Shown: one piece after another, positions 1-64,000 of the stretch
Layout of the letters: each line of letters starts with the position of its first letter
Position numbering within the stretch: position 1 is the first letter of the stretch
Assembly: GCF_004519335.1 (NCBI RefSeq)
Contig: NZ_SOZD01000003.1
Location: forward strand, 248,001 to 312,000
From: Jiella endophytica
GTDB taxonomy: Bacteria > Pseudomonadota > Alphaproteobacteria > Rhizobiales > Rhizobiaceae
DNA: 64,000 nt
Direction of reading: 5' to 3'
Position numbers and translations under genes: made by a program
The notes under the pieces: generated by a model
What the model was told of the DNA's origin: nothing
Database searches by the model: none
What the model saw: only the letters and a program-made list of their open reading frames with translations

Positions 1-333
1 GCGCGCGCTCGGCTTGGCGACGCAGTCGAACGCCCCGATCTCCAGGGCGGCCAGCGTCGTCGCCGCGCCGGGCGCGGTGAGGTTGGAGACCATGATCACC
101 GGCGTCGGCCGGAGCGTCATGATCTTCTCGAGAAAATCGATGCCGTTCATGTTGGGCATCTCGACGTCGAGGGTGACGACGTCGGGATCGAGCTGCTTCA
201 TCATGTTGCGGGCTTCGAACGGGTTCGAGGCCTCGCCCACGACGACGATGTCCGGATCACGGCTGAGCGCATGCTTGATCAGCGCCCGCATGGTGACGGA
301 ATCGTCGACGACTAGAACAGATGCTGCACACAT
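1..333 (-). CDS. cheB: Chemotaxis response regulator / methylesterase CheB (N-terminal part)
   Basis: This is the first 111 codons of CheB; the gene runs off the left edge. CheB is the phosphorylation-activated methylesterase that removes methyl groups from chemoreceptors for adaptation. Visible here is the receiver domain: the acidic pair D10-D11, the phosphoacceptor D56 in the segment [19 protein letters not shown], and the VSNLT and AKPS motifs. 'TLDVEMP' is typical of CheB rather than CheY. The ATG at 333 is preceded by a purine-rich GGGGAGGG. It lies 144 bases after cheR as the last visible gene of the che operon. The catalytic methylesterase domain is outside the window. Confidence 0.93.
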
Positions 334-477
334 CCTCAGGCCCTCCCCTGCCCGGACATCTGACGCGACCGCCGGATGCCGGCACGGACCGGCGCTCCGG
401 ACGTCAGGCGCGGACCGGCCGGACTTCGATCCTGGCGGGAAGGTCCGACCATTTCCAGAAACGGTTCAGCCATGGCG

Positions 478-1401
478 TCACCGGATCTTGCGGTAGGAGG
501 TGTTGCCCTGGAACTCGACGGTTTCGAGGGCCGGGCCGGTCACCCGCTCGGAGTGGCCGATGAACAGGACCCCGTGCGGCAGGAGGCGCTCGGTGAAGCG
601 CTTCCACACCCGCTCGCGGGTCGGCTGGTCGAAATAGATCGTCACGTTGCGGCAGAAGATCGCGTCGAACTGGCCGCGCATCGGCCATTCGCCGTTGAGG
701 TTGAGCTCGCGGAAGGCGACGAGATCGCGCAGCGGATCGGCGACCTCGTAGAGCATCTCGGTCGCCGCCAGGCCGCGGCTGCCGCCGTCGGCGCTGGGGC
801 GGAACCACTTGCGGCGAAGATCGGCGGGGACGCTTTCGAGGGCGCCGGCCGCATAGACGCCGGCCCGGCCGGTTGCGACGACGTTCGGATCGATGTCGCT
901 GGCGAGAATCTTGACGTCGTATTCGGCGGCGTTCGGCAGCACCTGCAGGATCGTCATGGCGATCGAATAGGGCTCGTGGCCGATCGAGCAGCCGGCCGAC
1001 CAGATGCGCACCCGCCCGCCGCGCTTGGCTTCGGCCAAAAGCGGCGGCAGCAATTCCTCGCGCAGATGATCGAAGTGATGCATCTCGCGGAAGAAATGCG
1101 TCACGTTGGTCGTCAGCGAGGCGAGCATCGCCATCCGCTCGGTGGTCTGCGAATGATCCTGAACGAGCTCGCAATAGTCCCTGAAGCTCTGCAGTCCGAG
1201 GGCCCGAAGCCGTTTCGACAGGCGGGAATAGACGAAGGTCGCCTTGGTGTCGGCGAGATAGATGCCAGCGTCTTCGTAGAGCAACTTCGCGATGGTGGCG
1301 AAGTCGTTCTCCGTCATCGGGAATTCGCCGTTTCCGAGCTTCGTGGCGCCAGCGCCCGCTCGTTGGGAAACGTGCGTCATGGACTCACGCGTAGCCGTCA
1401 C
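478..1401 (-). CDS. cheR: Chemotaxis protein methyltransferase CheR
   Basis: CheR transfers methyl groups from S-adenosylmethionine to glutamates of chemoreceptors and opposes CheB. The 307-residue product has the N-terminal helical domain (FRDYCELV region), the TTNVTHFFRE motif, the SAM-binding segment RIWSAGCSIGHEPYSIAM, the DIDPNVV acidic motif and IFCRNVTIYF followed by LFIGHSE, all in family order. Other CheR proteins usually have NVMIYF, so the threonine is a small variation. The ATG at 1401 gives the longest product. ATGs at 1380 and 1317 also agree with homologues, so the first ~28 residues are uncertain. It lies 93 bases downstream of cheW in the same operon. Confidence 0.95.
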   Translation of the reverse strand: MTATRESMTHVSQRAGAGATKLGNGEFPMTENDFATIAKLLYEDAGIYLADTKATFVYSRLSKRLRALGLQSFRDYCELVQDHSQTTERMAMLASLTTNVTHFFREMHHFDHLREELLPPLLAEAKRGGRVRIWSAGCSIGHEPYSIAMTILQVLPNAAEYDVKILASDIDPNVVATGRAGVYAAGALESVPADLRRKWFRPSADGGSRGLAATEMLYEVADPLRDLVAFRELNLNGEWPMRGQFDAIFCRNVTIYFDQPTRERVWKRFTERLLPHGVLFIGHSERVTGPALETVEFQGNTSYRKIR

Positions 1402-1494
1402 CGACCTGTTCTCCTCGATGGCGGGCAGCCCGGCTGCCGCCCTTGAATGTCTTCGAAGCGCCCGGAAAAAAGGGCCAACTCCTTCGTGTCAGCC

Positions 1495-1977
1495 TCAGGC
1501 GACGTTCTGGTACTGCGGCAGGACGTTGTCCGTCGCGATCAGCGAGATCATGCGGCCCTCGATCGCCATGACGCCGCGCACGAAAGTCTTGGCGAGGTCG
1601 GAGGCAAGGTCGGGTGTCGGCTGCAGGAGCTCGTCGGTAATCGTCAGTATATCGGAGACCGCATCCACCAGCAGGCCGAAGAGCTGCTGCTCGACCCGGA
1701 CGACGATGATGACGCTGCGCGCCGTCGGAACCGTCCTCGGGAAGCCGAGCCGCGCCGCGAGATCGACGATCGGCAGCACCGCGCCGCGCAGGTTGATGAC
1801 GCCGTTGACGTAGGAGGGAGCGTGCGGCAGGGGCGTTGCCTGGGTCCAGCCGCGGATCTCGCGCACCGACATGATGTCGACGCAGAATTCCTGCTCTCCG
1901 ATACAGAAGGCGATCAGTTCGCGCGCCGAGCGCGGGTCGGTGCGGTTGTCGTTCTGGGGTGGCGAAAGGGTCGTCAT
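1495..1977 (-). CDS. cheW: Chemotaxis scaffold protein CheW
   Basis: CheW couples chemoreceptors to the CheA kinase in the membrane-associated array. The 160-residue product is a single CheW domain: [22 protein letters not shown], then [28 protein letters not shown] and the C-terminal [11 protein letters not shown] segment. The ATG at 1977 follows the cheA stop by 5 bases, so translation is probably coupled. Length is normal for the family. Confidence 0.96.
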
Positions 1978-1982
1978 TCTGC

Positions 1983-4250
1983 TCACTCCGCTGCGTGCTG
2001 CATGCTGCTGTTGAAGAAATTGCCTTCCGGCCGTGACGTGGCGACGACGGCGTCGACGTCGAGAATGAGCGCGACACGGCCGTCGCCGAGGATGGTCGCC
2101 GCGGCGATGCCGGGGACGCGTCCGTAATTGGCCTCGAGGCTCTTGATCACCACCTGGCGCTGGCCCTGGATGGCATCGACGAGCAGCGCCGAGCGGGCGC
2201 CGTTTTCGGCCTCGACCAGGATCGCGACACCGCCGGTGGCGCTCGCCTGTTCGTAGGAGTAGCCGAGCTCGCGGGCGACATCGACGAGCGGCAGGAAGTT
2301 GTCGCGAACCTGCACCAGCCGGGCGTCGCCGCCGAAGCTCTTCACTTCGCTGGCCTTCGGCTGCAGCGTCTCGATGATCGCCGTCAGCGGCACCACCACC
2401 GTCTGGTCGCCGACCGAGACGATCATGCCGTCGAGCACCGCCAGGGTCAGCGGCAGGCTCATGGTGAAGGTCGAGCCCTTGCCTGGACGCGAGGTGATCG
2501 ACACGCGGCCGCCCAGCGCCTGGATCGAGCGCTTGACGACGTCCATGCCGACGCCGCGGCCGGAGAGCGAGGAGATCTTCTCCGCCGTCGAGAAGCCCGG
2601 CAGGAAGATCAGGTTGTCGATCTCCTCGTCGGAAAGGTTCGCCTCGGCGGGGATCAGCCCCTTCTTGATGGCGATGTCCTTGACGCGCTTGCGGTTGATG
2701 CCGGCGCCGTCGTCGGAGATCTCGATGACGATGCGGCCCGAACGGTGCATCGCCGCGACGCGGACGACGCCTTCCTCGGTCTTGCCCGCGGAGAGACGAT
2801 CCTCCGGCTTTTCGAGGCCGTGGTCGATGGCGTTGCGGATCATGTGGGTGAGCGGGTCGGCCAGCCGTTCGATGACGGTCTTGTCGACCTCGGTCCATTC
2901 ACCCTCGGTGATCAGCCGGACCTGCTTGCCGGAGATGTCGGCGACCTCGCGCACCAGGCGCGGCAGTCGCTGGAACACCGACTTCACCGGCTGCGCGCGG
3001 ATCGCCATGACGCTGTCCTGGATCTCGCGGGTCAGCTGCTCGAGCTCGTCGAAGCCGACGGCGACGTCGGAAGCGCGGGCAAGGCCGGCCTGATAGGCGC
3101 GCTGCGACAGCATGACCTGATGGATCACCAGTTCGCCGACGAGGTCGATCAGCCGGTCGACGCGTTCGAGATCGACGCGGATGGTCTGGGCCGCACCGCC
3201 GCCGCCACCCTTGCCGTCGCCGCCGGCCTCGGCCTTGGCGGCGGCCGGAGCGCTCGGCGCGGCAGCCTTCTCCGGTGCCGGCTTCGGCGCTTCGGCCTTG
3301 GCCGGCTCGGCCGCCTTGGCGGGCTCTTCCTCCGGCTCGTCCTTGCCGGAAACGTCGTCGGCACCGCCCTCGTCGTCCGGCGTCGCCTTGATGCGCGCCA
3401 GGATGTCGGCGATGTCGGGATCGTCGCTGTCGTCGTCGTCGTCCTCGTCGGGCAGCGCCTCGATCGACAGGTCGGAATCGAACTCGACGAATTCGAAGAC
3501 TTCGCGAACCTTCTCTTCCGACTCGGCGGTGGAGAGTTCGATGGTGAAGGTGAGATAGGCGCCTTCCGGGTCGATCGCCGTCAGCAGCGGCACCTCGGAG
3601 GTGTTGCAGACGACCTTCGCCTCGCCGAGGGCGTAGACGTCGCGCAGAACGCGGTTCGCCTCGTTCGCCTTGGCGTACATCCGCGGCGACGGCTTGAAGA
3701 CGATCTTGAAGCGGTTGTCGCCGCCGATGCCCATCAGGTCGCTGAGGTCGACCGCGACGGGCGTGAAGTCGAGGTCGCCCATGCCGTCGTCATAGACCGG
3801 GCCGTCAGAGGCCGGCGCGGCGGCGCTCTTGCCGGCGGAGGGAGCCGGCGGCTCCTCGCCCTTGGCGAGCGCGACGAGACCCTTCAGCTCGTCGATCAGG
3901 GCCGCGTTGCGCTCGGCGTCCGCCGTGCCGCCGTCGCGCGCCACGGTGACGAGATCGGCCAGCGCGTCGGCCGAGCGCAGCATGATCTTGACGACTTTTT
4001 CAGACGATTCGAGGCGCCCGGAACGCATCTCGTCCAGCGTCGTCTCGAAGACGTGCGCGAAGTGGACGAGGTCGTCCAGGCTGAAGGCGCCGGCGCCGCC
4101 CTTGATCGAATGAACGGCACGAAAGACGGCGTTGACGGTGTCAGAGTCCGCTTCGTCATTTTCGATCGCCAGGAGCCCTGCTTCGAGTTCCGCCAACTGC
4201 TCGGCGCATTCTTCGAAGAAGGTTTGCCGGATTTCGGCCATTGCATCCAT
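1983..4250 (-). CDS. cheA: Chemotaxis histidine kinase CheA
   Basis: CheA autophosphorylates on the HPt histidine and passes phosphate to CheY and CheB. The 755-residue product shows the HPt domain with H47 in [12 protein letters not shown], a CheY/CheB-binding (P2-like) region around residues 185-275, a very acidic then Ala/Pro/Lys-rich linker, a dimerisation domain, the kinase domain (N box [12 protein letters not shown] box [16 protein letters not shown]), and a C-terminal CheW-like domain. The start at 4250 is chosen because the 11-residue upstream extension is not family-like and GGAAAGAG precedes this ATG. It sits between cheY and cheW in the usual rhizobial order. Confidence 0.96.
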
Positions 4251-4330
4251 GGTCTGTCTCTTTCCACCCTCGATCCGGCACATGCGTACCGGAAATTGCC
4301 TCGACCTTATGCGCCGTCGTCAGTCCGACC

Positions 4331-4702
4331 TCAGGCCGCGACGCGGTTGATCGCGTCGACCAGCTTGGTCGGATCGAACGGCTTGACGATCCAGCCCGTG
4401 GCGCCGGCCAGCCGCGCACGCTGCTTCTTCTCCTGATCGCTCTCCGTCGTCAGGACGAGGATCGGGATGGCGCGGCGGCTCGGATTGGAGCGGACTTCCT
4501 CGATGAACTGGAAGCCGTCCTTGCGGGGCATGTTGATGTCCGTGATGATCACGTCCGGCTCGATATCCATGCCCTGGAGCACCTCGATGCCGTGCTGGCC
4601 ATCCTCGGCCTGAACGACCGTGAAGCCCGACGAGGCGAGCGTGACCTTCAGCATCTCTCGCATCGTGCGGGAGTCGTCGATGGTGAGAATGGTGCGTTTC
4701 AT
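4331..4702 (-). CDS. cheY: Chemotaxis response regulator CheY
   Basis: A stand-alone 123-residue receiver domain that, when phosphorylated by CheA, acts on the flagellar motor or serves as a phosphate sink. Key residues are visible: D9-D10, phosphoacceptor D55 (DVIITDINMP), the threonine pair in LVLTTES and K in WIVKPFDP. Its ATG overlaps the stop of the upstream STAS gene by 4 bases (ATGA). Position before cheA matches cheY1 of the rhizobial che operon; a second cheY, if present, would be beyond the left edge. Confidence 0.95.
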   Translation of the reverse strand: MKRTILTIDDSRTMREMLKVTLASSGFTVVQAEDGQHGIEVLQGMDIEPDVIITDINMPRKDGFQFIEEVRSNPSRRAIPILVLTTESDQEKKQRARLAGATGWIVKPFDPTKLVDAINRVAA

Positions 4703-5013
4703 TGTGCAACTTCCTTTTCGAGAATGGCCTGGGGTGTAAGGCCAAGAACCTGAAGACCGGAGATGAAGGAATCCGATGGTTCGGCGATGCTGAACGCGGC
4801 CATCTCGTCCTTCCAGGTGGCGGCGGCCGCGATGAGGATCTGGACGCACTGGGTGCCGAGGCGCTCGACCTTCGAGGCGTCGACGACCAGGTTCTGTCCC
4901 CTGAGAGACATCAGCTTCTCGGTCAGCGGCGTTGCGGCCTTCAGATCGAGCACTTCGGGAAGCGCGTAGACCGCGTCCTCCGCGGAGCTCGCCTTGGTTG
5001 ACTTGCGGGGCAT
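4699..5013 (-). CDS. STAS-domain protein heading the chemotaxis operon (CheS/orf2-like)
   Basis: A 104-residue protein with STAS-fold features: VLDLKAATPLTEKLMSL, NLVVDASKVERLGTQCVQIL and SFISGLQVLGL. In STAS anti-sigma antagonists a serine or threonine follows 'DAS'; here the segment is DASKVERLGT. It is the first gene of the che operon and overlaps cheY by ATGA. By position it matches the small gene before cheY1 in rhizobial che operons; in Sinorhizobium the protein encoded there, CheS, binds CheA and speeds CheY1 dephosphorylation. Equivalence to CheS is inferred from location and size only. Confidence 0.8.
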   Translation of the reverse strand: MPRKSTKASSAEDAVYALPEVLDLKAATPLTEKLMSLRGQNLVVDASKVERLGTQCVQILIAAAATWKDEMAAFSIAEPSDSFISGLQVLGLTPQAILEKEVAQ

Positions 5014-5666
5014 CAGACTTCCTCCCAGCTTGCAGCGGAGACATGCGGTTGATCGGCAAATGGCGGTGCGACGGCGGGGCCTGCCGGCCGCACCGGCGCT
5101 CTCGGCCCGGCGGCCGCGGCCGGCACGGCAGTGACGGAAATGATGATCATCGGCGGCGCCCCGGTCCGGCGACCCGCCGCACCCTGATGCGACCAGCGAT
5201 CGCCCCGGTCGGCTTCGCGGCAAAGGTAAGCCCGGGAGACATTAAGGTCAGTTCTGCCGATATTTCGAGATTCGTGAGTTCCATTGTCCGCTATCTGCGT
5301 TCTCGGAAATTTCTCTTTCGTTGGTCCGCCGGAAACTTAGCCTCAAGCTCCTAAACAATTCTTTATCGCGTTGCAGAATGTGCGGGGCCGGCGGCCTTCG
5401 CGCAGGTCGGGCCAGAACTGGCAGATTTCTATTCTCCAATTCTTGGGTGTATTTCGAAAAGATCACCGATCTATTTACTGCAGCCGGCAACAGCCCGGCT
5501 CGCCATGCGAACCGGGAGTTCCCCAGCGACAACAGAAAACCGATCTCTTTGCGCGAGCCTTGCGCCGGCTCTCGGGGCCGAGCTCGCCGCCGGCCCTTGA
5601 GTGGCGGCGCCGAATGCGGGAGAAGCCGAGACGCGACCCAGGAACGAACGAAAGCGACGGCAGGCC
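5014..5666. other. Divergent intergenic region between che operon and ribokinase
   Basis: There are 653 bases without a convincing gene. The middle (about 5265-5480) is clearly less GC-rich than its surroundings, as expected of promoter DNA for the leftward che operon. Short ORFs exist in both directions but have no family-like sequence. No confident -35/-10 pair or operator was identified. Confidence 0.5.
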
Positions 5667-6617
5667 ATGACTGACAGCAATCGGCATCAAGGCACCGTCT
5701 TCGTCTTCGGATCGGTGAACATCGACCTCGTCTGCCGGGTGGACGGAATTGCCCGGCCCGGCGAGACCGTCTTGTCGGCCCGCTACGAGCAGCTCTTCGG
5801 CGGCAAGGGTGCGAATCAGGCGGTCGCCGCCGCGCGGGCCTCGCGCCGTCCCGTCGCCTTTGCCGGCGCCGTCGGCGACGACGACCTCGGGCGTGCCGCC
5901 AGGGAGCAGATGCGCCGGGAAGGGATCGACACTGCCCATCTGGCGACCGGCGCAGAGCGCACCGGCTGCGCCTTCATCGCCATCGACCGGAGCGGCGAAA
6001 ACGCCATCACCGTTGCCAGCGGCGCCAATCTCGAAGCCAGTGCCGGCGATCTCGACCCATCGCTTTTCAGCGCCGACACCGTTCTCGTCCTGCAGATGGA
6101 GATCGCGCTCGCCGAGACCCTTGCGGCGGCCGAGCGGATGAGCGCCGCCCGCGGGCGCGTCGTCGTCAACCTGGCGCCGGTGCCGGCGGATCTTCGCGCG
6201 GACGATCTGTCGCGGCTGCTCGCTGCAAGTAACGTTCTCGTCGTCAATGAAGGAGAACTCGCCGCCGCGGCGCGGATCGTCGGCGTCGACGCGGCCGACC
6301 CTGCCGCCATGGCGGAGGCGCTCGCCGCCCGCTACGGCATCGAGGTGATCGCGACCCTCGGCGGCGACGGCGCGCTCGTCGCCAGTGCCGACGGCGGCTG
6401 CGAGACGATCGCCGCGATGGCCGTCGACGTCGTCGATACCACCGGCGCGGGTGACACCTTCGTCGGCGTTCTTGCCGGCGGTCTGGCGCAAGGGCTGCCG
6501 ACGCCGGAGGCCGCGCGGCGCGCCTCCGTGGCTGCCTCCCTTGCCTGCCGCAGGCTCGGTGCCCAGACCGCGATGCCCTCGGCCGACGAGATCGACGCGG
6601 CGCTGGCCGGCGCATGA
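5667..6617 (+). CDS. rbsK: Ribokinase (PfkB family)
   Basis: Cytoplasmic kinase predicted to phosphorylate ribose to ribose-5-phosphate. The 316-residue product begins VFVFGSVNIDLVCRVD, has the PfkB signature 1 GGKGANQAVAAARA and signature 2 DTTGAGDTFVGVLAGG with the catalytic aspartate, and ALAARYGIEVIATLGGDGA between them. The ATG at 5667 fits family length; upstream in-frame starts add unrelated residues. It overlaps the modE-like gene by ATGA, an odd pairing because no ribose transporter is adjacent. The sugar ABC transporter at 36-40 kb could supply it. Related sugar kinases cannot be excluded. Confidence 0.88.
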   Translation: MTDSNRHQGTVFVFGSVNIDLVCRVDGIARPGETVLSARYEQLFGGKGANQAVAAARASRRPVAFAGAVGDDDLGRAAREQMRREGIDTAHLATGAERTGCAFIAIDRSGENAITVASGANLEASAGDLDPSLFSADTVLVLQMEIALAETLAAAERMSAARGRVVVNLAPVPADLRADDLSRLLAASNVLVVNEGELAAAARIVGVDAADPAAMAEALAARYGIEVIATLGGDGALVASADGGCETIAAMAVDVVDTTGAGDTFVGVLAGGLAQGLPTPEAARRASVAASLACRRLGAQTAMPSADEIDAALAGA

Positions 6618-7021
6618 CGGAGCCGCCTGCCCGCGCCGTCGCGCATCTGCGCCTCAGACTCAGCGACCGCTTCAGCATCGGTCCGGGCAAGGCCCGACTG
6701 CTGGAGACGATCGCCGAGACCGGATCGATCGCCGCCGCCGGGCGGCGCCTGAAGATGAGCTACAAGCGGGCCTGGTCGCTGGTCGAGGAAATGAATGCCG
6801 GCTTCCGCGAGCCTCTGGTGGCCTCCGCACGCGGCGGCAATGCCGGCGGCGGCGCCAGCCTGACGCCGGCCGGCGAGACCGTGCTTTCGAGCTATCGCAA
6901 GGTGGAGGCCGAAGCCGAGGCGGCGGTCGCCGGCGAGATCACCGTCCTGCGGGCGCTGCTCGCGCCAGAGACGGCCGCGGCAGACGATCCGCCCGGGCAA
7001 AATCTCAAACGCGGCACTTGA
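6614..7021 (+). CDS. modE: ModE-like winged-helix regulator lacking the molybdate-binding domain
   Basis: A 135-residue protein resembling only the N-terminal DNA-binding domain of ModE: FSIGPGKARLLETIAETGSIAAAGRRLKMSYKRAWSLVEEMN, then LTPAGETVLSSYRKVE. Full ModE (about 260 residues) carries two C-terminal Mop domains that bind molybdate; these are absent. It therefore either senses molybdate through a partner or acts as a constitutive repressor. It overlaps the ribokinase stop by ATGA and is followed 14 bases later by a palindrome that looks like its operator, then modABC. Confidence 0.88.
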   Translation: MTEPPARAVAHLRLRLSDRFSIGPGKARLLETIAETGSIAAAGRRLKMSYKRAWSLVEEMNAGFREPLVASARGGNAGGGASLTPAGETVLSSYRKVEAEAEAAVAGEITVLRALLAPETAAADDPPGQNLKRGT

Positions 7022-7035
7022 CGCGGGCGGGCAAG

Positions 7036-7059
7036 CGATATGTTCTGCAAAACATATCG
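7036..7059 (+). promoter_or_regulatory. ModE (Mop) box-like operator before modA
   Basis: A perfect 9-base inverted repeat with a 6-base spacer: CGATATGTT, CTGCAA, AACATATCG. The 9-6-9 geometry and CG-TAT ends resemble known ModE boxes of E. coli and Rhodobacter. It lies between the modE-like stop (7021) and the modA start (7069). Its right end runs into the GGAG ribosome binding site of modA, so a bound repressor would block transcription entry and lie on the leader. The role is inferred from symmetry and context. Confidence 0.8.
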
Positions 7060-7068
7060 GAGAACTCC

Positions 7069-7824
7069 ATGACACGCTTCCTGCCGCTCGCCCCCCTCGC
7101 CGCCGCTGCCGCCCTCTTCTGCCTCACCGGTCAGGCCGCGGCGGGCACCACTGCGGTCGCCGTCGCCGCAAACTTCACCGAGCCGGCCAAGGAGATCGCC
7201 AAGGCCTTTGCGGCAAAGACCGGCGACACTGCCGAGCTGAGCTTCGGCTCGACGGGGTCGCTCTACGCGCAGATCGGCCAGGGCGCGCCCTTTCAGGTCT
7301 TTCTGGCGGCGGACGACGAGCGGCCGCGCCGCGCGATTTCCGACGGGCTTGCCGCCGAGGGCAGCGAATTCACCTATGCGATCGGCACCCTCGCCCTCTA
7401 CAGCGCCGATCCCGATCTGGTGACGGGGCCGGAAACGCTGAGCAAGGCGACATTCGACAAGGTCGCCATCGCCAATCCGAAGACCGCGCCCTACGGCGCC
7501 GCGGCCGTCGAGACGATGAAGAAGCTTGGCGTCTACGACGATCTCGAAGCAAAGCTCGTCGAAGGCAACAGCATCGCCCAGGCCTTTCAGTTCGTCTCGA
7601 CCGGCAATGCCGAACTCGGCTTCGTCGCGCTCTCGCAGATCGCCGGCAACGAAGCCGGATCGCGGTGGATCGTCCCGGCCGAGGATCATGCGGCGATCCG
7701 CCAGGATGCCGTGCTGCTCACCCCCGGCGAAGACAGCGAGACGGCGAAGGCCTTCATCGCCTTCCTGAAGGGCCCGGAAGCGGCGAAGATCATCAAGCGC
7801 TACGGCTACGAGAGCGGCCAGTGA
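7069..7824 (+). CDS. modA: Molybdate ABC transporter substrate-binding protein ModA
   Basis: Periplasmic protein that captures molybdate (and tungstate) for ModBC. The 251-residue product has a signal peptide (hydrophobic residues 5-20 ending in GQAAAG), then TTAVAVAANFTEPAKEIAKAF, LSFGSTGSLYAQIGQGAPFQVFLAADDERP and GNAELGFVALSQI, the characteristic ModA blocks with the oxyanion-binding serine in GSTGSL. The ATG at 7069 has GGAG 7 bases upstream. Expression is probably controlled at the palindrome just before it. Confidence 0.95.
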   Translation: MTRFLPLAPLAAAAALFCLTGQAAAGTTAVAVAANFTEPAKEIAKAFAAKTGDTAELSFGSTGSLYAQIGQGAPFQVFLAADDERPRRAISDGLAAEGSEFTYAIGTLALYSADPDLVTGPETLSKATFDKVAIANPKTAPYGAAAVETMKKLGVYDDLEAKLVEGNSIAQAFQFVSTGNAELGFVALSQIAGNEAGSRWIVPAEDHAAIRQDAVLLTPGEDSETAKAFIAFLKGPEAAKIIKRYGYESGQ

Positions 7825-7861
7825 GACCCATTGAGAGACGCATCGCGAAACGACGGGCGCG

Positions 7862-8536
7862 ATGAGGCTCGACACCGCCGACATCTTATCGGCGCTGGTG
7901 CTGACGCTGGAACTTGCCGGTGTCACCACCCTCGTCCTCCTGGTGCTCGGAACCCCGCTCGCCTGGTGGCTTTCGCGCTCGCGCTCGCTCGTCAGTGACA
8001 TCGTCGGCACGCTGGTCGCCCTGCCGCTGGTGCTGCCGCCAACGGTGCTCGGCTTCTATCTCTTGATCGCGCTCGGGCCGGACGGTCTCGGCGGCCTTGC
8101 CGGCGTGCGCTCGCTGGCCTTTTCCTTTGCCGGCCTCGTCGCTGGCTCGGTCGTCTATTCGCTGCCCTTCGTCGTCCAGCCGATCCGCGGCGCCTTCGAG
8201 GCGATGGGCCGGCGCCCGTTGGAGGTCGCCGCCACCCTCAGGGCTTCGCCGCTCGACCGTTTCTTCACCGTCGCCATCCCCCTCGCCCGGCCGGGCTTCC
8301 TCACCGGCGCCGTCCTCGGCTTCGCCCATACGGTGGGCGAATTCGGCGTCGTGCTGATGATCGGCGGCAACATCCCCGGCAAGACCCGCGTCCTCTCCAT
8401 CGCCATGTTCGACTATGTCGAGCAGCTGCGCTACCGCGAGGCGCATCTCGTCGCCGGCGCCATGCTGGTCTTTTCCTTCCTGGTGATCCTCGCCATGTCG
8501 CGGATCGGCCGGCGCATCGGCGAGGTCCGGCCATGA
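7862..8536 (+). CDS. modB: Molybdate ABC transporter permease ModB
   Basis: Inner-membrane permease of the molybdate importer, 224 residues with about five hydrophobic segments. It contains the permease coupling loop [25 protein letters not shown], including the EAA-type motif that contacts Mod[15 protein letters not shown] and [22 protein letters not shown] are typical ModB segments. It starts 37 bases after modA and overlaps modC by ATGA. Confidence 0.95.
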
Positions 8537-9681
8537 CGGCTGCGGCCGGCGGCAAGCCGGCGGAACCGCACGGCCTCGACGTCTCGTTGCGCGGCCGGCG
8601 CGGCGAGTTCAGCGTCGAGGCGGCCTTCACCATGCCGCGGCGGGGCGTCACCGCGCTGTTCGGCCCGTCGGGCTCCGGCAAGACCTCGATCCTGCGGGCG
8701 ATCGCCGGCCTCACCCGCCTCGAGGGCCGGGTGCTCGCGGGCGGCGACGTCTGGCAGGACGGGGCACGCTTTCTGCCGACCCATCGCCGCGCGCTCGGCT
8801 ACGTCTTTCAGGAGGCGAGCCTGTTCGAGCATCTCTCCGTTGCCGGCAATCTCGTCTACGGGGCGAGGCGCAGCCCCGGCGGCATCGACCAGGAGCTGCT
8901 TCTCGAAGTCATCGAGCTCCTGGCGCTCGGGCCGCTCCAGGGGCGCGCCGTCGCCGACCTCTCCGGCGGCGAACGCCAGCGGGTGGCGATCGGCCGGGCG
9001 ATCCTGACGCACCCGCGGTTGATGCTGATGGACGAGCCGCTCTCCGGGCTCGACCGGCGGGCAAAGGACGAGATCCTGCCGTTCCTGGAACGGCTCGCCG
9101 GCTCTTTCGCCCTGCCGATCCTCTATGTCAGCCACGACATCGGCGAGATCGAACGCCTCGCCGACGACATCGTCCTCGTCGAACAGGGACGCGTGACGGC
9201 CAGCGGACCGCTCAACCAGGCGCTGACCGACATCGGCCTCGGCTTCGTGCGCCACCCGCACGCCGCAGCGGTGCTGCCGGCGCGGGTCACCGGCTTCGAC
9301 GAGGCGGACGGCCTTGCCGAACTCGACCTTTGCGGCCAGACCGTCTTCGTCGATGGCAGCGGGCCGGGTGAGATCGGCCTCGAACGGCGGCTGCGCATCG
9401 AGGCGAGCGACGTCAGTCTCGCCAGGGAGCCGCTCACCCACTCGACCATCCTCAACACCTTGTCCGTCGAGATCGTCGCCATCGAGCCGGCCGGTCGCGC
9501 CAACCTCGCCGTGCTCCTGGCGCTCGATGGCCCGGGCCGCCTCACCTTCATGGCCAAGGTGACCCGGCGCTCGGCGGCGCGGCTGGAGCTCGCCCCCGGC
9601 GACCGGCTTTTCGCGCAGATCAAATCGGTGTCGCTGGCGACCTCGCCGACGCCCGGCCGGCAAATTGCGTCTTCTACCTGA
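8533..9681 (+). CDS. modC: Molybdate ABC transporter ATP-binding protein ModC
   Basis: ATPase that powers ModB. The 382-residue product has Walker [18 protein letters not shown] loop [14 protein letters not shown], signature [14 protein letters not shown], Walker [13 protein letters not shown] and the H loop SHD. The C-terminal ~120 residues form the TOBE/Mop-type domain ([21 protein letters not shown]) that can bind molybdate. Because the ModE in this operon lacks Mop domains, this is the only visible molybdate-sensing fold besides ModA. Confidence 0.95.
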
Positions 9682-9735
9682 CGAAAATCCGGGTTATCCG
9701 AAAATGGTGTCCCGCGTAACGAAAGGTCGACCGAC

Positions 9736-10278
9736 ATGACCATTGCCGGCGAAAGCCTCGGCGCCCCCGCCATCTCCTACCACCCGGCGGCGCGCATCCT
9801 GCACTGGATCGTCGCGGTCCTCGTCCTCGTCGTCTGGCCGGCCGGCTTCGTCATCGAATTCATCAAGGACGATGCCAAGACCGCCTTCTATCTCGTCCAC
9901 GAATCCTTCGGGTTCCTGATCCTCTGGCTGATGCTTGCCCGCTTCGCCTTCCGGCTGGTCGTCCCGCCGCCGCCGGAGCCGGCAATGCCGCTGTGGCAGA
10001 AGCGGCTTGCCGAAACGGTCCACTGGCTGCTCTACGCGGCGCTGATCCTGCAGCCGATCTTCGGCTTTCTCGCCACCAACGCCTTCGGCTTTCCGCTCGA
10101 CTGGTTCGGCGCCCTCACCGTCTGGAGCCCGATCGGAAAATCCGATCTCGCGCCGACGCTGATGAGTGTCCATGTCTTCCTCGGCTGGTCGATCCTCGTC
10201 CTCTTGTGCCTCCATATCGGCGGCGTCCTGCACCATCACGTCCTGTTGCGGGACCAGACCCTGCACCGGATGATCTGA
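9736..10278 (+). CDS. Cytochrome b561 family protein
   Basis: A 180-residue inner-membrane di-heme cytochrome b with four predicted transmembrane helices. Candidate heme ligands are histidines in RILHWIVAV, YLVHESFG, ETVHWLLY and LHIGGVLHHH. Members of the CybB/YceJ group move electrons from quinol to periplasmic acceptors. It follows modC by 54 bases and may be read through from the mod operon, but no partner protein (such as a YceI-like protein) is present. Confidence 0.88.
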   Translation: MTIAGESLGAPAISYHPAARILHWIVAVLVLVVWPAGFVIEFIKDDAKTAFYLVHESFGFLILWLMLARFAFRLVVPPPPEPAMPLWQKRLAETVHWLLYAALILQPIFGFLATNAFGFPLDWFGALTVWSPIGKSDLAPTLMSVHVFLGWSILVLLCLHIGGVLHHHVLLRDQTLHRMI

Positions 10279-10626
10279 GCCGGCGCGGACGTTCCGGGCC
10301 TGTCGACCGCGTCCTTATCCGCGCGACGACTTGAGCCAAGGCTTCGATCGGTCGCGGCAAGCCGAAACTTCAGATCGGGTCGTGAGCCGCGGCTCCTTTG
10401 CGGAGCTCGCGCCGGCGTTCCGGATGAGTGTCTGAACCGCGATCGCAGGGCGACCTTCCTGACCAGCACCCGCCCTGCTGGAAATGGACAGCGCGCCCTC
10501 ATTTCGGCGAAAGGGGATGTTGTCGCCCGCCCGCAAGCTAATACTGATCGCCGGGATTTCTGGCTGCGGGCCCGCCCAAGTCTTGGGGCAGTCACGCCGC
10601 GAGCCGCAAAAGCTCCCGACGTCTCT
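10279..10626. other. Convergent intergenic region
   Basis: These 348 bases lie between the cytochrome b561 gene and the end of the leftward methyltransferase gene. I see only weak, short self-complementary stretches and no gene or clear terminator. Confidence 0.4.
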
Positions 10627-11430
10627 TCAGTCAGGAAGCGCCAGAATGTCGAGATGGCCGACGATCGTGCGGCCCCCGGCCGCGCTATCGATTCGCATTT
10701 GCCGCCACGCCTCGAGTTCCTCGGCGTCGATGACGTCGAGCTCGCCGACGGCATCTGCCATGCCTTCGACATGCGCCCTTGCGAGCGCCGCATCCTCGCT
10801 CGCAAGCCGCCAGGGGCTTTCGGCAATCGTGACGGCGTAGCCGCGCGCTTCGAGGGCCCGCGCCAGAGCGCGGGCGGCGGCGGGCCCGAGCGAGGCCCCG
10901 CTGCCGAGACCCTTCGGCCGCAACTGATGCCTGTTGAAACCGGCAAGGACGATGCCGTCCAGCGGGTGCGACGGCGAAAACACCGTCGAGCCGTCATAGT
11001 TGAGCGCGGCGTAAAGGCCGACACTCGCGGCCGTGAGACGCTCGGCAATCGCTTCGATGAAATCCCGCGAGGCGAGATCGAACAATGCCGAGGCCGTTGC
11101 CAGGCGCACCCCTTCGAGCGGGATCGCCGCCACGTCGGAAAGGTCCGCCAGACGGGTTTCGGCTTCCGCACCGAGCTGTTCCGCTCGCTCCATGGCAAAG
11201 GCCAGCAGCACCGGGTCGTCGTCGAGCAGCCGCCAGACTGTCGACGCTGAAGCCAACAGCGGCTGCAGGGCTGCCAGCGTCGAGCCGCTGCCGCAGCCAA
11301 GATCGAGGACGGTGGCTCTGCCCCCGCCCTCCGTCAGCCAGTCGGCCGCGCGGCGCAACAGCGAGGCATCGCGTGCCTGCCGGTCGGCCGGCTCGCGCAG
11401 AGCCAGCCACTCGGCGGCAAAGCCGCTCAT
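10627..11430 (-). CDS. Class I SAM-dependent methyltransferase (last gene of pterin-like operon)
   Basis: A 267-residue protein with a Rossmann-type SAM-binding motif VLDLGCGSGSTLAAL at residues 41-55, followed by the acidic loop LLDDDPVLL and a motif-II-like LATASALFDLASRDF. Substrate is not deducible. Its ATG overlaps the glycosyltransferase stop by ATGA, so the two are translationally coupled. The neighbours suggest it modifies the same small molecule as the dehydrogenase, the pterin-synthase-like protein and the glycosyltransferase. Confidence 0.87.
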   Translation of the reverse strand: MSGFAAEWLALREPADRQARDASLLRRAADWLTEGGGRATVLDLGCGSGSTLAALQPLLASASTVWRLLDDDPVLLAFAMERAEQLGAEAETRLADLSDVAAIPLEGVRLATASALFDLASRDFIEAIAERLTAASVGLYAALNYDGSTVFSPSHPLDGIVLAGFNRHQLRPKGLGSGASLGPAAARALARALEARGYAVTIAESPWRLASEDAALARAHVEGMADAVGELDVIDAEELEAWRQMRIDSAAGGRTIVGHLDILALPD

Positions 11431-12566
11431 CGGACCGTCTCCGCCGGCGAGTGAGCCGCCAACTCCGGCCCCGCCTTCGCCACATCGGCGAGGACCGCGG
11501 CGACGATCTGTGCCGTCTCCTCCCAGCGAGGCAACGCCATACCCGCCGCAGACGCAGCCTGGCCGGCCGCCTTCAGCGCGGACTGGTCGGTTAGGAATTC
11601 GCGCAGCGCGGCACCGAGCGCATCGGCATCGCCGGGCGGAAATCGCCGTCCCGCCGCAGCGGGGATCAGGTCGCGCGGCGCGCCTTCGGCGCAGAAGACG
11701 ATCGGCAGGCCGTTCGCCATCGCCTCGGCAAACACCATGCCATAGCCCTCGTAGCGGCTGGCGAGGACGAAGAGATCGGCCTTTTCGTATTCTTCCGAGA
11801 CATCCGGCATCGCCCCGGCAAGGGTGATCCTGTCCGCCAGACCGCTTTCCTGGACCTGCTGCTCCAGCGCCGCCGCCGTCTGCGGATCGGCGGCCGGGGA
11901 ACCGACGATCCGGCACCGCCAGTCGAGATCCGCAATCCTCGCGAGACCATCGACCAAGGTCGCGTGATCCTTGCGGGGGATCAGCGTCCCGATGGACAGG
12001 ATCAGCGGCAAAGTCTCGCCCTCGTCCCGCTCGACCGCGCGCAGCGCGTCACTTCCCCGCCCGTCGCGGTCGGTCCGCCACGGGCGATCCGTGCCCGGCG
12101 GCGCCACGGTCAGCCGCTCCGCCGGGACGGCGAAATCGTCCGTCAGCGTCTTCGCCGTCGCATCACTCGTCGCCACGACGGCGCGTGCGAAGCCGAGCGC
12201 CGCCCGCTCGCTCTCGGCAAGGCGCGACTGCCCAGCGGCATCGAGTCCGGTCTCAAGGCTGAGCGGATGATGGACGAGGGCGACCAGTCGGAGTCGCCTC
12301 GCCTGTCTTGCGGCGATCTCCGGCATCGCTCCGAAGGCGAGGCCATCCACCAGCACCAGCGTATCGTCCTCGACGGCAGCCAGGGCCCCCTCCGCGGCGT
12401 TCAGTTCCGCCGCTGTAGGAACCGGAAAGCCAGGGGGCAACATCAGATGCTCGACGCGCCAGCCGCGCCGTTCCAGCTCCACCATCAGCCGCCGGTCATA
12501 GGCATAGCCGCCGCTTGGCGTCGCAATGTCGCCCGGGATCGCGAAGACGACCCGGCCTGCGCTCAC
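11427..12566 (-). CDS. GT4-family glycosyltransferase (pterin-like operon)
   Basis: A 379-residue GT-B fold glycosyltransferase. The N-terminal domain starts VFAIPGDIATPSGGYAYDRRL. The donor-binding C-terminal domain shows LSIGTLIPRKDHATLVDGL and the EX7E motif in RYEGYGMVFAEAMANG. No signal peptide is present, so it is probably cytoplasmic. The start is GTG at 12566, which overlaps the stop of the upstream gene as GTGA. It is co-transcribed with a pterin-synthase-like gene, so a cytoplasmic small-molecule acceptor is plausible, though glycolipid synthesis is equally possible from sequence alone. Confidence 0.88.
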   Translation of the reverse strand: MSAGRVVFAIPGDIATPSGGYAYDRRLMVELERRGWRVEHLMLPPGFPVPTAAELNAAEGALAAVEDDTLVLVDGLAFGAMPEIAARQARRLRLVALVHHPLSLETGLDAAGQSRLAESERAALGFARAVVATSDATAKTLTDDFAVPAERLTVAPPGTDRPWRTDRDGRGSDALRAVERDEGETLPLILSIGTLIPRKDHATLVDGLARIADLDWRCRIVGSPAADPQTAAALEQQVQESGLADRITLAGAMPDVSEEYEKADLFVLASRYEGYGMVFAEAMANGLPIVFCAEGAPRDLIPAAAGRRFPPGDADALGAALREFLTDQSALKAAGQAASAAGMALPRWEETAQIVAAVLADVAKAGPELAAHSPAETVR

Positions 12567-12961
12567 AGCTCCCCCTCGTACCAGGCACGGGCGACGTGGG
12601 ATTCCTCAAGCGAAACCTTCAGCCGCCGGATGCGGCCGCCGCCCTCGCCGAGCGCCCCGCCGGCGATCCGCTCCGCCAGCCGGTCGAACAGATGCCGCGC
12701 CAGGAACTCCGTCGTCGTGACCTTCCCCTGAAAGGCCTCGACCGCGTCGAGATTCTGGTAGTTCAGGGGCTCAAGCACCGACTTCAGCAGCTGGATGGCG
12801 AGGCCGATATCGACCGCCAGCCCGTCGGCGTCGAGATCGTTGGTGAAGAAGGCAGCATCGACGACATAGGTCGCTCCGTGCATTCCCTGCGCCGGCCCGA
12901 AGACCGGCCGCGGCAGGCTGTGAGCGATCATCATGTGGTCGCGGACCTCGACGGCATACAT
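12563..12961 (-). CDS. 6-pyruvoyl-tetrahydropterin synthase / QueD-like protein with altered active site
   Basis: A 132-residue T-fold protein of the PTPS/QueD family. Two of the three expected zinc histidines are recognisable (H14 in IAHSLP and H28 in MHGA), but the third position of the usual HGH is alanine (A30). By eye alignment with E. coli QueD, the catalytic Cys is Ala24, and the catalytic Asp-His pair of LDH is Asn67-Tyr68. The C-terminal ET glutamate is kept (SLEESH). The start at 12961 is the ATG before YAVEVRDHMM; a longer form from 13051 lacks family similarity. It most likely does not perform standard 6-carboxy-tetrahydropterin synthesis, although it would normally be annotated so. 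Confidence 0.85.
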   Translation of the reverse strand: MYAVEVRDHMMIAHSLPRPVFGPAQGMHGATYVVDAAFFTNDLDADGLAVDIGLAIQLLKSVLEPLNYQNLDAVEAFQGKVTTTEFLARHLFDRLAERIAGGALGEGGGRIRRLKVSLEESHVARAWYEGEL

Positions 12962-12990
12962 CGGCACCCTCTCCTCTCGTCGACGATTCG

Positions 12991-13974
12991 TCAGTCGTAG
13001 CGGATGCGATGGCAGAGGGTGGCCGGGTCTGCAAGAATCTCCCCGTAACATGCGGCAAGCTCGGCAAATCGCGTTTCGCCGGAAAACAACGCGTCGAGCC
13101 GCTGGTCGGCAAGGAGCCCGAGCGCCGTCTCCAGCCGCCGTCGATTGCTCCAGCGTGGCGCCCGCGCTGCAGGGACGCGGCCGACCTGTGAGCCGATGAT
13201 CGACAGCCGCCGGCTGTGAAAGGCGCCCCCGAGCGGCACCGACGGCGTACGCTCGCCATACCAGCTCGCTTCGACGACCCTCGCGCCGACCCCCGCCGCA
13301 TCGATCGCGCTCGCCAGCCCCGCCTCGCTCGCCGAGGCGTGAACGACCACGTCGCAGTCCCGCGGCAACTCGCCCGGACCGACAAAACCGACGCCGAGTG
13401 CGCCGGCCACCTTTGCCCGCGCCGAGTTCACGTCGACGACCACCGTCTGCGTCGCCGGGATCCGCGCGGCGAGGAACCCGACCAGAAGTCCCACCACGCC
13501 ACCGCCGATCACCGCCACCCGGTCACCTGGCAAGATGCCGCCATCCCAGACGACGTTCAGCGCCGTCTCCATGTTCGCCGCAAGGACTGCACGCTCGGGC
13601 GCGACTGCGCGTGGCACCGGAACCGCCGCCTCGCCCGGCACGACAAAACGGTCCTGGTGCGGATAAAGGCAAAAGACCCACTCGCCCGACCGGTCTTCGT
13701 CGCCTCCGACGACCCGGCCCACCGTGCCGTAGCCGTATTTCACCGGAAACGGGAACGCGCCCTCCTGGAACGGCGCCCGCATCCGCTGCCATTCGCTTTC
13801 AGGTACCGAACCCGCGGCGACCAGCGCCTCCGTGCCCCGACTGATCGCACCGTATGCACTTTCGACAGTGACCTCGCCGCGGTTGGGACGCTCTATTGCA
13901 CAACGTCGCAACGCGGCGCGATTTCGCTCGACGATCCAAAGCGCCGTCGCTTCCGGCTCCGCCTCCTCCGCCAT
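12991..13974 (-). CDS. Medium-chain dehydrogenase/reductase, BchC-like, zinc ligands absent
   Basis: A 327-residue MDR-superfamily oxidoreductase. It has ISRGTEALVAAG and MRAPFQEGAFPFPVKYGYGTVGRV, close in form to BchC-type dehydrogenases, and a nucleotide-binding motif VAVIGGGVVGLLVGFLAA. The usual catalytic zinc ligands (Cys of CGxC, His of GHE) are replaced by S and Y, and the structural zinc lobe with four cysteines is missing, so it is probably a zinc-free reductase. The start at 13974 is the ATG in front of AEEAEPEA. It heads the four-gene operon and ends 29 bases before the PTPS-like gene. Confidence 0.87.
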   Translation of the reverse strand: MAEEAEPEATALWIVERNRAALRRCAIERPNRGEVTVESAYGAISRGTEALVAAGSVPESEWQRMRAPFQEGAFPFPVKYGYGTVGRVVGGDEDRSGEWVFCLYPHQDRFVVPGEAAVPVPRAVAPERAVLAANMETALNVVWDGGILPGDRVAVIGGGVVGLLVGFLAARIPATQTVVVDVNSARAKVAGALGVGFVGPGELPRDCDVVVHASASEAGLASAIDAAGVGARVVEASWYGERTPSVPLGGAFHSRRLSIIGSQVGRVPAARAPRWSNRRRLETALGLLADQRLDALFSGETRFAELAACYGEILADPATLCHRIRYD

Positions 13975-14334
13975 CAGGGACGAGTGCTCACAAGGCGCGG
14001 CTTCAGCCACCCGGAATTCCCACGCAATCGACGGCCCTCTTACTCGGCGCAACCCGACCTCGACCTGGCAAGGCGTTTCACCGTGAACCGCCCCTCGAAA
14101 GGGTGATCACAGGCGGCGCACTGCCTCGCGGAAAAACTACCGCGCCGGCCGCCAGACCGGGCCGGCTGAACTCTGCTACATTCCCGATATCATCAGGCTG
14201 CCAGAACATACGCCGCATTGCAAGCGCATTTTGTTCGATAAAAGTTCTTGTTTCATTCTGAATGATATGCTTGGATGCATTTCCGATGGAAACAACCCTT
14301 AAACGTGTCGATCCGACAAGGAGGAGAGCGGCCG
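13975..14334. other. Divergent promoter region
   Basis: These 360 bases separate the leftward dehydrogenase operon from rightward comM. The part from about 14170 to 14300 is relatively AT-rich and would hold promoters for one or both units. No operator-like palindrome was recognised. Confidence 0.4.
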
Positions 14335-15867
14335 ATGGTGTCGCGCGTCAAGACGGTGGCGTTTCACGGCATCGAGGCCGTTCCGGTCGACGTCCAGGTG
14401 ATGGTGGCGCCCGGCAAGGTCGGCATTCAAATCGTCGGCCTTCCTGACAAAGCCGTTGCCGAGAGCCGCGAGCGCGTGCAGGCAGCACTGCACGCGTCGG
14501 GGCTTTCGATGCCGCCGAAGAAGGTGACGGTCAATCTGGCGCCGGCCGACCTGCCGAAGGAAGGCAGCCACTACGACCTTCCGATCGCCCTCGGCCTGAT
14601 GGTTGCCCTCGGGGCGGTTCCCTCGGACACGCTTGCCGGCTTCTGCGTTCTCGGTGAGTTGTCCCTCGACGGGATGATCACGCCGGTGGCAGGGGTTCTT
14701 CCGGCCGCGATGCGCGCCAACGCTCTTGAAATGGGCCTGATCTGCCCGGCCGAATGCGGTCCGGAGGCCGCCTGGGCGAGCGGCGACATGCCGATCGTCG
14801 CGGCGCGCAGCCTGATCCAGATCGCCAATCACTTTCGCGGCACGCAGGTGATCGCCCGGCCCGAGCCGGCGATCCGTTCGGCGCCGGCCAACCTGCCGGA
14901 CCTTTCCGAGATCAAGGGCCAGATCGTCGCCAAGCGGGCGCTGGAGGTGGCTGCGGCCGGCGGGCACAATCTCCTGATGGTCGGGCCGCCGGGCTCCGGC
15001 AAATCGATGCTCGCCCAGCGCCTGCCGGCGATCCTGCCGCCGCTGGCGCCGCGCGAGCTGCTGGAGGTCTCGATGATCGCCTCGATCGCCGGCGAATTGA
15101 CCGGCGGCAAGCTTTCCGATCGCCGGCCGTTCCGCAGCCCGCACCATTCCGCGACGATGGCGGCAATGGTCGGTGGCGGGCTGCGGGCGAGACCCGGCGA
15201 GGTTTCGCTCGCTCATCGCGGCGTGCTGTTCCTCGACGAACTGCCGGAGTTTTCGCCGGTCGTCCTCGATTCGCTGCGTCAGCCACTCGAAGGCGGCGAG
15301 AGCGTCATCGCGCGGGCCAACCACCGCGTCTCGTATCCGGCGAAGTTTCAGTTGATTGCGGCGATGAATCCGTGCCGGTGCGGCATGGCCGGTGAGCCGG
15401 GACATCGCTGCCCGCGCGGGACGCGCTGCACCAGCGAATATCAGGCGCGGATTTCCGGTCCGCTGCTCGACCGGATCGACCTCAAGGTCGAAGTCCCGGC
15501 CGTTTCCGCCTCGGATATGATCAGGCCGGCAACCGCCGAGGCGTCCGAAACGGTGCTTGCCCGCGTCCGTGCGGCGCGGCGGGCCCAGGCGGAACGTTAC
15601 GCCGCGCTCGGCCTTCCCGCGGAGACCCTGAACGCCCATTGCTCGGCGAGCATGATCGAGGACATTGCGATGGTCGACCGTCCAGGCACTCAGCTGTTGC
15701 ACGATGCCGCCGAACAGATGAAATTTTCGGCGCGGGCCTATCACCGGATTCTCAAGGTGGCGCGGACCCTCGCCGATCTCGAGCAGACCGAGACGGTGCA
15801 GCGCATCCATCTCGCCGAGGCGATCTCCTATCGCGTCGCCGGCGAGCGACTGGCGGCGGCCGCATGA
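14335..15867 (+). CDS. comM: YifB/ComM-family Mg-chelatase-like ATPase
   Basis: A 510-residue hexameric AAA+ protein; ComM is a helicase that promotes branch migration when transformed DNA is recombined. The N-terminal Lon-S16-like domain (VGLPDKAVAESRERVQAAL) is followed by Walker A GPPGSGKSMLAQRLPAILPPL, Walker B LFLDELPEF and a cysteine-rich insert PCRCGMAGEPGHRC, then the Mg_chelatase_C helical domain (SARAYHRILKVARTLADL). The ATG at 14335 follows AAGGAGGAG at about 9 bases; the longer reading frame from 14275 is unlikely. It is present in many bacteria that are not known to be competent. Confidence 0.93.
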   Translation: MVSRVKTVAFHGIEAVPVDVQVMVAPGKVGIQIVGLPDKAVAESRERVQAALHASGLSMPPKKVTVNLAPADLPKEGSHYDLPIALGLMVALGAVPSDTLAGFCVLGELSLDGMITPVAGVLPAAMRANALEMGLICPAECGPEAAWASGDMPIVAARSLIQIANHFRGTQVIARPEPAIRSAPANLPDLSEIKGQIVAKRALEVAAAGGHNLLMVGPPGSGKSMLAQRLPAILPPLAPRELLEVSMIASIAGELTGGKLSDRRPFRSPHHSATMAAMVGGGLRARPGEVSLAHRGVLFLDELPEFSPVVLDSLRQPLEGGESVIARANHRVSYPAKFQLIAAMNPCRCGMAGEPGHRCPRGTRCTSEYQARISGPLLDRIDLKVEVPAVSASDMIRPATAEASETVLARVRAARRAQAERYAALGLPAETLNAHCSASMIEDIAMVDRPGTQLLHDAAEQMKFSARAYHRILKVARTLADLEQTETVQRIHLAEAISYRVAGERLAAAA

Positions 15868-16051
15868 CGATCCGGCTTACGATTGCCGCCGTCGCTCGCG
15901 AGATCAGGGCCATGCGCGCCCGGCGGCTTCGGCTCGACGACGCTTGCGCCCTGCCGCGACCGGCGAAACCGAGGGGTGGATGGGGTGCGCCGCATGCGGC
16001 GGCTCCGGTCACATTGTCCGACCGGTCGCTGCGACTCGACCGGCCGCATCC

Positions 16052-16510
16052 TCAGGCGAAGTCGAGGCGCATCGTCGCCATGCCGTTGGAGCGCCCGAGT
16101 TCCTCATAGCCCGCCGCCTGATAGACCGCCAGGGCCGGCTCGTTGTCGAGTTCGACTTTCAGGGTGACGGAAATCGCGCCGAGGTGGCGCGCTGCCGCTT
16201 CGGCGTGAGCGGCGAGTTCCTTGCCGGTACCGCCGCGAGCGGCTTCCTCGACGAAGACATAGACGAGATGGCGCACTTCCGGGCCAATCCCGATGCGCAG
16301 CGCGAAGAAGCCGATTTCGCGGCCACTCGCATCGACCAGATAATAGGATGCGTCATCCGGCTCGTTCAGCCATTTATCCTGCCATTCGAGCGGATCGAAC
16401 GGATGCTTGGCACTCGGATTGACGAGAGAAAGGTCTGCTTCGTCGGCGAGCAGGCGCTGGAGAGGAACAAGATCGAACGGCGCGTTGGGGCGCAGGGTGA
16501 ATTCGGACAT
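16052..16510 (-). CDS. GNAT-family N-acetyltransferase
   Basis: A roughly 152-residue acyl-CoA-dependent acetyltransferase: FTLRPNAPFDLVPLQRLL, YLVDASGREIGFFALRIG, the acetyl-CoA loop segment VEEAARGGTGKELAAHAEAAAR and the C-terminal NEPALAVYQAAGYEELGRS. Substrate is unknown. Upstream in-frame ATGs (16525, 16567) are possible starts; none has a strong ribosome binding site, so the N-terminus is uncertain. Confidence 0.87.
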   Translation of the reverse strand: MSEFTLRPNAPFDLVPLQRLLADEADLSLVNPSAKHPFDPLEWQDKWLNEPDDASYYLVDASGREIGFFALRIGIGPEVRHLVYVFVEEAARGGTGKELAAHAEAAARHLGAISVTLKVELDNEPALAVYQAAGYEELGRSNGMATMRLDFA

Positions 16511-16644
16511 GGGGGGCGTTTCCATGAGACGGTGGGAAATCATGCTCATGGTCGCTCCGTCTCGCACAGCCTGACGTCGCAGTGCAACCGCAGGCGCTCG
16601 CCGCCTGACGTGGACGGATGGTCAGAAAGGCGGCCGGGCGGGCG

Positions 16645-16782
16645 CTACCGGAACAGCGAATTGTCGACCATCTCGGCCTGTTTCGCCCATTTGCCGCCCG
16701 GATCGTTCACCGGCTTCGATGCGCAGGCGGCCATGGTGCCTGCGACGATCACGATGGCGAGGAGGAAGGGAAGTCGGGGCAA
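16645..16782 (-). CDS. Small lipoprotein (45 residues)
   Basis: A 45-codon frame starting with TTG at 16782, with GAAAGG 8-9 bases upstream. It encodes a short hydrophobic leader (LPRLPFLLAIVIVAG) and a lipobox TMAAC with cysteine at residue 20, followed by a 25-residue mature tail rich in K, D and N. The organisation is entericidin-like. It is the first of three tiny exported proteins on the same strand within 900 bases. No family was recognised. Confidence 0.6.
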   Translation of the reverse strand: MPRLPFLLAIVIVAGTMAACASKPVNDPGGKWAKQAEMVDNSLFR

Positions 16783-16990
16783 ATGGGGAGCCTTTCAGAG
16801 AGATGCGACAGAGTGGTGCAGAAATCAGCGAAGTCGGGCGGAAGCGAGGCCCGGCGGCGGTTTTGTCGCAACCGCCGGGCCGGATCGAGCCGGAATTGTC
16901 GCCGATCCATGGACCTCGCATGACGGCCGCCATATGGTTCTCAGGATGGCGCGTTCCGGATCGCAGGCGATCACGCTATCGGTCGCCTGG

Positions 16991-17311
16991 TCAGCGCTGC
17001 TCCTGCCCCGGCACCAGTCCGCCGGAAGCCGTCGACTTCAGAACCGATGGTGTCGCACCTTTCACCACCGGCAGGCCCGACGCCTTTCCATAGACGTCGC
17101 CGATGCCGTAGAGCCAGGGAATACCCCCGCTACCGGCCCGTTCGGCGACGCGGCCGCCTGGCAGTCGCACCGGATAGGCGGCTCGGCGCTCCCGCTCGGA
17201 GAGGATGACGCCCGGATTGCGGGCGGCCGGGCGATAGTCCTGAGCCAGGGCCGGAAGCGGCAATGCCACGGTGATAGCGAGCGCTGCGAAAACAACGTTC
17301 CTGGGAGTCAT
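16991..17311 (-). CDS. Small secreted protein with GGLVPGQ C-terminus
   Basis: A 106-residue product with a clear signal peptide (hydrophobic residues 6-20, cleavage after PALA-Q) and a mature part with RRAAYPVRLPGGRVAE and GIPWLYGIGDVYGK. The C-terminus SGGLVPGQEQR closely resembles that of the lipoprotein encoded just upstream at 17378-17533. The ATG at 17311 has GGAAAGG 9 bases before it. Function is unknown; location would be the periplasm. Confidence 0.65.
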   Translation of the reverse strand: MTPRNVVFAALAITVALPLPALAQDYRPAARNPGVILSERERRAAYPVRLPGGRVAERAGSGGIPWLYGIGDVYGKASGLPVVKGATPSVLKSTASGGLVPGQEQR

Positions 17312-17377
17312 CGACGGTACCTTTCCATATCTGCGGATTGGGCCGAGCACTTGGGCCGGAGAGGCTCTGCCGGCCTG

Positions 17378-17533
17378 TCAGCGCGGAATCTGTCCGGGGA
17401 CGAGACCACCGGCCGGTGCAGTGGCGCTCAGCCGATAGCTCGCGCTGTTGTGATCTCGCTGCTGTACCGGGCCGGTCGTGCAGCCGGCGAGCGCCAGAGC
17501 GGTGCAGATCAAAATTACTCGGACCATGGTCAT
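17378..17533 (-). CDS. Small lipoprotein with GGLVPGQ C-terminus (51 residues)
   Basis: Starts MTMVRVILICTALALAGC, with the lipobox LAGC placing the lipidated cysteine at residue 18, followed by a 33-residue mature part ending AGGLVPGQIPR. The start is ATG at 17533 (or 17527), with AAGG close upstream. The shared tail with the neighbouring 106-residue protein suggests a common binding partner or a recent duplication of a tail motif. No family was recognised. Confidence 0.6.
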   Translation of the reverse strand: MTMVRVILICTALALAGCTTGPVQQRDHNSASYRLSATAPAGGLVPGQIPR

Positions 17534-18141
17534 GCCTTGCCTTATCTCGTTTCAACTAAGGATCTGAGCCGGGGTTGCAACGGGCCCGCGTGAGCCCCTC
17601 AAGGCTTCGTGACGATTGACGTCGAAGCGACGATGGATGGCACCGAGCGCCATTGGCCTTCGACGGGTTTGTTCGCGTCCGGTCTCCTGCGGGCAGCCGG
17701 CCCGTCATCGATCGGTTCTGGCCGGCGTGCACCGCGAAGAGCATTGTCCGACGGGCCGGCGATGTCCCGCTGTGACGGACGTCACGCAGGTCGCGCGGTA
17801 GGTGCCGCCCGCGAGGCCGGGTTGTTATTTTTGTGAGTTGGAAGCGTCGCCGCATGGATGATTTTCGAGCGACCGGTTGGGCCTCGAAGATCACCGGACA
17901 AGTCGCCCGTCACGCGTGGGCGAACCGCCTCTCACGCCTGCGTGGGACGCGAGCGGCGCCCCGCAATGCTCAGGTTTGCGCTCTGCCGGCCGCTTGCCGT
18001 CGGGGAGGATGGCTTTCTCGGTGGCGATCGCCTGCCAGTGTGCCGTCGTCGATCGTCCCGGCAGCGTGACCATCGTCCATCCCGTCGGCGCCCCGCTGCC
18101 GGGACAGAATGGCACGTGGGCCGTGCAGCGCGCCAGCGACA

Positions 18142-18185
18142 GTATCGGCCCGAAAATCGGAAGCGATGTTTGGAAAGCACGATGC
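18142..18185. repeat. Imperfect palindromic element
   Basis: The 44-base stretch begins GTATCGG and ends CGATGC, with partly complementary interior arms (GCCCGAAAATCG against CGATGTTTGGAAAGC). The form is like the short intergenic palindromes that are scattered through rhizobial genomes. No second copy was found in this window. Confidence 0.4.
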
Positions 18186-18297
18186 GGTGATTCAATAACT
18201 GAGAACACCCTGTGTGCGTCCATTCTGGCGCAGGGCGCTCTTCATGACGCCGGAAACAATCGCGATTTTGAGCGATGATCCGCTCGGCAGCCTGTTC

Positions 18298-18341
18298 GCC
18301 GTGGCAGGCTGACCATACGGGTTTGCCGTGGCAGGCTGACC
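18298..18341. repeat. 17-base direct repeat, period 27
   Basis: GCCGTGGCAGGCTGACC occurs at 18298-18314 and again at 18325-18341. CAGCCTG at 18288-18294 is also complementary to CAGGCTG in each copy, so short hairpins can form. Confidence 0.6.
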
Positions 18342-18459
18342 GTCCCGGCCCCGCCGAAGGGCACGGCGAAGAGCGCCAGCTGCACCCCGACCGGGGATTT
18401 GACACCCAAAATGGCCGGCGACCGCCCATGTGATCAGCAAGTTTCAGCCGGGCGACGCT

Positions 18460-19074
18460 TCATTCATTTGCCGGTGCCGTGTCCTTGCCGCGCAGATAGC
18501 TGAGAAGGCTTTCGACCGCAGGGGCGGCCGCGCGGTGCGTCGAGCCGGTCTCGGGCGCGACGCAGGCGGTGATCCGCAGCCGCCCCTTGACGCTCCAGAG
18601 ATAGACCGAGAGGTCGAAGCTCCGGCGCTTGGCGGCGATCTCGTAGCGCCGCGTGACGAATTCGCTTCCGGCGATCTCGACCGCCTCCGGCGCGGTCTGC
18701 GATGCGAAGCGGTCGCTTCTGACCAGCGGATCGTCGGCAAGTTCCGGCCGGAGCGCCTTGGCCTTGGCAACCAGCCAGGCCTCGAAGTCGCTCCAAGGCA
18801 TGCGCTTTTCGTCGAGCATGAAGCCGGTGTCGATCGGCCAGGAGCCCGGCGGGCGCGGCGGTCCGAGGGCGTAGATGCAGGAAAGGTCCGGCGGGCAGCC
18901 TTCGCCGGAACAGTCGAAGCGCTGGCCGATCTCGATGACGGCGTCCGCCTCCGGCCCGGCCAGCCAGCCATCCGGCGCAGCGGCTGCGGCCGGTGCGATC
19001 ATCTGAAGCGCGGCGGCGACGAGGCCCAGCGCCAGCATCAGGCGCGTCGTCGTCTTGCGCAGAATGTCCGTCAT
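18460..19074 (-). CDS. Secreted hypothetical protein
   Basis: A 204-residue product not recognised as a known family. It has a signal peptide (hydrophobic stretch around residues 11-28, likely cleavage after the run of alanines near residue 33). The mature part has three cysteines close together (FDCSGEGCPPDLSC) and one more near the C-terminus (ITACVAPETG), so disulfides are likely in the periplasm. Coding statistics and signal peptide support a real gene. It lies alone between two long non-coding stretches. Confidence 0.72.
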   Translation of the reverse strand: MTDILRKTTTRLMLALGLVAAALQMIAPAAAAAPDGWLAGPEADAVIEIGQRFDCSGEGCPPDLSCIYALGPPRPPGSWPIDTGFMLDEKRMPWSDFEAWLVAKAKALRPELADDPLVRSDRFASQTAPEAVEIAGSEFVTRRYEIAAKRRSFDLSVYLWSVKGRLRITACVAPETGSTHRAAAPAVESLLSYLRGKDTAPANE

Positions 19075-19364
19075 CTTCTTACCCCGTCGCGCAGGGCCGG
19101 ATCGACGTCCCGCCCGGCCACCGGCATAGGCCGACCGACCTGGCCCGGTCTCTCGCCCATCCGATCAGACCCGCAGCTGCATTGACCCGGCCTCGTCGCG
19201 AGGCTGCGGCCCGGATCCTTCCCCGATGTCCGCGCCGTCGTAATCCGGACGCGGCCCGCAGCGCAATCTCGCAGCGAACGCTTGAGACGGGCTGACCAGC
19301 ATGCCGAGACCGTCGCCGCGAGGCAGGGCGGCGCATATCGCAACACGGCCCGCGTCCGATCGCT

Positions 19365-19436
19365 AGTGGTTCGATTCGGGCATTTTCGTCCCTCTTGTAT
19401 CAGGCTCGCGGCAAATGTCGGACTCAATGAACCACT
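19365..19436. repeat. Dispersed palindromic element, copy A
   Basis: The outer arms are AGTGGTTC (19365-19372) and GAACCACT (19429-19436), exact complements. Inside, GATTCGGGCATTT and AAATGTCGGACTC continue the stem imperfectly. It belongs to the same family as copies at 19453-19530 and 60390-60460. Confidence 0.75.
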
Positions 19437-19452
19437 CGGTAAATCTCTGTTT

Positions 19453-19530
19453 CTAGTGGAGCTTTCGAATCCGACATTTGATGCAAAGCCGACATCGATC
19501 GAGACTCAAATGTCGGATTCGCTCGACTAG
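19453..19530. repeat. Dispersed palindromic element, copy B
   Basis: A perfect 16-base inverted repeat: CGAATCCGACATTTGA (19466-19481) and TCAAATGTCGGATTCG (19506-19521), with a 24-base loop. CTAGT/ACTAG ends (19453-19457, 19526-19530) frame it. The interior CGATC block recurs in the copy at 60.4 kb. Confidence 0.8.
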
Positions 19531-19994
19531 CTCGGGCTGCTTCACGCTGAAAGGTGCTGCCGGCTCCTCCCGGCGAGCTTCGATCATTGCGCCAGCGGGA
19601 GGTTCGGTCTGCCACTCAGTCGATGGATTCCAGAAACTTGACGCGGCCGGAAGGGCTCGATCCATGCCGCAGTCTGTATTGCTGCGGATGACGCCACACG
19701 CACCCACAGGCCGTGGCGCGTTCCGAGCCGGCCCTGCAAAAAAACGGACGACTCGCCGATTGCATGGCGCCGTCGAACCTCACCGGCTGCGCGGCACCTC
19801 GCCGCGGGGTTGCTGCCCTCGCGGAGACGTCGAACGCTCCTTCCCGGTCCTCGCTGAGGGCGGCACCGGGGCCGTTCGTGCCGCGGCGCCCCTTTCCGGG
19901 CCTTTCCGCTTGAGCCTACGCGGCACGGCGAAGCCGGGAGAGGCAAAGGCGGGCGACCCTTGCCTGACGCGGCGCGGCGTTTAGCTCTCGCCCC

Positions 19995-21347
19995 ATGAAC
20001 AACGACAAAGACCAGGCCCGCGCGAGGTTGATCGCCGACGAACTCGAGCGGGTGGACGGTACGCGGCCGGGCCGCGACGAGCCCGGGCGCAAGCACCGCA
20101 AGATGGCCTCCAACCCGTTCCATTTCTATCGCGGTTCGGCCCAGCTCTTCTACACCGACCTGAAGGAAGGGGTGCTCTGCCTGCCCAAGGGCATCACCGA
20201 ATGGGTGAAGCCGACGGCGATCGTCGGCGACTGCCACATGGCGAATTTCGGCTTCGTCACCGAAAAGGGCTCCCATGGCGATCTGGTGGTCTTCGTCCCC
20301 AATGATTTCGACGATGCCTGCATCGGCCATGCCGCCTTCGATCTCGCGCGCTTCCTGACGAGCATCTTTCTGTCCTGCCATTTCGCCCATGGCATTCTCG
20401 ACGGTGCCTTCGAGACCGACGAGTTCGACGACCTGTCGGGCCTGAGCGCCCCCGGCGAAAAGCATCAGGCAAAGGCCGCCCGGGCGTTTCTGAAGGCCTA
20501 TCGCCGCACCGCCGAGGCGATCGCCGAGAATCCGGCGACGCGGCGCGCGGTGAAGTCCGGCTTTCCCGACGGCCATCTTCTCCACCGGGGCCTGAAGAAG
20601 GCGCGCAAGCGCTCGATCGGCGGCAAGAAGTTCTACACCAAGAGCAGCCTCGGCAAGGCGGTGCATCTTTCGGCCGAGGGGCTGCGGTTCCGCGACCGGC
20701 CCGGCCGCTATCGCCGCCTCGACGCGGCGAGCGCCGCGACCATCCAGTCGGCCTTCCGGCCCTATGTCGACGACGACATCCTCGACATCGTCGAGCGGCT
20801 CGGCGCCGGCACCGGCTCGGTCAACGTCGAGCGCTACTATCTTCTGGTCGGGCCGCCCGGCGCCTCGACCCATGCCGAACTGCCGATGTGCCATGTGGTC
20901 GAGGTGAAGCAGCAGCGGCCGGCCGCGCCGCTCGCCCATTTCGCCGACATCGATCCGCGCAACCGGCTGTCGCCGGCCCATCTCACCGTCGACCTGCAGC
21001 GGCTGATGCAGCGCGAGCCGGATCTTCTGCTCGACGAGGTCGCCTGGAACGGCGCGCAATGGCTGGTGCGTTCGCGCCATCACGCCCGCTACAGCCTCGA
21101 TCCGGAAGAGGTCTGCCTGGCGAAGAAGCCCGGCAAGAACCTGAAGCACTATGTCGAGGCCTGCGGCGAGGCGCTGGCGCTGGCGCATGGGCGCACCGAT
21201 CACCGCTCGACGGCCTTCGAAACGGCGATCGCCGCGCGGGTTGCCGATTCCGGCGAGGCGCTGATCGAGACCGCGCGGGCCTATTCGGAGCGGGTCATCG
21301 CCGACCACGCCCTGCTGCGCTCGCTGCTCGAAAGCCGCAATTCATGA
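19995..21347 (+). CDS. DUF2252 family protein
   Basis: A 450-residue cytoplasmic protein of the DUF2252 family (COG4320). Kinase-fold-like motifs are visible: MASNPFHFYRGSAQLFY, IVGDCHMANFGFV and FVPNDFDDACIGHAAFDLAR, then KQQRPAAPL and a C-terminal LALAHGRTDHR. These resemble the catalytic and metal-binding loops of aminoglycoside-phosphotransferase-like enzymes. The substrate is unknown. The ATG at 19995 fits the family length. It is isolated, with long non-coding DNA before it. Confidence 0.88.
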   Translation: MNNDKDQARARLIADELERVDGTRPGRDEPGRKHRKMASNPFHFYRGSAQLFYTDLKEGVLCLPKGITEWVKPTAIVGDCHMANFGFVTEKGSHGDLVVFVPNDFDDACIGHAAFDLARFLTSIFLSCHFAHGILDGAFETDEFDDLSGLSAPGEKHQAKAARAFLKAYRRTAEAIAENPATRRAVKSGFPDGHLLHRGLKKARKRSIGGKKFYTKSSLGKAVHLSAEGLRFRDRPGRYRRLDAASAATIQSAFRPYVDDDILDIVERLGAGTGSVNVERYYLLVGPPGASTHAELPMCHVVEVKQQRPAAPLAHFADIDPRNRLSPAHLTVDLQRLMQREPDLLLDEVAWNGAQWLVRSRHHARYSLDPEEVCLAKKPGKNLKHYVEACGEALALAHGRTDHRSTAFETAIAARVADSGEALIETARAYSERVIADHALLRSLLESRNS

Positions 21348-21461
21348 GGCGCGGGCGAGAGCGGCCTTCGGCGTGAGGCGCTCGGGGGCGAAACCAATGA
21401 GCCGTCCCCCCTCGGGCGGGCGGAGCGGCATTGCGGTTGCAATGAGCTGACTATACGGCGC

Positions 21462-22490
21462 TCAGGCAGCGATGCGCTCGCCGCCGGCGCCATGGCGTCC
21501 GAAGGCATGGTCGAGGAAGATCTCGGCGCAGGCTTCCCAATTATAGGCCCGCGACCGCGCAAAGGCGGTCTCCCTGTCGATCGCGAGGGCCTTGAGACAC
21601 GCCTCGCGCAGATCCTCGGAGATGATCCCGGCGCCGGAATCGGCGATCACGTCGAGCGGGCCGGGCTCCGGGAAGGCGGCAAGCGGCACGCCGCAGGCCA
21701 GCGCCTCGATGAGGACGTTGCCGAACGTGTCGGTCTTCGATGGAAACACGAAGACGTCGGCGGAGGAATAATAGCGCGCCAGCGCCTCGCCAGTCTGCAA
21801 CCCGGCGAAATGGGCGTTGGGATAGCGCGAGACCAGCGCCGCCATCGACGGGCCGTCGCCGACCACCAGCTTGGAGCCCGGCAGGTCGAGGTCGAGGAAG
21901 CCCTCGATGTTCTTTTCCGGCGCCAGCCGCGAGACGGTCAGGAAGATCGGCCGCGGCAGGTTCAGCGGGATCGGCTCGCTCTGGCGGAAGATGTGCCGGT
22001 CGATGCCGCGGGTCCAGGTGACGAGATTGCTGAAGCCGAGCGGCTCCAGATGCCGGCGCATCGACTCGGTCGGCACGAGACAGGCGGTCGCGGCGTTGTG
22101 GAACCAGCGCAGCACGTTGTAGGTCAGCCGCTCGGGGATCGGCGCGCGCTTGCGCAGATATTCGGGAAAGCGGGTGTGGAGGCTGGTGGTAAAGCCCATG
22201 CCGCGCTTCAGGCAGGCGCGGCGCGCGGCAAAGCCGAGCGGGCCTTCGGTGGCGATGTGGACGGCGTCCGGGCGAAAGGCGTCGATCACGTTCAGCATGC
22301 CGTCGGCGCCGGTCAGCGCCAAGCGGATTTCCGGATAGGTCGGACAGGGGATGGTGCGGAAATCCTGCGGCCCGACGACCTTGACCTCAAAACCCCGGTC
22401 CGAGAGCTCGACGGCAAGGCTCGCAAGCGTTCGCACGACGCCATTGACCTGGGGATGCCAGGCGTCGGTGACGATCAGGATGCGCTGCAT
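21462..22490 (-). CDS. GT4-family glycosyltransferase (MgtA/DimB-like)
   Basis: A 342-residue GT-B glycosyltransferase. ILIVTDAWHPQVNGVVRTL at the N-terminus and TWTRGIDRHIFRQ resemble GDP-mannose- or UDP-sugar-dependent enzymes that glycosylate diacylglycerol or phosphatidylinositol. TVSRLAPEKNIEGFLDL and SKTDTFGNVLIEALACG form the donor site. It abuts the metallophosphoesterase gene (stop and start are adjacent), so the two probably share an operon and a pathway in envelope glycolipid metabolism. Donor and acceptor are not determined. Confidence 0.88.
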   Translation of the reverse strand: MQRILIVTDAWHPQVNGVVRTLASLAVELSDRGFEVKVVGPQDFRTIPCPTYPEIRLALTGADGMLNVIDAFRPDAVHIATEGPLGFAARRACLKRGMGFTTSLHTRFPEYLRKRAPIPERLTYNVLRWFHNAATACLVPTESMRRHLEPLGFSNLVTWTRGIDRHIFRQSEPIPLNLPRPIFLTVSRLAPEKNIEGFLDLDLPGSKLVVGDGPSMAALVSRYPNAHFAGLQTGEALARYYSSADVFVFPSKTDTFGNVLIEALACGVPLAAFPEPGPLDVIADSGAGIISEDLREACLKALAIDRETAFARSRAYNWEACAEIFLDHAFGRHGAGGERIAA

Positions 22491-23324
22491 TCAAGCTGCC
22501 TCCGTCGGACGCACGATCGGCTGTTCCGAAACGATCCGCGGTTGAGCCGACTTCGCCCTGGCGCGCGCCCTGACGACCTCGCTCCAGCGAATGAGCTCGA
22601 AGGAACCGTCGTGACGCTCGGCGACCGCGGTGCAGCTCTCGACCCAGTCACCCGTATTCACATAGGCGATATTGGAATATTCGGCCAGCTGGGCATGGTG
22701 GATATGGCCGCAGATGACGCCGTCGCAGCCCATCTTGTGAGCCTCTTCAGCCAGCGCGGATTCGAAGGCGCCGATGAAATTGACGGCGTTCTTCACCTTC
22801 AGCTTCGCCCAGGACGAGAACGACCAGTAGGGAAAGCCGAGCCGCCGGCGGATCTTGTTGAAGACGAGATTGATGGCGATCGCCGCGTCATAGGCCCAGT
22901 CGCCGAGATAGGCGATGACCCGCGCATTGCGCACCACCACGTCGAACTCGTCGCCATGCATGACCAGAAACCGCCGGCCGTCGGCGGTGACGTGGACGTC
23001 GTTGAGCTTCACCTCGACGCCGCCGAAATGCCGGCCGGTGAAATCCCGCAGGAATTCGTCGTGATTGCCCGGGACGTAGATGACGGTGGCGCCCTTGCGG
23101 GCCTTGCGCAGGAGTTTCTGCACCACGTCATTGTGGCTCTGCGGCCAGTTCCACGAGCGTTTCAGGCGCCAGCCGTCGACGATGTCGCCGACGAGATAGA
23201 TCTTCTCGGCATCGTGGAAGCGCAGGAAGTCGATCAGCATGTCGGCCTGCGCGGCCTTCGCGCCGAGATGGATGTCGGAGATGAAAAGCGTCCTGAAATG
23301 ACGCGTTGCCGCCTCGTCGGTCAT
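22491..23324 (-). CDS. Calcineurin-like metallophosphoesterase (UDP-2,3-diacylglucosamine hydrolase-like)
   Basis: A 277-residue dimetal phosphoesterase with all five motifs: ISDIHLGA, YLVGDIVDGW, PGNHDEFL, VMHGDEFDV and CGHIHHAQL. It resembles LpxH, which cleaves UDP-2,3-diacylglucosamine in lipid A synthesis. Alphaproteobacteria generally use the unrelated LpxI for that step, so this protein may act on another pyrophosphate or lipid substrate. Pairing with a glycosyltransferase supports an envelope role. Confidence 0.85.
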   Translation of the reverse strand: MTDEAATRHFRTLFISDIHLGAKAAQADMLIDFLRFHDAEKIYLVGDIVDGWRLKRSWNWPQSHNDVVQKLLRKARKGATVIYVPGNHDEFLRDFTGRHFGGVEVKLNDVHVTADGRRFLVMHGDEFDVVVRNARVIAYLGDWAYDAAIAINLVFNKIRRRLGFPYWSFSSWAKLKVKNAVNFIGAFESALAEEAHKMGCDGVICGHIHHAQLAEYSNIAYVNTGDWVESCTAVAERHDGSFELIRWSEVVRARARAKSAQPRIVSEQPIVRPTEAA

Positions 23325-23519
23325 GATTGCAGCCTCGCGCTGTCATTGGCCACCTACCGGCCTTGGGAGCAAATGACTGATTCGCATTGCAGTCGTGTGA
23401 CGCGGCGGTGCAAAACCCGGGCCAACCGGGCTTCGACACCGGCAAGAATGCGGTTTGCCGATGCATCGCCAGAGGGTAAGAGGACGAACGGTACGTCGCC
23501 GAAGCATGCGGAGGAAAGA

Positions 23520-25826
23520 ATGAGCACCAACCAATCGCCGGAAACCGGCTCCAAGGCGAGCGATCTCGACGAACAGGCGCTGTTCTTCCACCGCTACCCG
23601 AAGCCCGGCAAGCTCGCCATCCAGGCGACCAAGCCGCTCGGCAACCAGCGCGACCTGGCGCTGGCCTATTCCCCCGGCGTCGCAGCACCCTGCCTTGCCA
23701 TCGCCCGCGATCCGGGCCTTGCCGCCGACTATACCAGCCGCGCCAACCTCGTCGCCGTGATCTCCAACGGCACGGCCGTCCTCGGCCTCGGCAATATCGG
23801 GCCGCTCGCCTCGAAGCCTGTGATGGAAGGCAAGGCGGTCCTGTTCAAGAAGTTCGCCGACATCGACGTCTTCGACATCGAGGTGAACGCCCTCGAGATC
23901 GACCATTTCTGCGAGGTCGTCGCGGCGCTGGAGCCGACCTTCGGCGGCATCAATCTCGAGGACATCAAGTCGCCGGAGTGCTTCGAGATCGAGGCGCGGC
24001 TGCGCGAGGAGATGGCGATCCCTGTCTTCCACGACGACCAGCACGGCACGGCGATCATCGCCGCCGCCGCGGTGCGCAATGCGCTTCGCCTCGGGGGCAA
24101 GAAGCTCGAAGAGGTGAAGATCGTCGCTTCGGGCGCGGGCGCGGCGGCGCTCGCCTGCCTGAACCTTCTCGTCTCGCTGGGAGCGAAGCTCGAAAACATC
24201 TTCGTCACCGACAAGGACGGCATGGTCTACAAGGGCCGCGAAGTCGCCATGGACCGGTGGAAGGACGTCTATGCCCGCGACACCGAGATGCGGACGCTGG
24301 AAGAGGCGCTCGACGGCGCCGACATCTTCCTCGGCCTGTCGGCAGCGGGTGTCCTGAAGCCCGATTATTTGAAGAAGATGGCCGACAAGCCGCTGATCCT
24401 GGCGCTCGCCAACCCTGTGCCGGAGATCATGCCAGATCTTGCAAGGGAAGTGCGACCGGACGCGATGATCTGCACCGGCCGTTCGGACTTTCCCAATCAG
24501 GTCAACAACGTCCTCTGCTTTCCCTTCATCTTCCGCGGCGCGCTCGATTGCGGCGCGACGGGCATCACCGAGGGCATGAAGCAGGCTGCGACTGACGCCA
24601 TCGCCGAGCTCGCCCGCGAGGAGGTCTCGGAAGTCGCCGCCAAGGCCTATGGTTCGGAAACGCCGGTCTTCGGGCCGGACTATCTGATCCCCTCCCCCTT
24701 CGACCCGCGGCTGATCCTGAAGATCGCCCCCGCTGTCGCGAAGGCCGCCGAGAAGGACGGCGTCGCCTCCCGGCCGATCACCGACATGCCGGCCTATGTC
24801 GAAAAGCTGAACCGCTTCGTCTTCCGCTCCGGCATGATCATGAAGCCGATCTTCCAGATCGCCGCGAATGCCGGCAAGCGCGTCATCTTCTCCGACGGCG
24901 AGGATGAAAGGGTGTTGAGAGCCGCGCAGGTTCTTATGGAGGACAAGGTTTGCGTGCCAATCCTCATTGGCCGGCCTTCCGTTCTCGAAAGCCGGCTCGA
25001 GCGCTACGGCCTGAAGATCCGTCCCGGCAAGGACTTCGAGGTGATCAACCCGGAGGACGACCCGCGCTACCGCGACTATGTCGACCATTATTTCGGCAAG
25101 GTCGGGCGCAAGGGCGTCAGCCCCGACACCGCCCGCACCGTGGTGCGCACCAATACAACCGTCATCGGCGCCATCGCCGTCGGCCGCGGCGAGGCCGACA
25201 GCCTGATCTGCGGGCTGGAGGGGCGCTTTCCCCACCATGTGCGCGACATCAGCCAGGTCATCGGCATGCGCAAGGGCGTCAAGAAGCTCGCCGCCATGAG
25301 CCTGTTGATCACCCAGGGGACGACGAAGTTCTTCCTCGACACCTATGTCCAGCGAGATCCGAACGCCGAGGAGCTCGCCGAGATGACGCAGCTCGCGGCG
25401 GCCGAGCTCCATCGCTTCGGCATCGCGCCGAAGGCCGCCTTCGTGTCGCATTCGAATTTCGGCACCGACGACACCGAGGATACGGTGAAGCTGAGGAAGG
25501 CGCTGAAGCTGGTGCACGCCGAGATGCCGGATCTCGAGATCGACGGCGAGATGCACGGCGACTCGGCGCTGTCGGAGGCGATGCGCAAGCGCGCCATGCC
25601 GGACTCGACCCTCACCGGCGAAGCCAACCTCCTGATCTTCCCGACGCTGGACGCGGCGAACATCACCCTCAACGTCGTCAAGCAGATGACCGACGCCCTG
25701 CATGTCGGCCCGATCCTCCTCGGCGCCGCCTCGCCGGCCCACGTGCTGACGCCGTCGGTGACCTCGCGCGGGGTGGTCAACATGGCGGCCATCGCGACGG
25801 CTCAGGCGATCGGGCTGGAGGGGTAG
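23520..25826 (+). CDS. maeB: NADP-dependent malic enzyme with phosphotransacetylase-like domain
   Basis: Oxidative decarboxylation of malate to pyruvate. The 768-residue product has the malic N-terminal domain ([35 protein letters not shown] variant, [17 protein letters not shown]), the NAD(P)-binding domain ([40 protein letters not shown]), and a C-terminal phosphate acetyltransferase-like domain ([34 protein letters not shown]) thought to be regulatory. The ATG at 23520 is preceded by GGAGGAAAGA. A long in-frame extension upstream is an antisense shadow of the two preceding genes. Confidence 0.95.
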
Positions 25827-25880
25827 GAGGTCAATCCTCCAGATCTCTCGAGGGAATTCGCAAGGCGGCCATTCGCCCGC

Positions 25881-25927
25881 CCCCTCGCCCTTCGAGGCTC
25901 GCTTCGCTCGCACCTCAGGATGAGGGG
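25881..25927. repeat. CCTCATCCTGAGG-type palindrome, copy 1
   Basis: Contains CCCCTCGCCCTTCGAGGCTC and CACCTCAGGATGAGGGG, separated by a short self-complementary centre (GCTTCGCTCG). It is in the same orientation as copy 3 and opposite to copies 2 and 4. Confidence 0.8.
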
Positions 25928-26091
25928 GCTGAATGCGTCAAGGCAGCGGCAAGTTGTAGTCTGGACCTTGCGGATTTTGCGAGATCTTAGATGGAGGCTC
26001 AAAAGGCCGAACCAACGACGCCTCGATATGGCGCGAGTCACGGAATCCGGTTCCGGTCGTTCCTACGGTCGATCGAAGCCTCGGCGGGTCC

Positions 26092-26160
26092 CCATTCCCT
26101 CATCCTGAGGTGCGAGGCCGACCGGAGGGAGGTCGAGCCTCGAAGGGCGAGGGAATGGCA
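26092..26160. repeat. CCTCATCCTGAGG-type palindrome, copy 2
   Basis: Runs from CCATTCCCTCATCCTGAGG to CGAAGGGCGAGGGAATGG; the ends are perfect complements (CCATTCCCTC / GAGGGAATGG). It lies 14 bases from the stop codon side of the GIY-YIG gene. Confidence 0.8.
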
Positions 26161-26174
26161 TCCTTGCTTTCATC

Positions 26175-26486
26175 TCATCGATCGGAGCGCTTCCCTATCA
26201 AATGTGCGCGTCGCGACAGGTCAGGCAACCCGAGATAGTCGGTCGCGATCAGCCTCTCCTTCTTACGGCGCGACCAGCCCTTGATCTGCTTTTCGCGGGC
26301 GATGGCGTCGAGCAGCCGATCGTAGGTCTCGGTGAATACCAGCGTGACGGGGCGCCGTGTGAAGGTGAAACTCTTCGGGTTGGGGTCGTTGTTGTGCTCC
26401 CAGACCCGTGCCTCGATCTCCTGTTTGGTCAGACCGGTATAAAAGCTTCCGTCCGCACAGCGCAGGATATAGACGGTCACTTCCAT
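26175..26486 (-). CDS. GIY-YIG nuclease superfamily protein
   Basis: A 103-residue single-domain GIY-YIG protein (UPF0213/YhbQ-like): VYILRCADGSFYTGLT supplies the two-part signature, R in EIEARVWEH and E in AIAREKQIKGW are the expected catalytic residues, and WSRRKKERLI is a basic segment. The ATG at 26486 has GGAGAGA upstream. The gene sits between inverted copies of a palindromic repeat (26092-26160 and 26570-26629), with further copies outside. This arrangement suggests a relationship between nuclease and repeat. Cellular role unknown. Confidence 0.88.
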   Translation of the reverse strand: MEVTVYILRCADGSFYTGLTKQEIEARVWEHNNDPNPKSFTFTRRPVTLVFTETYDRLLDAIAREKQIKGWSRRKKERLIATDYLGLPDLSRRAHLIGKRSDR

Positions 26487-26569
26487 CTGACATCTCTCCA
26501 GACAAACACAGATTGCATCTTGGGGAGAACGTTTGAGAGGGACAAGAGCGGAGAAAACGAGCGCGCTGT

Positions 26570-26629
26570 CCCCTCGCCCTTCGAGGCTCCTCCTCGCTCC
26601 GCTCGTTGTCGCACCTCAGGATGAGGGGA
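26570..26629. repeat. CCTCATCCTGAGG-type palindrome, copy 3
   Basis: CCCCTCGCCCTTCGAGGCTC followed by an expanded centre and GCACCTCAGGATGAGGGG. It lies upstream of the GIY-YIG start codon, in inverted orientation to copy 2. Confidence 0.8.
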
Positions 26630-26788
26630 CTGAGATACGCCGCGGCAGCTTCTTCGCAGCATCGGCCTCTGATCGAAGCGGACGAGCGAGTGGCAGGTAT
26701 GGTCACGTCGCGAAGCGGAGGGCCACGATAGAATCTCGCAGGTGGCAAGCCGGCGTCTCAGCTGCTGCACAGAAACGCGGCGGTTCCT

Positions 26789-26843
26789 CCATTTCCTCAT
26801 CCTGAGGTGCGAGCGGAGCGAGCCTCGAAGGGCGAGGGAATGG
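26789..26843. repeat. CCTCATCCTGAGG-type palindrome, copy 4
   Basis: From CCATTTCCTCATCCTGAGG to CGAAGGGCGAGGGAATGG, with the centre GAGCGGAGCGAG. It is the last copy before the thiamine riboswitch. Confidence 0.8.
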
Positions 26844-26921
26844 CACACCGCATTAAGGCGCGTTTCCCCCTCACCTCCCGGATCACCTTGACGCCGCCCT
26901 CCCCTCTGCTACCCTTCGACA

Positions 26922-29040
<2,119 letters not shown>

Positions 29041-29045
29041 GATCG

Positions 29046-30023
29046 ATGGAGATCACCGTCATCGGGGCCGGCGTCGCCGGCCTCGTCACCGCCGTGACCC
29101 TGGCCGAAAGGGGGGCGGCGGTGACGCTGCATGAACGCTCCGGAAACCTCGGAGATAACGCTGCATCCTGGCTCGCCGGCGGCATGCTCGCGCCTTACTG
29201 CGAGGCGGAGAGCGCCGATCCGGGAGTTGTCGCGCCCGGCCTTGCCGCCATCGACTGGTGGGCGGAACGGGTTCCGGGGGTCACACGCAAGGGGACGCTG
29301 GTGGTCGCATCCGGTCGCGATGTCGGCGAGGTTTCCCGCTTCGCCAGGCGCTCCGGAGGCGGCCTGCCGCTCGACGGGGCGGGGATCGCGGCGCTGGAGC
29401 CGAATCTTGCCGGCCGCTTTCACCGAGGTCTGCACTTTGCCGCCGAGGCGCATCTCGATCCGCGCATCGCCCTCGCCGCGCTTGTCCATCGTCTGGAGGG
29501 CCTCGGCGGGAAGATCCGCTTCGGCTCGGCGCTGGATCCCGAAACTGCCCCCGGCGACACGGTGATCGACTGCCGCGGCATCGCCAGCGACGCCCCTGGG
29601 CTTCGCAGCGTTCGCGGCGAAATGCTGATCCTTCGGACCGGCGACATCCGCCTGTCGCGGCCGATCCGGCTGCTGCATCCGCGCATGCCGGTCTACATCG
29701 TCCCGCGCGGCGAAGGGCTCTTCATGATCGGAGCGACGATGATCGAGAGCAGCGACGCGGGGGGCGTGCGCCTGCGTTCCGCCGTCGAGCTGATGAATGC
29801 CGCATATGCTCTCCATCCCGCCTTCGCAGAGGCGGAGGTCGTGGAGATGAAGGCCGGGCGCCGGCCGGCCCTTGCCGACAACCTGCCGAAGGTGACGCGC
29901 CGCGGCCGGATCGTCTCGGTGAGCGGGCTCTACCGCCACGGTTTCCTGCTTTCGCCGGACTGCGCGGCAAAGGCCGCGAACATCATCCTTGGCAACACCA
30001 AACGAGAGGAGATCGCCGCATGA
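29046..30023 (+). CDS. thiO: Glycine oxidase ThiO
   Basis: FAD-dependent oxidase of the DAAO family that makes the iminoacetate used for the thiazole ring. The 325-residue product begins ITVIGAGVAGLVTAVTLAERGAAVTLHE, the FAD-binding dinucleotide fold. LAGGMLAPYCEAE, YIVPRGEGLFMIGATMIES and LYRHGFLLSPDCA follow in the expected order. It starts 5 bases after the thiC stop and overlaps thiS by ATGA. Confidence 0.92.
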   Translation: MEITVIGAGVAGLVTAVTLAERGAAVTLHERSGNLGDNAASWLAGGMLAPYCEAESADPGVVAPGLAAIDWWAERVPGVTRKGTLVVASGRDVGEVSRFARRSGGGLPLDGAGIAALEPNLAGRFHRGLHFAAEAHLDPRIALAALVHRLEGLGGKIRFGSALDPETAPGDTVIDCRGIASDAPGLRSVRGEMLILRTGDIRLSRPIRLLHPRMPVYIVPRGEGLFMIGATMIESSDAGGVRLRSAVELMNAAYALHPAFAEAEVVEMKAGRRPALADNLPKVTRRGRIVSVSGLYRHGFLLSPDCAAKAANIILGNTKREEIAA

Positions 30024-30217
30024 AGATCACCCTCAATGGCGACCCGGCGGAGGTCGACGCCGTAACGCTCGCCGCCGCGCTCGCCGAACTCGGCTATGGC
30101 GAGGGCCCCTTCGCCACCGCCCTCAATCGCGACTTCGTGCCCGCCTGCGAGCGGGCCGAAACGCCACTCTCGGACAATGACGCGATCGAGGTGATCGCGC
30201 CGATGCAGGGAGGCTGA
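30020..30217 (+). CDS. thiS: Sulfur carrier protein ThiS
   Basis: A 65-residue ubiquitin-like sulfur carrier ending in MQGG; the terminal Gly-Gly is adenylated and thiocarboxylated. [11 protein letters not shown] at the start and [11 protein letters not shown] near the end are typical. The gene for its usual activating enzyme, ThiF, is not in this window. Confidence 0.94.
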
Positions 30218-30218
30218 G

Positions 30219-31004
30219 ATGCAAATCTATGGCGAAACCTTCGACAGCCGGCTGATGCTCGGCACCGCCCGCTATCCGTCGCCGGACATCCTGCGCCAGG
30301 CGATCGCCGCATCCGGCGCCAAGATCGTCACCGTGTCGCTGCGCCGCGAGGCCGCCGGCGAGCGGGCCGGCCAGGCGTTCTGGGACATCATCCGCGAGGC
30401 GGGCGTTTCGGTGCTGCCAAACACCGCCGGCTGCCACTCGGTGCGCGAGGCGGTGACGACGGCCGAGATGGCCCGCGAGGTGTTCGGCACCACACTCATC
30501 AAGCTCGAGGTCATCGGCGATGCCGACACGCTGCAGCCCGACCTCTTCGGCCTCGTCGAGGCGACGCAGATTCTTTCGTCCGAAGGCTTTCAGGTCCTCG
30601 CCTATACGACCGAGGATCTCGTCGCCGCCGACCGGCTGGTCGAGGCGGGCTGCCGGGTTCTGATGCCCTGGGGCTCGCCCATCGGCTCGGCGCGCGGCCT
30701 GAACAACGTCTATGGCTTGCGGGCGATGCGGGCGCGGTTTCCGGATCTGACCCTGATCGTCGATGCCGGCATCGGCGTGCCCTCCCATGCCAGCCAGGCC
30801 ATGGAGCTCGGCTATGACGGCGTGCTCCTGTCCTCGGCGGTGGCGCTCGCCGGCGATCCGGTGAAGATGGCCGAAGCCTTTCGTCTTGCGGTCGCGGCCG
30901 GCCGGCTCGGCTACGAAGCAGATCCGCTTTTGCCCCGCGACATGGCCGAGCCCTCGACGCCGGTGCTGGGACAGGCTTTGCTGGGTGGGGCGGTGCTTTC
31001 ATGA
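30219..31004 (+). CDS. thiG: Thiazole synthase ThiG
   Basis: Forms the thiazole phosphate from deoxyxylulose phosphate, iminoglycine and ThiS thiocarboxylate. The 261-residue TIM-barrel protein has [20 protein letters not shown], the Schiff-base lysine in [26 protein letters not shown] and [20 protein letters not shown]. It overlaps thiE by ATGA and follows thiS by one base. Confidence 0.95.
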
Positions 31005-31744
31005 CGCGGCTCGACCCGTTCTACCTCATCGTCGACAGTGCCGACTGGATCGACCGGCTGGTGCCGATCGGCGTCAACCTGGTGCAGCTGCGCGTCAAGG
31101 ATACGCCGGAGTACGAGCTACGCTGCGAGATTCGCCGGGCGCGTGAGACCTGCCGGCGCAATGGCTGCCGGCTGGTCGTCAACGACTACTGGCGACTGGC
31201 GATCGAGGAGGGCTGCGACTTCGTCCATCTCGGTCAGGAGGATCTCGTGGAAGCCGACGTCCCGGCGATCCGCCGCGCCGGACTTTCGCTTGGCGTCTCC
31301 ACCCATGACGAGAGCGAGCTCGAAGCGGCGCTCGCCGCAAAGCCGGACTATGTCGCGCTCGGCCCTGTCTGGCCGACGATCCTGAAACAGATGAAATGGG
31401 CGCCGCAGACACCGGCCCGCATCGCCACCTGGAAGCGGGCGGTCGGCGACCTGCCGCTGGTCGCCATCGGCGGCGTGACGGTCGAGCGGCTGCCGGAAGT
31501 GTTCGCGAATGGCGCCGATATTGCCGCCGTCGTCACCGACATCACCCGCAACGCCGATCCCGAAGCCCGCACGCGGGAGTGGATCGCCGCAACGCGGGGG
31601 TATGTCGGGACGGCGACGCGAGGGACGCCCGCATCCATCGTTGGCGCCGCTACCCCCCTCTGCCTGCCGGCATCTCCCCCTCAAGGGGGGAGATCGGCGG
31701 CTTCGGCGGGAGCGCCTCCCGCTCCGACGAATGAGAGGGGCTGA
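31001..31744 (+). CDS. thiE: Thiamine phosphate synthase ThiE with repeat-encoded C-terminal tail
   Basis: Joins hydroxymethylpyrimidine pyrophosphate and thiazole phosphate. Family motifs are [49 protein letters not shown] and [11 protein letters not shown]. The recognisable domain ends near residue 212; the last ~32 residues (from about [12 protein letters not shown]) are read from an intergenic repeat (31651-31697), so the native end has probably been replaced by repeat insertion. The total of 247 residues is longer than the usual 205-215. Confidence 0.92.
31651..31697. repeat. CCCCTCTGCC-CTCCCCCTCAAGGGGG repeat, copy 1
   Basis: TACCCCCCTCTGCCTGCCGG followed by CATCTCCCCCTCAAGGGGGG, with a strong CCCCCTCAAGGGGG hairpin. 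It overlaps the 3' end of thiE. An inverted relative lies at 31782-31847 and more at 40.3-40.5 kb. Confidence 0.75.
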
Positions 31745-31781
31745 CGCATGGGACCGAAGGGGCAGCTGTCCGCGCCAGATC

Positions 31782-31847
31782 GATCTTCCCCCTTGAGGGG
31801 GAGATGCCCGCCCTTCGACTTCTGCCCAGGAGGGCAGAGGGGGGTGT
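31782..31847. repeat. CCCCTCTGCC-CTCCCCCTCAAGGGGG repeat, copy 2 (inverted)
   Basis: CTTCCCCCTTGAGGGGGAGATG followed by GGGCAGAGGGGGGTG, the reverse orientation of copy 1. It lies between thiE and thiD, so the two genes are separated by an inverted pair that could fold into a large stem in the transcript. Confidence 0.7.
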
Positions 31848-31899
31848 CTGGCGCTGCGGCTGACGATTGCGTTTGTCGGATCTCCGCGACAGAACCGCA

Positions 31900-32700
31900 A
31901 TGAACCGCCACACCATCCTCGTCATCGGCGGCACGGACTCCTCCGGCGGGGCGGGGCTGGCGGCCGACATCCGCGCCGCGGCGGCCCATGGCGTCGATGC
32001 GAGGCTCGCAGTGACAGCGGTGACCGCCCAGAACGAAGGCAGGGTCGGCAGCGTCGCCATCATGTCCCCTGCCCTCGTCGCCGAGCAGATCGCCATGGCG
32101 CTTCAGGACGGTCAGGTTGTGGCGGTGAAGATCGGCATGCTCGGCGACGAGAGCGTCGTGCAAGCGGTCGCAGGGGCGCTTGCCGACTTCGAAGGGCCGA
32201 TCGTCCTCGATCCGGTGATCGCGGCAAGCTCCGGCGGGCTGCTTCTCAGCAAGGCCGGCATCGCCAGCCTGATCGAGCGGCTGCTGCCGATGGCCGCGCT
32301 GGTGACGCCGAATCTGCCGGAACTCGCCATCTTGGCGGATCGCCTCGGCATGCCGGCTCTTCCGGATCACCTCGGTGTACCGGTCTTCACCTCTCGGCGC
32401 GCCGGAGAACCGGTCGAGGGCCGGGCGCTCATCGAAGCCGGCGCACGGGCCGTGCTGGTCAAAGGCGGCCATGGCGAGGGGACCGAGGCCGTCGACTTGC
32501 TTTACTGCGGAAGCGACGCCGCTTGCGCACCGCTCCGGCTGACATCTGCGCGGCTTGCGGCAGAGCTTCGCGGCACCGGCTGCATGCTCGCGACGGCGAT
32601 CGCCTGCGGCCTTGCGAAGGGCCTTGCGCTGGAAGACGCCTGCGCTGCCGGCAAGGACCATGTGCGTGGTCTGCTGGCGCGTGTAAGAAAGGTATTCTGA
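31900..32700 (+). CDS. thiD: Hydroxymethylpyrimidine/phosphomethylpyrimidine kinase ThiD
   Basis: Phosphorylates HMP and HMP-P for ThiE. The 266-residue ribokinase-fold protein has ILVIGGTDSSGGAGLAADIRA, VTAVTAQN, LDPVIAASSG, TPNLPEL, AVLVKGGHG and the anion-hole motif ELRGTGCMLATAIA. The ATG at 31900 is chosen over an upstream TTG. It lies 155 bases after thiE across a repeat pair, so it may be read through from the thi operon or separately promoted. Confidence 0.94.
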   Translation: MNRHTILVIGGTDSSGGAGLAADIRAAAAHGVDARLAVTAVTAQNEGRVGSVAIMSPALVAEQIAMALQDGQVVAVKIGMLGDESVVQAVAGALADFEGPIVLDPVIAASSGGLLLSKAGIASLIERLLPMAALVTPNLPELAILADRLGMPALPDHLGVPVFTSRRAGEPVEGRALIEAGARAVLVKGGHGEGTEAVDLLYCGSDAACAPLRLTSARLAAELRGTGCMLATAIACGLAKGLALEDACAAGKDHVRGLLARVRKVF

Positions 32701-32740
32701 AGTCCCGTGGAGGCGACTTCAATCATATCGACTACGCCAA

Positions 32741-32893
32741 GGCTTCGTCATCCCGGGCTTGACCCGGGATCCATTCCAAACCGGACGGACTGCCAAGGCT
32801 TTCGACCTCATTCGCATTGGGTGGTCCGCAGCGAATTTGCAGTTTTCACCGTAGAGGAATGGATCCCGGGTCAAGCCCGGGATGACGAGGCTT
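32741..32893. repeat. Inverted pair of CATCCCGGGCTTGACCCGGGATCC palindromes
   Basis: The left unit (32741-32777) reads CGTCATCCCGGGCTTGACCC then GGGATCCATTCC. The right unit (32856-32893) is its reverse complement (GGAATGGATCCCGGG then TCAAGCCCGGGATGACG). Each unit is itself a hairpin (CCCGGG-CTTGA-CCCGGG type). The pair lies between convergent thiD and xylB and could work as a bidirectional structure at transcript ends. Confidence 0.8.
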
Positions 32894-33018
32894 AAATGCC
32901 TCGCCCACATTCTGTAGCTCGCGGATCGGGCCGTGCCGATCCAGTCGAAGCAAGTTCTCGAAAGCCGGCGCGTCGACCGCTGACGTGGCTGGCGGTCGAT
33001 CGCGACCGCCGCGGCGCC

Positions 33019-34476
33019 TCACACCGCCATCGCCTGCTTGATGGCAGGATAAAGCGCCTTGTAGCGGCGGTGGCCATCGCGATAGGCCTCGATCTTCTCC
33101 GTCACCGGCGCGAAGCTCCGCGCCACCGGCGGCAGAGTGATGACGCTTTTCGGGTCGGCTCCGGTCGCCGCGGTGATGCCGAGCCGGGCCGCACCGAAGG
33201 CGGCACCGAAATCGCCGGCCGCCGGCAGCGCGATCTCGGTCTCGAGCACGGTTGCCATCAGTTGCAGCCAGTAGGCCGAACGCGACCCCGCGCCGACGGC
33301 GATCAGCCGCTCGGGCTTCGGCGTATCGCCGGCGGCGTCCAGGCAGTCGCGCATCGAATAGGCGACGCCCTCGAGCACCGCGCGGGTCATCGCCTCGCGC
33401 GACGTGTCGCTCTCGATACCGGCCAGCACGCCGCGGATGTCGGCGTCATTGTGCGGCGTGCGCTCGCCGGAGAGATAGGGCAGGAACAGGAGCCGGCCGG
33501 GCTCGGCGATGGTCTCGCCCAGCGCCCCGGTGAGAGTGCCGGGCTCTTCCTTCAACAGCTTCGACAGCCAGTCCATGCAGCCGGCGGCCGAGAGCGTCAC
33601 GCCCATCTGGTGCCAGAGGCCGGGGATCGCGTGGCAGAAGGTATGGAGCGCGGTCTCGGGCACCGGCGCGTATCCTGCGGTCGCGGTGAAGAGGACGCCG
33701 GAGGTGCCGAGGGACAGGAAGCCGGTGCCCGGCTGCGCGACGCCGACGCCGCAGGCGGAAGCCGCATTGTCGCCGCCGCCGCCGGCAACGACGACGCCGG
33801 GCTTCAGGCCGAATTTTTCGGCAAGGATCGGCCGCACTTCGCCCGAGGCCTGCGTGCCCTCGACGAGGCTCGGCATGTGGTCGCGCGAAAGCCCGGTGCG
33901 CTCCAGCATCCGGTCCGACCAGTCGCGCTTACCGGTATCCAGCCAGGAGGTGCCGGCGGCGTCCGACATCTCGGAGACGGCGTCGCCTGTCAGCCAGAGG
34001 CGCAGATAGTCCTTCGGCAGGAGCACGTGGCGCGTCTCGGCGAAGAGCTCGGGCTCGTTCTTCTGCATCCACAGGAGCTTCGGCGCGGTGAAGCCCGGAA
34101 AGACGATGTTGCCGGTGATCGCCCGCGATTCCGCGTCGTCCAGCGCCTTCGCCTCGGCATGGCTGCGGGTGTCGTTCCACAGGATGCAGGGCCGCAGCAC
34201 GTGGCCGTCCTCGCCGAGCACCGTCGCGCCGTGCATGTGGCCGGAAAGGCCGATACCGGCGATGTCGCCGAAGGCTTCTGGCTGTTCGGTGCTCAGCTGC
34301 TGCAGCGCCACCTCGCAGGCGACGATCCAGCTCTGCGGGTTCTGCTCCGACCAGCCGAAATGCGGCCGCTCGACGGTGAGCGGCACCGAGACCGATGCGA
34401 TCACCGCCTGATCCTCGGCGATCAGGAGCGCCTTGAGCGAGGAGGTGCCGAGGTCGAGGCCGAGATAGGTTGCCAT
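33019..34476 (-). CDS. xylB: Xylulokinase XylB
   Basis: Phosphorylates D-xylulose to xylulose-5-phosphate. The 485-residue FGGY kinase shows YLGLDLGTSSLKALL (phosphate 1), GLSGHMHGATVL, ILWNDTRSHAEAKAL, the catalytic aspartate in GGGGDNAASACGVG, SLGTSGVLF and PYLSGERTPHND. It is the last gene of the leftward pentose cluster, 318 bases downstream of xylA. Confidence 0.93.
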   Translation of the reverse strand: MATYLGLDLGTSSLKALLIAEDQAVIASVSVPLTVERPHFGWSEQNPQSWIVACEVALQQLSTEQPEAFGDIAGIGLSGHMHGATVLGEDGHVLRPCILWNDTRSHAEAKALDDAESRAITGNIVFPGFTAPKLLWMQKNEPELFAETRHVLLPKDYLRLWLTGDAVSEMSDAAGTSWLDTGKRDWSDRMLERTGLSRDHMPSLVEGTQASGEVRPILAEKFGLKPGVVVAGGGGDNAASACGVGVAQPGTGFLSLGTSGVLFTATAGYAPVPETALHTFCHAIPGLWHQMGVTLSAAGCMDWLSKLLKEEPGTLTGALGETIAEPGRLLFLPYLSGERTPHNDADIRGVLAGIESDTSREAMTRAVLEGVAYSMRDCLDAAGDTPKPERLIAVGAGSRSAYWLQLMATVLETEIALPAAGDFGAAFGAARLGITAATGADPKSVITLPPVARSFAPVTEKIEAYRDGHRRYKALYPAIKQAMAV

Positions 34477-34794
34477 TGTCGTGTTCGGTCCCTTCTGGGG
34501 CGGCGCACTGGCGTGCGGGCGCCGGAATTGCCTTCGCGCAAACGCATAGCACCGTTATGGCCGGCGCAAGAGCCGGGACACCTTCGAATGGTGTCCCCCG
34601 CCGCGCGGAGCAGGCCCTTATCGCACGCGGTCAACGTCAGTCTAGCGAATGACAGCGGGCTAGGATTATCCGGGAAACAGGCGGTTATAGGCCGGTGGCG
34701 ACGCCTTCAGACGCCTTGCGACGCGTCGGGCGCCATGCTGCCTCGCTGGCCGGCGTTTCGAAAAAGCCGGCCAGCCGTGGCAAAGCTGCGACGG
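34477..34794. other. xylA-xylB intergenic region
   Basis: These 318 bases contain a perfect 10-base stem (34745-34775) just after the xylA stop and nothing else recognised. No separate promoter for xylB was identified. Confidence 0.4.
34745..34775 (-). terminator. Stem-loop after xylA
   Basis: GCTGGCCGGC and GCCGGCCAGC form a perfect 10-base stem with an 11-base loop, about 19 bases past the xylA stop. No T-run follows on the minus strand, so it may stabilise mRNA or work with Rho rather than act as an intrinsic terminator. Confidence 0.4.
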
Positions 34795-36108
34795 TCAGAC
34801 GTAGCGGTTGACGACGCCTTCCAGCATCTCCTGCCTGCCGGACCTCGGCTGCGGGCTGAGCGAGAGCGCCTTGTCGGCGATCTGTTCAAGGGTCATTTCG
34901 CCGCCGAGCATCGCCTTGTTCTCGGCCTTGTCCCAGCCGGCATAGCGCGCTTCCAACGGCCCGGTCAGCGCCTTGTCGGCGAGCATCGCCTCAGCGGCGA
35001 GGAGACCCCTCGCACAGGCGTCCATCGAGGCGACATGGGCGATCAAAAGGTCGTCCGGGTCGATCGACTGGCGGCGGATCTTGGCGTCGAAATTCAGACC
35101 GCCCGTCGTGAAGCCGCCAGCCTTGAGCATCTCATGGAAGACCAGCGCCATTTCCTTCACGTCCATCGCAAACTGGTCGGTATCCCAGCCGAGCAGGTCG
35201 TCGCCCCGATTGATGTCGAGGGAGCCGAAGATATCGTTGGCGAAAGCGAGCTTCACCTCGTGCTCGAAGGAATGGCCGGCGAGGATCGCGTGGTTCTGCT
35301 CGATGTTGAGCTTCACGTCCTTCGTCAGATCGTATTTCTGCAGGAAGGCGTAGACCGTCGCGACGTCGTAGTCGTACTGGTGCTTGGTCGGCTCCTTCGG
35401 CTTCGGCTCGATCAGGATCGGGCCCGAGAAACCGATCTTGTGCTTGTAGTCGACGAGCATCGACATGAAGCGGCCGAGCTGGTCGATCTCGCGCTTCAGG
35501 TCGGTGTTGAGCAGTGTCTCGTAGCCCTCGCGACCGCCCCAGCAGACATAGTTGGCGCCGCCGAGACGATGGGTGGCGTCGATCGCCGCCTTCACCTGGC
35601 CGACCGCGTAGGTGAAGACGTCCGGATCCGGATTGGTCGCGGCGCCGGCCATGTAGCGGCGGTTGGAGAAGAGGTTGGCGGTGCCCCAGAGAAGGCGCAC
35701 CTTGGCGCTTTCCATCTTCTCGGCGAAGATGTCGGTGATCACCTTCAGATTGTCGTTGGATTCCTGCAGCGACGCCCCTTCCGGCGCCACGTCGACGTCG
35801 TGGAAGGCGAAGAACGGCACGTCGAGGAGCCGGAACATCTCGAAGGCGACCTCGGCCTTCTGTTTGGCGAGTTCGAGGGCGTCGCCGCCATGCATCCACG
35901 GTCGGTTGAAGGTCTCGCCGCCGAACGGGTCGCCGCCCGGCCAGGTGAAGGAATGCCAATAGGCGACGGAGAAGCGGAGGTGATCCTCCATCCGCTTGCC
36001 CATCACCTTCCGGTCCTTGTCGTAGAAGCGGAAAGCCAGCGGATCGCGGCTTTCGGTGCCTTCGTAGACGACGGGGTTCTTGCGGTCGAAAAAGTCTGTC
36101 GCCGGCAT
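34795..36108 (-). CDS. xylA: Xylose isomerase XylA
   Basis: Converts D-xylose to D-xylulose. The 437-residue protein has the catalytic histidine in [25 protein letters not shown], the metal-binding [34 protein letters not shown] and DTDQF. The length suits the class II enzymes. The ATG at 36108 follows GGGAGGCC. It lies between the transporter genes and xylB. Confidence 0.96.
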
Positions 36109-36237
36109 CGGGCGGCCTCCCTCATTGCCTGAGACGGGGTCTCGTTGTCGGGCTCTGGCCTAGGCGAGCGCCGATGCAAAGGCAAGCGGGCAGTTCGGCC
36201 GGCGATGCGACGATCGTCGCATGCGCCGCGCCATCAG

Positions 36238-36270
36238 ACCCGGCGCCGCGCGGGGAGCGCGGCGCCGGGT
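36238..36270. terminator. Perfect 14-base stem-loop between sugar-binding-protein gene and xylA
   Basis: ACCCGGCGCCGCGC (36238-36251) and GCGCGGCGCCGGGT (36257-36270) pair perfectly around GGGGA. It is located about 127 bases past the stop of the substrate-binding protein gene and 130 bases before the xylA start. It is a strong structure but without a T-run, so it is a candidate attenuator or mRNA processing/stability element within the cluster. Confidence 0.5.
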
Positions 36271-36396
36271 TATCCAGGCGCAATCTGCGCCTTCAGATCG
36301 GACGGGGACGCGGCCACCGGCCCCGAGCCCGGACGCCTGACGACGGCCGGGAACCCGTGCCTGCGGCCGGCCGTCAGCCTGGCTCGACGATCCGCC

Positions 36397-37356
36397 TCAG
36401 AACGGCGAATCGGGGAAATAATGCTCCTTGGCGTTCTCCGGGGTCACCAGCACCGAGTCGATGACGAAGCGGCCGGCCATCGGCGCCTTGGAGACGAAGC
36501 GATCGGCGGTCAGCCGGATCGCCGTCGCGATCATCGAGGGCGGATAGGTGACGTCGGCCGGCACCATTTTGTCGCCGGCCTGCACCTTCTCGATCATCTG
36601 CTTCATGCCGGCGCCGCCGAGCACCCACATATCGCCCTCGCGGCCGGCCTGCTTGATCGCCTCGATGACGCCGAGGGCCATGTCGTCGTCGGAGGCCCAG
36701 ACGGCGTCGATCTCGGCGTATTTCGACAGGAAGTCCTGCATCACCTCGAAGGCCTTGTCGCGGTTCCAGTCGCCGTGCTCCATGCCCTCGATCTCGATAT
36801 TCGAGCCCTCGATCGCCTTCTGGAAGGCCTCGACCCGCTCGTTGTCGATGGTCGTCGGGATGCCGCGCAGGACGACGATCTTGCCGCCGTCCGGCATCTT
36901 TTCCTTGAAATAGTCGCCGGCGACGCGGCCGAAGGCGGTGTTGTCGCCGGCAACGTAGAGATCCTGGATTCCCGGCTGCGACAGGCCGCGATCGACCACG
37001 GTGACGAATTTGCCGGCATCGGCGACGCGCTTGACCGGCCCGGTCAGCGGATCGGATTCGAAGGGCAGGACCACCAGGGCGTCGATGTTGCGGGTCGCCA
37101 TCATGTCCTCGATGTCGGAAACCTGCTTGCCGGGATCGCCGGCCGTCGCCAGGACGAAGGTCAGGTCCGGATAGGCGGCCTTCAATTCGTCGATCGCCTG
37201 CTGGGCGTGGAAGTTGACACCGCCGGTCCAGCCGTGGGTCGCAGACGGGATCGACACGCCGATCGTCGCCTTGCCTTCCTGCGCAAGGGCGCCGCCCGGC
37301 AGCGCCAGCGCGGCGGCAAAGAGCGCCCCCGCCGCGATATTCATCAGTCTTTTCAT
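36397..37356 (-). CDS. Sugar ABC transporter substrate-binding protein (xylose/ribose type)
   Basis: A 319-residue periplasmic binding protein of the RbsB/XylF class. It has a signal peptide (MKRLMNIAAGALFAAALALP, cleaved near ALAQ), then IGVSIPSATHGWTGGVNFHAQQAIDE, DALVVLPFESDPLTGPVKRV, LYVAGDNTAFGRVAGDYF and DAVWASDDDMALGVIEAI. The start is supported by GGGAGGAAGG. Clustering with xylA and xylB makes D-xylose the likely ligand, although the sequence itself is also ribose-binding-like. Confidence 0.9.
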   Translation of the reverse strand: MKRLMNIAAGALFAAALALPGGALAQEGKATIGVSIPSATHGWTGGVNFHAQQAIDELKAAYPDLTFVLATAGDPGKQVSDIEDMMATRNIDALVVLPFESDPLTGPVKRVADAGKFVTVVDRGLSQPGIQDLYVAGDNTAFGRVAGDYFKEKMPDGGKIVVLRGIPTTIDNERVEAFQKAIEGSNIEIEGMEHGDWNRDKAFEVMQDFLSKYAEIDAVWASDDDMALGVIEAIKQAGREGDMWVLGGAGMKQMIEKVQAGDKMVPADVTYPPSMIATAIRLTADRFVSKAPMAGRFVIDSVLVTPENAKEHYFPDSPF

Positions 37357-37382
37357 TGCCTTCCTCCCGAAGTTGGCGCTTG

Positions 37383-38381
37383 TCATGCGCCTTTGCGGCC
37401 GCGCTGCAGAACGACGGCCAGAATGATGATGACGCCCTGGATCGCCCCGTTGAGATAGGGGCTGACGAGGTCGGTCAGATTGAGGATGTTGTCGATCAGG
37501 CTGAGGATGACGACGCCGACGACGGTGCCCCAGACACGGCCGAAGCCGCCCTTCAAGACGGTACCGCCGATGATCACCGCGGCGATCGCCTCGAGCTCCC
37601 AGAGGAGGCCCGTCGTCGAGGAGGCCGAGCCGAGGCGCGGCACATACATGATGGTGGCGACGCCCACCAGCATGCCCTGCAGCATGTAGGTGGCGAGCCG
37701 GACGCGATCGACGTGGATCGCCGAATAGCGCGCAACCTGCTCGTTGGAGCCGATCGCCGCGCAGTGCCGGCCGTAGGCGGTCTTGCGCATGACGATCTCG
37801 CCGGCGACGGCAACGAGGGCGAAGACGACGATCGGCCAGGCGATGCCGGCAACGCCGCCGTAATAGACCGGCCGGTAGACCTCGCGGAGATTGAAGTCGA
37901 GGGACAGCGTGCCGCCATTGGCGAGCCACACCACCAGCGAGCGGAAGATGCCGAGCGTGCCGAGGGTGACGATGAAGGCCTCGATACGCCCCTTGGTGAT
38001 CAGGATGCCGTTGAGGAATCCGGCTCCAAGGCCCATGGCGAGGCAGGCGAGCATGCCGACGAGGATCGTCGCCCAGCCGCCGCCGAGCTGCGGGATCAGG
38101 GCGTTGAGGATGATGATCGTGACGCCGGCGAGGAAGGCCGACATCGACCCGACCGAGAGATCGAGCCCGCCGATGGTGATGACGAAGGTCGCGCCAACCG
38201 CGATGATGCCGATGAAGGCCGAGCGGGCAAGGACGTTGGTGACGTTGCCCGCCGACAGGAACTGATCGTTCAGCGACATGCCGAGAATGACGAGGGCGAC
38301 CAGCGCCACCAGCGGCCCCAGCACATGAAAATCCACCCGGAGGCGCCGCCGTGCCGGCTGTTCTCTCGCCTCAACTGCCAT
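37383..38381 (-). CDS. Sugar ABC transporter permease (xylose/ribose type)
   Basis: A 332-residue inner-membrane permease of the RbsC/XylH family with about nine hydrophobic helices. IIAVGATFVITIGGLDLSVGSM and IIGGTVLKGGFGRVWGTVVGV are family signatures. The start is ATG at 38381, which overlaps the ATPase gene end by 11 bases. Confidence 0.93.
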   Translation of the reverse strand: MAVEAREQPARRRLRVDFHVLGPLVALVALVILGMSLNDQFLSAGNVTNVLARSAFIGIIAVGATFVITIGGLDLSVGSMSAFLAGVTIIILNALIPQLGGGWATILVGMLACLAMGLGAGFLNGILITKGRIEAFIVTLGTLGIFRSLVVWLANGGTLSLDFNLREVYRPVYYGGVAGIAWPIVVFALVAVAGEIVMRKTAYGRHCAAIGSNEQVARYSAIHVDRVRLATYMLQGMLVGVATIMYVPRLGSASSTTGLLWELEAIAAVIIGGTVLKGGFGRVWGTVVGVVILSLIDNILNLTDLVSPYLNGAIQGVIIILAVVLQRGRKGA

Positions 38382-39891
38382 GGGCCGCCTCCCTCGCCTC
38401 GCCATCCAGCCCCATCGCCCGACGGACGATCGCCTCTTCGGTGACCGCCTCCCCGGACACCTCGCCGGCGATGCGGCCCGATCGCATCACGATCACCCGG
38501 TGGCAGAGGCCGATCACCTCGGACATTTCCGACGAGATGACGATCACCGCCTGCCCCTCGCGCGCCAGCTGATGGACGAAGGCATAGATCTGCTGCTTGG
38601 TGCCGATGTCGATGCCGCGGGTCGGCTCGTCGAGGATGACGATCTCCGGTTCGACCAGCATGGTCTTGGCGAGGAGCAGCTTCTGCTGGTTGCCGCCGGA
38701 GAGGTTGCCGACCGGCATGGTCTTCGAGGCGGCGCGGATGTCGAAACGCCGGATCGCCGCATCGAGCGCCGCCTCCTCGGCCTTTTCGTCGACGAAGATG
38801 CCGGAAAACCGGTCGAGACCGAGCAGCGTCAGGTTCTCCCGAAGGCCGTATTTCAGCAGCAGCCCGCGTCCCTTGCGGTCCTCGGTGAGATAGGCAAGGC
38901 CATGGCGGACGGCTTCCTTGGGCGAGGCGATGCGCACCACCTTGCCGGAGCGGCGGATCGTGCCCCGGGCACTGCGCAGCCCCATGATGCCTTCCATCAA
39001 TTCCGTACGCCCCGCCCCGACGAGACCGGCAAAGCCGAGGATCTCGCCGCGCCTCAGCTTGAAGGATGCGCTCTCGACATGACCCGGCACCTCGAAGTCC
39101 TCGACCGAGAGGACGACGTCGGCTGCGGTCTCCCCGGCCTTGGCCGGGAACAGATCGGAGAGTTCGCGTCCGACCATCAGCTCGGCCATGCGGTCCGGCG
39201 ACATTTCATCGACCCCGGCATGGGCGACAAGCGAGCCGTCGCGCAGCACCGTCACCTCGTCGGCCACACGGGCGATCTCGTCCAGCTTGTGGGAGGTGTA
39301 GAGGATGGCGACACCGGCCGCCTTCAGCCGCTCGATCTGGGCAAACAGCACCTCGGCCTCGCGGCCGGTCAGGACCGCCGTCGGCTCGTCCATGATCAGG
39401 ACGCGGGCGTTGCGGGCGAGCGCCTTGGCGATCTCCACCATCTGCTTCTGCGAAACCGAGAGGCGCGAGACCTCGAGACGCGTGTCGATCGGCGTCGCGA
39501 GCTCCTCGAGCAGGTTTCGCGCTCTTTCGCGCATGGCCTTGCGGTCGAGGAAAAAGCCGCGCCGCATCTCGCGGCCGAGAAAGATGTTGGCTTCGGCCGA
39601 GAGCTGCTCGGCGAGGTTGAATTCCTGATGGATGAGGACGATGCCGGCGCTTTCCGCAGCCTCGGAGTCGGCAAAATGCACCGGCTCGCCGAAGAACCGG
39701 ATCTCGCCGCCGGAGACCGGCTGATAGCCGGCGAGGCACTTCATCAGGGTGGACTTGCCGGCGCCGTTCTCGCCGACGAGGGCGTGGACCCGGCCCGGCG
39801 TCAGCGTGAAGTCGGCGCCATGCAGCACCTCGACCGGCCCGAAGGATTTTCGCACCCCGCGCGCTTCGAGGATGGGGCCCGGCCCGCTCAT
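38371..39891 (-). CDS. Sugar ABC transporter ATP-binding protein (two ATPase domains)
   Basis: A 506-residue tandem ATPase of the RbsA/XylG class. Domain 1 has Walker A GENGAGKSTLMK and Walker B LIMDEPTAVL, with a relaxed signature (LSVSQKQMVEIA). Domain 2 has the degenerate Walker A FAGLVGAGRTELME usual in this class, plus signature LSGGNQQKLLLAK and ILDEPTRGIDIGTK. The start is ATG at 39891 after AGGAAG; a GTG at 39900 is possible. It is the first gene of the transporter operon. An array of GAAGCGCTC motifs lies just upstream. Confidence 0.94.
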   Translation of the reverse strand: MSGPGPILEARGVRKSFGPVEVLHGADFTLTPGRVHALVGENGAGKSTLMKCLAGYQPVSGGEIRFFGEPVHFADSEAAESAGIVLIHQEFNLAEQLSAEANIFLGREMRRGFFLDRKAMRERARNLLEELATPIDTRLEVSRLSVSQKQMVEIAKALARNARVLIMDEPTAVLTGREAEVLFAQIERLKAAGVAILYTSHKLDEIARVADEVTVLRDGSLVAHAGVDEMSPDRMAELMVGRELSDLFPAKAGETAADVVLSVEDFEVPGHVESASFKLRRGEILGFAGLVGAGRTELMEGIMGLRSARGTIRRSGKVVRIASPKEAVRHGLAYLTEDRKGRGLLLKYGLRENLTLLGLDRFSGIFVDEKAEEAALDAAIRRFDIRAASKTMPVGNLSGGNQQKLLLAKTMLVEPEIVILDEPTRGIDIGTKQQIYAFVHQLAREGQAVIVISSEMSEVIGLCHRVIVMRSGRIAGEVSGEAVTEEAIVRRAMGLDGEAREAAHGS

Positions 39892-39915
39892 GCAGGGCAC
39901 TTCCTGGAGGCCTTT

Positions 39916-40053
39916 GAAGCGCTCGGTCGAAGGGCTGCTGAAGCGCTCGGTCGGAGACCATCGGAAGCGCTCGTGTCAAAAGCCGCAGAGGAAGAGTTCG
40001 GTCCCAAATCGGCTGGGGAAGCGCTCTTTTCACGAGTTACTGGGGAAGCGCTC
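39916..40053. repeat. Five GAAGCGCTC repeats upstream of the sugar ABC operon
   Basis: GAAGCGCTC occurs at 39916, 39940, 39964, 40018 and 40045. The first three are spaced exactly 24 bases. The nonamer contains the palindromic core AGCGCT found in LacI-family operators (AAGCGCTT). A second repeated string, GAGGAAGAG, follows copies 3 and 5. This could be a regulator-binding array or a decayed tandem repeat. Confidence 0.6.
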
Positions 40054-40103
40054 GTTCCAGGAGCGGCAGAGGAAGAGAGCCGCACGTCCCTCCCACACGC
40101 GGC

Positions 40104-40233
40104 CGTCATTCTCGGGCCCCGTCCCGAGAATCCAGAGATCGTCGGACGCCGTCTTTCGCCAGCCCCCACGCCGCAGAAGGCCATCGCTCCGGCAGCCGCC
40201 CCTGGATTCTCGGGACGGGGCCCGAGAATGACG
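40104..40233. repeat. Perfect 31-base inverted repeat pair (TCTCGGGCCCCGTCCCGAGA type)
   Basis: The unit at 40104-40134 (CGTCATTCTCGGGCCCCGTC continuing CCGAGAATCCA) is exactly complementary to 40203-40233. Each unit is itself a near-palindrome. The same paired architecture is seen at 32741-32893 with a different sequence. Confidence 0.85.
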
Positions 40234-40281
40234 AAGCGGTGGCTTTCGCGGGTCGTCGTCAGGCTTCGTCGCAAGCTGCGG

Positions 40282-40498
40282 CACACCCCCCTCTGCCCTG
40301 CCGGGCATCTCCCCCTCAAGGGGGGAGATTGTTCGGCGTCTCTCCTAAACGTCGGACGCGAATCTTGCGAGACCAGTTCTTTCGCCGCAGCTGTCGGAGC
40401 CGCCGATCTCCCAGGCGACAGGCACGGTTCCTTCGACACCAGCTTGTTTGCCGCAGCCATCGAAGCTGCCGATCTCCCCCCTTGAGGGGGAGATCGGT
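40282..40498. repeat. Two more CCCCTCTGCC-CTCCCCCTCAAGGGGG repeats in inverted orientation
   Basis: Copy 3 is at 40282-40330 (ACACCCCCCTCTGCCCTGCC then GGGCATCTCCCCCTCAAGG). A shorter inverted copy 4 is at 40470-40498 (GATCTCCCCCCTTGAGGGGG). They enclose a 66-base tandem duplication. Confidence 0.75.
40348..40479. repeat. Imperfect 66-base tandem duplication
   Basis: CGAGACCAG...TTCGCCGCAGC...GCCGATCTCCC at about 40368-40413 recurs as CGACACCAG...TTTGCCGCAGC...GCCGATCTCCC at 40434-40479, an offset of 66 bases throughout. The period is a multiple of three, but no gene is evident here. Confidence 0.65.
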
Positions 40499-40576
40499 GG
40501 GCGTCCATCCCCGACGACGGGTGCCATCTCGATGACGGCAGCTCTATACCTCCCTCACGCGAGCGGAAAGCGGAGA

Positions 40577-41746
40577 TCAAAGCGTCACCCAAGCGCCGTC
40601 CTTTTTCGACGAGGCGACGCAGGCCTCGATGAAGGCGAGGCCGTCGACGCCGTCCTCAATGGTCGGCAGGGCGATGCCGTCCGGCGGCGGGCGCCCATCG
40701 GAGGCGGCGCGGATCAACTCGGCCGCCTCGGCATAGATCGTCGCAAAGCCTTCCAGATAGCCTTCCGGATGGCCGGGTGGAATGCGGCTGACCGCCGCCG
40801 CCGCGGCATTGGCGCCGGCGCCGCCGCGGGTGAGAAGGCGCTTGGCCTGCCCAAGCGGCGTGTACCAGAGCCGGTTCGGCTCTTCCTGCGCCCATTCGAG
40901 CCCGCCGCTCTCGCCATAGACCCGCAATGTCAGGCCGTTCTCGTTGCCGACGGCGACCTGGCTCGCCCAGAGCATGCCCTTCGCCCCGCCGGAAAAACGC
41001 AGCAGCATCGAGGCGTTGTCGTCGAGCTTGCGGCCGGAAACGAAGCTCGAAAGATCCGCCGAAAGTTTTTCGACCCTCAACCCGGTCACGTAGCAGGCGA
41101 GATTGTGGGCATGGGTGCCGATGTCGCCGATCGCCCCGCCCGCACCGGCCTTTGCCGGATCGACCCGCCAGCCGGCCTGTTTCGAGCCGGTGTCCTCGGC
41201 GCGCTCCGCCAGCCAGTCCTGGGCATATTCGGCGACGACGACGCGGATCTTGCCGAGATCGCCATTCGCCACCATCGCCCGCGCCTGGCGGATCATCGGA
41301 TAGCCGGTATAGTTGTGGGTGAGGATGAAGACCTTGCCCGAGCGCTTCGCGATCTCGGCAAGCTCCTTCGCCTCGGCCAGCGTCGTCGTCATCGGCTTGT
41401 CGCAGATGACGTGGAAGCCGGCCTGAAGGAAGGTCTTCGCCACCGGAAAATGCATGTGGTTCGGCGTGACGATCGCCACAGCCTCGATGCCGTCGTCCCT
41501 TGCCTTTTCCTTCTCGGCCATCGCCTCGTAGGAGCCGTAGCTGCGCTCAGGATCGAGCCCGATCTCGCGCGCCGAGGCCAGCGCCTTTTCCGGCGTCGAG
41601 GAGAGTGCGCCGGCGACGAGCTCGAACTTGTCGTCGATGCGGCTGGCGATCCGATGAACCCCGCCGATGAAGGCGCCCTGCCCGCCGCCGACCATGCCGA
41701 GGCGAATGCGCCCGGAAAATCCCTCGCCGCGTCCTTCGATGGCCAT
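40577..41746 (-). CDS. Gfo/Idh/MocA family oxidoreductase
   Basis: A 389-residue NAD(P)-dependent sugar or inositol dehydrogenase-like protein: Rossmann motif RLGMVGGGQGAFIGGVHR, IVTPNHMHFPVAKTFLQAG, the catalytic-lysine motif HVICDKPMTTTLAEA and GGAIGDIGTHAHNLACYV with a histidine. It starts 12 bases after the isomerase/epimerase gene, so the two form a unit upstream of the pentose transporter. Substrate is unknown; oxidation of a pentose, inositol or keto-sugar is possible. Confidence 0.9.
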   Translation of the reverse strand: MAIEGRGEGFSGRIRLGMVGGGQGAFIGGVHRIASRIDDKFELVAGALSSTPEKALASAREIGLDPERSYGSYEAMAEKEKARDDGIEAVAIVTPNHMHFPVAKTFLQAGFHVICDKPMTTTLAEAKELAEIAKRSGKVFILTHNYTGYPMIRQARAMVANGDLGKIRVVVAEYAQDWLAERAEDTGSKQAGWRVDPAKAGAGGAIGDIGTHAHNLACYVTGLRVEKLSADLSSFVSGRKLDDNASMLLRFSGGAKGMLWASQVAVGNENGLTLRVYGESGGLEWAQEEPNRLWYTPLGQAKRLLTRGGAGANAAAAAVSRIPPGHPEGYLEGFATIYAEAAELIRAASDGRPPPDGIALPTIEDGVDGLAFIEACVASSKKDGAWVTL

Positions 41747-41758
41747 CGCCGTCTCCCT

Positions 41759-42817
41759 TCAGTCCGAAATGCCAAGCATGCGCTTGTTCGCCGCCTCATC
41801 AGTTCCACCAGAGGCGAAATCGTCGAAGGCCTTTTCGGTGACGGTGATGATGTGATTGGCGATGAAGGGCGCGCCCTCGGCGGCGCCCTGCTCGGCGTCC
41901 TTGATGGCGCATTCCCATTCGAGGACCGCCCAGGAGTCGTAGTCGTATTCGGCAAGCTTCGAAAAGATCGCGGCGAAATCCACTTGCCCGTCGCCGAGGG
42001 ATCGGAACCGCCCGGCCCGTTTCAGCCAGGGCTGGTAGCCGGAATAGACGCCCTGCCGGCCGGTCGGGTTGAACTCCGCGTCCTTGACGTGAAAGGCGCA
42101 GATCCGCTCGTGATAGATGTCGATGAAGTCGACATAGTCGAGCATCTGCAGGACGAAATGCGACGGGTCGTAGTTGATCTGGCAGCGTGGATGGTCGTCG
42201 CAGGCTTCGAGGAACATCTCGAAGGTCGCGCCGTCGAAGACGTCCTCGCCGGGATGGATCTCGTAGCCGACGTCGCAGCCGACTTCATCGAAGGCGTTCA
42301 GGATCGGCACCCAGCGCCTGGCGAGTTCTTCAAAAGCGGTGTCGATCAGGCCCGCCGGGCGCTGCGGCCAGGGATAGAGAAACGGCCAGGCGAGCGCGCC
42401 CGGGAAGGTCACATGGCTCGAAAAGCCGAAATGGCCCGACGCCTTCGCCGCCATCTTCAGCTGCCCCACCGCCCATTCCTGCCGGGCCTTCGGATTGCCG
42501 CGCACCTCGGGGGCCGCAAAGCCGTCGAAGGCCTCGTCGAAGGCTGGATGGACGGCGACGAGCTGGCCCTGGAGATGGGTGGAAAGGTCGGTGATCTCGA
42601 CGCCGGCGTCGCGGCAGATGCCGGCGACCTCGTCGCAATAGGTTTTCGATTCCGCCGCCTTGGCCAGATCGAACAGCCGGGCGTCCCATGTCGGGATCTG
42701 CACGCCCTTGTAGCCGTGGCCGGCGGCCCAGCCGGCGATCAACTTCAGGTCGTTGAACGGCGCGGAATCGCCGGCAAACTGGGTGAGGAAGATCCCCGGT
42801 CCCTTCATCGTCTTCAT
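41759..42817 (-). CDS. Sugar phosphate isomerase/epimerase family protein
   Basis: A 352-residue TIM-barrel protein of the xylose-isomerase-like AP-endonuclease-2 superfamily. Metal-ligand candidates are visible in DVGYEIHPGEDVFDG, QINYDPSHFV, CAFHVKDAEF and WAVLEWECAI. The ATG at 42817 follows GGGAGGACATC. The pair of this gene and the Gfo/Idh gene is common in carbohydrate catabolic loci of rhizobia. The exact substrate is not evident. Confidence 0.9.
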   Translation of the reverse strand: MKTMKGPGIFLTQFAGDSAPFNDLKLIAGWAAGHGYKGVQIPTWDARLFDLAKAAESKTYCDEVAGICRDAGVEITDLSTHLQGQLVAVHPAFDEAFDGFAAPEVRGNPKARQEWAVGQLKMAAKASGHFGFSSHVTFPGALAWPFLYPWPQRPAGLIDTAFEELARRWVPILNAFDEVGCDVGYEIHPGEDVFDGATFEMFLEACDDHPRCQINYDPSHFVLQMLDYVDFIDIYHERICAFHVKDAEFNPTGRQGVYSGYQPWLKRAGRFRSLGDGQVDFAAIFSKLAEYDYDSWAVLEWECAIKDAEQGAAEGAPFIANHIITVTEKAFDDFASGGTDEAANKRMLGISD

Positions 42818-43089
42818 GATGTCCTCCCAACCGCGCATCCATCGGATACGCCCTGCCCGGCCGCGCTTCTTCGTTGCAGTCCCGGCGGGAGGAATTTGGC
42901 ACGAGCCGCGAATGATTTGAAGAGCCGTCGATCCGATCGTCGATCTCCGAGACGTTGCCCCTGCCGGTGGAAAACACGTCACGGCAACGCTTTGGCCATG
43001 GCCCATGGTTTGCCGGCCCCGATCGACTCGACTAGAACGAGGCGACAGGCAGACGGCGCCAGACGCGCCCGGCGGAGCGGAGACAAGCC

Positions 43090-44970
43090 TTGCCCATCGT
43101 CCAGCTCGACGAGCATCTGATCGACCAGATCGCCGCCGGCGAGGTGGTCGAACGGCCGGCGAGCGTCGTCAAGGAACTGGTCGAGAACGCCATCGACGCC
43201 GGCGCGACCCGCATTGAGATCGCGACAGCCGGCGGCGGCAAGACCCTCCTCAGGGTCACCGACGATGGCTGCGGCATTCCCGAAGGCGAGCTTCTCCTCG
43301 CCGTGCGCCGCCACTGCACCTCGAAGCTTTCAGGCGGCCTCGAGGAGATCGCCACCCTCGGTTTCCGGGGCGAGGCGCTGCCCTCGATCGGCTCCGTCGC
43401 CAGGCTGTCGCTGCGCTCGCGCGCCGCCGGCGCCGGCGAGGCCTTCGAGATCGCCGTCGATCACGGCCATTGCGACGGGCCACGGCCGACCGCGCTTTCC
43501 CGCGGCACCGTCGTCGAGGTGCGCGATCTCTTCCATTCGGTGCCGGCGCGGCTGAAGTTTCTCAAGAGCGAGCGGGCGGAATCCTCGGCGATCACCGACG
43601 TCGTCAGGCGGCTCGCCCTCGCCGAGCCGGAGGTGCGCTTCGAGATTTCCGGGCCGGACCGCACGGCGACGGTGTTCGAGGCGGCCCGCGACATGGCCGA
43701 GCGGATCGCCCAGGTGGTCGGCGGCGACTTCACCGGCAATGCCGTTGCGATCGACGCGGCCCGCGAGGATATCCGGCTGTCGGGCCTTGCCGGCCTGCCG
43801 ACCTATTCGCGCGGCAATTCGCTGCAGCAGTTCCTCTTCGTCAACGGCCGACCGGTGCGCGACAAGATGCTGGTCTCGGCGCTCAGGGGCGGCTATGCCG
43901 ACGTGATGGCCAAGGACCGCCACCCGGTCGCCGTCCTGTTCATCACCCTCGATCCCGCTCTTGTTGACGTCAATGTCCATCCGGCCAAGGCCGACGTCCG
44001 GTTTCGCGATCCCGGCCTCGTGCGCGGGCTGATCGTCGGGGCGCTGCGCCAGGCCTTTGCCGAGGCAGGGCTGCGCTCGTCCAGCGAGGGGACGGCGGGC
44101 ATCCTCGCCCGCATGCGCGCCAAGGCCGGCGAGGTCACCCCGGCGCCGCGCCGCTTCGAGGGCTTTGCCCCCGGCGGCTTTGCGGCGCCCCGGCAGACGC
44201 CCTTCGACGCCGGTGCCTCGCCCTACCGGCCCCTGGCGCCTCGATCGGAGACCGCGACGCTGGAGCGCGGCACTGCCGCCTCCGACGCAGGCTTCAGGCC
44301 GAACGGCCTTGATGAGGACGCCGTGACCTATGAGGCCGGCGCGGCGAGCCCCGTTATCGCGACGAGCGGCGAGACGCAGCCGGCGGAAGACTTTCCCCTC
44401 GGCGCGGCGCGGGCGCAGCTCCACGGCAACTACATCGTCGCCGAGACCGACAAGGGCCTCGTCATCGTCGACCAGCACGCCGCCCACGAGCGGCTCGTCT
44501 ACGAGGCATTGAAGGAGGCGCTGCACGGCAAGGCGCTGGCCTCGCAGATGCTGCTCATTCCGGAGATCGTCGATCTTTCGGCCGACGACGCCGAGCGGCT
44601 GGCGGAGAATGCCGCCGATCTCGCCGCCCTCGGCCTGCATCTCGAGCGCTTCGGCCCCGCCGCGATCGCCGTCAGGGAGACCCCGGCCATCCTCGGCCAG
44701 ACCGACATCCAGAAGCTGGTGCGCGACCTTGCCGACGAGCTCGCCGAATTCGGCACGAAGGATTCGGTGAAGAGCCGGATCGACCATGTCGCCGCGACCA
44801 TCGCCTGTCATGGCTCGGTGCGTTCCGGCCGCGTCCTCAAGCTCGACGAGATGAACGCGCTGCTGCGCGAGATGGAGCGCACGCCCTCGGCAAGCCAGTG
44901 CAACCACGGCCGGCCGACCTTCATCGAGCTCGGCCTTGCCGACATCGAGAAGCTGTTCGGCCGCCGGTAG
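43090..44970 (+). CDS. mutL: DNA mismatch repair protein MutL (endonuclease type)
   Basis: ATP-dependent coordinator of mismatch repair. The 626-residue product has the GHKL ATPase motifs ([43 protein letters not shown]), [13 protein letters not shown], a Pro/Ala/Gly-rich linker (about 330-430), and a C-terminal dimerisation domain with the endonuclease motif [21 protein letters not shown] and QCNHGRPTF. It is therefore a nicking MutL, as expected where MutH is absent. The start appears to be TTG at 43090 (TTG-CCC-ATC) after CGGAGA; no ATG fits. Confidence 0.95.
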
Positions 44971-45063
44971 CGGTTTGATTTTCCGCCGCGAAGGGCGTAG
45001 TGCCGCTTCGAATTTCGCGCCGCCGCCCGGCCGGCGGGAAGCCGCATCCGATCCGAGGACGAC

Positions 45064-45273
45064 ATGAACCGTTTCGAAAATTCCGGTGAGGCGAAGCTGC
45101 GCTACGGCACCCCCGACTTCCAGGTCATTCGGGCCGGGTCCTATGTGCGCTGCGCCGTCTCCGGCGAAGCGATCCCCCTCGATCTGTTGAAATATTGGAG
45201 CGTCGAGCGCCAAGAGCCCTATGCCGACGCGGCCACCGCCTTCAAGCGCGAGATCGAGATGCGCAAGGCCTGA
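45064..45273 (+). CDS. DUF2093 domain-containing protein
   Basis: A 69-residue conserved alphaproteobacterial protein: FENSGEAKLRYGTPDFQVIRAG, YVRCAVSGEAIPLDLLKYWSVERQEPY. The cysteine and 'SGEAIPL' hint at a small zinc or strand-rich fold, but function is unknown. It follows mutL by 93 bases and may be co-transcribed. Confidence 0.9.
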   Translation: MNRFENSGEAKLRYGTPDFQVIRAGSYVRCAVSGEAIPLDLLKYWSVERQEPYADAATAFKREIEMRKA

Positions 45274-45306
45274 AAGGCCGCGGCTTTGCCGTCTTTCGAA
45301 AAGGCG

Positions 45307-46359
45307 TCAGGTCCTCGGCGCCCACCGCCGCCGCTCGAAGGCGGCGAGGGTCTCGCGGATGATGCGCTCGGCCTGGGCGGGTGATGAAAATTCCAGCGCC
45401 ACGTCGAGCACCGCGCAGTTTCCGGCAAATTCCCGCGCCGCCTCGCTGCCGGTCGCAAGCCTGACGGCGTCCTTCGCCGTCGTCGTCAGGATCAGGCCTT
45501 CGCGCGCCGCGGTCTCGGTGAGATCGTAGAGTTCGCTGTCGGTAAAGCCGTGATGGTCGGGAAAGTCCCGGGTCTCGGCGACTTCCGCCCCGAGCTCGGC
45601 GAGCGAGGCGTAGAACTTTTCAGGGTCGGCGATGCCGGCAAAGGCAAGCAGCCGCTCGCCGATCAGGATCTGCCGCGATTTCGGCACCAGCCGCGCCGAA
45701 AAGATCGGCCGGCCGGCCCGCGCCATCATCCGCAGCGGCCGGCTCGCCGCCTCCCCGTCGCCGATCACCAGCAGCGCGTCGGCATGGGCGATCTGGTCGG
45801 TGAGCGGCGCCCGCAGCGGCCCCGCCGGAATGACCCGGCCATTGCCGATGCCGCGCCGCGCGTCGAGGGCGATCAGCGCGAAGTCGATCTTCAGCCGCTG
45901 GCTCTGGAAGCCGTCATCCATGATGACGAAGTCGATGTCGTGCTCGGACGACAAGAGCGCCAGCGCCGCCGCCCGGTTCGCCGCGACGGCGGTCGGCGCC
46001 ACCTTTGCCAGGAGCAGCGGCTCGTCGCCGACCTCGCGCACACCGTGGCGGTCAGGATCGACGATCATCGCCCTTCGCGCCCGGCGGCCATGACCGCGTG
46101 AGACGAAGCCCGGTCGGCGCCCCGCCGCCAGCGCCGCCTGGCCGAGCGCCAGCGCCGTCGGCGTCTTGCCCCCACCGCCGGCGGTGAAATTGCCGATGCA
46201 GAGCACCGGCAGGTCGAAGGCGGTCCGCTCGCCGCGCGAAAGGTTGCGCCCCGCCGCAGCGCCGTAGAGCCCGGCCAAGGGAGCGAGCATGCGCGAGGGC
46301 ACCGAAGGCTCCTGCCACCAGAAGGACGGGGCCCGCGCTTTCACCCTGGCTCCCGTCAC
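45307..46359 (-). CDS. lpxK: Tetraacyldisaccharide 4'-kinase LpxK
   Basis: Phosphorylates the 4' position of the lipid A precursor at the inner membrane. The 350-residue protein has APSFWW near the start, the P-loop NFTAGGGGKTPTALAL, VSRGHGR, VGDEPLLLA, MDDGFQS and DHHGFTDSEL. The GTG start at 46359 overlaps the waaA stop as GTGA. It is the last gene of the lipid A/Kdo operon. Confidence 0.93.
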   Translation of the reverse strand: MTGARVKARAPSFWWQEPSVPSRMLAPLAGLYGAAAGRNLSRGERTAFDLPVLCIGNFTAGGGGKTPTALALGQAALAAGRRPGFVSRGHGRRARRAMIVDPDRHGVREVGDEPLLLAKVAPTAVAANRAAALALLSSEHDIDFVIMDDGFQSQRLKIDFALIALDARRGIGNGRVIPAGPLRAPLTDQIAHADALLVIGDGEAASRPLRMMARAGRPIFSARLVPKSRQILIGERLLAFAGIADPEKFYASLAELGAEVAETRDFPDHHGFTDSELYDLTETAAREGLILTTTAKDAVRLATGSEAAREFAGNCAVLDVALEFSSPAQAERIIRETLAAFERRRWAPRT

Positions 46360-47687
46360 CGGCCATTGCCGGCGCGGTTGCGCCGTTCCAGACTGACCGA
46401 CAGGCGCAGCGGATGCAGGAAGGGATCGAGCGCCGCATGGGTGCGCTCCAGCGCGCCCCGCATCTCGCCGACCGACTTCAGCGCCGCCCGCGACATCGCC
46501 ATGCGCTGGATCGGATCGACCAGCAGTCCGTCGATCTGGGCGGCGAGGCTGTCGGTGTCGCGGACGATGCGGGCCCCGCCGTTCCGCAGCAGCCGCTGAT
46601 AGGTGTCGCGGAAATTCTGCACGAAGCGGCCGGTCAGGATGCCGGTCGCCAGCATCGCCGCCTCGATCGGGTTCTGGCCGCCCTGGCCGGTGATCGACTT
46701 GCCGACGAAGGTGATGTCGGTGAGCCGCAGATAGACGCCGAGTTCACCCATCGTGTCGCCGAGATAGATGTCGGTGCCGGCGTCGGGTAGCTCGCCGAGG
46801 CTGCGGCGCTTCACGACCAGGCCCTTGTCGCCGAGCGTCCTGGCGATGGCGTCGCCGCGATCGGGATGGCGCGGCACGATGATGGTGACGAGCCCCTCGT
46901 GCCGCCATTTCAGCTGGGCGTGCACCGCCGCGACGATCTCCTCCTCGCCGGGATGGGTCGAGATCGCCGCAAATCGCGGACGCCCGCCGAGCGCCGCCGA
47001 AAGCGCATCGAGCGCCTCGGCATCGACCGGGAGCGGCTCGGCGTCTGCCTTGAGATTGCCCGCCACCGTCACCGCCGGCGCGCCGAGCAGGCGGTACCGC
47101 TCGCCGTCGACGTCGGACTGAGCGACGACATGGGCGAAGGTTTCAAACAGCGCCTCGGCGAGGCGCGGCTTCGACTTCCAGCGCTGGTAGGAGCGGTCGG
47201 ACAGCCGGGCATTGACGAGGATCTGCGGGATGCGCCGGGTCGCCAGTTCGTGGATGGTCAGCGGCCAGATCTCGCTTTCCGCAACGATCGCCAGATCCGG
47301 CTGCCAGTGCTTCAGAAACCGCCGGACCGCCGGCTTCACGTCGAGCGGGACATATTGGTGGATGACGCAATCGGCGAGCCGATCCTCGACGAGCTTTGCC
47401 GAGCTCATGGTGCCGGTGGTCATTACCACTGCGATGCCGTCCTCGGCGATCGCCCGCACCAGCGGCATCACCGCGAGGCTCTCGCCGACGCTCGCCGCAT
47501 GCACCCAGACGAGGGGACCTGCCTCCGGCCGCGGCCGGCCGGCAAAGCCGTAGCGTTCCTTGAGGCGCTGCCTGTCCTCCTTGCCGCGGGAGACCCGCCA
47601 ACCGACATAGGGCCGCAGAAACGGATAGGCGAAGACCCCGGCGAGACGGTAGGCGACGAAGGCGCCTCTGGTCATCAGGTCGCTCAC
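46356..47687 (-). CDS. waaA: Kdo transferase WaaA
   Basis: Transfers 3-deoxy-D-manno-octulosonate to lipid IVA. The 443-residue GT30 protein shows an N-terminal membrane anchor, VWVHAASVGESLAVMPLV with the catalytic glutamate, VAESEIWPLTI, ILVNARLSDRSYQRW, STHPGEEEIV, PRHPDR and SITGQGGQNPIEAAML. The start is GTG at 47687, overlapping the acyltransferase stop as GTGA. Confidence 0.94.
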   Translation of the reverse strand: MSDLMTRGAFVAYRLAGVFAYPFLRPYVGWRVSRGKEDRQRLKERYGFAGRPRPEAGPLVWVHAASVGESLAVMPLVRAIAEDGIAVVMTTGTMSSAKLVEDRLADCVIHQYVPLDVKPAVRRFLKHWQPDLAIVAESEIWPLTIHELATRRIPQILVNARLSDRSYQRWKSKPRLAEALFETFAHVVAQSDVDGERYRLLGAPAVTVAGNLKADAEPLPVDAEALDALSAALGGRPRFAAISTHPGEEEIVAAVHAQLKWRHEGLVTIIVPRHPDRGDAIARTLGDKGLVVKRRSLGELPDAGTDIYLGDTMGELGVYLRLTDITFVGKSITGQGGQNPIEAAMLATGILTGRFVQNFRDTYQRLLRNGGARIVRDTDSLAAQIDGLLVDPIQRMAMSRAALKSVGEMRGALERTHAALDPFLHPLRLSVSLERRNRAGNGR

Positions 47688-48517
47688 GACAGCGTCCCGA
47701 CCAGCCGCTCGGCGGCCCGGTTGGCCGCCTCGATCGCCGCCGTCACCTCGGCGCGCTTCTCCTCAAGCAGCGCGGCGTCGGCATCGGCCGGCACGAACAC
47801 CGGCTCGCCCATCACCACGGCGATGCGGCCGAAGGGCAGCGGCACGCGGGCCTTGTCCCAGGCCCCGGCGACGACACGGTGCCGGCTGGTGACCGCCGCT
47901 GCCGGGATGATCGGCCGGCCGGAGATCTTCGCCAGCGTCACGATGCCGAGCCCCGCCTCGCGGGCGGTGCCTTTCGGGACGTCGGCGATCATGCAGATGC
48001 CGGTTCTCATGCCGAGCAGCCGACGCATGGCAACGAGGGCTCTGGCGCCGCCCTTCTTCTTGGTGCGCTTGTCGATGCCGCGGCCGCCGGAGCCGCGCAC
48101 GGTCGAGATGCCGAAGGCCTCGACCACATGGGCGTTGATCTCGGCGTCGGCGCTGCGCGACAGGAGTGCGGCATAGGGCAGGTCCCGCGGCCTGAAGAAC
48201 GGCGCCAGCAGGTGCTGGCCATGCCACAGCCCGACGATCGCCGGATGGCGCTCGTGCAGGATGCGGTAGAAGTCCGAGGAACCGGCGACCGGCCGCTGCG
48301 TGGCATGGACGAAGCGCAAAAGCCCGTAGACGGTGTTGCCGATCGCCGCGACGGCGGCCGGCGAGCGCATCAGCCCCCGCCAGAAGCCGCGCTTCTTGCC
48401 GCGACGCTTCTTCGGCCGGACAACCGGGGCGGAATCGGTGCGCGCGATCGGTCCGCTTGCGGAAAACTCCTCGTCCGACACGGTACGCGACACGTCGACC
48501 CTTTCGTATTCGTTCAC
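47684..48517 (-). CDS. Lysophospholipid acyltransferase family protein (DUF374)
   Basis: A 277-residue protein with a basic N-terminal region (RPKKRRGKKRG) and an acyltransferase domain: AIVGLWHGQHLLAPFF supplies the H-x(n)-Q/D type motif, followed by STVRGSGGRGIDKR, GICMIADVPKGTAREAGLGIV and RIAVVMGEPVFVPAD. It is probably membrane-associated and acts on an acyl carrier or lipid A-related substrate. The start is GTG at 48517, overlapping the DUF4170 stop as GTGA. Conserved in front of waaA in rhizobia. Confidence 0.88.
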   Translation of the reverse strand: MNEYERVDVSRTVSDEEFSASGPIARTDSAPVVRPKKRRGKKRGFWRGLMRSPAAVAAIGNTVYGLLRFVHATQRPVAGSSDFYRILHERHPAIVGLWHGQHLLAPFFRPRDLPYAALLSRSADAEINAHVVEAFGISTVRGSGGRGIDKRTKKKGGARALVAMRRLLGMRTGICMIADVPKGTAREAGLGIVTLAKISGRPIIPAAAVTSRHRVVAGAWDKARVPLPFGRIAVVMGEPVFVPADADAALLEEKRAEVTAAIEAANRAAERLVGTLS

Positions 48518-48744
48518 GTCTGCGGGTCGAGCAACCTGTGCATATGCACGATGAAATAGCGCATCGCGGCGTTGTCGACGGTTTGCTGCGCCTTGCCGCG
48601 CCAGGCGGCGAGCGCCGAGGCGTAATCAGGGAAAATTCCGACGATATCAAGGCTTTCGAGATCCTTGAACTGGACGCCGGAGACGTCGGAGAGTTCGCCT
48701 CCGAAGACCAGGTGAAGCAGCTGCTTGGGTTTTTCTTCCTGCAT
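48514..48744 (-). CDS. DUF4170 domain-containing protein
   Basis: A 76-residue conserved protein: LLHLVFGGELSDVSGVQFKDLESLDIVGIFPDYASALAAWRGKAQQTVDNA in pieces, ending MRYFIVHMHRLLDP. Function unknown. It is the small gene that regularly precedes the DUF374-waaA-lpxK series in alphaproteobacteria. It starts with ATG 45 bases after cysQ. Confidence 0.9.
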   Translation of the reverse strand: MQEEKPKQLLHLVFGGELSDVSGVQFKDLESLDIVGIFPDYASALAAWRGKAQQTVDNAAMRYFIVHMHRLLDPQT

Positions 48745-48789
48745 GACGGGTGTCCTGTCTAGCGTCCGGGGTGAGGTTCCACGTCGCGG

Positions 48790-49596
48790 TCAGGCGGCGA
48801 GATGCCTCGCGATATCGCGCAAACGCGGCGCGACGCCAAGGGGGCCGGCCACCATGATGCCACGCGCCGACGCCTCGACGCCATAGCGCCAGGGCTCGCC
48901 CTCGACGTCGCAGAAGATGCCGCCGGCCCGTTCGAGGATGAGATCGGCGGCGGCGACGTCCCAGTCGTTCGCCCGCGGCCGCACCAGCGTTCCGTCGAGG
49001 CGGCCGCTGGCGACGAGGGCGAGGCGATAGGCGAGCGAGGGAACCGCCGGCACCGCGTCGACCGAGCCGCGATCGGCGGGAGCGAGCTTTTGGCGGATCG
49101 AATCGGGAAGCGACAGGCGCATCGCATCCGCCTCCCCGACAATGCCGACCGAGCACGTCTCGCCATTGAGGAGCGCAGGGCCGTCGGCTGTCGCCACGAA
49201 GATCTCGCCGCGGGCCGGCACGTCGATGACGCCGGCGACGGGAACGCCCGCCTCGAGCACGGCGACGGAGACGCACCAGACGTCCTCGCCGCGCAGGAAG
49301 GCCCGCGTCCCGTCGATCGGATCGACGACGAAGACCCGCTCGCAGCTATCGGCAGTGCGTTCCGAGGCGTCCATTTCCTCCGAGATCCAGCCATAGCCGG
49401 GCCGCGCGCCGATGAGCGTTTCCTTCAGGGCGCGGTCGGCGGCATAGTCGGCCTCGCTGACCGGCGAGTTGCCATGCTTGTACCAGACCTTCGGATCGGC
49501 CCGGAAATAGCCGAGCGCGACCTCGCCTGCCCGCCGCGCCGCTTCGAGCAGCAGCGAAAGGTCGTCCGAAAGGCTGGCCTGAGGGGCGTTTCCCAA
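48790..49596 (-). CDS. cysQ: 3'(2'),5'-bisphosphate nucleotidase CysQ / inositol monophosphatase family
   Basis: Metal-dependent phosphatase, most likely hydrolysing 3'-phosphoadenosine 5'-phosphate. The 268-residue product has KHGNSPVSEADYAADRAL, ISEEMDASE, FVVDPIDGTRAFLRGEDVWCVSVAVLE and NDWDVAAADLILERAGG, the IMPase metal motifs. The start appears to be TTG at 49596, one base after the pmbA stop. Inositol phosphatase activity cannot be excluded. Confidence 0.88.
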   Translation of the reverse strand: MGNAPQASLSDDLSLLLEAARRAGEVALGYFRADPKVWYKHGNSPVSEADYAADRALKETLIGARPGYGWISEEMDASERTADSCERVFVVDPIDGTRAFLRGEDVWCVSVAVLEAGVPVAGVIDVPARGEIFVATADGPALLNGETCSVGIVGEADAMRLSLPDSIRQKLAPADRGSVDAVPAVPSLAYRLALVASGRLDGTLVRPRANDWDVAAADLILERAGGIFCDVEGEPWRYGVEASARGIMVAGPLGVAPRLRDIARHLAA

Positions 49597-49597
49597 A

Positions 49598-50938
49598 TCA
49601 GTGCCCCGCGACGGTCATCCGCTCGACGCGCAGCGTCGGCGCAACGAGCGAGAAGCGGGTGTCGAGATCGTCGGCAAGGGTCAGCCCGAGCAGCATCTCC
49701 TTCAGATTGCCGGCGACGGTGAACTCGGAGACAGGGCGGGTGAGTTCACCGTTCTCGATCAGGAAGCCGGTGGCGCCGCGGCTGTAGTCACCGGTGACGA
49801 GATTGACGCCCTGACCGATCAGCTCGTGGACATAGATGCCGTTGCCGGTCTCGGCGATGAGTTCTTCGGGCGTCAGCCGGCCGGGGCTGACCGAGACGTT
49901 GCTCGCCGAGGGCGAGACACCGCCGGAGGAGCGGGCAGCCCGGCCGTTGGTCGAAAGGCCGAGCTCGTTCGCGGTGGCGGTATCGAGCAGCCAGGTCTTG
50001 AGGACGCCGTTCTCGACCAGCGCCATCGCCTCGCCGCGCACGCCCTCGCCGTCGAAGGCGCGCGAGCCGGCGCGCCGCGGCAAAAGCGGCTCGTCGAGGA
50101 TGGTGACGCTCTCCGGCAGCACGAGTTCGCCCATCTTGTCCATCAGGAAGCTGGTCTTGCGGGCGATCGCCGCGCCGTTGATGGCGCTGACGAGGCTGCC
50201 GATGAGGCCGCGGGCGACCCGCGGATCGAAGACGATCGGATAGCTGCCGGTCGGCACCTTGCCGGCGTTCAGCCGGCGCACGGTGCGCTCGCCGGCCCTG
50301 CGACCGATCGCCTCCGGGGCGTCGAGATCGCCGTAATGGATGCGCGAATCGAAGTCGTAGTCGCGCTCCATCGCCGTGCCCTCGCCGGCGATGACGCTAA
50401 CCGAGCGGCCAAAGCCGGAGCGCATCTTCGACCCGGCAAAACCGCCGGAGGTTACCAGGACGAGGCCGCTCGCCCCGGCCGAGACCGACGCGCCGCCGGA
50501 ATTCGTCACGCCGGACACCGCCCTTGCGGCCTCCTCGAGGGCGAGCGCCTCCTCGACCATCGTCTCGCTGGCGAGCGTCGTTGGGTCGTAGAGGTCGAGA
50601 TCCGGCCCGTCGTCCGGCGCCAGCCGCTCCTTCGGCGCCAGCGAGGCGTAGCGATCCTCGGGTGACACCTTTGCCATCGCCACCGCGCGCTCGGCGAGAC
50701 GATCCATATCGGCATTGACGTCGGCCGACACGGTTGCGACCCTCCGTCCGACGAAGACGCGCAGCGCCAGATCCTCGCTCTCGGAACTCTCGGTGTCCTC
50801 GACCTTGCCGAGCCTGACATCCACCGAGCGCCCGAGCGAGCGGACAACCGCCGCGTCGGCGGCGTCTGCCCCGGCCTTTTTCGCTGCCGCGATCAGTCGT
50901 CCGGCAGTCTCGGTCAGCCGCCTCGTGTCATCGTTCAT
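49598..50938 (-). CDS. pmbA: TldD/PmbA family metalloprotease (TldE)
   Basis: A 446-residue member of the TldD/TldE protease family, which matures some microcins and degrades CcdA. Typical sequences are GYDFDSRIHYGDL-like RDYDFDSRIHY, GERTVRRLNAGKVPTGSYPIVFDP, SLVSAINGAAIARKTSFL and GVNLVTGDYSRGATGFLIENGE. TldE-type proteins lack the HExxxH zinc motif and need TldD, whose gene is not in the window. It heads the six-gene operon ending in lpxK. Confidence 0.92.
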   Translation of the reverse strand: MNDDTRRLTETAGRLIAAAKKAGADAADAAVVRSLGRSVDVRLGKVEDTESSESEDLALRVFVGRRVATVSADVNADMDRLAERAVAMAKVSPEDRYASLAPKERLAPDDGPDLDLYDPTTLASETMVEEALALEEAARAVSGVTNSGGASVSAGASGLVLVTSGGFAGSKMRSGFGRSVSVIAGEGTAMERDYDFDSRIHYGDLDAPEAIGRRAGERTVRRLNAGKVPTGSYPIVFDPRVARGLIGSLVSAINGAAIARKTSFLMDKMGELVLPESVTILDEPLLPRRAGSRAFDGEGVRGEAMALVENGVLKTWLLDTATANELGLSTNGRAARSSGGVSPSASNVSVSPGRLTPEELIAETGNGIYVHELIGQGVNLVTGDYSRGATGFLIENGELTRPVSEFTVAGNLKEMLLGLTLADDLDTRFSLVAPTLRVERMTVAGH

Positions 50939-51073
50939 CGTTTCGCCTAAAGCTCTTTTTCGTGAGACTATTTATTGTGCAGCGCATATAACGCAAGTCA
51001 CCCGCAGTCGCCGCCGAACCCCGAGCCGGCAGCAATGGGCGAGTGCCCCTGAGATAGGAACGAGTGCCCGGCA

Positions 51074-52966
51074 GTGGAACACGGATCGAACGCCATTTTC
51101 CTGGAGGTGATCCTGCTGCTCGGCGGCGGAATCGTCGCCGGCACCCTGTTCAAGCGGATCGGCCTCGGCACGGTGCTCGGCTATCTCGCGGCCGGCATCG
51201 TGCTCGGACCGGTGCTCCGGCTGATCGGCGAAGGCAAGGAAATTCTTTCGGTCGGCGAACTCGGCGTCGTCTTCCTGCTGTTCGTCATCGGCCTCGAGCT
51301 CAAGATCGACCGGCTCTGGGCGATGCGGCGGCAGATCTTCGGCATCGGCCTCGCCCAGGTGATGGTGAGCGGCATCCTGCTCGCCCTGATCGGGCGATTC
51401 GCCGTCGGCCTCAGCCTTTCCGCGGCGATCGTCGTCGGCTTCGGCCTGGCGCTGTCGTCGACCGCCTTCGGCATGCAGCTCCTCGACGAGGCCGGTGAAA
51501 CCAACACCAAGCAGGGCCAGGCGGCCTTTTCGGTGCTGCTCTTCCAGGATCTCGCCGTGGTGCCGCTGCTGGCGGTGCTGCCGTTCCTCTCGCCAGGCGG
51601 CGAGGATACCCGGATCGATCCGCAGCAGGTCGTCCTGTCGCTCGCCGCCGTCGCCGCCCTGGTCGTCGTCGGCCGCTTCCTGCTCAACCCGCTGTTCCGG
51701 GTGATGGCTTCGGCAGGGGCGCGGGAGGTGATGCTCGGCGCGGCGCTGTTCGTGGTGCTCGGCTCGGCGATGCTGATGCAGTTGGCCGGCTTCTCGATGG
51801 CGATGGGCGCCTTCATCGCCGGCATCTTCCTCGCCGACTCCTCCTACCGCCACGAGCTCGAGGCCAATATCGAGCCGTTCCGCGGCCTGCTTCTCGGCCT
51901 GTTCTTCATCGGCGTCGGCCTGTCGATCGACCTGAAGGTGCTGGAAAATTCCTGGCCGATCATCCTCGCCGTCGCGCCGATGATGATGATCGTCAAGGCC
52001 GGGCTGATCTACGGCGTCTGCCGGCTGTTCGGCGAGAGCCGCGGCCTGTCGCTGCGGGTGGCGGCGCTGCTCTCCCAGGCCGGCGAGTTCGGCTTCGTCC
52101 TGTTCTCGGCGGCGGCGGCGGAGAGCATCTTTCCCGGCGAGACCTCCTCGGTCCTCGTCGCCATCGTCACCCTGTCCATGGTGCTGACGCCGCTCGCCAC
52201 CTGGCTCGGCCGGGTGATCGACCGTTCGGACGCCGAGGAGGTGATGGACGAGGACTTCGACGGCGCCGGATCGGAAGTGCTCTTGGTCGGCTTCTCGCGC
52301 TTCGGCCAGATCGTCGCCCAGGTGCTTCTGTCGAGCGGCATCGACGTCACCATCCTCGACAGTTCCGTCGACAGGATCCGCACGGCCGAGCGCTTCGGTT
52401 TCCGCATCTATTTCGGCTCGGGCGTGCGCAAGGACGTCCTGGAAGCCGCCGGCATCCGCAAGGCGGGCCTCGTCGCGGTCTGCACCAACAAGCGCGAGAC
52501 GACCGATCGGGTGGTCGACATGATCCGTTCGGAATTTCCCAATGTGCGGCTCTTCGTGCGCTCCTACGATCGCACCCACGCTTTGTCGCTGAGGGCCCGC
52601 GGCGTCGACTACGAGATCCGCGAGACGGTGGAATCCGCCCTCTCCTTCGGCGGCGCGACGATCGGCGCCCTCGGCGTCGAGGAGGAACTGGCGAGCCGCA
52701 TCGTCGAGGACGTCCGCAACCGCGACAATGCCCGGCTGAAGCTGCAGGAGGCCGAGGGCATCTATGCCGGCAGCGACATGATGACGACCCACGTGGTGAC
52801 CCCCGAGCCGCTGGTGAAGCCGCGGCCGGCGCTGCATGCGGTGGAGAAGATGCCGGACGGCGAGGATACCGGCGCGGTGATCGACGAGGACGCGCCGAAG
52901 CGGCGCCGTCGCGGCCGGCTGTTTGCCGGTCGTCGGCGGCGGCCGGACCGGGTCGCCTCGCGCTGA
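51074..52966 (+). CDS. CPA2-family cation:proton antiporter (KefB type) with RCK domain
   Basis: A 630-residue inner-membrane antiporter. About 12 hydrophobic segments span residues 5-385, including VFLLFVIGLELKIDRLW and SSTAFGMQLL with a FQDLAVVPLLAVLPF motif. A cytoplasmic RCK_N domain (LLVGFSRFGQIVAQVLLSS, VTILDSSVDRI, FGSGVRKDVLEAAGI) follows, and an Arg-rich tail (KRRRRGRLFAGRRRR). In KefB/KefC it exports potassium in exchange for protons during electrophile stress. The start seems to be GTG at 51074. Confidence 0.92.
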   Translation: MEHGSNAIFLEVILLLGGGIVAGTLFKRIGLGTVLGYLAAGIVLGPVLRLIGEGKEILSVGELGVVFLLFVIGLELKIDRLWAMRRQIFGIGLAQVMVSGILLALIGRFAVGLSLSAAIVVGFGLALSSTAFGMQLLDEAGETNTKQGQAAFSVLLFQDLAVVPLLAVLPFLSPGGEDTRIDPQQVVLSLAAVAALVVVGRFLLNPLFRVMASAGAREVMLGAALFVVLGSAMLMQLAGFSMAMGAFIAGIFLADSSYRHELEANIEPFRGLLLGLFFIGVGLSIDLKVLENSWPIILAVAPMMMIVKAGLIYGVCRLFGESRGLSLRVAALLSQAGEFGFVLFSAAAAESIFPGETSSVLVAIVTLSMVLTPLATWLGRVIDRSDAEEVMDEDFDGAGSEVLLVGFSRFGQIVAQVLLSSGIDVTILDSSVDRIRTAERFGFRIYFGSGVRKDVLEAAGIRKAGLVAVCTNKRETTDRVVDMIRSEFPNVRLFVRSYDRTHALSLRARGVDYEIRETVESALSFGGATIGALGVEEELASRIVEDVRNRDNARLKLQEAEGIYAGSDMMTTHVVTPEPLVKPRPALHAVEKMPDGEDTGAVIDEDAPKRRRRGRLFAGRRRRPDRVASR

Positions 52967-53027
52967 GGCAGCATCGGCAAGACACATATCTGCCAGAAGC
53001 GCATTGCCGCCCTCGCCAGAACGGGAC

Positions 53028-53059
53028 ACGCCCGCCGCGGCTTCAGGCCGGGCGGGCGT
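53028..53059 (+). terminator. Hairpin after the KefB-type antiporter gene
   Basis: ACGCCCGCC (53028-53036) and GGCGGGCGT (53051-53059) form a 9-base stem, followed by TCCCTTG. It lies 61 bases past the antiporter stop and 72 bases past the end of the convergent outer membrane protein gene. The T-tract is weak. Confidence 0.5.
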
Positions 53060-53130
53060 TCCCTTGATTTCGGCGATCATCGACCCGCAGCCACTCCCCT
53101 CCAGGCGACGGCTGCCGGCTTCGCGCCGTC

Positions 53131-54072
53131 TTACTTGTAGACCGGAGCCGGCTCGGAATAGACCGTGTCCTGCGCGGTGTAGAGCGGCGCGGGCTCCTTG
53201 CCCTTGCCGAAGCCGGCACCGCCGAACTCGTAGCGCAGGCCGGCGCGGACCGTGTGGATGTTGAAGCCGTGGTCCTTGCCCTGGACGCCATCGGCGCCGG
53301 CGGCGCGATCGGCGTCGTCATAGCCATAGGCGTCGCCCTTGGCGATGCGGGTATACTTGTAGCCGGCGTCGAACTTCAGCTGGTCGGTGATGTCGACGCT
53401 GGCGCCGGCCATCAGCGAGGAGGCGAAGCGCCAGGACGACTCGCCCGGATGGGTGCCGTGATAGATCTCGGTCTCGGTGCCGCAGAGGCCGCCGCCGCAG
53501 GAGATCTCGTTCTCCATGTCGTCATATTTGACGTGGGCGAAGCCAAGGCCCGCGCCGATATAGGGGGTGATGCGGCCATAGGTGCCGATGTCGACATAGG
53601 CATTGGCCATCGCCGTCCAGACCGAGGCGTGGCTGGAGTCGTCGTAGCGGCAGTTGTTGTTGACCGGATCGAGGCCGTAGCCGATCTCGACCAGATAGCC
53701 GCAGCGGCTGGAGCCTTCGACGCCGGTGCGGAAATAGTCGACCGTCAGATCGGTGCGGAAGTGGTCGGTGACGCGGTAGCCGACACCGATGCCGAAATTC
53801 GCCGAGCCCTTCAGCGAGATGTCGTCGTAGAATTCGGTGTTGTCGACGCCGTCATTGCCGAAGCCGACATTGTAGAAGTCGTAGTGGCCGTCGGTCTTGG
53901 ACTTGAAGTTATAGCCGATGTCGCCGCGCAGATACCAACCGGAAGTCTGGACGACCGCCGGCGCCGGCGGCGCCACATAGACGGGTTCCTCGATGATGTC
54001 GGCGGCGTTGGCCGGAACGACCATCGACCATGCACCGATGGCGGCGACGGTCGTCATAAGCATCTTCTTCAT
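53131..54072 (-). CDS. Outer membrane beta-barrel protein (Omp25/Omp31-like)
   Basis: A 313-residue protein with signal peptide (MKKMLMTTVAAIGAWSMVVP, cleaved at NA-ADI) and a beta-barrel domain: SGWYLRGDIGYNF, NFGIGVGYRVTDHFRTDLTVDYF, YGRITPYIGAGLGFAHVKYD, GASVDITDQLKFDAGYKYTRI and HTVRAGLRYEFG. The barrel ends with the aromatic EF, but 28 further residues follow, ending EPAPVYK, similar in composition to the N-terminal EEPVYVAPPAP. Four cysteines are present (CGYLVEIG, NNNC, ISCGGGLCG). The upstream DNA around 54140-54185 is AT-rich, as for a strong promoter. Confidence 0.9.
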   Translation of the reverse strand: MKKMLMTTVAAIGAWSMVVPANAADIIEEPVYVAPPAPAVVQTSGWYLRGDIGYNFKSKTDGHYDFYNVGFGNDGVDNTEFYDDISLKGSANFGIGVGYRVTDHFRTDLTVDYFRTGVEGSSRCGYLVEIGYGLDPVNNNCRYDDSSHASVWTAMANAYVDIGTYGRITPYIGAGLGFAHVKYDDMENEISCGGGLCGTETEIYHGTHPGESSWRFASSLMAGASVDITDQLKFDAGYKYTRIAKGDAYGYDDADRAAGADGVQGKDHGFNIHTVRAGLRYEFGGAGFGKGKEPAPLYTAQDTVYSEPAPVYK

Positions 54073-54315
54073 TGTTAACGTCTCCGTTGAGGTCGGTGCG
54101 AATGGCGTCACCGGATTGGGTGACCTCGCGAAGACGGTAAACGGGAGTGGTTAACGGAAGGTTTAAAAACATAAATTGTTTACTATAGCCGGCACCGAAT
54201 AGATCGCCGTTGCGGGCGTTGCGGCAGTCCTGCCCAGTAAAACCGGGACAACGATTGCTGCGAACCAACAGTTTCAGGCGAAACGCGGCGCCGTCATCGC
54301 GGCGCTCGCGGTGCG

Positions 54316-55662
54316 TCAGGCGGCCGCTTCGGTGAGCGCACCGACGATGTCGTCGACGACGGCGTTAACCAATGTGGCGTCGTCGCCCTCGGCCATCACC
54401 CGGATCAGCGGCTCGGTGCCGGAGGGGCGGATCACCAGCCGCCCGGCATTGCCGAGCCTGTCGCGACCGGTGGCGATGGCGTCCTGCACGAGATTCTTCT
54501 GCAGCGGCTCGCCGCTGCGGAAGCGGACGTTCTTCAGAACCTGCGGAACCGGCTCGAAGCGCCTGCAGACCTCGGAGACCGGGCCGCCCCTGCGCCGCAC
54601 GACGGCGAGGATCTGCAGCGCCGAGACGAGGCCGTCGCCGGTGGTGGCGAAGTCCGACAGGATGATGTGGCCGGACTGCTCGCCGCCGACATTGTAGCCG
54701 TGCTGGCGCATGTGCTCGACGACGTAGCGGTCGCCGACCTTGGTGCGGGCGAGTTGCAGCTTCTTGGCTTCGAGGAAGCGCTCGAGGCCGAGATTGGACA
54801 TGATGGTGGCGACGATGCCGCCGGCGGCGAGCCGGCCGTCGTCCGCCCAGCTCTCGGCGATCACCGCCATCAGCTGGTCGCCGTCGACGATGTCGCCCTT
54901 CTCGTCGACGATGAGCACCCGGTCGGCGTCGCCGTCGAGGGCAATGCCGATATCCGCCCTCACCTCCCGCACCTTGGCGATCAGCGCGTCCGGCGCGGTG
55001 GAGCCGCAGTCGCTGTTGATGTTGAGGCCGTCCGGCTCGACGCCGATCTTGACGATCTCGGCACCGAGCTCCCACAGCACCTCCGGCGCGACGCGGTAGC
55101 CGGCGCCGTTGGCGCAGTCGATGGCGATCCGCATGCCTTCGAGGGACAGTTCGCGCGGCAGGGTCCGCTTGGCGAATTCGATGTAGCGGTAGATGTCGCC
55201 GTCGACGCGCTTCGCCCGGCCGATCTCGGCGCCGGTCGGCATGCGCCCCGAGAGGTCCTCGTCGATGAGGGCGGCGATCGCCGCCTCGATGTCGTCGGAG
55301 AGCTTGTAGCCGTCCGGGCCGAACAGCTTGATGCCGTTGTCCTGAAACGGATTGTGCGAGGCGGAGATCATCACGCCGATGTCGGCCCTGAGCGACCGTG
55401 TCAGCATGGCGACCGCCGGCGTCGGCATCGGGCCGAGCAGGAAGACGTCGACGCCGGCGGCGGTGAAGCCCGCGACCATGGCGTTCTCGATCATGTAGCT
55501 GGAGCGGCGGGTGTCCTTGCCGATGACGACGCGGTGACGGTGCTTGCCGCGCCTGAAGACGATGCCGGCCGCCATGCCGACCTTCATCGCCACTTCGGCG
55601 GTCATCGGATGACGGTTGGCGGTGCCGCGGATGCCGTCGGTGCCGAAGTAGCTCTTGGCCAT
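54316..55662 (-). CDS. glmM: Phosphoglucosamine mutase GlmM
   Basis: Interconverts glucosamine-6- and 1-phosphate for UDP-GlcNAc synthesis. The 448-residue protein has [13 protein letters not shown], the catalytic phosphoserine S102 in [15 protein letters not shown], the metal-binding [22 protein letters not shown] and the phosphate-binding [12 protein letters not shown]. The ATG at 55662 is preceded by GGGGAACTG; the longer frame is not family-like. It follows ftsH downstream, a common alphaproteobacterial order. Confidence 0.96.
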
Positions 55663-55824
55663 CAGTTCCCCAATCGTTCGATCGTTGCGTGCCGGGGGCG
55701 CGGCTGCCCGCGGGGTATCCGTCGCGGGCGAAATGCCGTCAGGCTCTGTCATCCATGCCGCCACGCGCCGCCCTGATCAACCGCAGACGCCGGCGATCCT
55801 CACGGCAAGGTTAAATCGGCAGGC

Positions 55825-55850
55825 AAAGAAAAGGCGACCCGAGGGCCGCC
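55825..55850 (-). terminator. Intrinsic terminator after ftsH
   Basis: On the minus strand, GGCGGCCC-TC-GGGTCGCC forms a stem (one G-U pair) followed directly by TTTTCTTT. It lies about 28 bases past the ftsH stop and before glmM, so glmM probably has its own promoter in the 160 bases that follow or relies on partial read-through. Confidence 0.75.
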
Positions 55851-55878
55851 ATTTCCTGTCTGCCACCCAGCCTTTCGG

Positions 55879-57798
<1,920 letters not shown>

Positions 57799-57933
57799 CA
57801 CTGTTCCTGAGTCGGCGGATGCGCCCGGATCGCGAGCCCTGCGAAGATAAGTGTTAGCTGCCCCCTTGCCAACACATTGGCCGGAATTTGCGGCAAAAAG
57901 CGGGGCGTCGCTCCGATCATGGTGAGGGAGGTG

Positions 57934-59376
57934 TTAGGCCTCTTCGTCAAAGAGGTCGCGCCAGAGGCGACGCCGCGTCAGGAAACGCAGCGGGAGCGGC
58001 GCGATGCCGGGTGCGAGCCGCGCCCTCGCCGCGTGTGCCGCGGCACGTGGTCGCCCCGCCCCGTCGACGACGACCGGCAGGCAGCGGATGCGCCTGCCGC
58101 CGAGCCCGAGCGAGCCGAGCGCGACGATGCGCGCGCCCGCGAACCCAGTCCAGGATCCTGCATCAACGACGGCACGGCCGTCGGAGAGAACCGGCGCTGC
58201 CATTTCCGGCGCGAAGCCCCGGCGCAAGGGCTCGGCCAAAGCCAGCGGCAAAGCCGGGATGCCGGTTCGGCCGAACTCGCGCATCAAGACGATCTCCCGC
58301 CCCTCGATGGCGACGAGGGCGCCGCCCAGCGACCGCGTTCCCCTCGCCCCCTCATTGCCTGAGCGGTCCGCCCCGATGGCCGCAGCGCGCAACCAGCCGA
58401 GGAGATCGCGGATCTGCGCGCGAGACGGCGGCTCGGCACGTCCCGAGACTGCGACGATGGCGCGCGACAGGAGATGGCCGGCACAGCGATCGGAAATGTC
58501 GGAAAGCGCCGTGTGATCGAGGACGACCGCGCCGCCGCCGTCGCAGCGCAACCGGCCGGTGGTTTCCAGATCCGCAAGGAGACCCGCGAGCGCCCCCTCA
58601 CCCCGCCGGCGCGCCTCCTTGCAGCGGGCAAGATCGCGGGCGGCCTTCGCTCGGAGTTTCGCATCCTCGCCAAGGGCAAGGCGGATGCGCGCGCGGTCAT
58701 AGGCTGGGTCGCGGTTGCTCGGGTCGTCGACGGGGGCGATGCCCTCCGCAGCGACAACCGTCGCCAGCATCTCGCGCGGCAGATCGAGAAAGGGCCGGCC
58801 GAGGAGGACGTCGGGACCCAGCCAGCGCAGCGGCCGCATGCCGGCCCGGCCGAAGAGATCGGCGCCGTTCTCTCTGCGGATCAGATGGGTTTCGACATCG
58901 TCGTCATGGTGATGGCCGGTGAGGACCAGGCCGAGATCGTGGCGCCGCGCATGGCTGACGAGCAGCTCGTAGCGGGCCTCGCGGGCGCTGGCGGACAGGT
59001 TGCCGGCGCCGTCCCAGCCGGGCCAGACGAGCGTCTCATGGGGCAAGCCGCAGCGGCTGGCGAGTTCGGCGACGAATGCGGCTTCGGCGGCAGATTCCGG
59101 CCGCAGGCGATGGTCGACGGTGGCGACGCGGATCTCCGGCGCGGCCTGGCCGGCGGAGCGCTTCCAAGCAGAAGCGGCAATGAGAAGCGCGAGGGAGTCG
59201 GGACCGCCGGAAACGGCGAGAAGAATGCCGCCGATGGGGGAAAGGCGGCGATCGGCCGATGCGTAGAGGGCCGCGATGGCGTCGGCGAGGCGGGTCTTCG
59301 AGGCGTCATCGCGCCCCGTCTTCTGCCGGGGGCGGGCCGCCGGCGCATTTCCGGTTCCTGCCGACGGGCGGCTCAG
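57934..59376 (-). CDS. tilS: tRNA(Ile)-lysidine synthase TilS (start codon unusual)
   Basis: Modifies C34 of the CAU-anticodon isoleucine tRNA to lysidine. In this frame I read GGILLAVSGGPDSLALLI, the PP-loop with SGGxDS, then VATVDHRLRPES, LTGHHHDDDVETHLIR, RPFLDLPREML, DPSNRDPAYDRARIR and a C-terminal helical region. No ATG, GTG or TTG occurs in frame before the PP-loop; the first such codon (TTG at 59046) would delete it. The best start is CTG at 59376, overlapping the cpoB stop as CTGA, 10 bases after AAGG, or CTG at 59379. A sequencing frameshift near 59300-59350 is the alternative. Confidence 0.82.
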   Translation of the reverse strand: MSRPSAGTGNAPAARPRQKTGRDDASKTRLADAIAALYASADRRLSPIGGILLAVSGGPDSLALLIAASAWKRSAGQAAPEIRVATVDHRLRPESAAEAAFVAELASRCGLPHETLVWPGWDGAGNLSASAREARYELLVSHARRHDLGLVLTGHHHDDDVETHLIRRENGADLFGRAGMRPLRWLGPDVLLGRPFLDLPREMLATVVAAEGIAPVDDPSNRDPAYDRARIRLALGEDAKLRAKAARDLARCKEARRRGEGALAGLLADLETTGRLRCDGGGAVVLDHTALSDISDRCAGHLLSRAIVAVSGRAEPPSRAQIRDLLGWLRAAAIGADRSGNEGARGTRSLGGALVAIEGREIVLMREFGRTGIPALPLALAEPLRRGFAPEMAAPVLSDGRAVVDAGSWTGFAGARIVALGSLGLGGRRIRCLPVVVDGAGRPRAAAHAARARLAPGIAPLPLRFLTRRRLWRDLFDEEA

Positions 59377-60365
59377 CAGTTTGCCGCCTTCTCTTCGTCC
59401 TTCAGCTTGCGCCGGACGTTGTCGCTCATCTGCGGATAGCGGCGGGCGACCTCCTTGTAGGTCACGCAGGCCGTGTCGCGATTGTTGAGCTTGGCGAGCG
59501 ACATGCCGAGCTTCAGCATCATGTCGGGCGCCTTGGCGTTCTTCGGATGCGACTTCTGCGCATCGAGGAAGACTTCGGCGGCGTCGGCATATTTCTTCTG
59601 CTGGAAAAGGCTCTCGCCGAGCCAGTATTCGGCGTCCGGCGCATCCTTGGCGCTCGGATAGGTCTGGGAATACTGGCGGAAGGACTGCTCGGCCTTCTGA
59701 TAGTCGCCGGCGAGGAGGTAGTTGTAGGCAAGATCATACATCTCGCGCGGGCCGTTCGCCTCGATGCTGGCGACGGTCGAGGAGTCGGCCGCGGACTGCG
59801 AAGCGCCTGCCGTCGCCCCCCCCGTAGTCGCCCCTTGCGAGGACGAGCCGTCGAGTCCCGACGTGTCGAGACCGCCGGAGAGGAGATTGCCGATATTGTC
59901 GTCGCTGCTCGCCGCAGCGCTCGAGGTGTCGCCGGTCGCGGGGGCAGAGGTGCCGGCATCGCCGCGCTGCTGGCCGGAGGACGATGATGCAGGAGCAGAG
60001 CCACCGCCTTCCAGCTGCTGGAACCGGAACTCGGAATCCTCGCGGTACTTGCGCATGTCCTCCTGGGCCTGCAGGAGCTGGAAGCTCAGCTCCTCGACCC
60101 GGCCGTTCAGCCGCCGGACCTCTTCCTCGAGCTGGTTGAGCCGCACCACCATGTCGCTCGCCTGGGCGAGCCTCACCGGCCGGCCCTCGTCGGCCCGCTG
60201 CGGCGTTCCCGCCGCTTGCACCGGAATCCCGGTCTCAGCGGCGGACCGATCCGATCCGCCGAAGACGCCCGGCAGGTCGAAGGCCGAGGCCCCCGCCGGC
60301 ATCAACAGAGCCAGCATGGCCGCAGCCGCCATGCCGCGGCGGAGCATCGTCACTTTCGTCACCAT
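59373..60365 (-). CDS. cpoB: Cell division coordinator CpoB (YbgF), Tol-Pal system
   Basis: Periplasmic protein linking Tol-Pal constriction with peptidoglycan synthesis. The 330-residue product has a signal peptide (hydrophobic 12-28), a coiled coil (DMVVRLNQLEEEVRRLNGRVEELSFQLL region, about 70-115), a long Ser/Gly/Ala-rich linker (about 120-205), and C-terminal TPR repeats (YDLAYNYLLAGDYQKAEQSF, YWLGESLFQQKKYADAAEVF, MLKLGMSLAKLNNRDTACVTY). The linker is unusually long. Its stop overlaps the proposed tilS start. Confidence 0.93.
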   Translation of the reverse strand: MVTKVTMLRRGMAAAAMLALLMPAGASAFDLPGVFGGSDRSAAETGIPVQAAGTPQRADEGRPVRLAQASDMVVRLNQLEEEVRRLNGRVEELSFQLLQAQEDMRKYREDSEFRFQQLEGGGSAPASSSSGQQRGDAGTSAPATGDTSSAAASSDDNIGNLLSGGLDTSGLDGSSSQGATTGGATAGASQSAADSSTVASIEANGPREMYDLAYNYLLAGDYQKAEQSFRQYSQTYPSAKDAPDAEYWLGESLFQQKKYADAAEVFLDAQKSHPKNAKAPDMMLKLGMSLAKLNNRDTACVTYKEVARRYPQMSDNVRRKLKDEEKAANC

Positions 60366-60380
60366 TCGTTCCCCTCGCCC

Positions 60381-60397
60381 GAACCACCTGGTGGTTC
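60381..60397. repeat. GAACCACC/GGTGGTTC palindrome
   Basis: A perfect 8-base inverted repeat around one T. It overlaps the left end of the dispersed element and equals the outer arm sequence of the copy at 19365-19436, suggesting the edge of a second, lost copy. It lies 16 bases upstream of the cpoB start. Confidence 0.6.
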
Positions 60398-60460
60398 GAT
60401 CCCGACATCTGATGCCACCTCGATCTCGATCGGGGCTCAGATGTCAAATTCAATCCACTG
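60390..60460. repeat. Dispersed palindromic element, copy C
   Basis: GGTGGTTCGATCCCGACAT opens the element, and arms GACATCTGA (60404-60412) and TCAGATGTC (60437-60445) are perfect complements. The interior CTCGATCTCGATCGGGG resembles the loop of copy B near 19.49 kb, and TTCAATCCACT closes it. It sits between pal and cpoB. Confidence 0.8.
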
Positions 60461-60676
60461 GGCGCGCCTGAAGATCGGACGCGCCGTTGCTTTCCCCGGA
60501 GATCGTCATCGAGGGAGAAGGGCAATGTGGCGCGGCCGGAATTCTCAGACAAGTTTGGAACGAGCGAGTTCGGCCAAAGTTTGACGGCCCGCCCACCGTC
60601 CCGCGGCGAGCGGAACGGCGAACGGGCCGTTGAACCTGTCAGGCGCCGCGGGAGGTGCCGCGGCGATGCTCGCCGG

Positions 60677-61195
60677 TCAGCTCGACGGGCCGCCGAGGAC
60701 GGTGACGGCGCGGCGGTTCTGCGACCAGCAGGAGATGTCGTCGCAGACGGCGACCGGCCGCTCCTTGCCGTAGGAGATGGTGCGCATCCGGCTCGCCGGA
60801 ACGCCGAGCTGCGTGAGGTAGTCGCGGGTGGCGGCGGCGCGGCGGGCACCGAGGGCGAGGTTGTACTCGCGGGTGCCGCGCTCGTCGGCGTGACCCTCGA
60901 TGGTGATCGCATACTGCCGGTTCTGGTTCAGCCACTGCGCCTGGCGCTGCAGAGTCTGCTGGCTCGGGGCGTTGATGCTGGAAGAGTCGGTGTCGAAGAA
61001 GATCCGATCGCCGACATTGACCGTGAAGTCCTGGGGCGAGCCGGGGGTGACGTTACCAACGCCGGCGCCGCCGAGGCCGAGGCCGGCGGCGCTGTCGGGC
61101 AGGCCGTCCTTCTTGCTCGCGCAGCCGGCGATGAGGAGGCCGGCCAGGAGGGCGAAGGCGATGCGGCCATTGCTGTGAGAGACCATGCTCAGCAT
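60677..61195 (-). CDS. pal: Peptidoglycan-associated lipoprotein Pal
   Basis: Outer-membrane lipoprotein binding peptidoglycan and TolB. The 172-residue product has a signal sequence with lipobox LIAGC (cysteine about residue 25), a Gly-rich linker and the OmpA-like domain: RIFFDTDSSSINAPSQQTL, AITIEGHADERGTREYNLALGARRA, and SYGKERPV. Two C-terminal cysteines (VCDDISCW) probably form a disulfide. The ATG at 61195 follows GAAGGAG; the upstream TTG at 61210 is less likely. Confidence 0.95.
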   Translation of the reverse strand: MLSMVSHSNGRIAFALLAGLLIAGCASKKDGLPDSAAGLGLGGAGVGNVTPGSPQDFTVNVGDRIFFDTDSSSINAPSQQTLQRQAQWLNQNRQYAITIEGHADERGTREYNLALGARRAAATRDYLTQLGVPASRMRTISYGKERPVAVCDDISCWSQNRRAVTVLGGPSS

Positions 61196-61434
61196 GGCGA
61201 ACTCCTTCAAATCAGGGGTTTTTTCGTAACCGACGGCTTACCACGTCCAAGCTTAACGGCCGGTAAAATCGATTGTTTTCCGCCGTCGCGGCAGCCTTTT
61301 GGCAAAGAGTGCGGAAAGCTGACGATTTGCCTCCCCGCGAACACGTTTCCCTAGCGGCTGATGCGTTCGTGCAACATCCGAGAGGTTTATGCCGCGAGGC
61401 TTGCGTCGGGCTGGGACGGGTGCGATCGCCTGCG

Positions 61435-61468
61435 AGAGAAAAGCGCCGGGGCGGATGCCGCCCCGGCG
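61435..61468 (-). terminator. Intrinsic terminator after tolB
   Basis: On the minus strand, CGCCGGGGCGG-CAT-CCGCCCCGGCG forms a perfect 11-base stem with a three-base loop, followed by CTTTTCTC. It lies 26 bases past the tolB stop and separates tolB from pal, so pal-cpoB-tilS-ftsH probably form a separate transcription unit. Confidence 0.85.
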
Positions 61469-61494
61469 TCTGGCAGGAAGAGAGAGAGGGTCGA

Positions 61495-62805
61495 TCAGTC
61501 GAGCAGCGGCGACCAGGCCGGATCCGACGCATAGCCCGGCGTCGGAATGGTCTGCTCGTTATAGCCGGTGAGGTCGATCGAGTGGAGCTGCGGACCGCCG
61601 GCGCCCTTCTGGTCGCTGAAATACATCAGTACGCGGCCGTTCGGCGCCCAGGTCGGGCCTTCGTTGTGGAAGCCCGAGGTGAGGATCCGCTCGCCGGAAC
61701 CATCGGGGCGCATGACGCCGATCTGGAACTGGCCGCCGGTCTGCTTGGTGAAGGCGATGAGATCGCCGCGCGGCGACCAGACCGGCGTCGAATAGGTGCC
61801 GTCGCCGAAGGAGATGCGCTGCTGGTTCGAGCCGTCGCCATTCATCGTGTAGAGCTGCTGGCGGCCGCCGCGGTCGGATTCGAAGACGATGCGGGTGCCG
61901 TCCGGCGAGAAGGACGGCGAGGTGTCGATGGCCGTCGTCGCGGTCAGCCGCGTCGTCGCCCGCGAGCGAAGGTCCATCGCATAGATGTTGGCATTGCCGT
62001 TCTGCTGCAGGCTCATGATCACCTTCTGCCCGTCCGGCGAGAAGCGCGGCGAGAAGGTCATGCCCGGGAAGTTGCCGACGATCTCCCGCTGGCCGGTCTC
62101 GAGCTGCAGGAGATAGACCCGCGGCTCGCCGTTGCCGAAGGACATGTAGGTAATTTCCTGGCGGTTCGGCGAAAACCGCGGGGTGAGGACGAGGTCGCGG
62201 CCGTCGGTCAGATAGCGCACATTGGCGCCGTCCTGGTCCATGATGGCGAGGCGCTTGACACGGTTGGCCTTGTCGCCGCTCTCGGCGACGAAGACGACGC
62301 GGCTGTCGAAATAGCCCTTCTCGCCGGTGATCCGCTCGTAGATCGCATCGGCGATGATGTGGCCGACGCGGCGCCAGTTGTCCGGATTGGTGTAGAACTG
62401 CTGGCCGTCCATCTGCTGCCCGGCAACGGTGTCCCACAGGCGGAACTCGACCCGCAGCCGGCCGTCCGCCTCCGGCGAGACGCGGCCGACGACGAGCGCC
62501 TGGGCGTTGATCACCGTCCAGTCCTGGAAGTTCGGGCTGACATCCGGCCCGAGCCCCTTCTGGATGAAGGCCGCCTTGGCGATCGGTGCGAACAGGCCGG
62601 AGCGCTTCAGATCGGCCGAGACGACGTCGGAGATCTTCTGGCCGAGGCCGTCATTCGACTGGAAGTCGGCGATGGCGATCGGCAGCGGCTGGACGTTGCC
62701 CTGCGTGATGTCGAGTTCGACGACGGCGGCGGCGGGCGTCGCGGCGGCAACCGCGCCGGCAAGCACCAGGACGGCCGCGCAAAGGCGCATGACGATGGTA
62801 GGCAT
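61495..62805 (-). CDS. tolB: Tol-Pal system beta-propeller protein TolB
   Basis: Periplasmic protein that contacts Pal and TolA. The 436-residue product has a signal peptide (hydrophobic 6-22, cleaved after AAA), the N-terminal domain ([32 protein letters not shown]) and a six-bladed propeller with repeated FSPDG/WSP motifs ([53 protein letters not shown]). The ATG at 62805 is preceded by GAGGGGAAA. Confidence 0.95.
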
Positions 62806-63066
62806 GAGTGGAATTTCCCCTCTTGAGCAGCCGTGTCTCACCGCCCCGAGGGCGGCCGTGCTGATGATTCTCGGATCGGCCGAACGCTGCGAACGATCGG
62901 CCGCCTTCCCCCGGACCGGGCTCCGCGCCGGCCCCTCCGGCCGGCCTGACGGAACCTTCAGGGTCCGGGTGTTCTGGTTCCGCCCCGCCCTGCCGGACCT
63001 TTCCCAGTCGCCCTTACTAGGTCACTTTCGGGAATTTTCATGGCAACGGGGCGTATTCGGTGCCGG

Positions 63067-64000
63067 TCAGAGCATCTGGCTCGGATCGAAATTGAGCAGA
63101 ACTTCCGACCAGGTGTCGTATTTCTCCGCCGGCAGCGTATAGGGCGCGCAGCGGATCACCGCGCGCAGCGCCGCCTCGGCCGCGGCCCGCGCGATGCCGG
63201 ACCCGCCGCCGTCGACGATCTCGGGCCGGCCTTCCAGCCCGCCGGAGGGATCGAGCCGCATGCGGATCGTCACCCGCAAGGAGCCGGCCTCGGAAACGCC
63301 GGCCGGCGGCGACCAGCACTGGCTGACCTGGCCACGCAGCGCGTCGAGCTCGCTCTGGGAGAGCTTGCCGCCTGTCTTGCGTTCGCCGCCGAGGGACGCC
63401 TGCTGCTGCGTGCGCTTGGCACCGCCGCCGGCGGATTTTTCCTTGTTGAGCAGCGCGGCGATCTTGTCCGGATCGAACTCGCTGTCCTCCTGCGCCTGCC
63501 GCGTCGGCTTGTCGGCCGGCTTTTCCGGCTTCTTCGTCTCGGTCGGGCGAGGCTTCGGCGGGGTCGGGCGCGCCTGCGGCACCGGCCCGGCGTCCGGAAG
63601 CGAGGCGACCGCCTCGGGTTTCGGCGCCGGCTTTTCCGGCTGTTGCTGCTCGGGCTGCGGCTGCGGCTCGGCGGTGGCGATCGCCTCCTCGATCGGGTCG
63701 GCCTCCTGCGGCGCCGGTTCGGCCGGGGCGGGCTCGGACGGCGCGGCCGTCTCCTGCGGCTGCGGTGCGGGCTCGGGTCGCGGCGTCGGCACGGCGTCCG
63801 GCACCGGCGTCTCCTCGGGCGCCGGCTCGGGCGAAGGCGGCGGCTCGGAGGCGGCAGGGGCGGCGGTCTGCTCGACGGCCTTTTCGCGCTCGGTCGGCGT
63901 CGGCGGGGATTCGAGATCGACGGAGTTCTCGCCGACATTCTGCGCGTCGTCGTTCACCGCCGGCTGCTTCGTCGGATCCGGGGACGGCGTCTCGGTGACC
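63067..64000 (-). CDS. tolA: Tol-Pal energy transducer TolA (C-terminal part)
   Basis: The gene enters from the right edge; about 310 C-terminal codons are visible and the N-terminal transmembrane anchor is outside. The product is a long Pro/Glu/Ala-rich periplasm-spanning stalk (PAPEETPVPDAVPTPRPEPAP type), a Lys-rich stretch (RPTETKKPEKPADKP), and a TonB/TolA C-terminal domain: LSQSELDALRGQVSQCWSPPAG, RVTIRMRLDPSGG, and YDTWSEVLLNFDPSQML. Order tolA-tolB-pal-cpoB is canonical, so tolR and tolQ are expected to the right. Confidence 0.92.
   Translation of the reverse strand, partial: VTETPSPDPTKQPAVNDDAQNVGENSVDLESPPTPTEREKAVEQTAAPAASEPPPSPEPAPEETPVPDAVPTPRPEPAPQPQETAAPSEPAPAEPAPQEADPIEEAIATAEPQPQPEQQQPEKPAPKPEAVASLPDAGPVPQARPTPPKPRPTETKKPEKPADKPTRQAQEDSEFDPDKIAALLNKEKSAGGGAKRTQQQASLGGERKTGGKLSQSELDALRGQVSQCWSPPAGVSEAGSLRVTIRMRLDPSGGLEGRPEIVDGGGSGIARAAAEAALRAVIRCAPYTLPAEKYDTWSEVLLNFDPSQML

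Follow-up and report, generated by a model that had tools for sequence, protein, structure and literature searches.

PTPS-IV in a conserved operon of Jiella endophytica: an altered active site, its gene context and a candidate pathway from GTP

Described relatives and organization of the operon

PTPS-IV is a published subfamily of COG0720 with the signature FGPAQ, and its neighbourhood with PF00925 and PF01872 is presented there as a network trend and not as a strict criterion (PMC5445326). One member, SCO6650 of Streptomyces coelicolor, has a solved structure (PDB 3d7j), and database records label PTPS-IV as 6-carboxytetrahydropterin synthase. The structure of SCO6650 was reportedly the subject of a 2008 paper. 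Toxoflavin-type clusters contain GTP cyclohydrolase II, RibD and a methyltransferase; they share with the operon described here the logic of a GTP-derived heterocycle plus a methyltransferase, and to our knowledge they have no PTPS, GT4 or MDR. The entry enzymes of riboflavin synthesis (RibA, ArfA/GCH III, BrbF/ArfB and RibD_C/ArfC) belong to the same families as genes adjoining PTPS-IV or its haloarchaeal relatives, but the PTPS-IV cluster has its own paralogues in a separate cluster; BrbF, of the creatininase family, is a proven FAPy-nucleotide formamidase (PMC9478397). In the literature search, which had most subscription papers outside its reach, no description of the whole cluster was found. 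What is new here is the gene context of PTPS-IV, the altered active site itself having been published.

The window analysed, a 64,000-nucleotide stretch of the Jiella endophytica genome, contains the following features:

12991..13974, minus strand: MDR dehydrogenase/reductase, zinc-free, BchC-like, first gene of the operon (profile matches, ligand comparison)
12563..12961, minus strand: PTPS-IV (COG0720) protein of 132 aa with a T-fold and an altered active site
12887..12901, minus strand: FGPAQ signature (residues 21-25; coordinates counted from the start codon at 12961); Ala24 stands where QueD has Cys27
12872..12880, minus strand: HGA, residues 28-30, with the second zinc-site His kept and the third replaced by Ala30
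11427..12566, minus strand: GT4 glycosyltransferase (profile matches)
10627..11430, minus strand: class I SAM methyltransferase, MT (profile matches)
9736..10278, plus strand: cytochrome b561 gene, convergent with the operon (Pfam Ni_hydr_CYTB)

The coupling of the four genes described in an earlier note on this DNA was confirmed in the sequence: a gap of 29 bases separates the MDR and PTPS-like genes, and GTGA and ATGA overlaps follow downstream. The best NCBIfam match of the MDR protein was BchC with 55.5 bits, which is below the cut-off of 291.25, and we therefore term it only BchC-like. Compared with E. coli Tdh, Cys38 is replaced by Ser and His63 by Tyr, and only Cys107 is retained of Cys93, 96, 99 and 107; these six residues are zinc ligands of Tdh. 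A PDB sequence search with the MT protein (E 0.01) gave no match, and a fold search returned only generic class I methyltransferases, with no hint of the substrate.

The cytochrome b561 gene falls outside the region covered by the earlier note (10627..13974). Its relatives were found near PTPS-IV in 55 of 123 bacterial loci, and the gene is probably associated with the operon.

The active site of PTPS-IV

The 132-residue protein matched Pfam PTPS PF01242 with 75.5 bits (cut-off 22.4) and reached 32.1 bits against NCBIfam QueD, below the cut-off of 89.25. Fold comparison confirmed the T-fold, with matches to PTPS/QueD structures. The motif CxxxHGH of QueD (catalytic Cys with three zinc His) is missing from the window protein. 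In alignment to E. coli QueD (PTPS-I; 4ntk and relatives; sequence taken from the genome record), Cys27, His33, Asp70 and His71 are replaced by A24, A30, N67 and Y68, whereas H16, H31, E110, E86 and D54 are kept as H14, H28, E120, E85 and D51, so that all residue assignments of the earlier note hold.

Conservation and context were assessed in 123 distinct bacterial loci, L155 being dropped as the same DNA as L068. These loci are skewed toward relatives of the window and are related by descent, and their counts cannot be treated as independent. The signature FGPAQ, occupying residues 21-25 in the window protein, is present in 120 of them. H14, Q25, H28, A30, D51, T84, E85 and E120 are invariant (123/123), although H14, H28 and A30 were partly pre-selected in loci from the contig scan, whose patterns contained them. 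A separate count was made on 35 loci, comprising the window and the loci from genome-wide protein and profile searches; H14, A24, Q25, H28, A30 and E120 were present in all 35, and Y68 in 27. In the larger set A24 occurs in 122 loci, and neither Cys at position 24 nor His at position 68 was found in any of the 123, so the ordinary triad does not occur in this context. Thus the subfamily is characterised by Ala24, by Ala30 and by a residue other than His at 68, as had been suspected, but N67 was rejected as a signature (83/123). Strict invariance of Y68 held in the first 100 loci and failed in the full set, where 115 loci carry Tyr and eight have M, L or F.

The loss of every catalytic residue had been put forward as a novelty. 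However, the rewritten site was already known, since PTPS-IV is in print and 3d7j is solved. With two zinc-site His and the pterin-anchoring Glu invariant, the site has been changed without being emptied. The concern that automatic annotation hides the difference was justified by the label in the database records.

The same label would suggest a divergent QueD serving queuosine synthesis, and PTPS-IV is indeed present in five of the six genomes that have QueC without an ordinary PTPS/QueD match (G004, G008, G009, G018, G054 and G055). Against this stand the QueD score, the lack of Cys at 24 in all 123 loci and the lack of a QueC match in the window genome; no que gene was recognised in the conserved PTPS-IV context either. 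Moreover, QueC was found in 8/23 PTPS-IV genomes versus 14/38 without PTPS-IV, and three genomes (G019, G026, G027) carry PTPS-IV plus an ordinary copy. E. coli QueE gave no tblastn match within about 5 kb of QueC (or to the contig end) in those six QueC genomes lacking an ordinary PTPS/QueD match, while the queCDE control, G002, matched. We consider a QueD function very improbable.

Gene context in bacteria and haloarchaea

The cluster occurs well beyond this strain. Among the 123 bacterial loci, MDR was found in 117, MT in 113 and GT4 in 113, in line with the co-occurrence anticipated in the earlier note, and the PTPS-IV gene usually lies between MDR and GT4 or MT. The GT4 count excludes nine false HMM matches; an initial value of 123/124 was inflated by these methyltransferases, which matched fused proteins in the model. 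GT4 and MT are fused in a single ORF of 644-655 aa in four loci (L168, L170, L172 and L173), and GT4 was not found in the Aureimonas altamirensis loci L051 and L074. One Streptomyces record (L144) has a solitary PTPS-IV with no partners, which counts against a pathway reading.

As foreseen, ribA-like and creatininase genes adjoin the operon in relatives. RibA was found in 49 of the 123 loci (within 5 kb in 48 of these), RibD_C in 83 (within 5 kb in 81) and creatininase in 7. With E. coli RibA as the reference, Cys54, 65 and 67 are kept in 48, 49 and 49 of the 49 cluster sequences, and Tyr105, Asp126 and Arg128 in 48, 49 and 48. We take the three Cys to bind zinc and Tyr105, Asp126 and Arg128 to be catalytic; their retention predicts that cluster RibA should be active. 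A change of Tyr105 tracking creatininase was also considered and yielded no rule: Met occurs only in the Streptomyces copy (L028), and the other three copies next to a creatininase (L168, L169 and L170) keep Tyr. The cluster RibD_C that was scanned lacks a deaminase domain, and at a position that is Lys in the RibD of Jiella itself, Gln is found in 81 of 83 cluster sequences.

In the haloarchaea, ten loci were read from 12 records, the loci being located via MDR. They contain MDR (10), PTPS (9) and MT (9), all three together in 9/10, as well as GT4 by HMM (5), CDP-alcohol transferase (6) and creatininase (2). Neither RibA (0/10) nor RibD_C was found in these loci. GTP cyclohydrolase III, annotated as GTP cyclohydrolase IIa, is present in four, two of which were checked by Pfam (PF05165, 271.7 and 292.7 bits); in the sequence read from the remaining six, GTP cyclohydrolase was not seen. 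The occurrence of two unrelated GTP ring openers in one context points to a pyrimidine or pterin derived from GTP, and we regard this substrate class as well supported. The haloarchaeal PTPS keeps all three zinc His and has Glu in place of Cys; a mechanism without zinc would thus not apply throughout the pathway.

F420 (deazaflavin) synthesis also draws on riboflavin-pathway pyrimidines. PMC5041015 places PTPS-IV in that synthesis on unpublished evidence; however, F420 genes were not recognised among the neighbour families recurring in at least 8/100 loci, and we find this role highly unlikely. According to the same source (PMC5041015), PTPS subfamilies III and VI act in the folate branch, which could suggest that PTPS-IV substitutes for FolB or makes a folate precursor. 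Such a role is extremely improbable, given that FolB is present in 23/23 PTPS-IV genomes surveyed and that folate genes were not recognised among the recurring neighbours. Queuosine and folate roles are thus unlikely for the window's copy.

The window cluster differs from that of SCO6650, a member of the same subfamily, in having no ribA, creatininase or CDP-alcohol transferase. PF00925 and PF01872, present in 49 and 83 of the 123 loci, are absent near the window operon and the other Jiella loci; none of the nine Jiella loci, window included, has RibA, RibD_C or CDP-alcohol transferase nearby. A search elsewhere in the window genome found no cluster-type RibA or RibD_C and just one degenerate RibA domain. 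We assume that in Jiella, lacking these dedicated enzymes, the precursor derives from housekeeping metabolism.

The cluster is accompanied by a membrane module, either a CDP-alcohol phosphatidyltransferase with a flippase or a second OpgH (OpgH2). OpgH2 was found in 16/23 PTPS-IV genomes and in 0/38 other genomes; weak genome-search matches (G011, G020 and G034; E 1e-5 to 1e-3) were left out of the PTPS-IV count. In the 20 of these 23 genomes whose loci were read, 13 have OpgH2, seven carry CDP-alcohol transferase at the locus and none has both. In the window genome opgH2-fkbM lies on a different contig from the operon, and it is apart from the operon in 8/9 Jiella genomes. Together with the missing RibA/RibD_C partner, this separation could mean that in Jiella only a decaying remnant of the operon is left, with no substrate to act on. 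Yet in eight other Jiella genomes the PTPS-IV reading frame is open, 77-89% identical to that of the window and accompanied by MDR, GT4 and MT, and opgH2 is kept in the nine Jiella genomes with PTPS-IV and absent from one without it. Decay is therefore very unlikely.

Proposed pathway and its product

Based on the above results, we suggest, as the rather more probable reading, that the operon provides the central steps of a conserved biosynthetic pathway starting from GTP. Many relatives have a dedicated ring opener, RibA in bacteria or GTP cyclohydrolase III in some haloarchaea, which would act first, joined in a few by a creatininase-type enzyme. Together with the RibD_C reductase, it would provide a 2-amino-4-oxo-diaminopyrimidine (DARPP or the ribityl form). 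PTPS-IV would hold the diaminopyrimidine head via Glu120 and Thr84-Glu85. With the third zinc ligand and the Cys/Asp/His triad missing, PTPS-IV, unlike QueD, most probably leaves side chains untouched. Instead, working without a metal, it might perhaps lead toward a pterin by condensation, tautomerisation or ring closure, a step comparable to the second half-reaction of FolE or to lumazine synthase.

Alternatively, PTPS-IV may have no catalytic role and serve as a binding or carrier subunit, handing a GTP-derived intermediate to MDR, GT4 or MT. The loss of the triad and of the third zinc ligand, with the pterin-binding Glu and the T-fold retained, would agree with this, as would the usual position of the gene between MDR and GT4 or MT. 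However, H14, Q25, H28 and D51 equal the binding residues in conservation, all being invariant, which suggests chemistry, and the zinc His are retained in the haloarchaeal relatives. A purely binding role is consequently rather doubtful.

Returning to the pathway from GTP, MDR might then alter an alcohol/ketone state, GT4 attach a sugar and MT a methyl group, in an order that we suggest only tentatively. The membrane module (CDP-alcohol phosphatidyltransferase with a flippase, or OpgH2 with FkbM) would probably anchor or export the product, although such a membrane fate is equally tentative. A reduced, glycosylated and methylated pterin, as suggested in the earlier note, may be formed, and an unclosed diaminopyrimidine would fit equally well.

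In its most complete form, a possible but fairly unlikely one in our estimate, the proposal is that bacteria and haloarchaea make a glycosylated pterin or diaminopyrimidine that is anchored in the membrane or exported to the periplasm: GTP would be opened by RibA or GTP cyclohydrolase III, the ring closed or rearranged by PTPS-IV (zinc-free in bacteria), the product decorated by GT4 and methyltransferases and moved by the CDP-alcohol phosphatidyltransferase-flippase pair or OpgH2, and cytochrome b561 may swap electrons with it. If true, this would add a redox-active lipid or glycoconjugate of a new class. Should the membrane module belong to the pathway, its product would count as a lipid- or glycan-linked pterin that has so far gone unrecognised. 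The gene set spans Proteobacteria, Actinomycetota and haloarchaea, and some archaea swap RibA for an unrelated GTP opener. This context narrows the likely substrate of PTPS-IV down to a pyrimidine or pterin derived from GTP, and thereby makes the function of PTPS-IV testable.

The operon and its altered active sites

Four genes lie on the minus strand of the window, and a cytochrome b561 gene faces the operon's end:

13974-12991, minus strand, BchC-like reductase (MDR; Pfam 22.3 bits, below the cut-off of 31.8)
12961-12563, minus strand, PTPS-like protein (PTPS-IV, 132 residues; Pfam above the cut-off)
12566-11427, minus strand, GT4 glycosyltransferase (Pfam above the cut-off)
11430-10627, minus strand, SAM methyltransferase (MT; Pfam above the cut-off)
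9736-10278, plus strand, cytochrome b561 gene

The layout had been proposed in an earlier note, and its coordinates, the 29-base gap and the successive GTGA and ATGA overlaps all match. The same note had read by eye that the catalytic Cys of QueD is replaced by Ala24, the Asp-His pair by Asn67-Tyr68 and the third zinc histidine by Ala30, with H14, H28 and a glutamate kept; alignment to QueD from the E. coli genome record reproduced this exactly. The NCBIfam scores of the PTPS-like protein for QueD and of MDR for BchC were far under the cut-offs. Compared with E. coli Tdh, MDR has Cys38 replaced by Ser and His63 by Tyr, and one of Cys93, 96, 99 and 107 is retained. Elsewhere in the window, positions 6614-9681 (plus strand) hold an ordinary set of a ModE-like regulator, ModC and, between them, two ORFs resembling the remainder of a molybdate transporter.

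PTPS-IV was found, as a single copy each, in 27 of 398 Pseudomonadota genomes surveyed, with up to 10 candidates scored per genome. A scan of genome contigs gave at least 582 encoded relatives, of which the best 80 were retained; together with the window, 8 plasmid records and 34 genome stretches they make up 123 distinct bacterial loci, excluding a placeholder (L125) and five loci with DNA identical to others (L128, L133, L136, L137 and L155). H14, Q25, H28, A30, D51, T84, E85 and E120 are present in 123/123, A24 in 122, Y68 in 115 and N67 in 83, and neither Cys at position 24 nor His at position 68 occurs anywhere in the set. The scan patterns contained H14, H28 and A30, and these residues also hold in the 35 loci counted separately (the window and the loci from genome searches).

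Gene neighbourhood in bacteria and haloarchaea

Among these 123 loci, which are mutually related so that the counts are not independent, MDR was found in 117, MT in 113 and GT4 in 113 (after removal of 9 false hits). Other partners were RibD_C (83), RibA (49), creatininase (7), FkbM (55), a cytochrome b561 relative (55), sulfatase-like (39), IMPase (18), CDP-alcohol phosphatidyltransferase (50), LPG_synthase_TM flippase (41) and OpgH (41); absence at some loci is uninformative because the contigs are short there. RibA and RibD_C lie within 5 kb of PTPS in 48/49 and 81/83 cases, yet nearly half of the sequence examined was farther out, so the hits do cluster near PTPS. GT4 and MT form one ORF of 644-655 residues at four loci (L168, L170, L172 and L173), and GT4 was not seen at either Aureimonas altamirensis locus (n = 2). 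A lone PTPS-IV gene of Streptomyces anthocyanicus (L144:8001-8426) has none of the usual partners and adjoins a MEKHLA-domain gene.

The window MDR also matched 12 haloarchaeal plasmid records (30-35% identity). At the 10 examined, HMM searches found MDR in 10, PTPS in 9, MT in 9, CDP-alcohol transferase in 6, GT4 in 5 and creatininase in 2, with no RibA, RibD_C, flippase, OpgH or FkbM; PTPS and MT were not seen at L203. An annotated GTP cyclohydrolase IIa immediately precedes MDR at 4 of the 10 (L201, L203, L204 and L205), and the two enzymes checked by Pfam (L201, L203) belong to PF05165, GTP cyclohydrolase III. This family is distinct from RibA and likewise opens the ring of GTP (PMC9478397). 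In eight aligned haloarchaeal PTPS proteins (QueD numbering), all three zinc histidines are retained, as is Glu110; Cys27 is replaced by Glu, His71 by Asp, and Asp70 by Arg (7) or Glu (1). Thus, the catalytic triad is lost as in bacteria, with the zinc site retained.

Membrane modules and probable partner genes in Jiella

In the 94 loci of at least 17 kb, all 34 bearing the flippase also carry the CDP-alcohol transferase. Four of the 94 combine OpgH with the transferase; 27 have OpgH alone, 40 the transferase alone and 23 neither. Scores against NF003963 separate a second OpgH class, OpgH2 (≥670 bits), from the rest (≤425 bits). OpgH2 was present in 16/23 PTPS-IV genomes versus 0/38 others (Fisher p 1.2e-9) and, by genus, in 8/15 versus 0/37 (p 8.6e-6), both uncorrected for kinship. 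Of the 20 PTPS-IV genomes (of 23) with an examined locus, 13 have OpgH2, 7 have the transferase at the locus and none has both.

PTPS-IV occurs in 9/10 Jiella genomes, and in all nine opgH2 adjoins an FkbM methyltransferase gene, in the strain of the window on another contig (L190:7829-10584, contig C25). In a sister genome (G006, L129), opgH2, fkbM, MDR, PTPS, GT4 and MT are all in one place. In Jiella, opgH2 and the FkbM methyltransferase appear to belong to the pathway although unlinked to the operon. The only Jiella genome without PTPS-IV also lacks OpgH2 and has adjacent queC, queD and queE-like matches.

RibA, RibD_C and CDP-alcohol transferase were absent near PTPS-IV at the nine Jiella loci, and no cluster-type copy was found elsewhere in the strain's own genome. 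RibD_C has two matches in that genome, one weak and the other a full-length RibD; the CDP-alcohol transferase has two as well, both weak, and the RibA family has a sole, degenerate domain (L185, C24:73957-74397), in whose translation the zinc cysteines were not seen. The latter recalls rhizobia relying on BrbF.

Possible function of PTPS-IV

PTPS-IV is the sole PF01242 protein of the strain's genome. A queuosine role would fit its presence in 5/6 genomes with QueC but without an ordinary PTPS match; however, no E. coli QueE match lay near QueC in these six (L178-L183; ~5 kb or to the contig end), while the control genome G002 did match. This role was rejected, as the strain's own genome lacks a QueC match and QueC occurs in 8/23 PTPS-IV genomes versus 14/38 others. 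A folate role was likewise rejected, FolB being present in 23/23 PTPS-IV genomes. A role in F420 synthesis is a further, improbable rival. Two equal-score FolB matches in the strain's genome (C11:66208-66525 and C24:308461-308778) reflect duplication or an assembly artefact.

The PTPS-IV subfamily, its motif and the RibA/RibD_C neighbourhood are already published. Searches confined to open-access papers gave no description of a core of MDR, PTPS, GT4 and MT common to bacteria and haloarchaea, of GTP cyclohydrolase III standing in for RibA, of a choice between two membrane modules, of GT4 fused to MT or of opgH2-fkbM as an unlinked partner.

Judged by sequence, the cluster RibA copies retain those residues that would be expected if they are active. 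A scan of one RibD_C copy (L027) showed no deaminase domain, and 81/83 cluster RibD_C copies have Gln at the position of Lys in Jiella's own RibD. These features, together with invariant Glu120 and Thr84-Glu85, suggest a substrate in which the 2-amino-4-oxopyrimidine of guanine is still intact. The main rival reading gives PTPS-IV a binding role instead of catalysis; we favour a metal-free ring closure or rearrangement of the substrate, which PTPS-IV may carry out. To judge from the gene families, decoration by GT4, MT and FkbM and a membrane step would also be part of the pathway.
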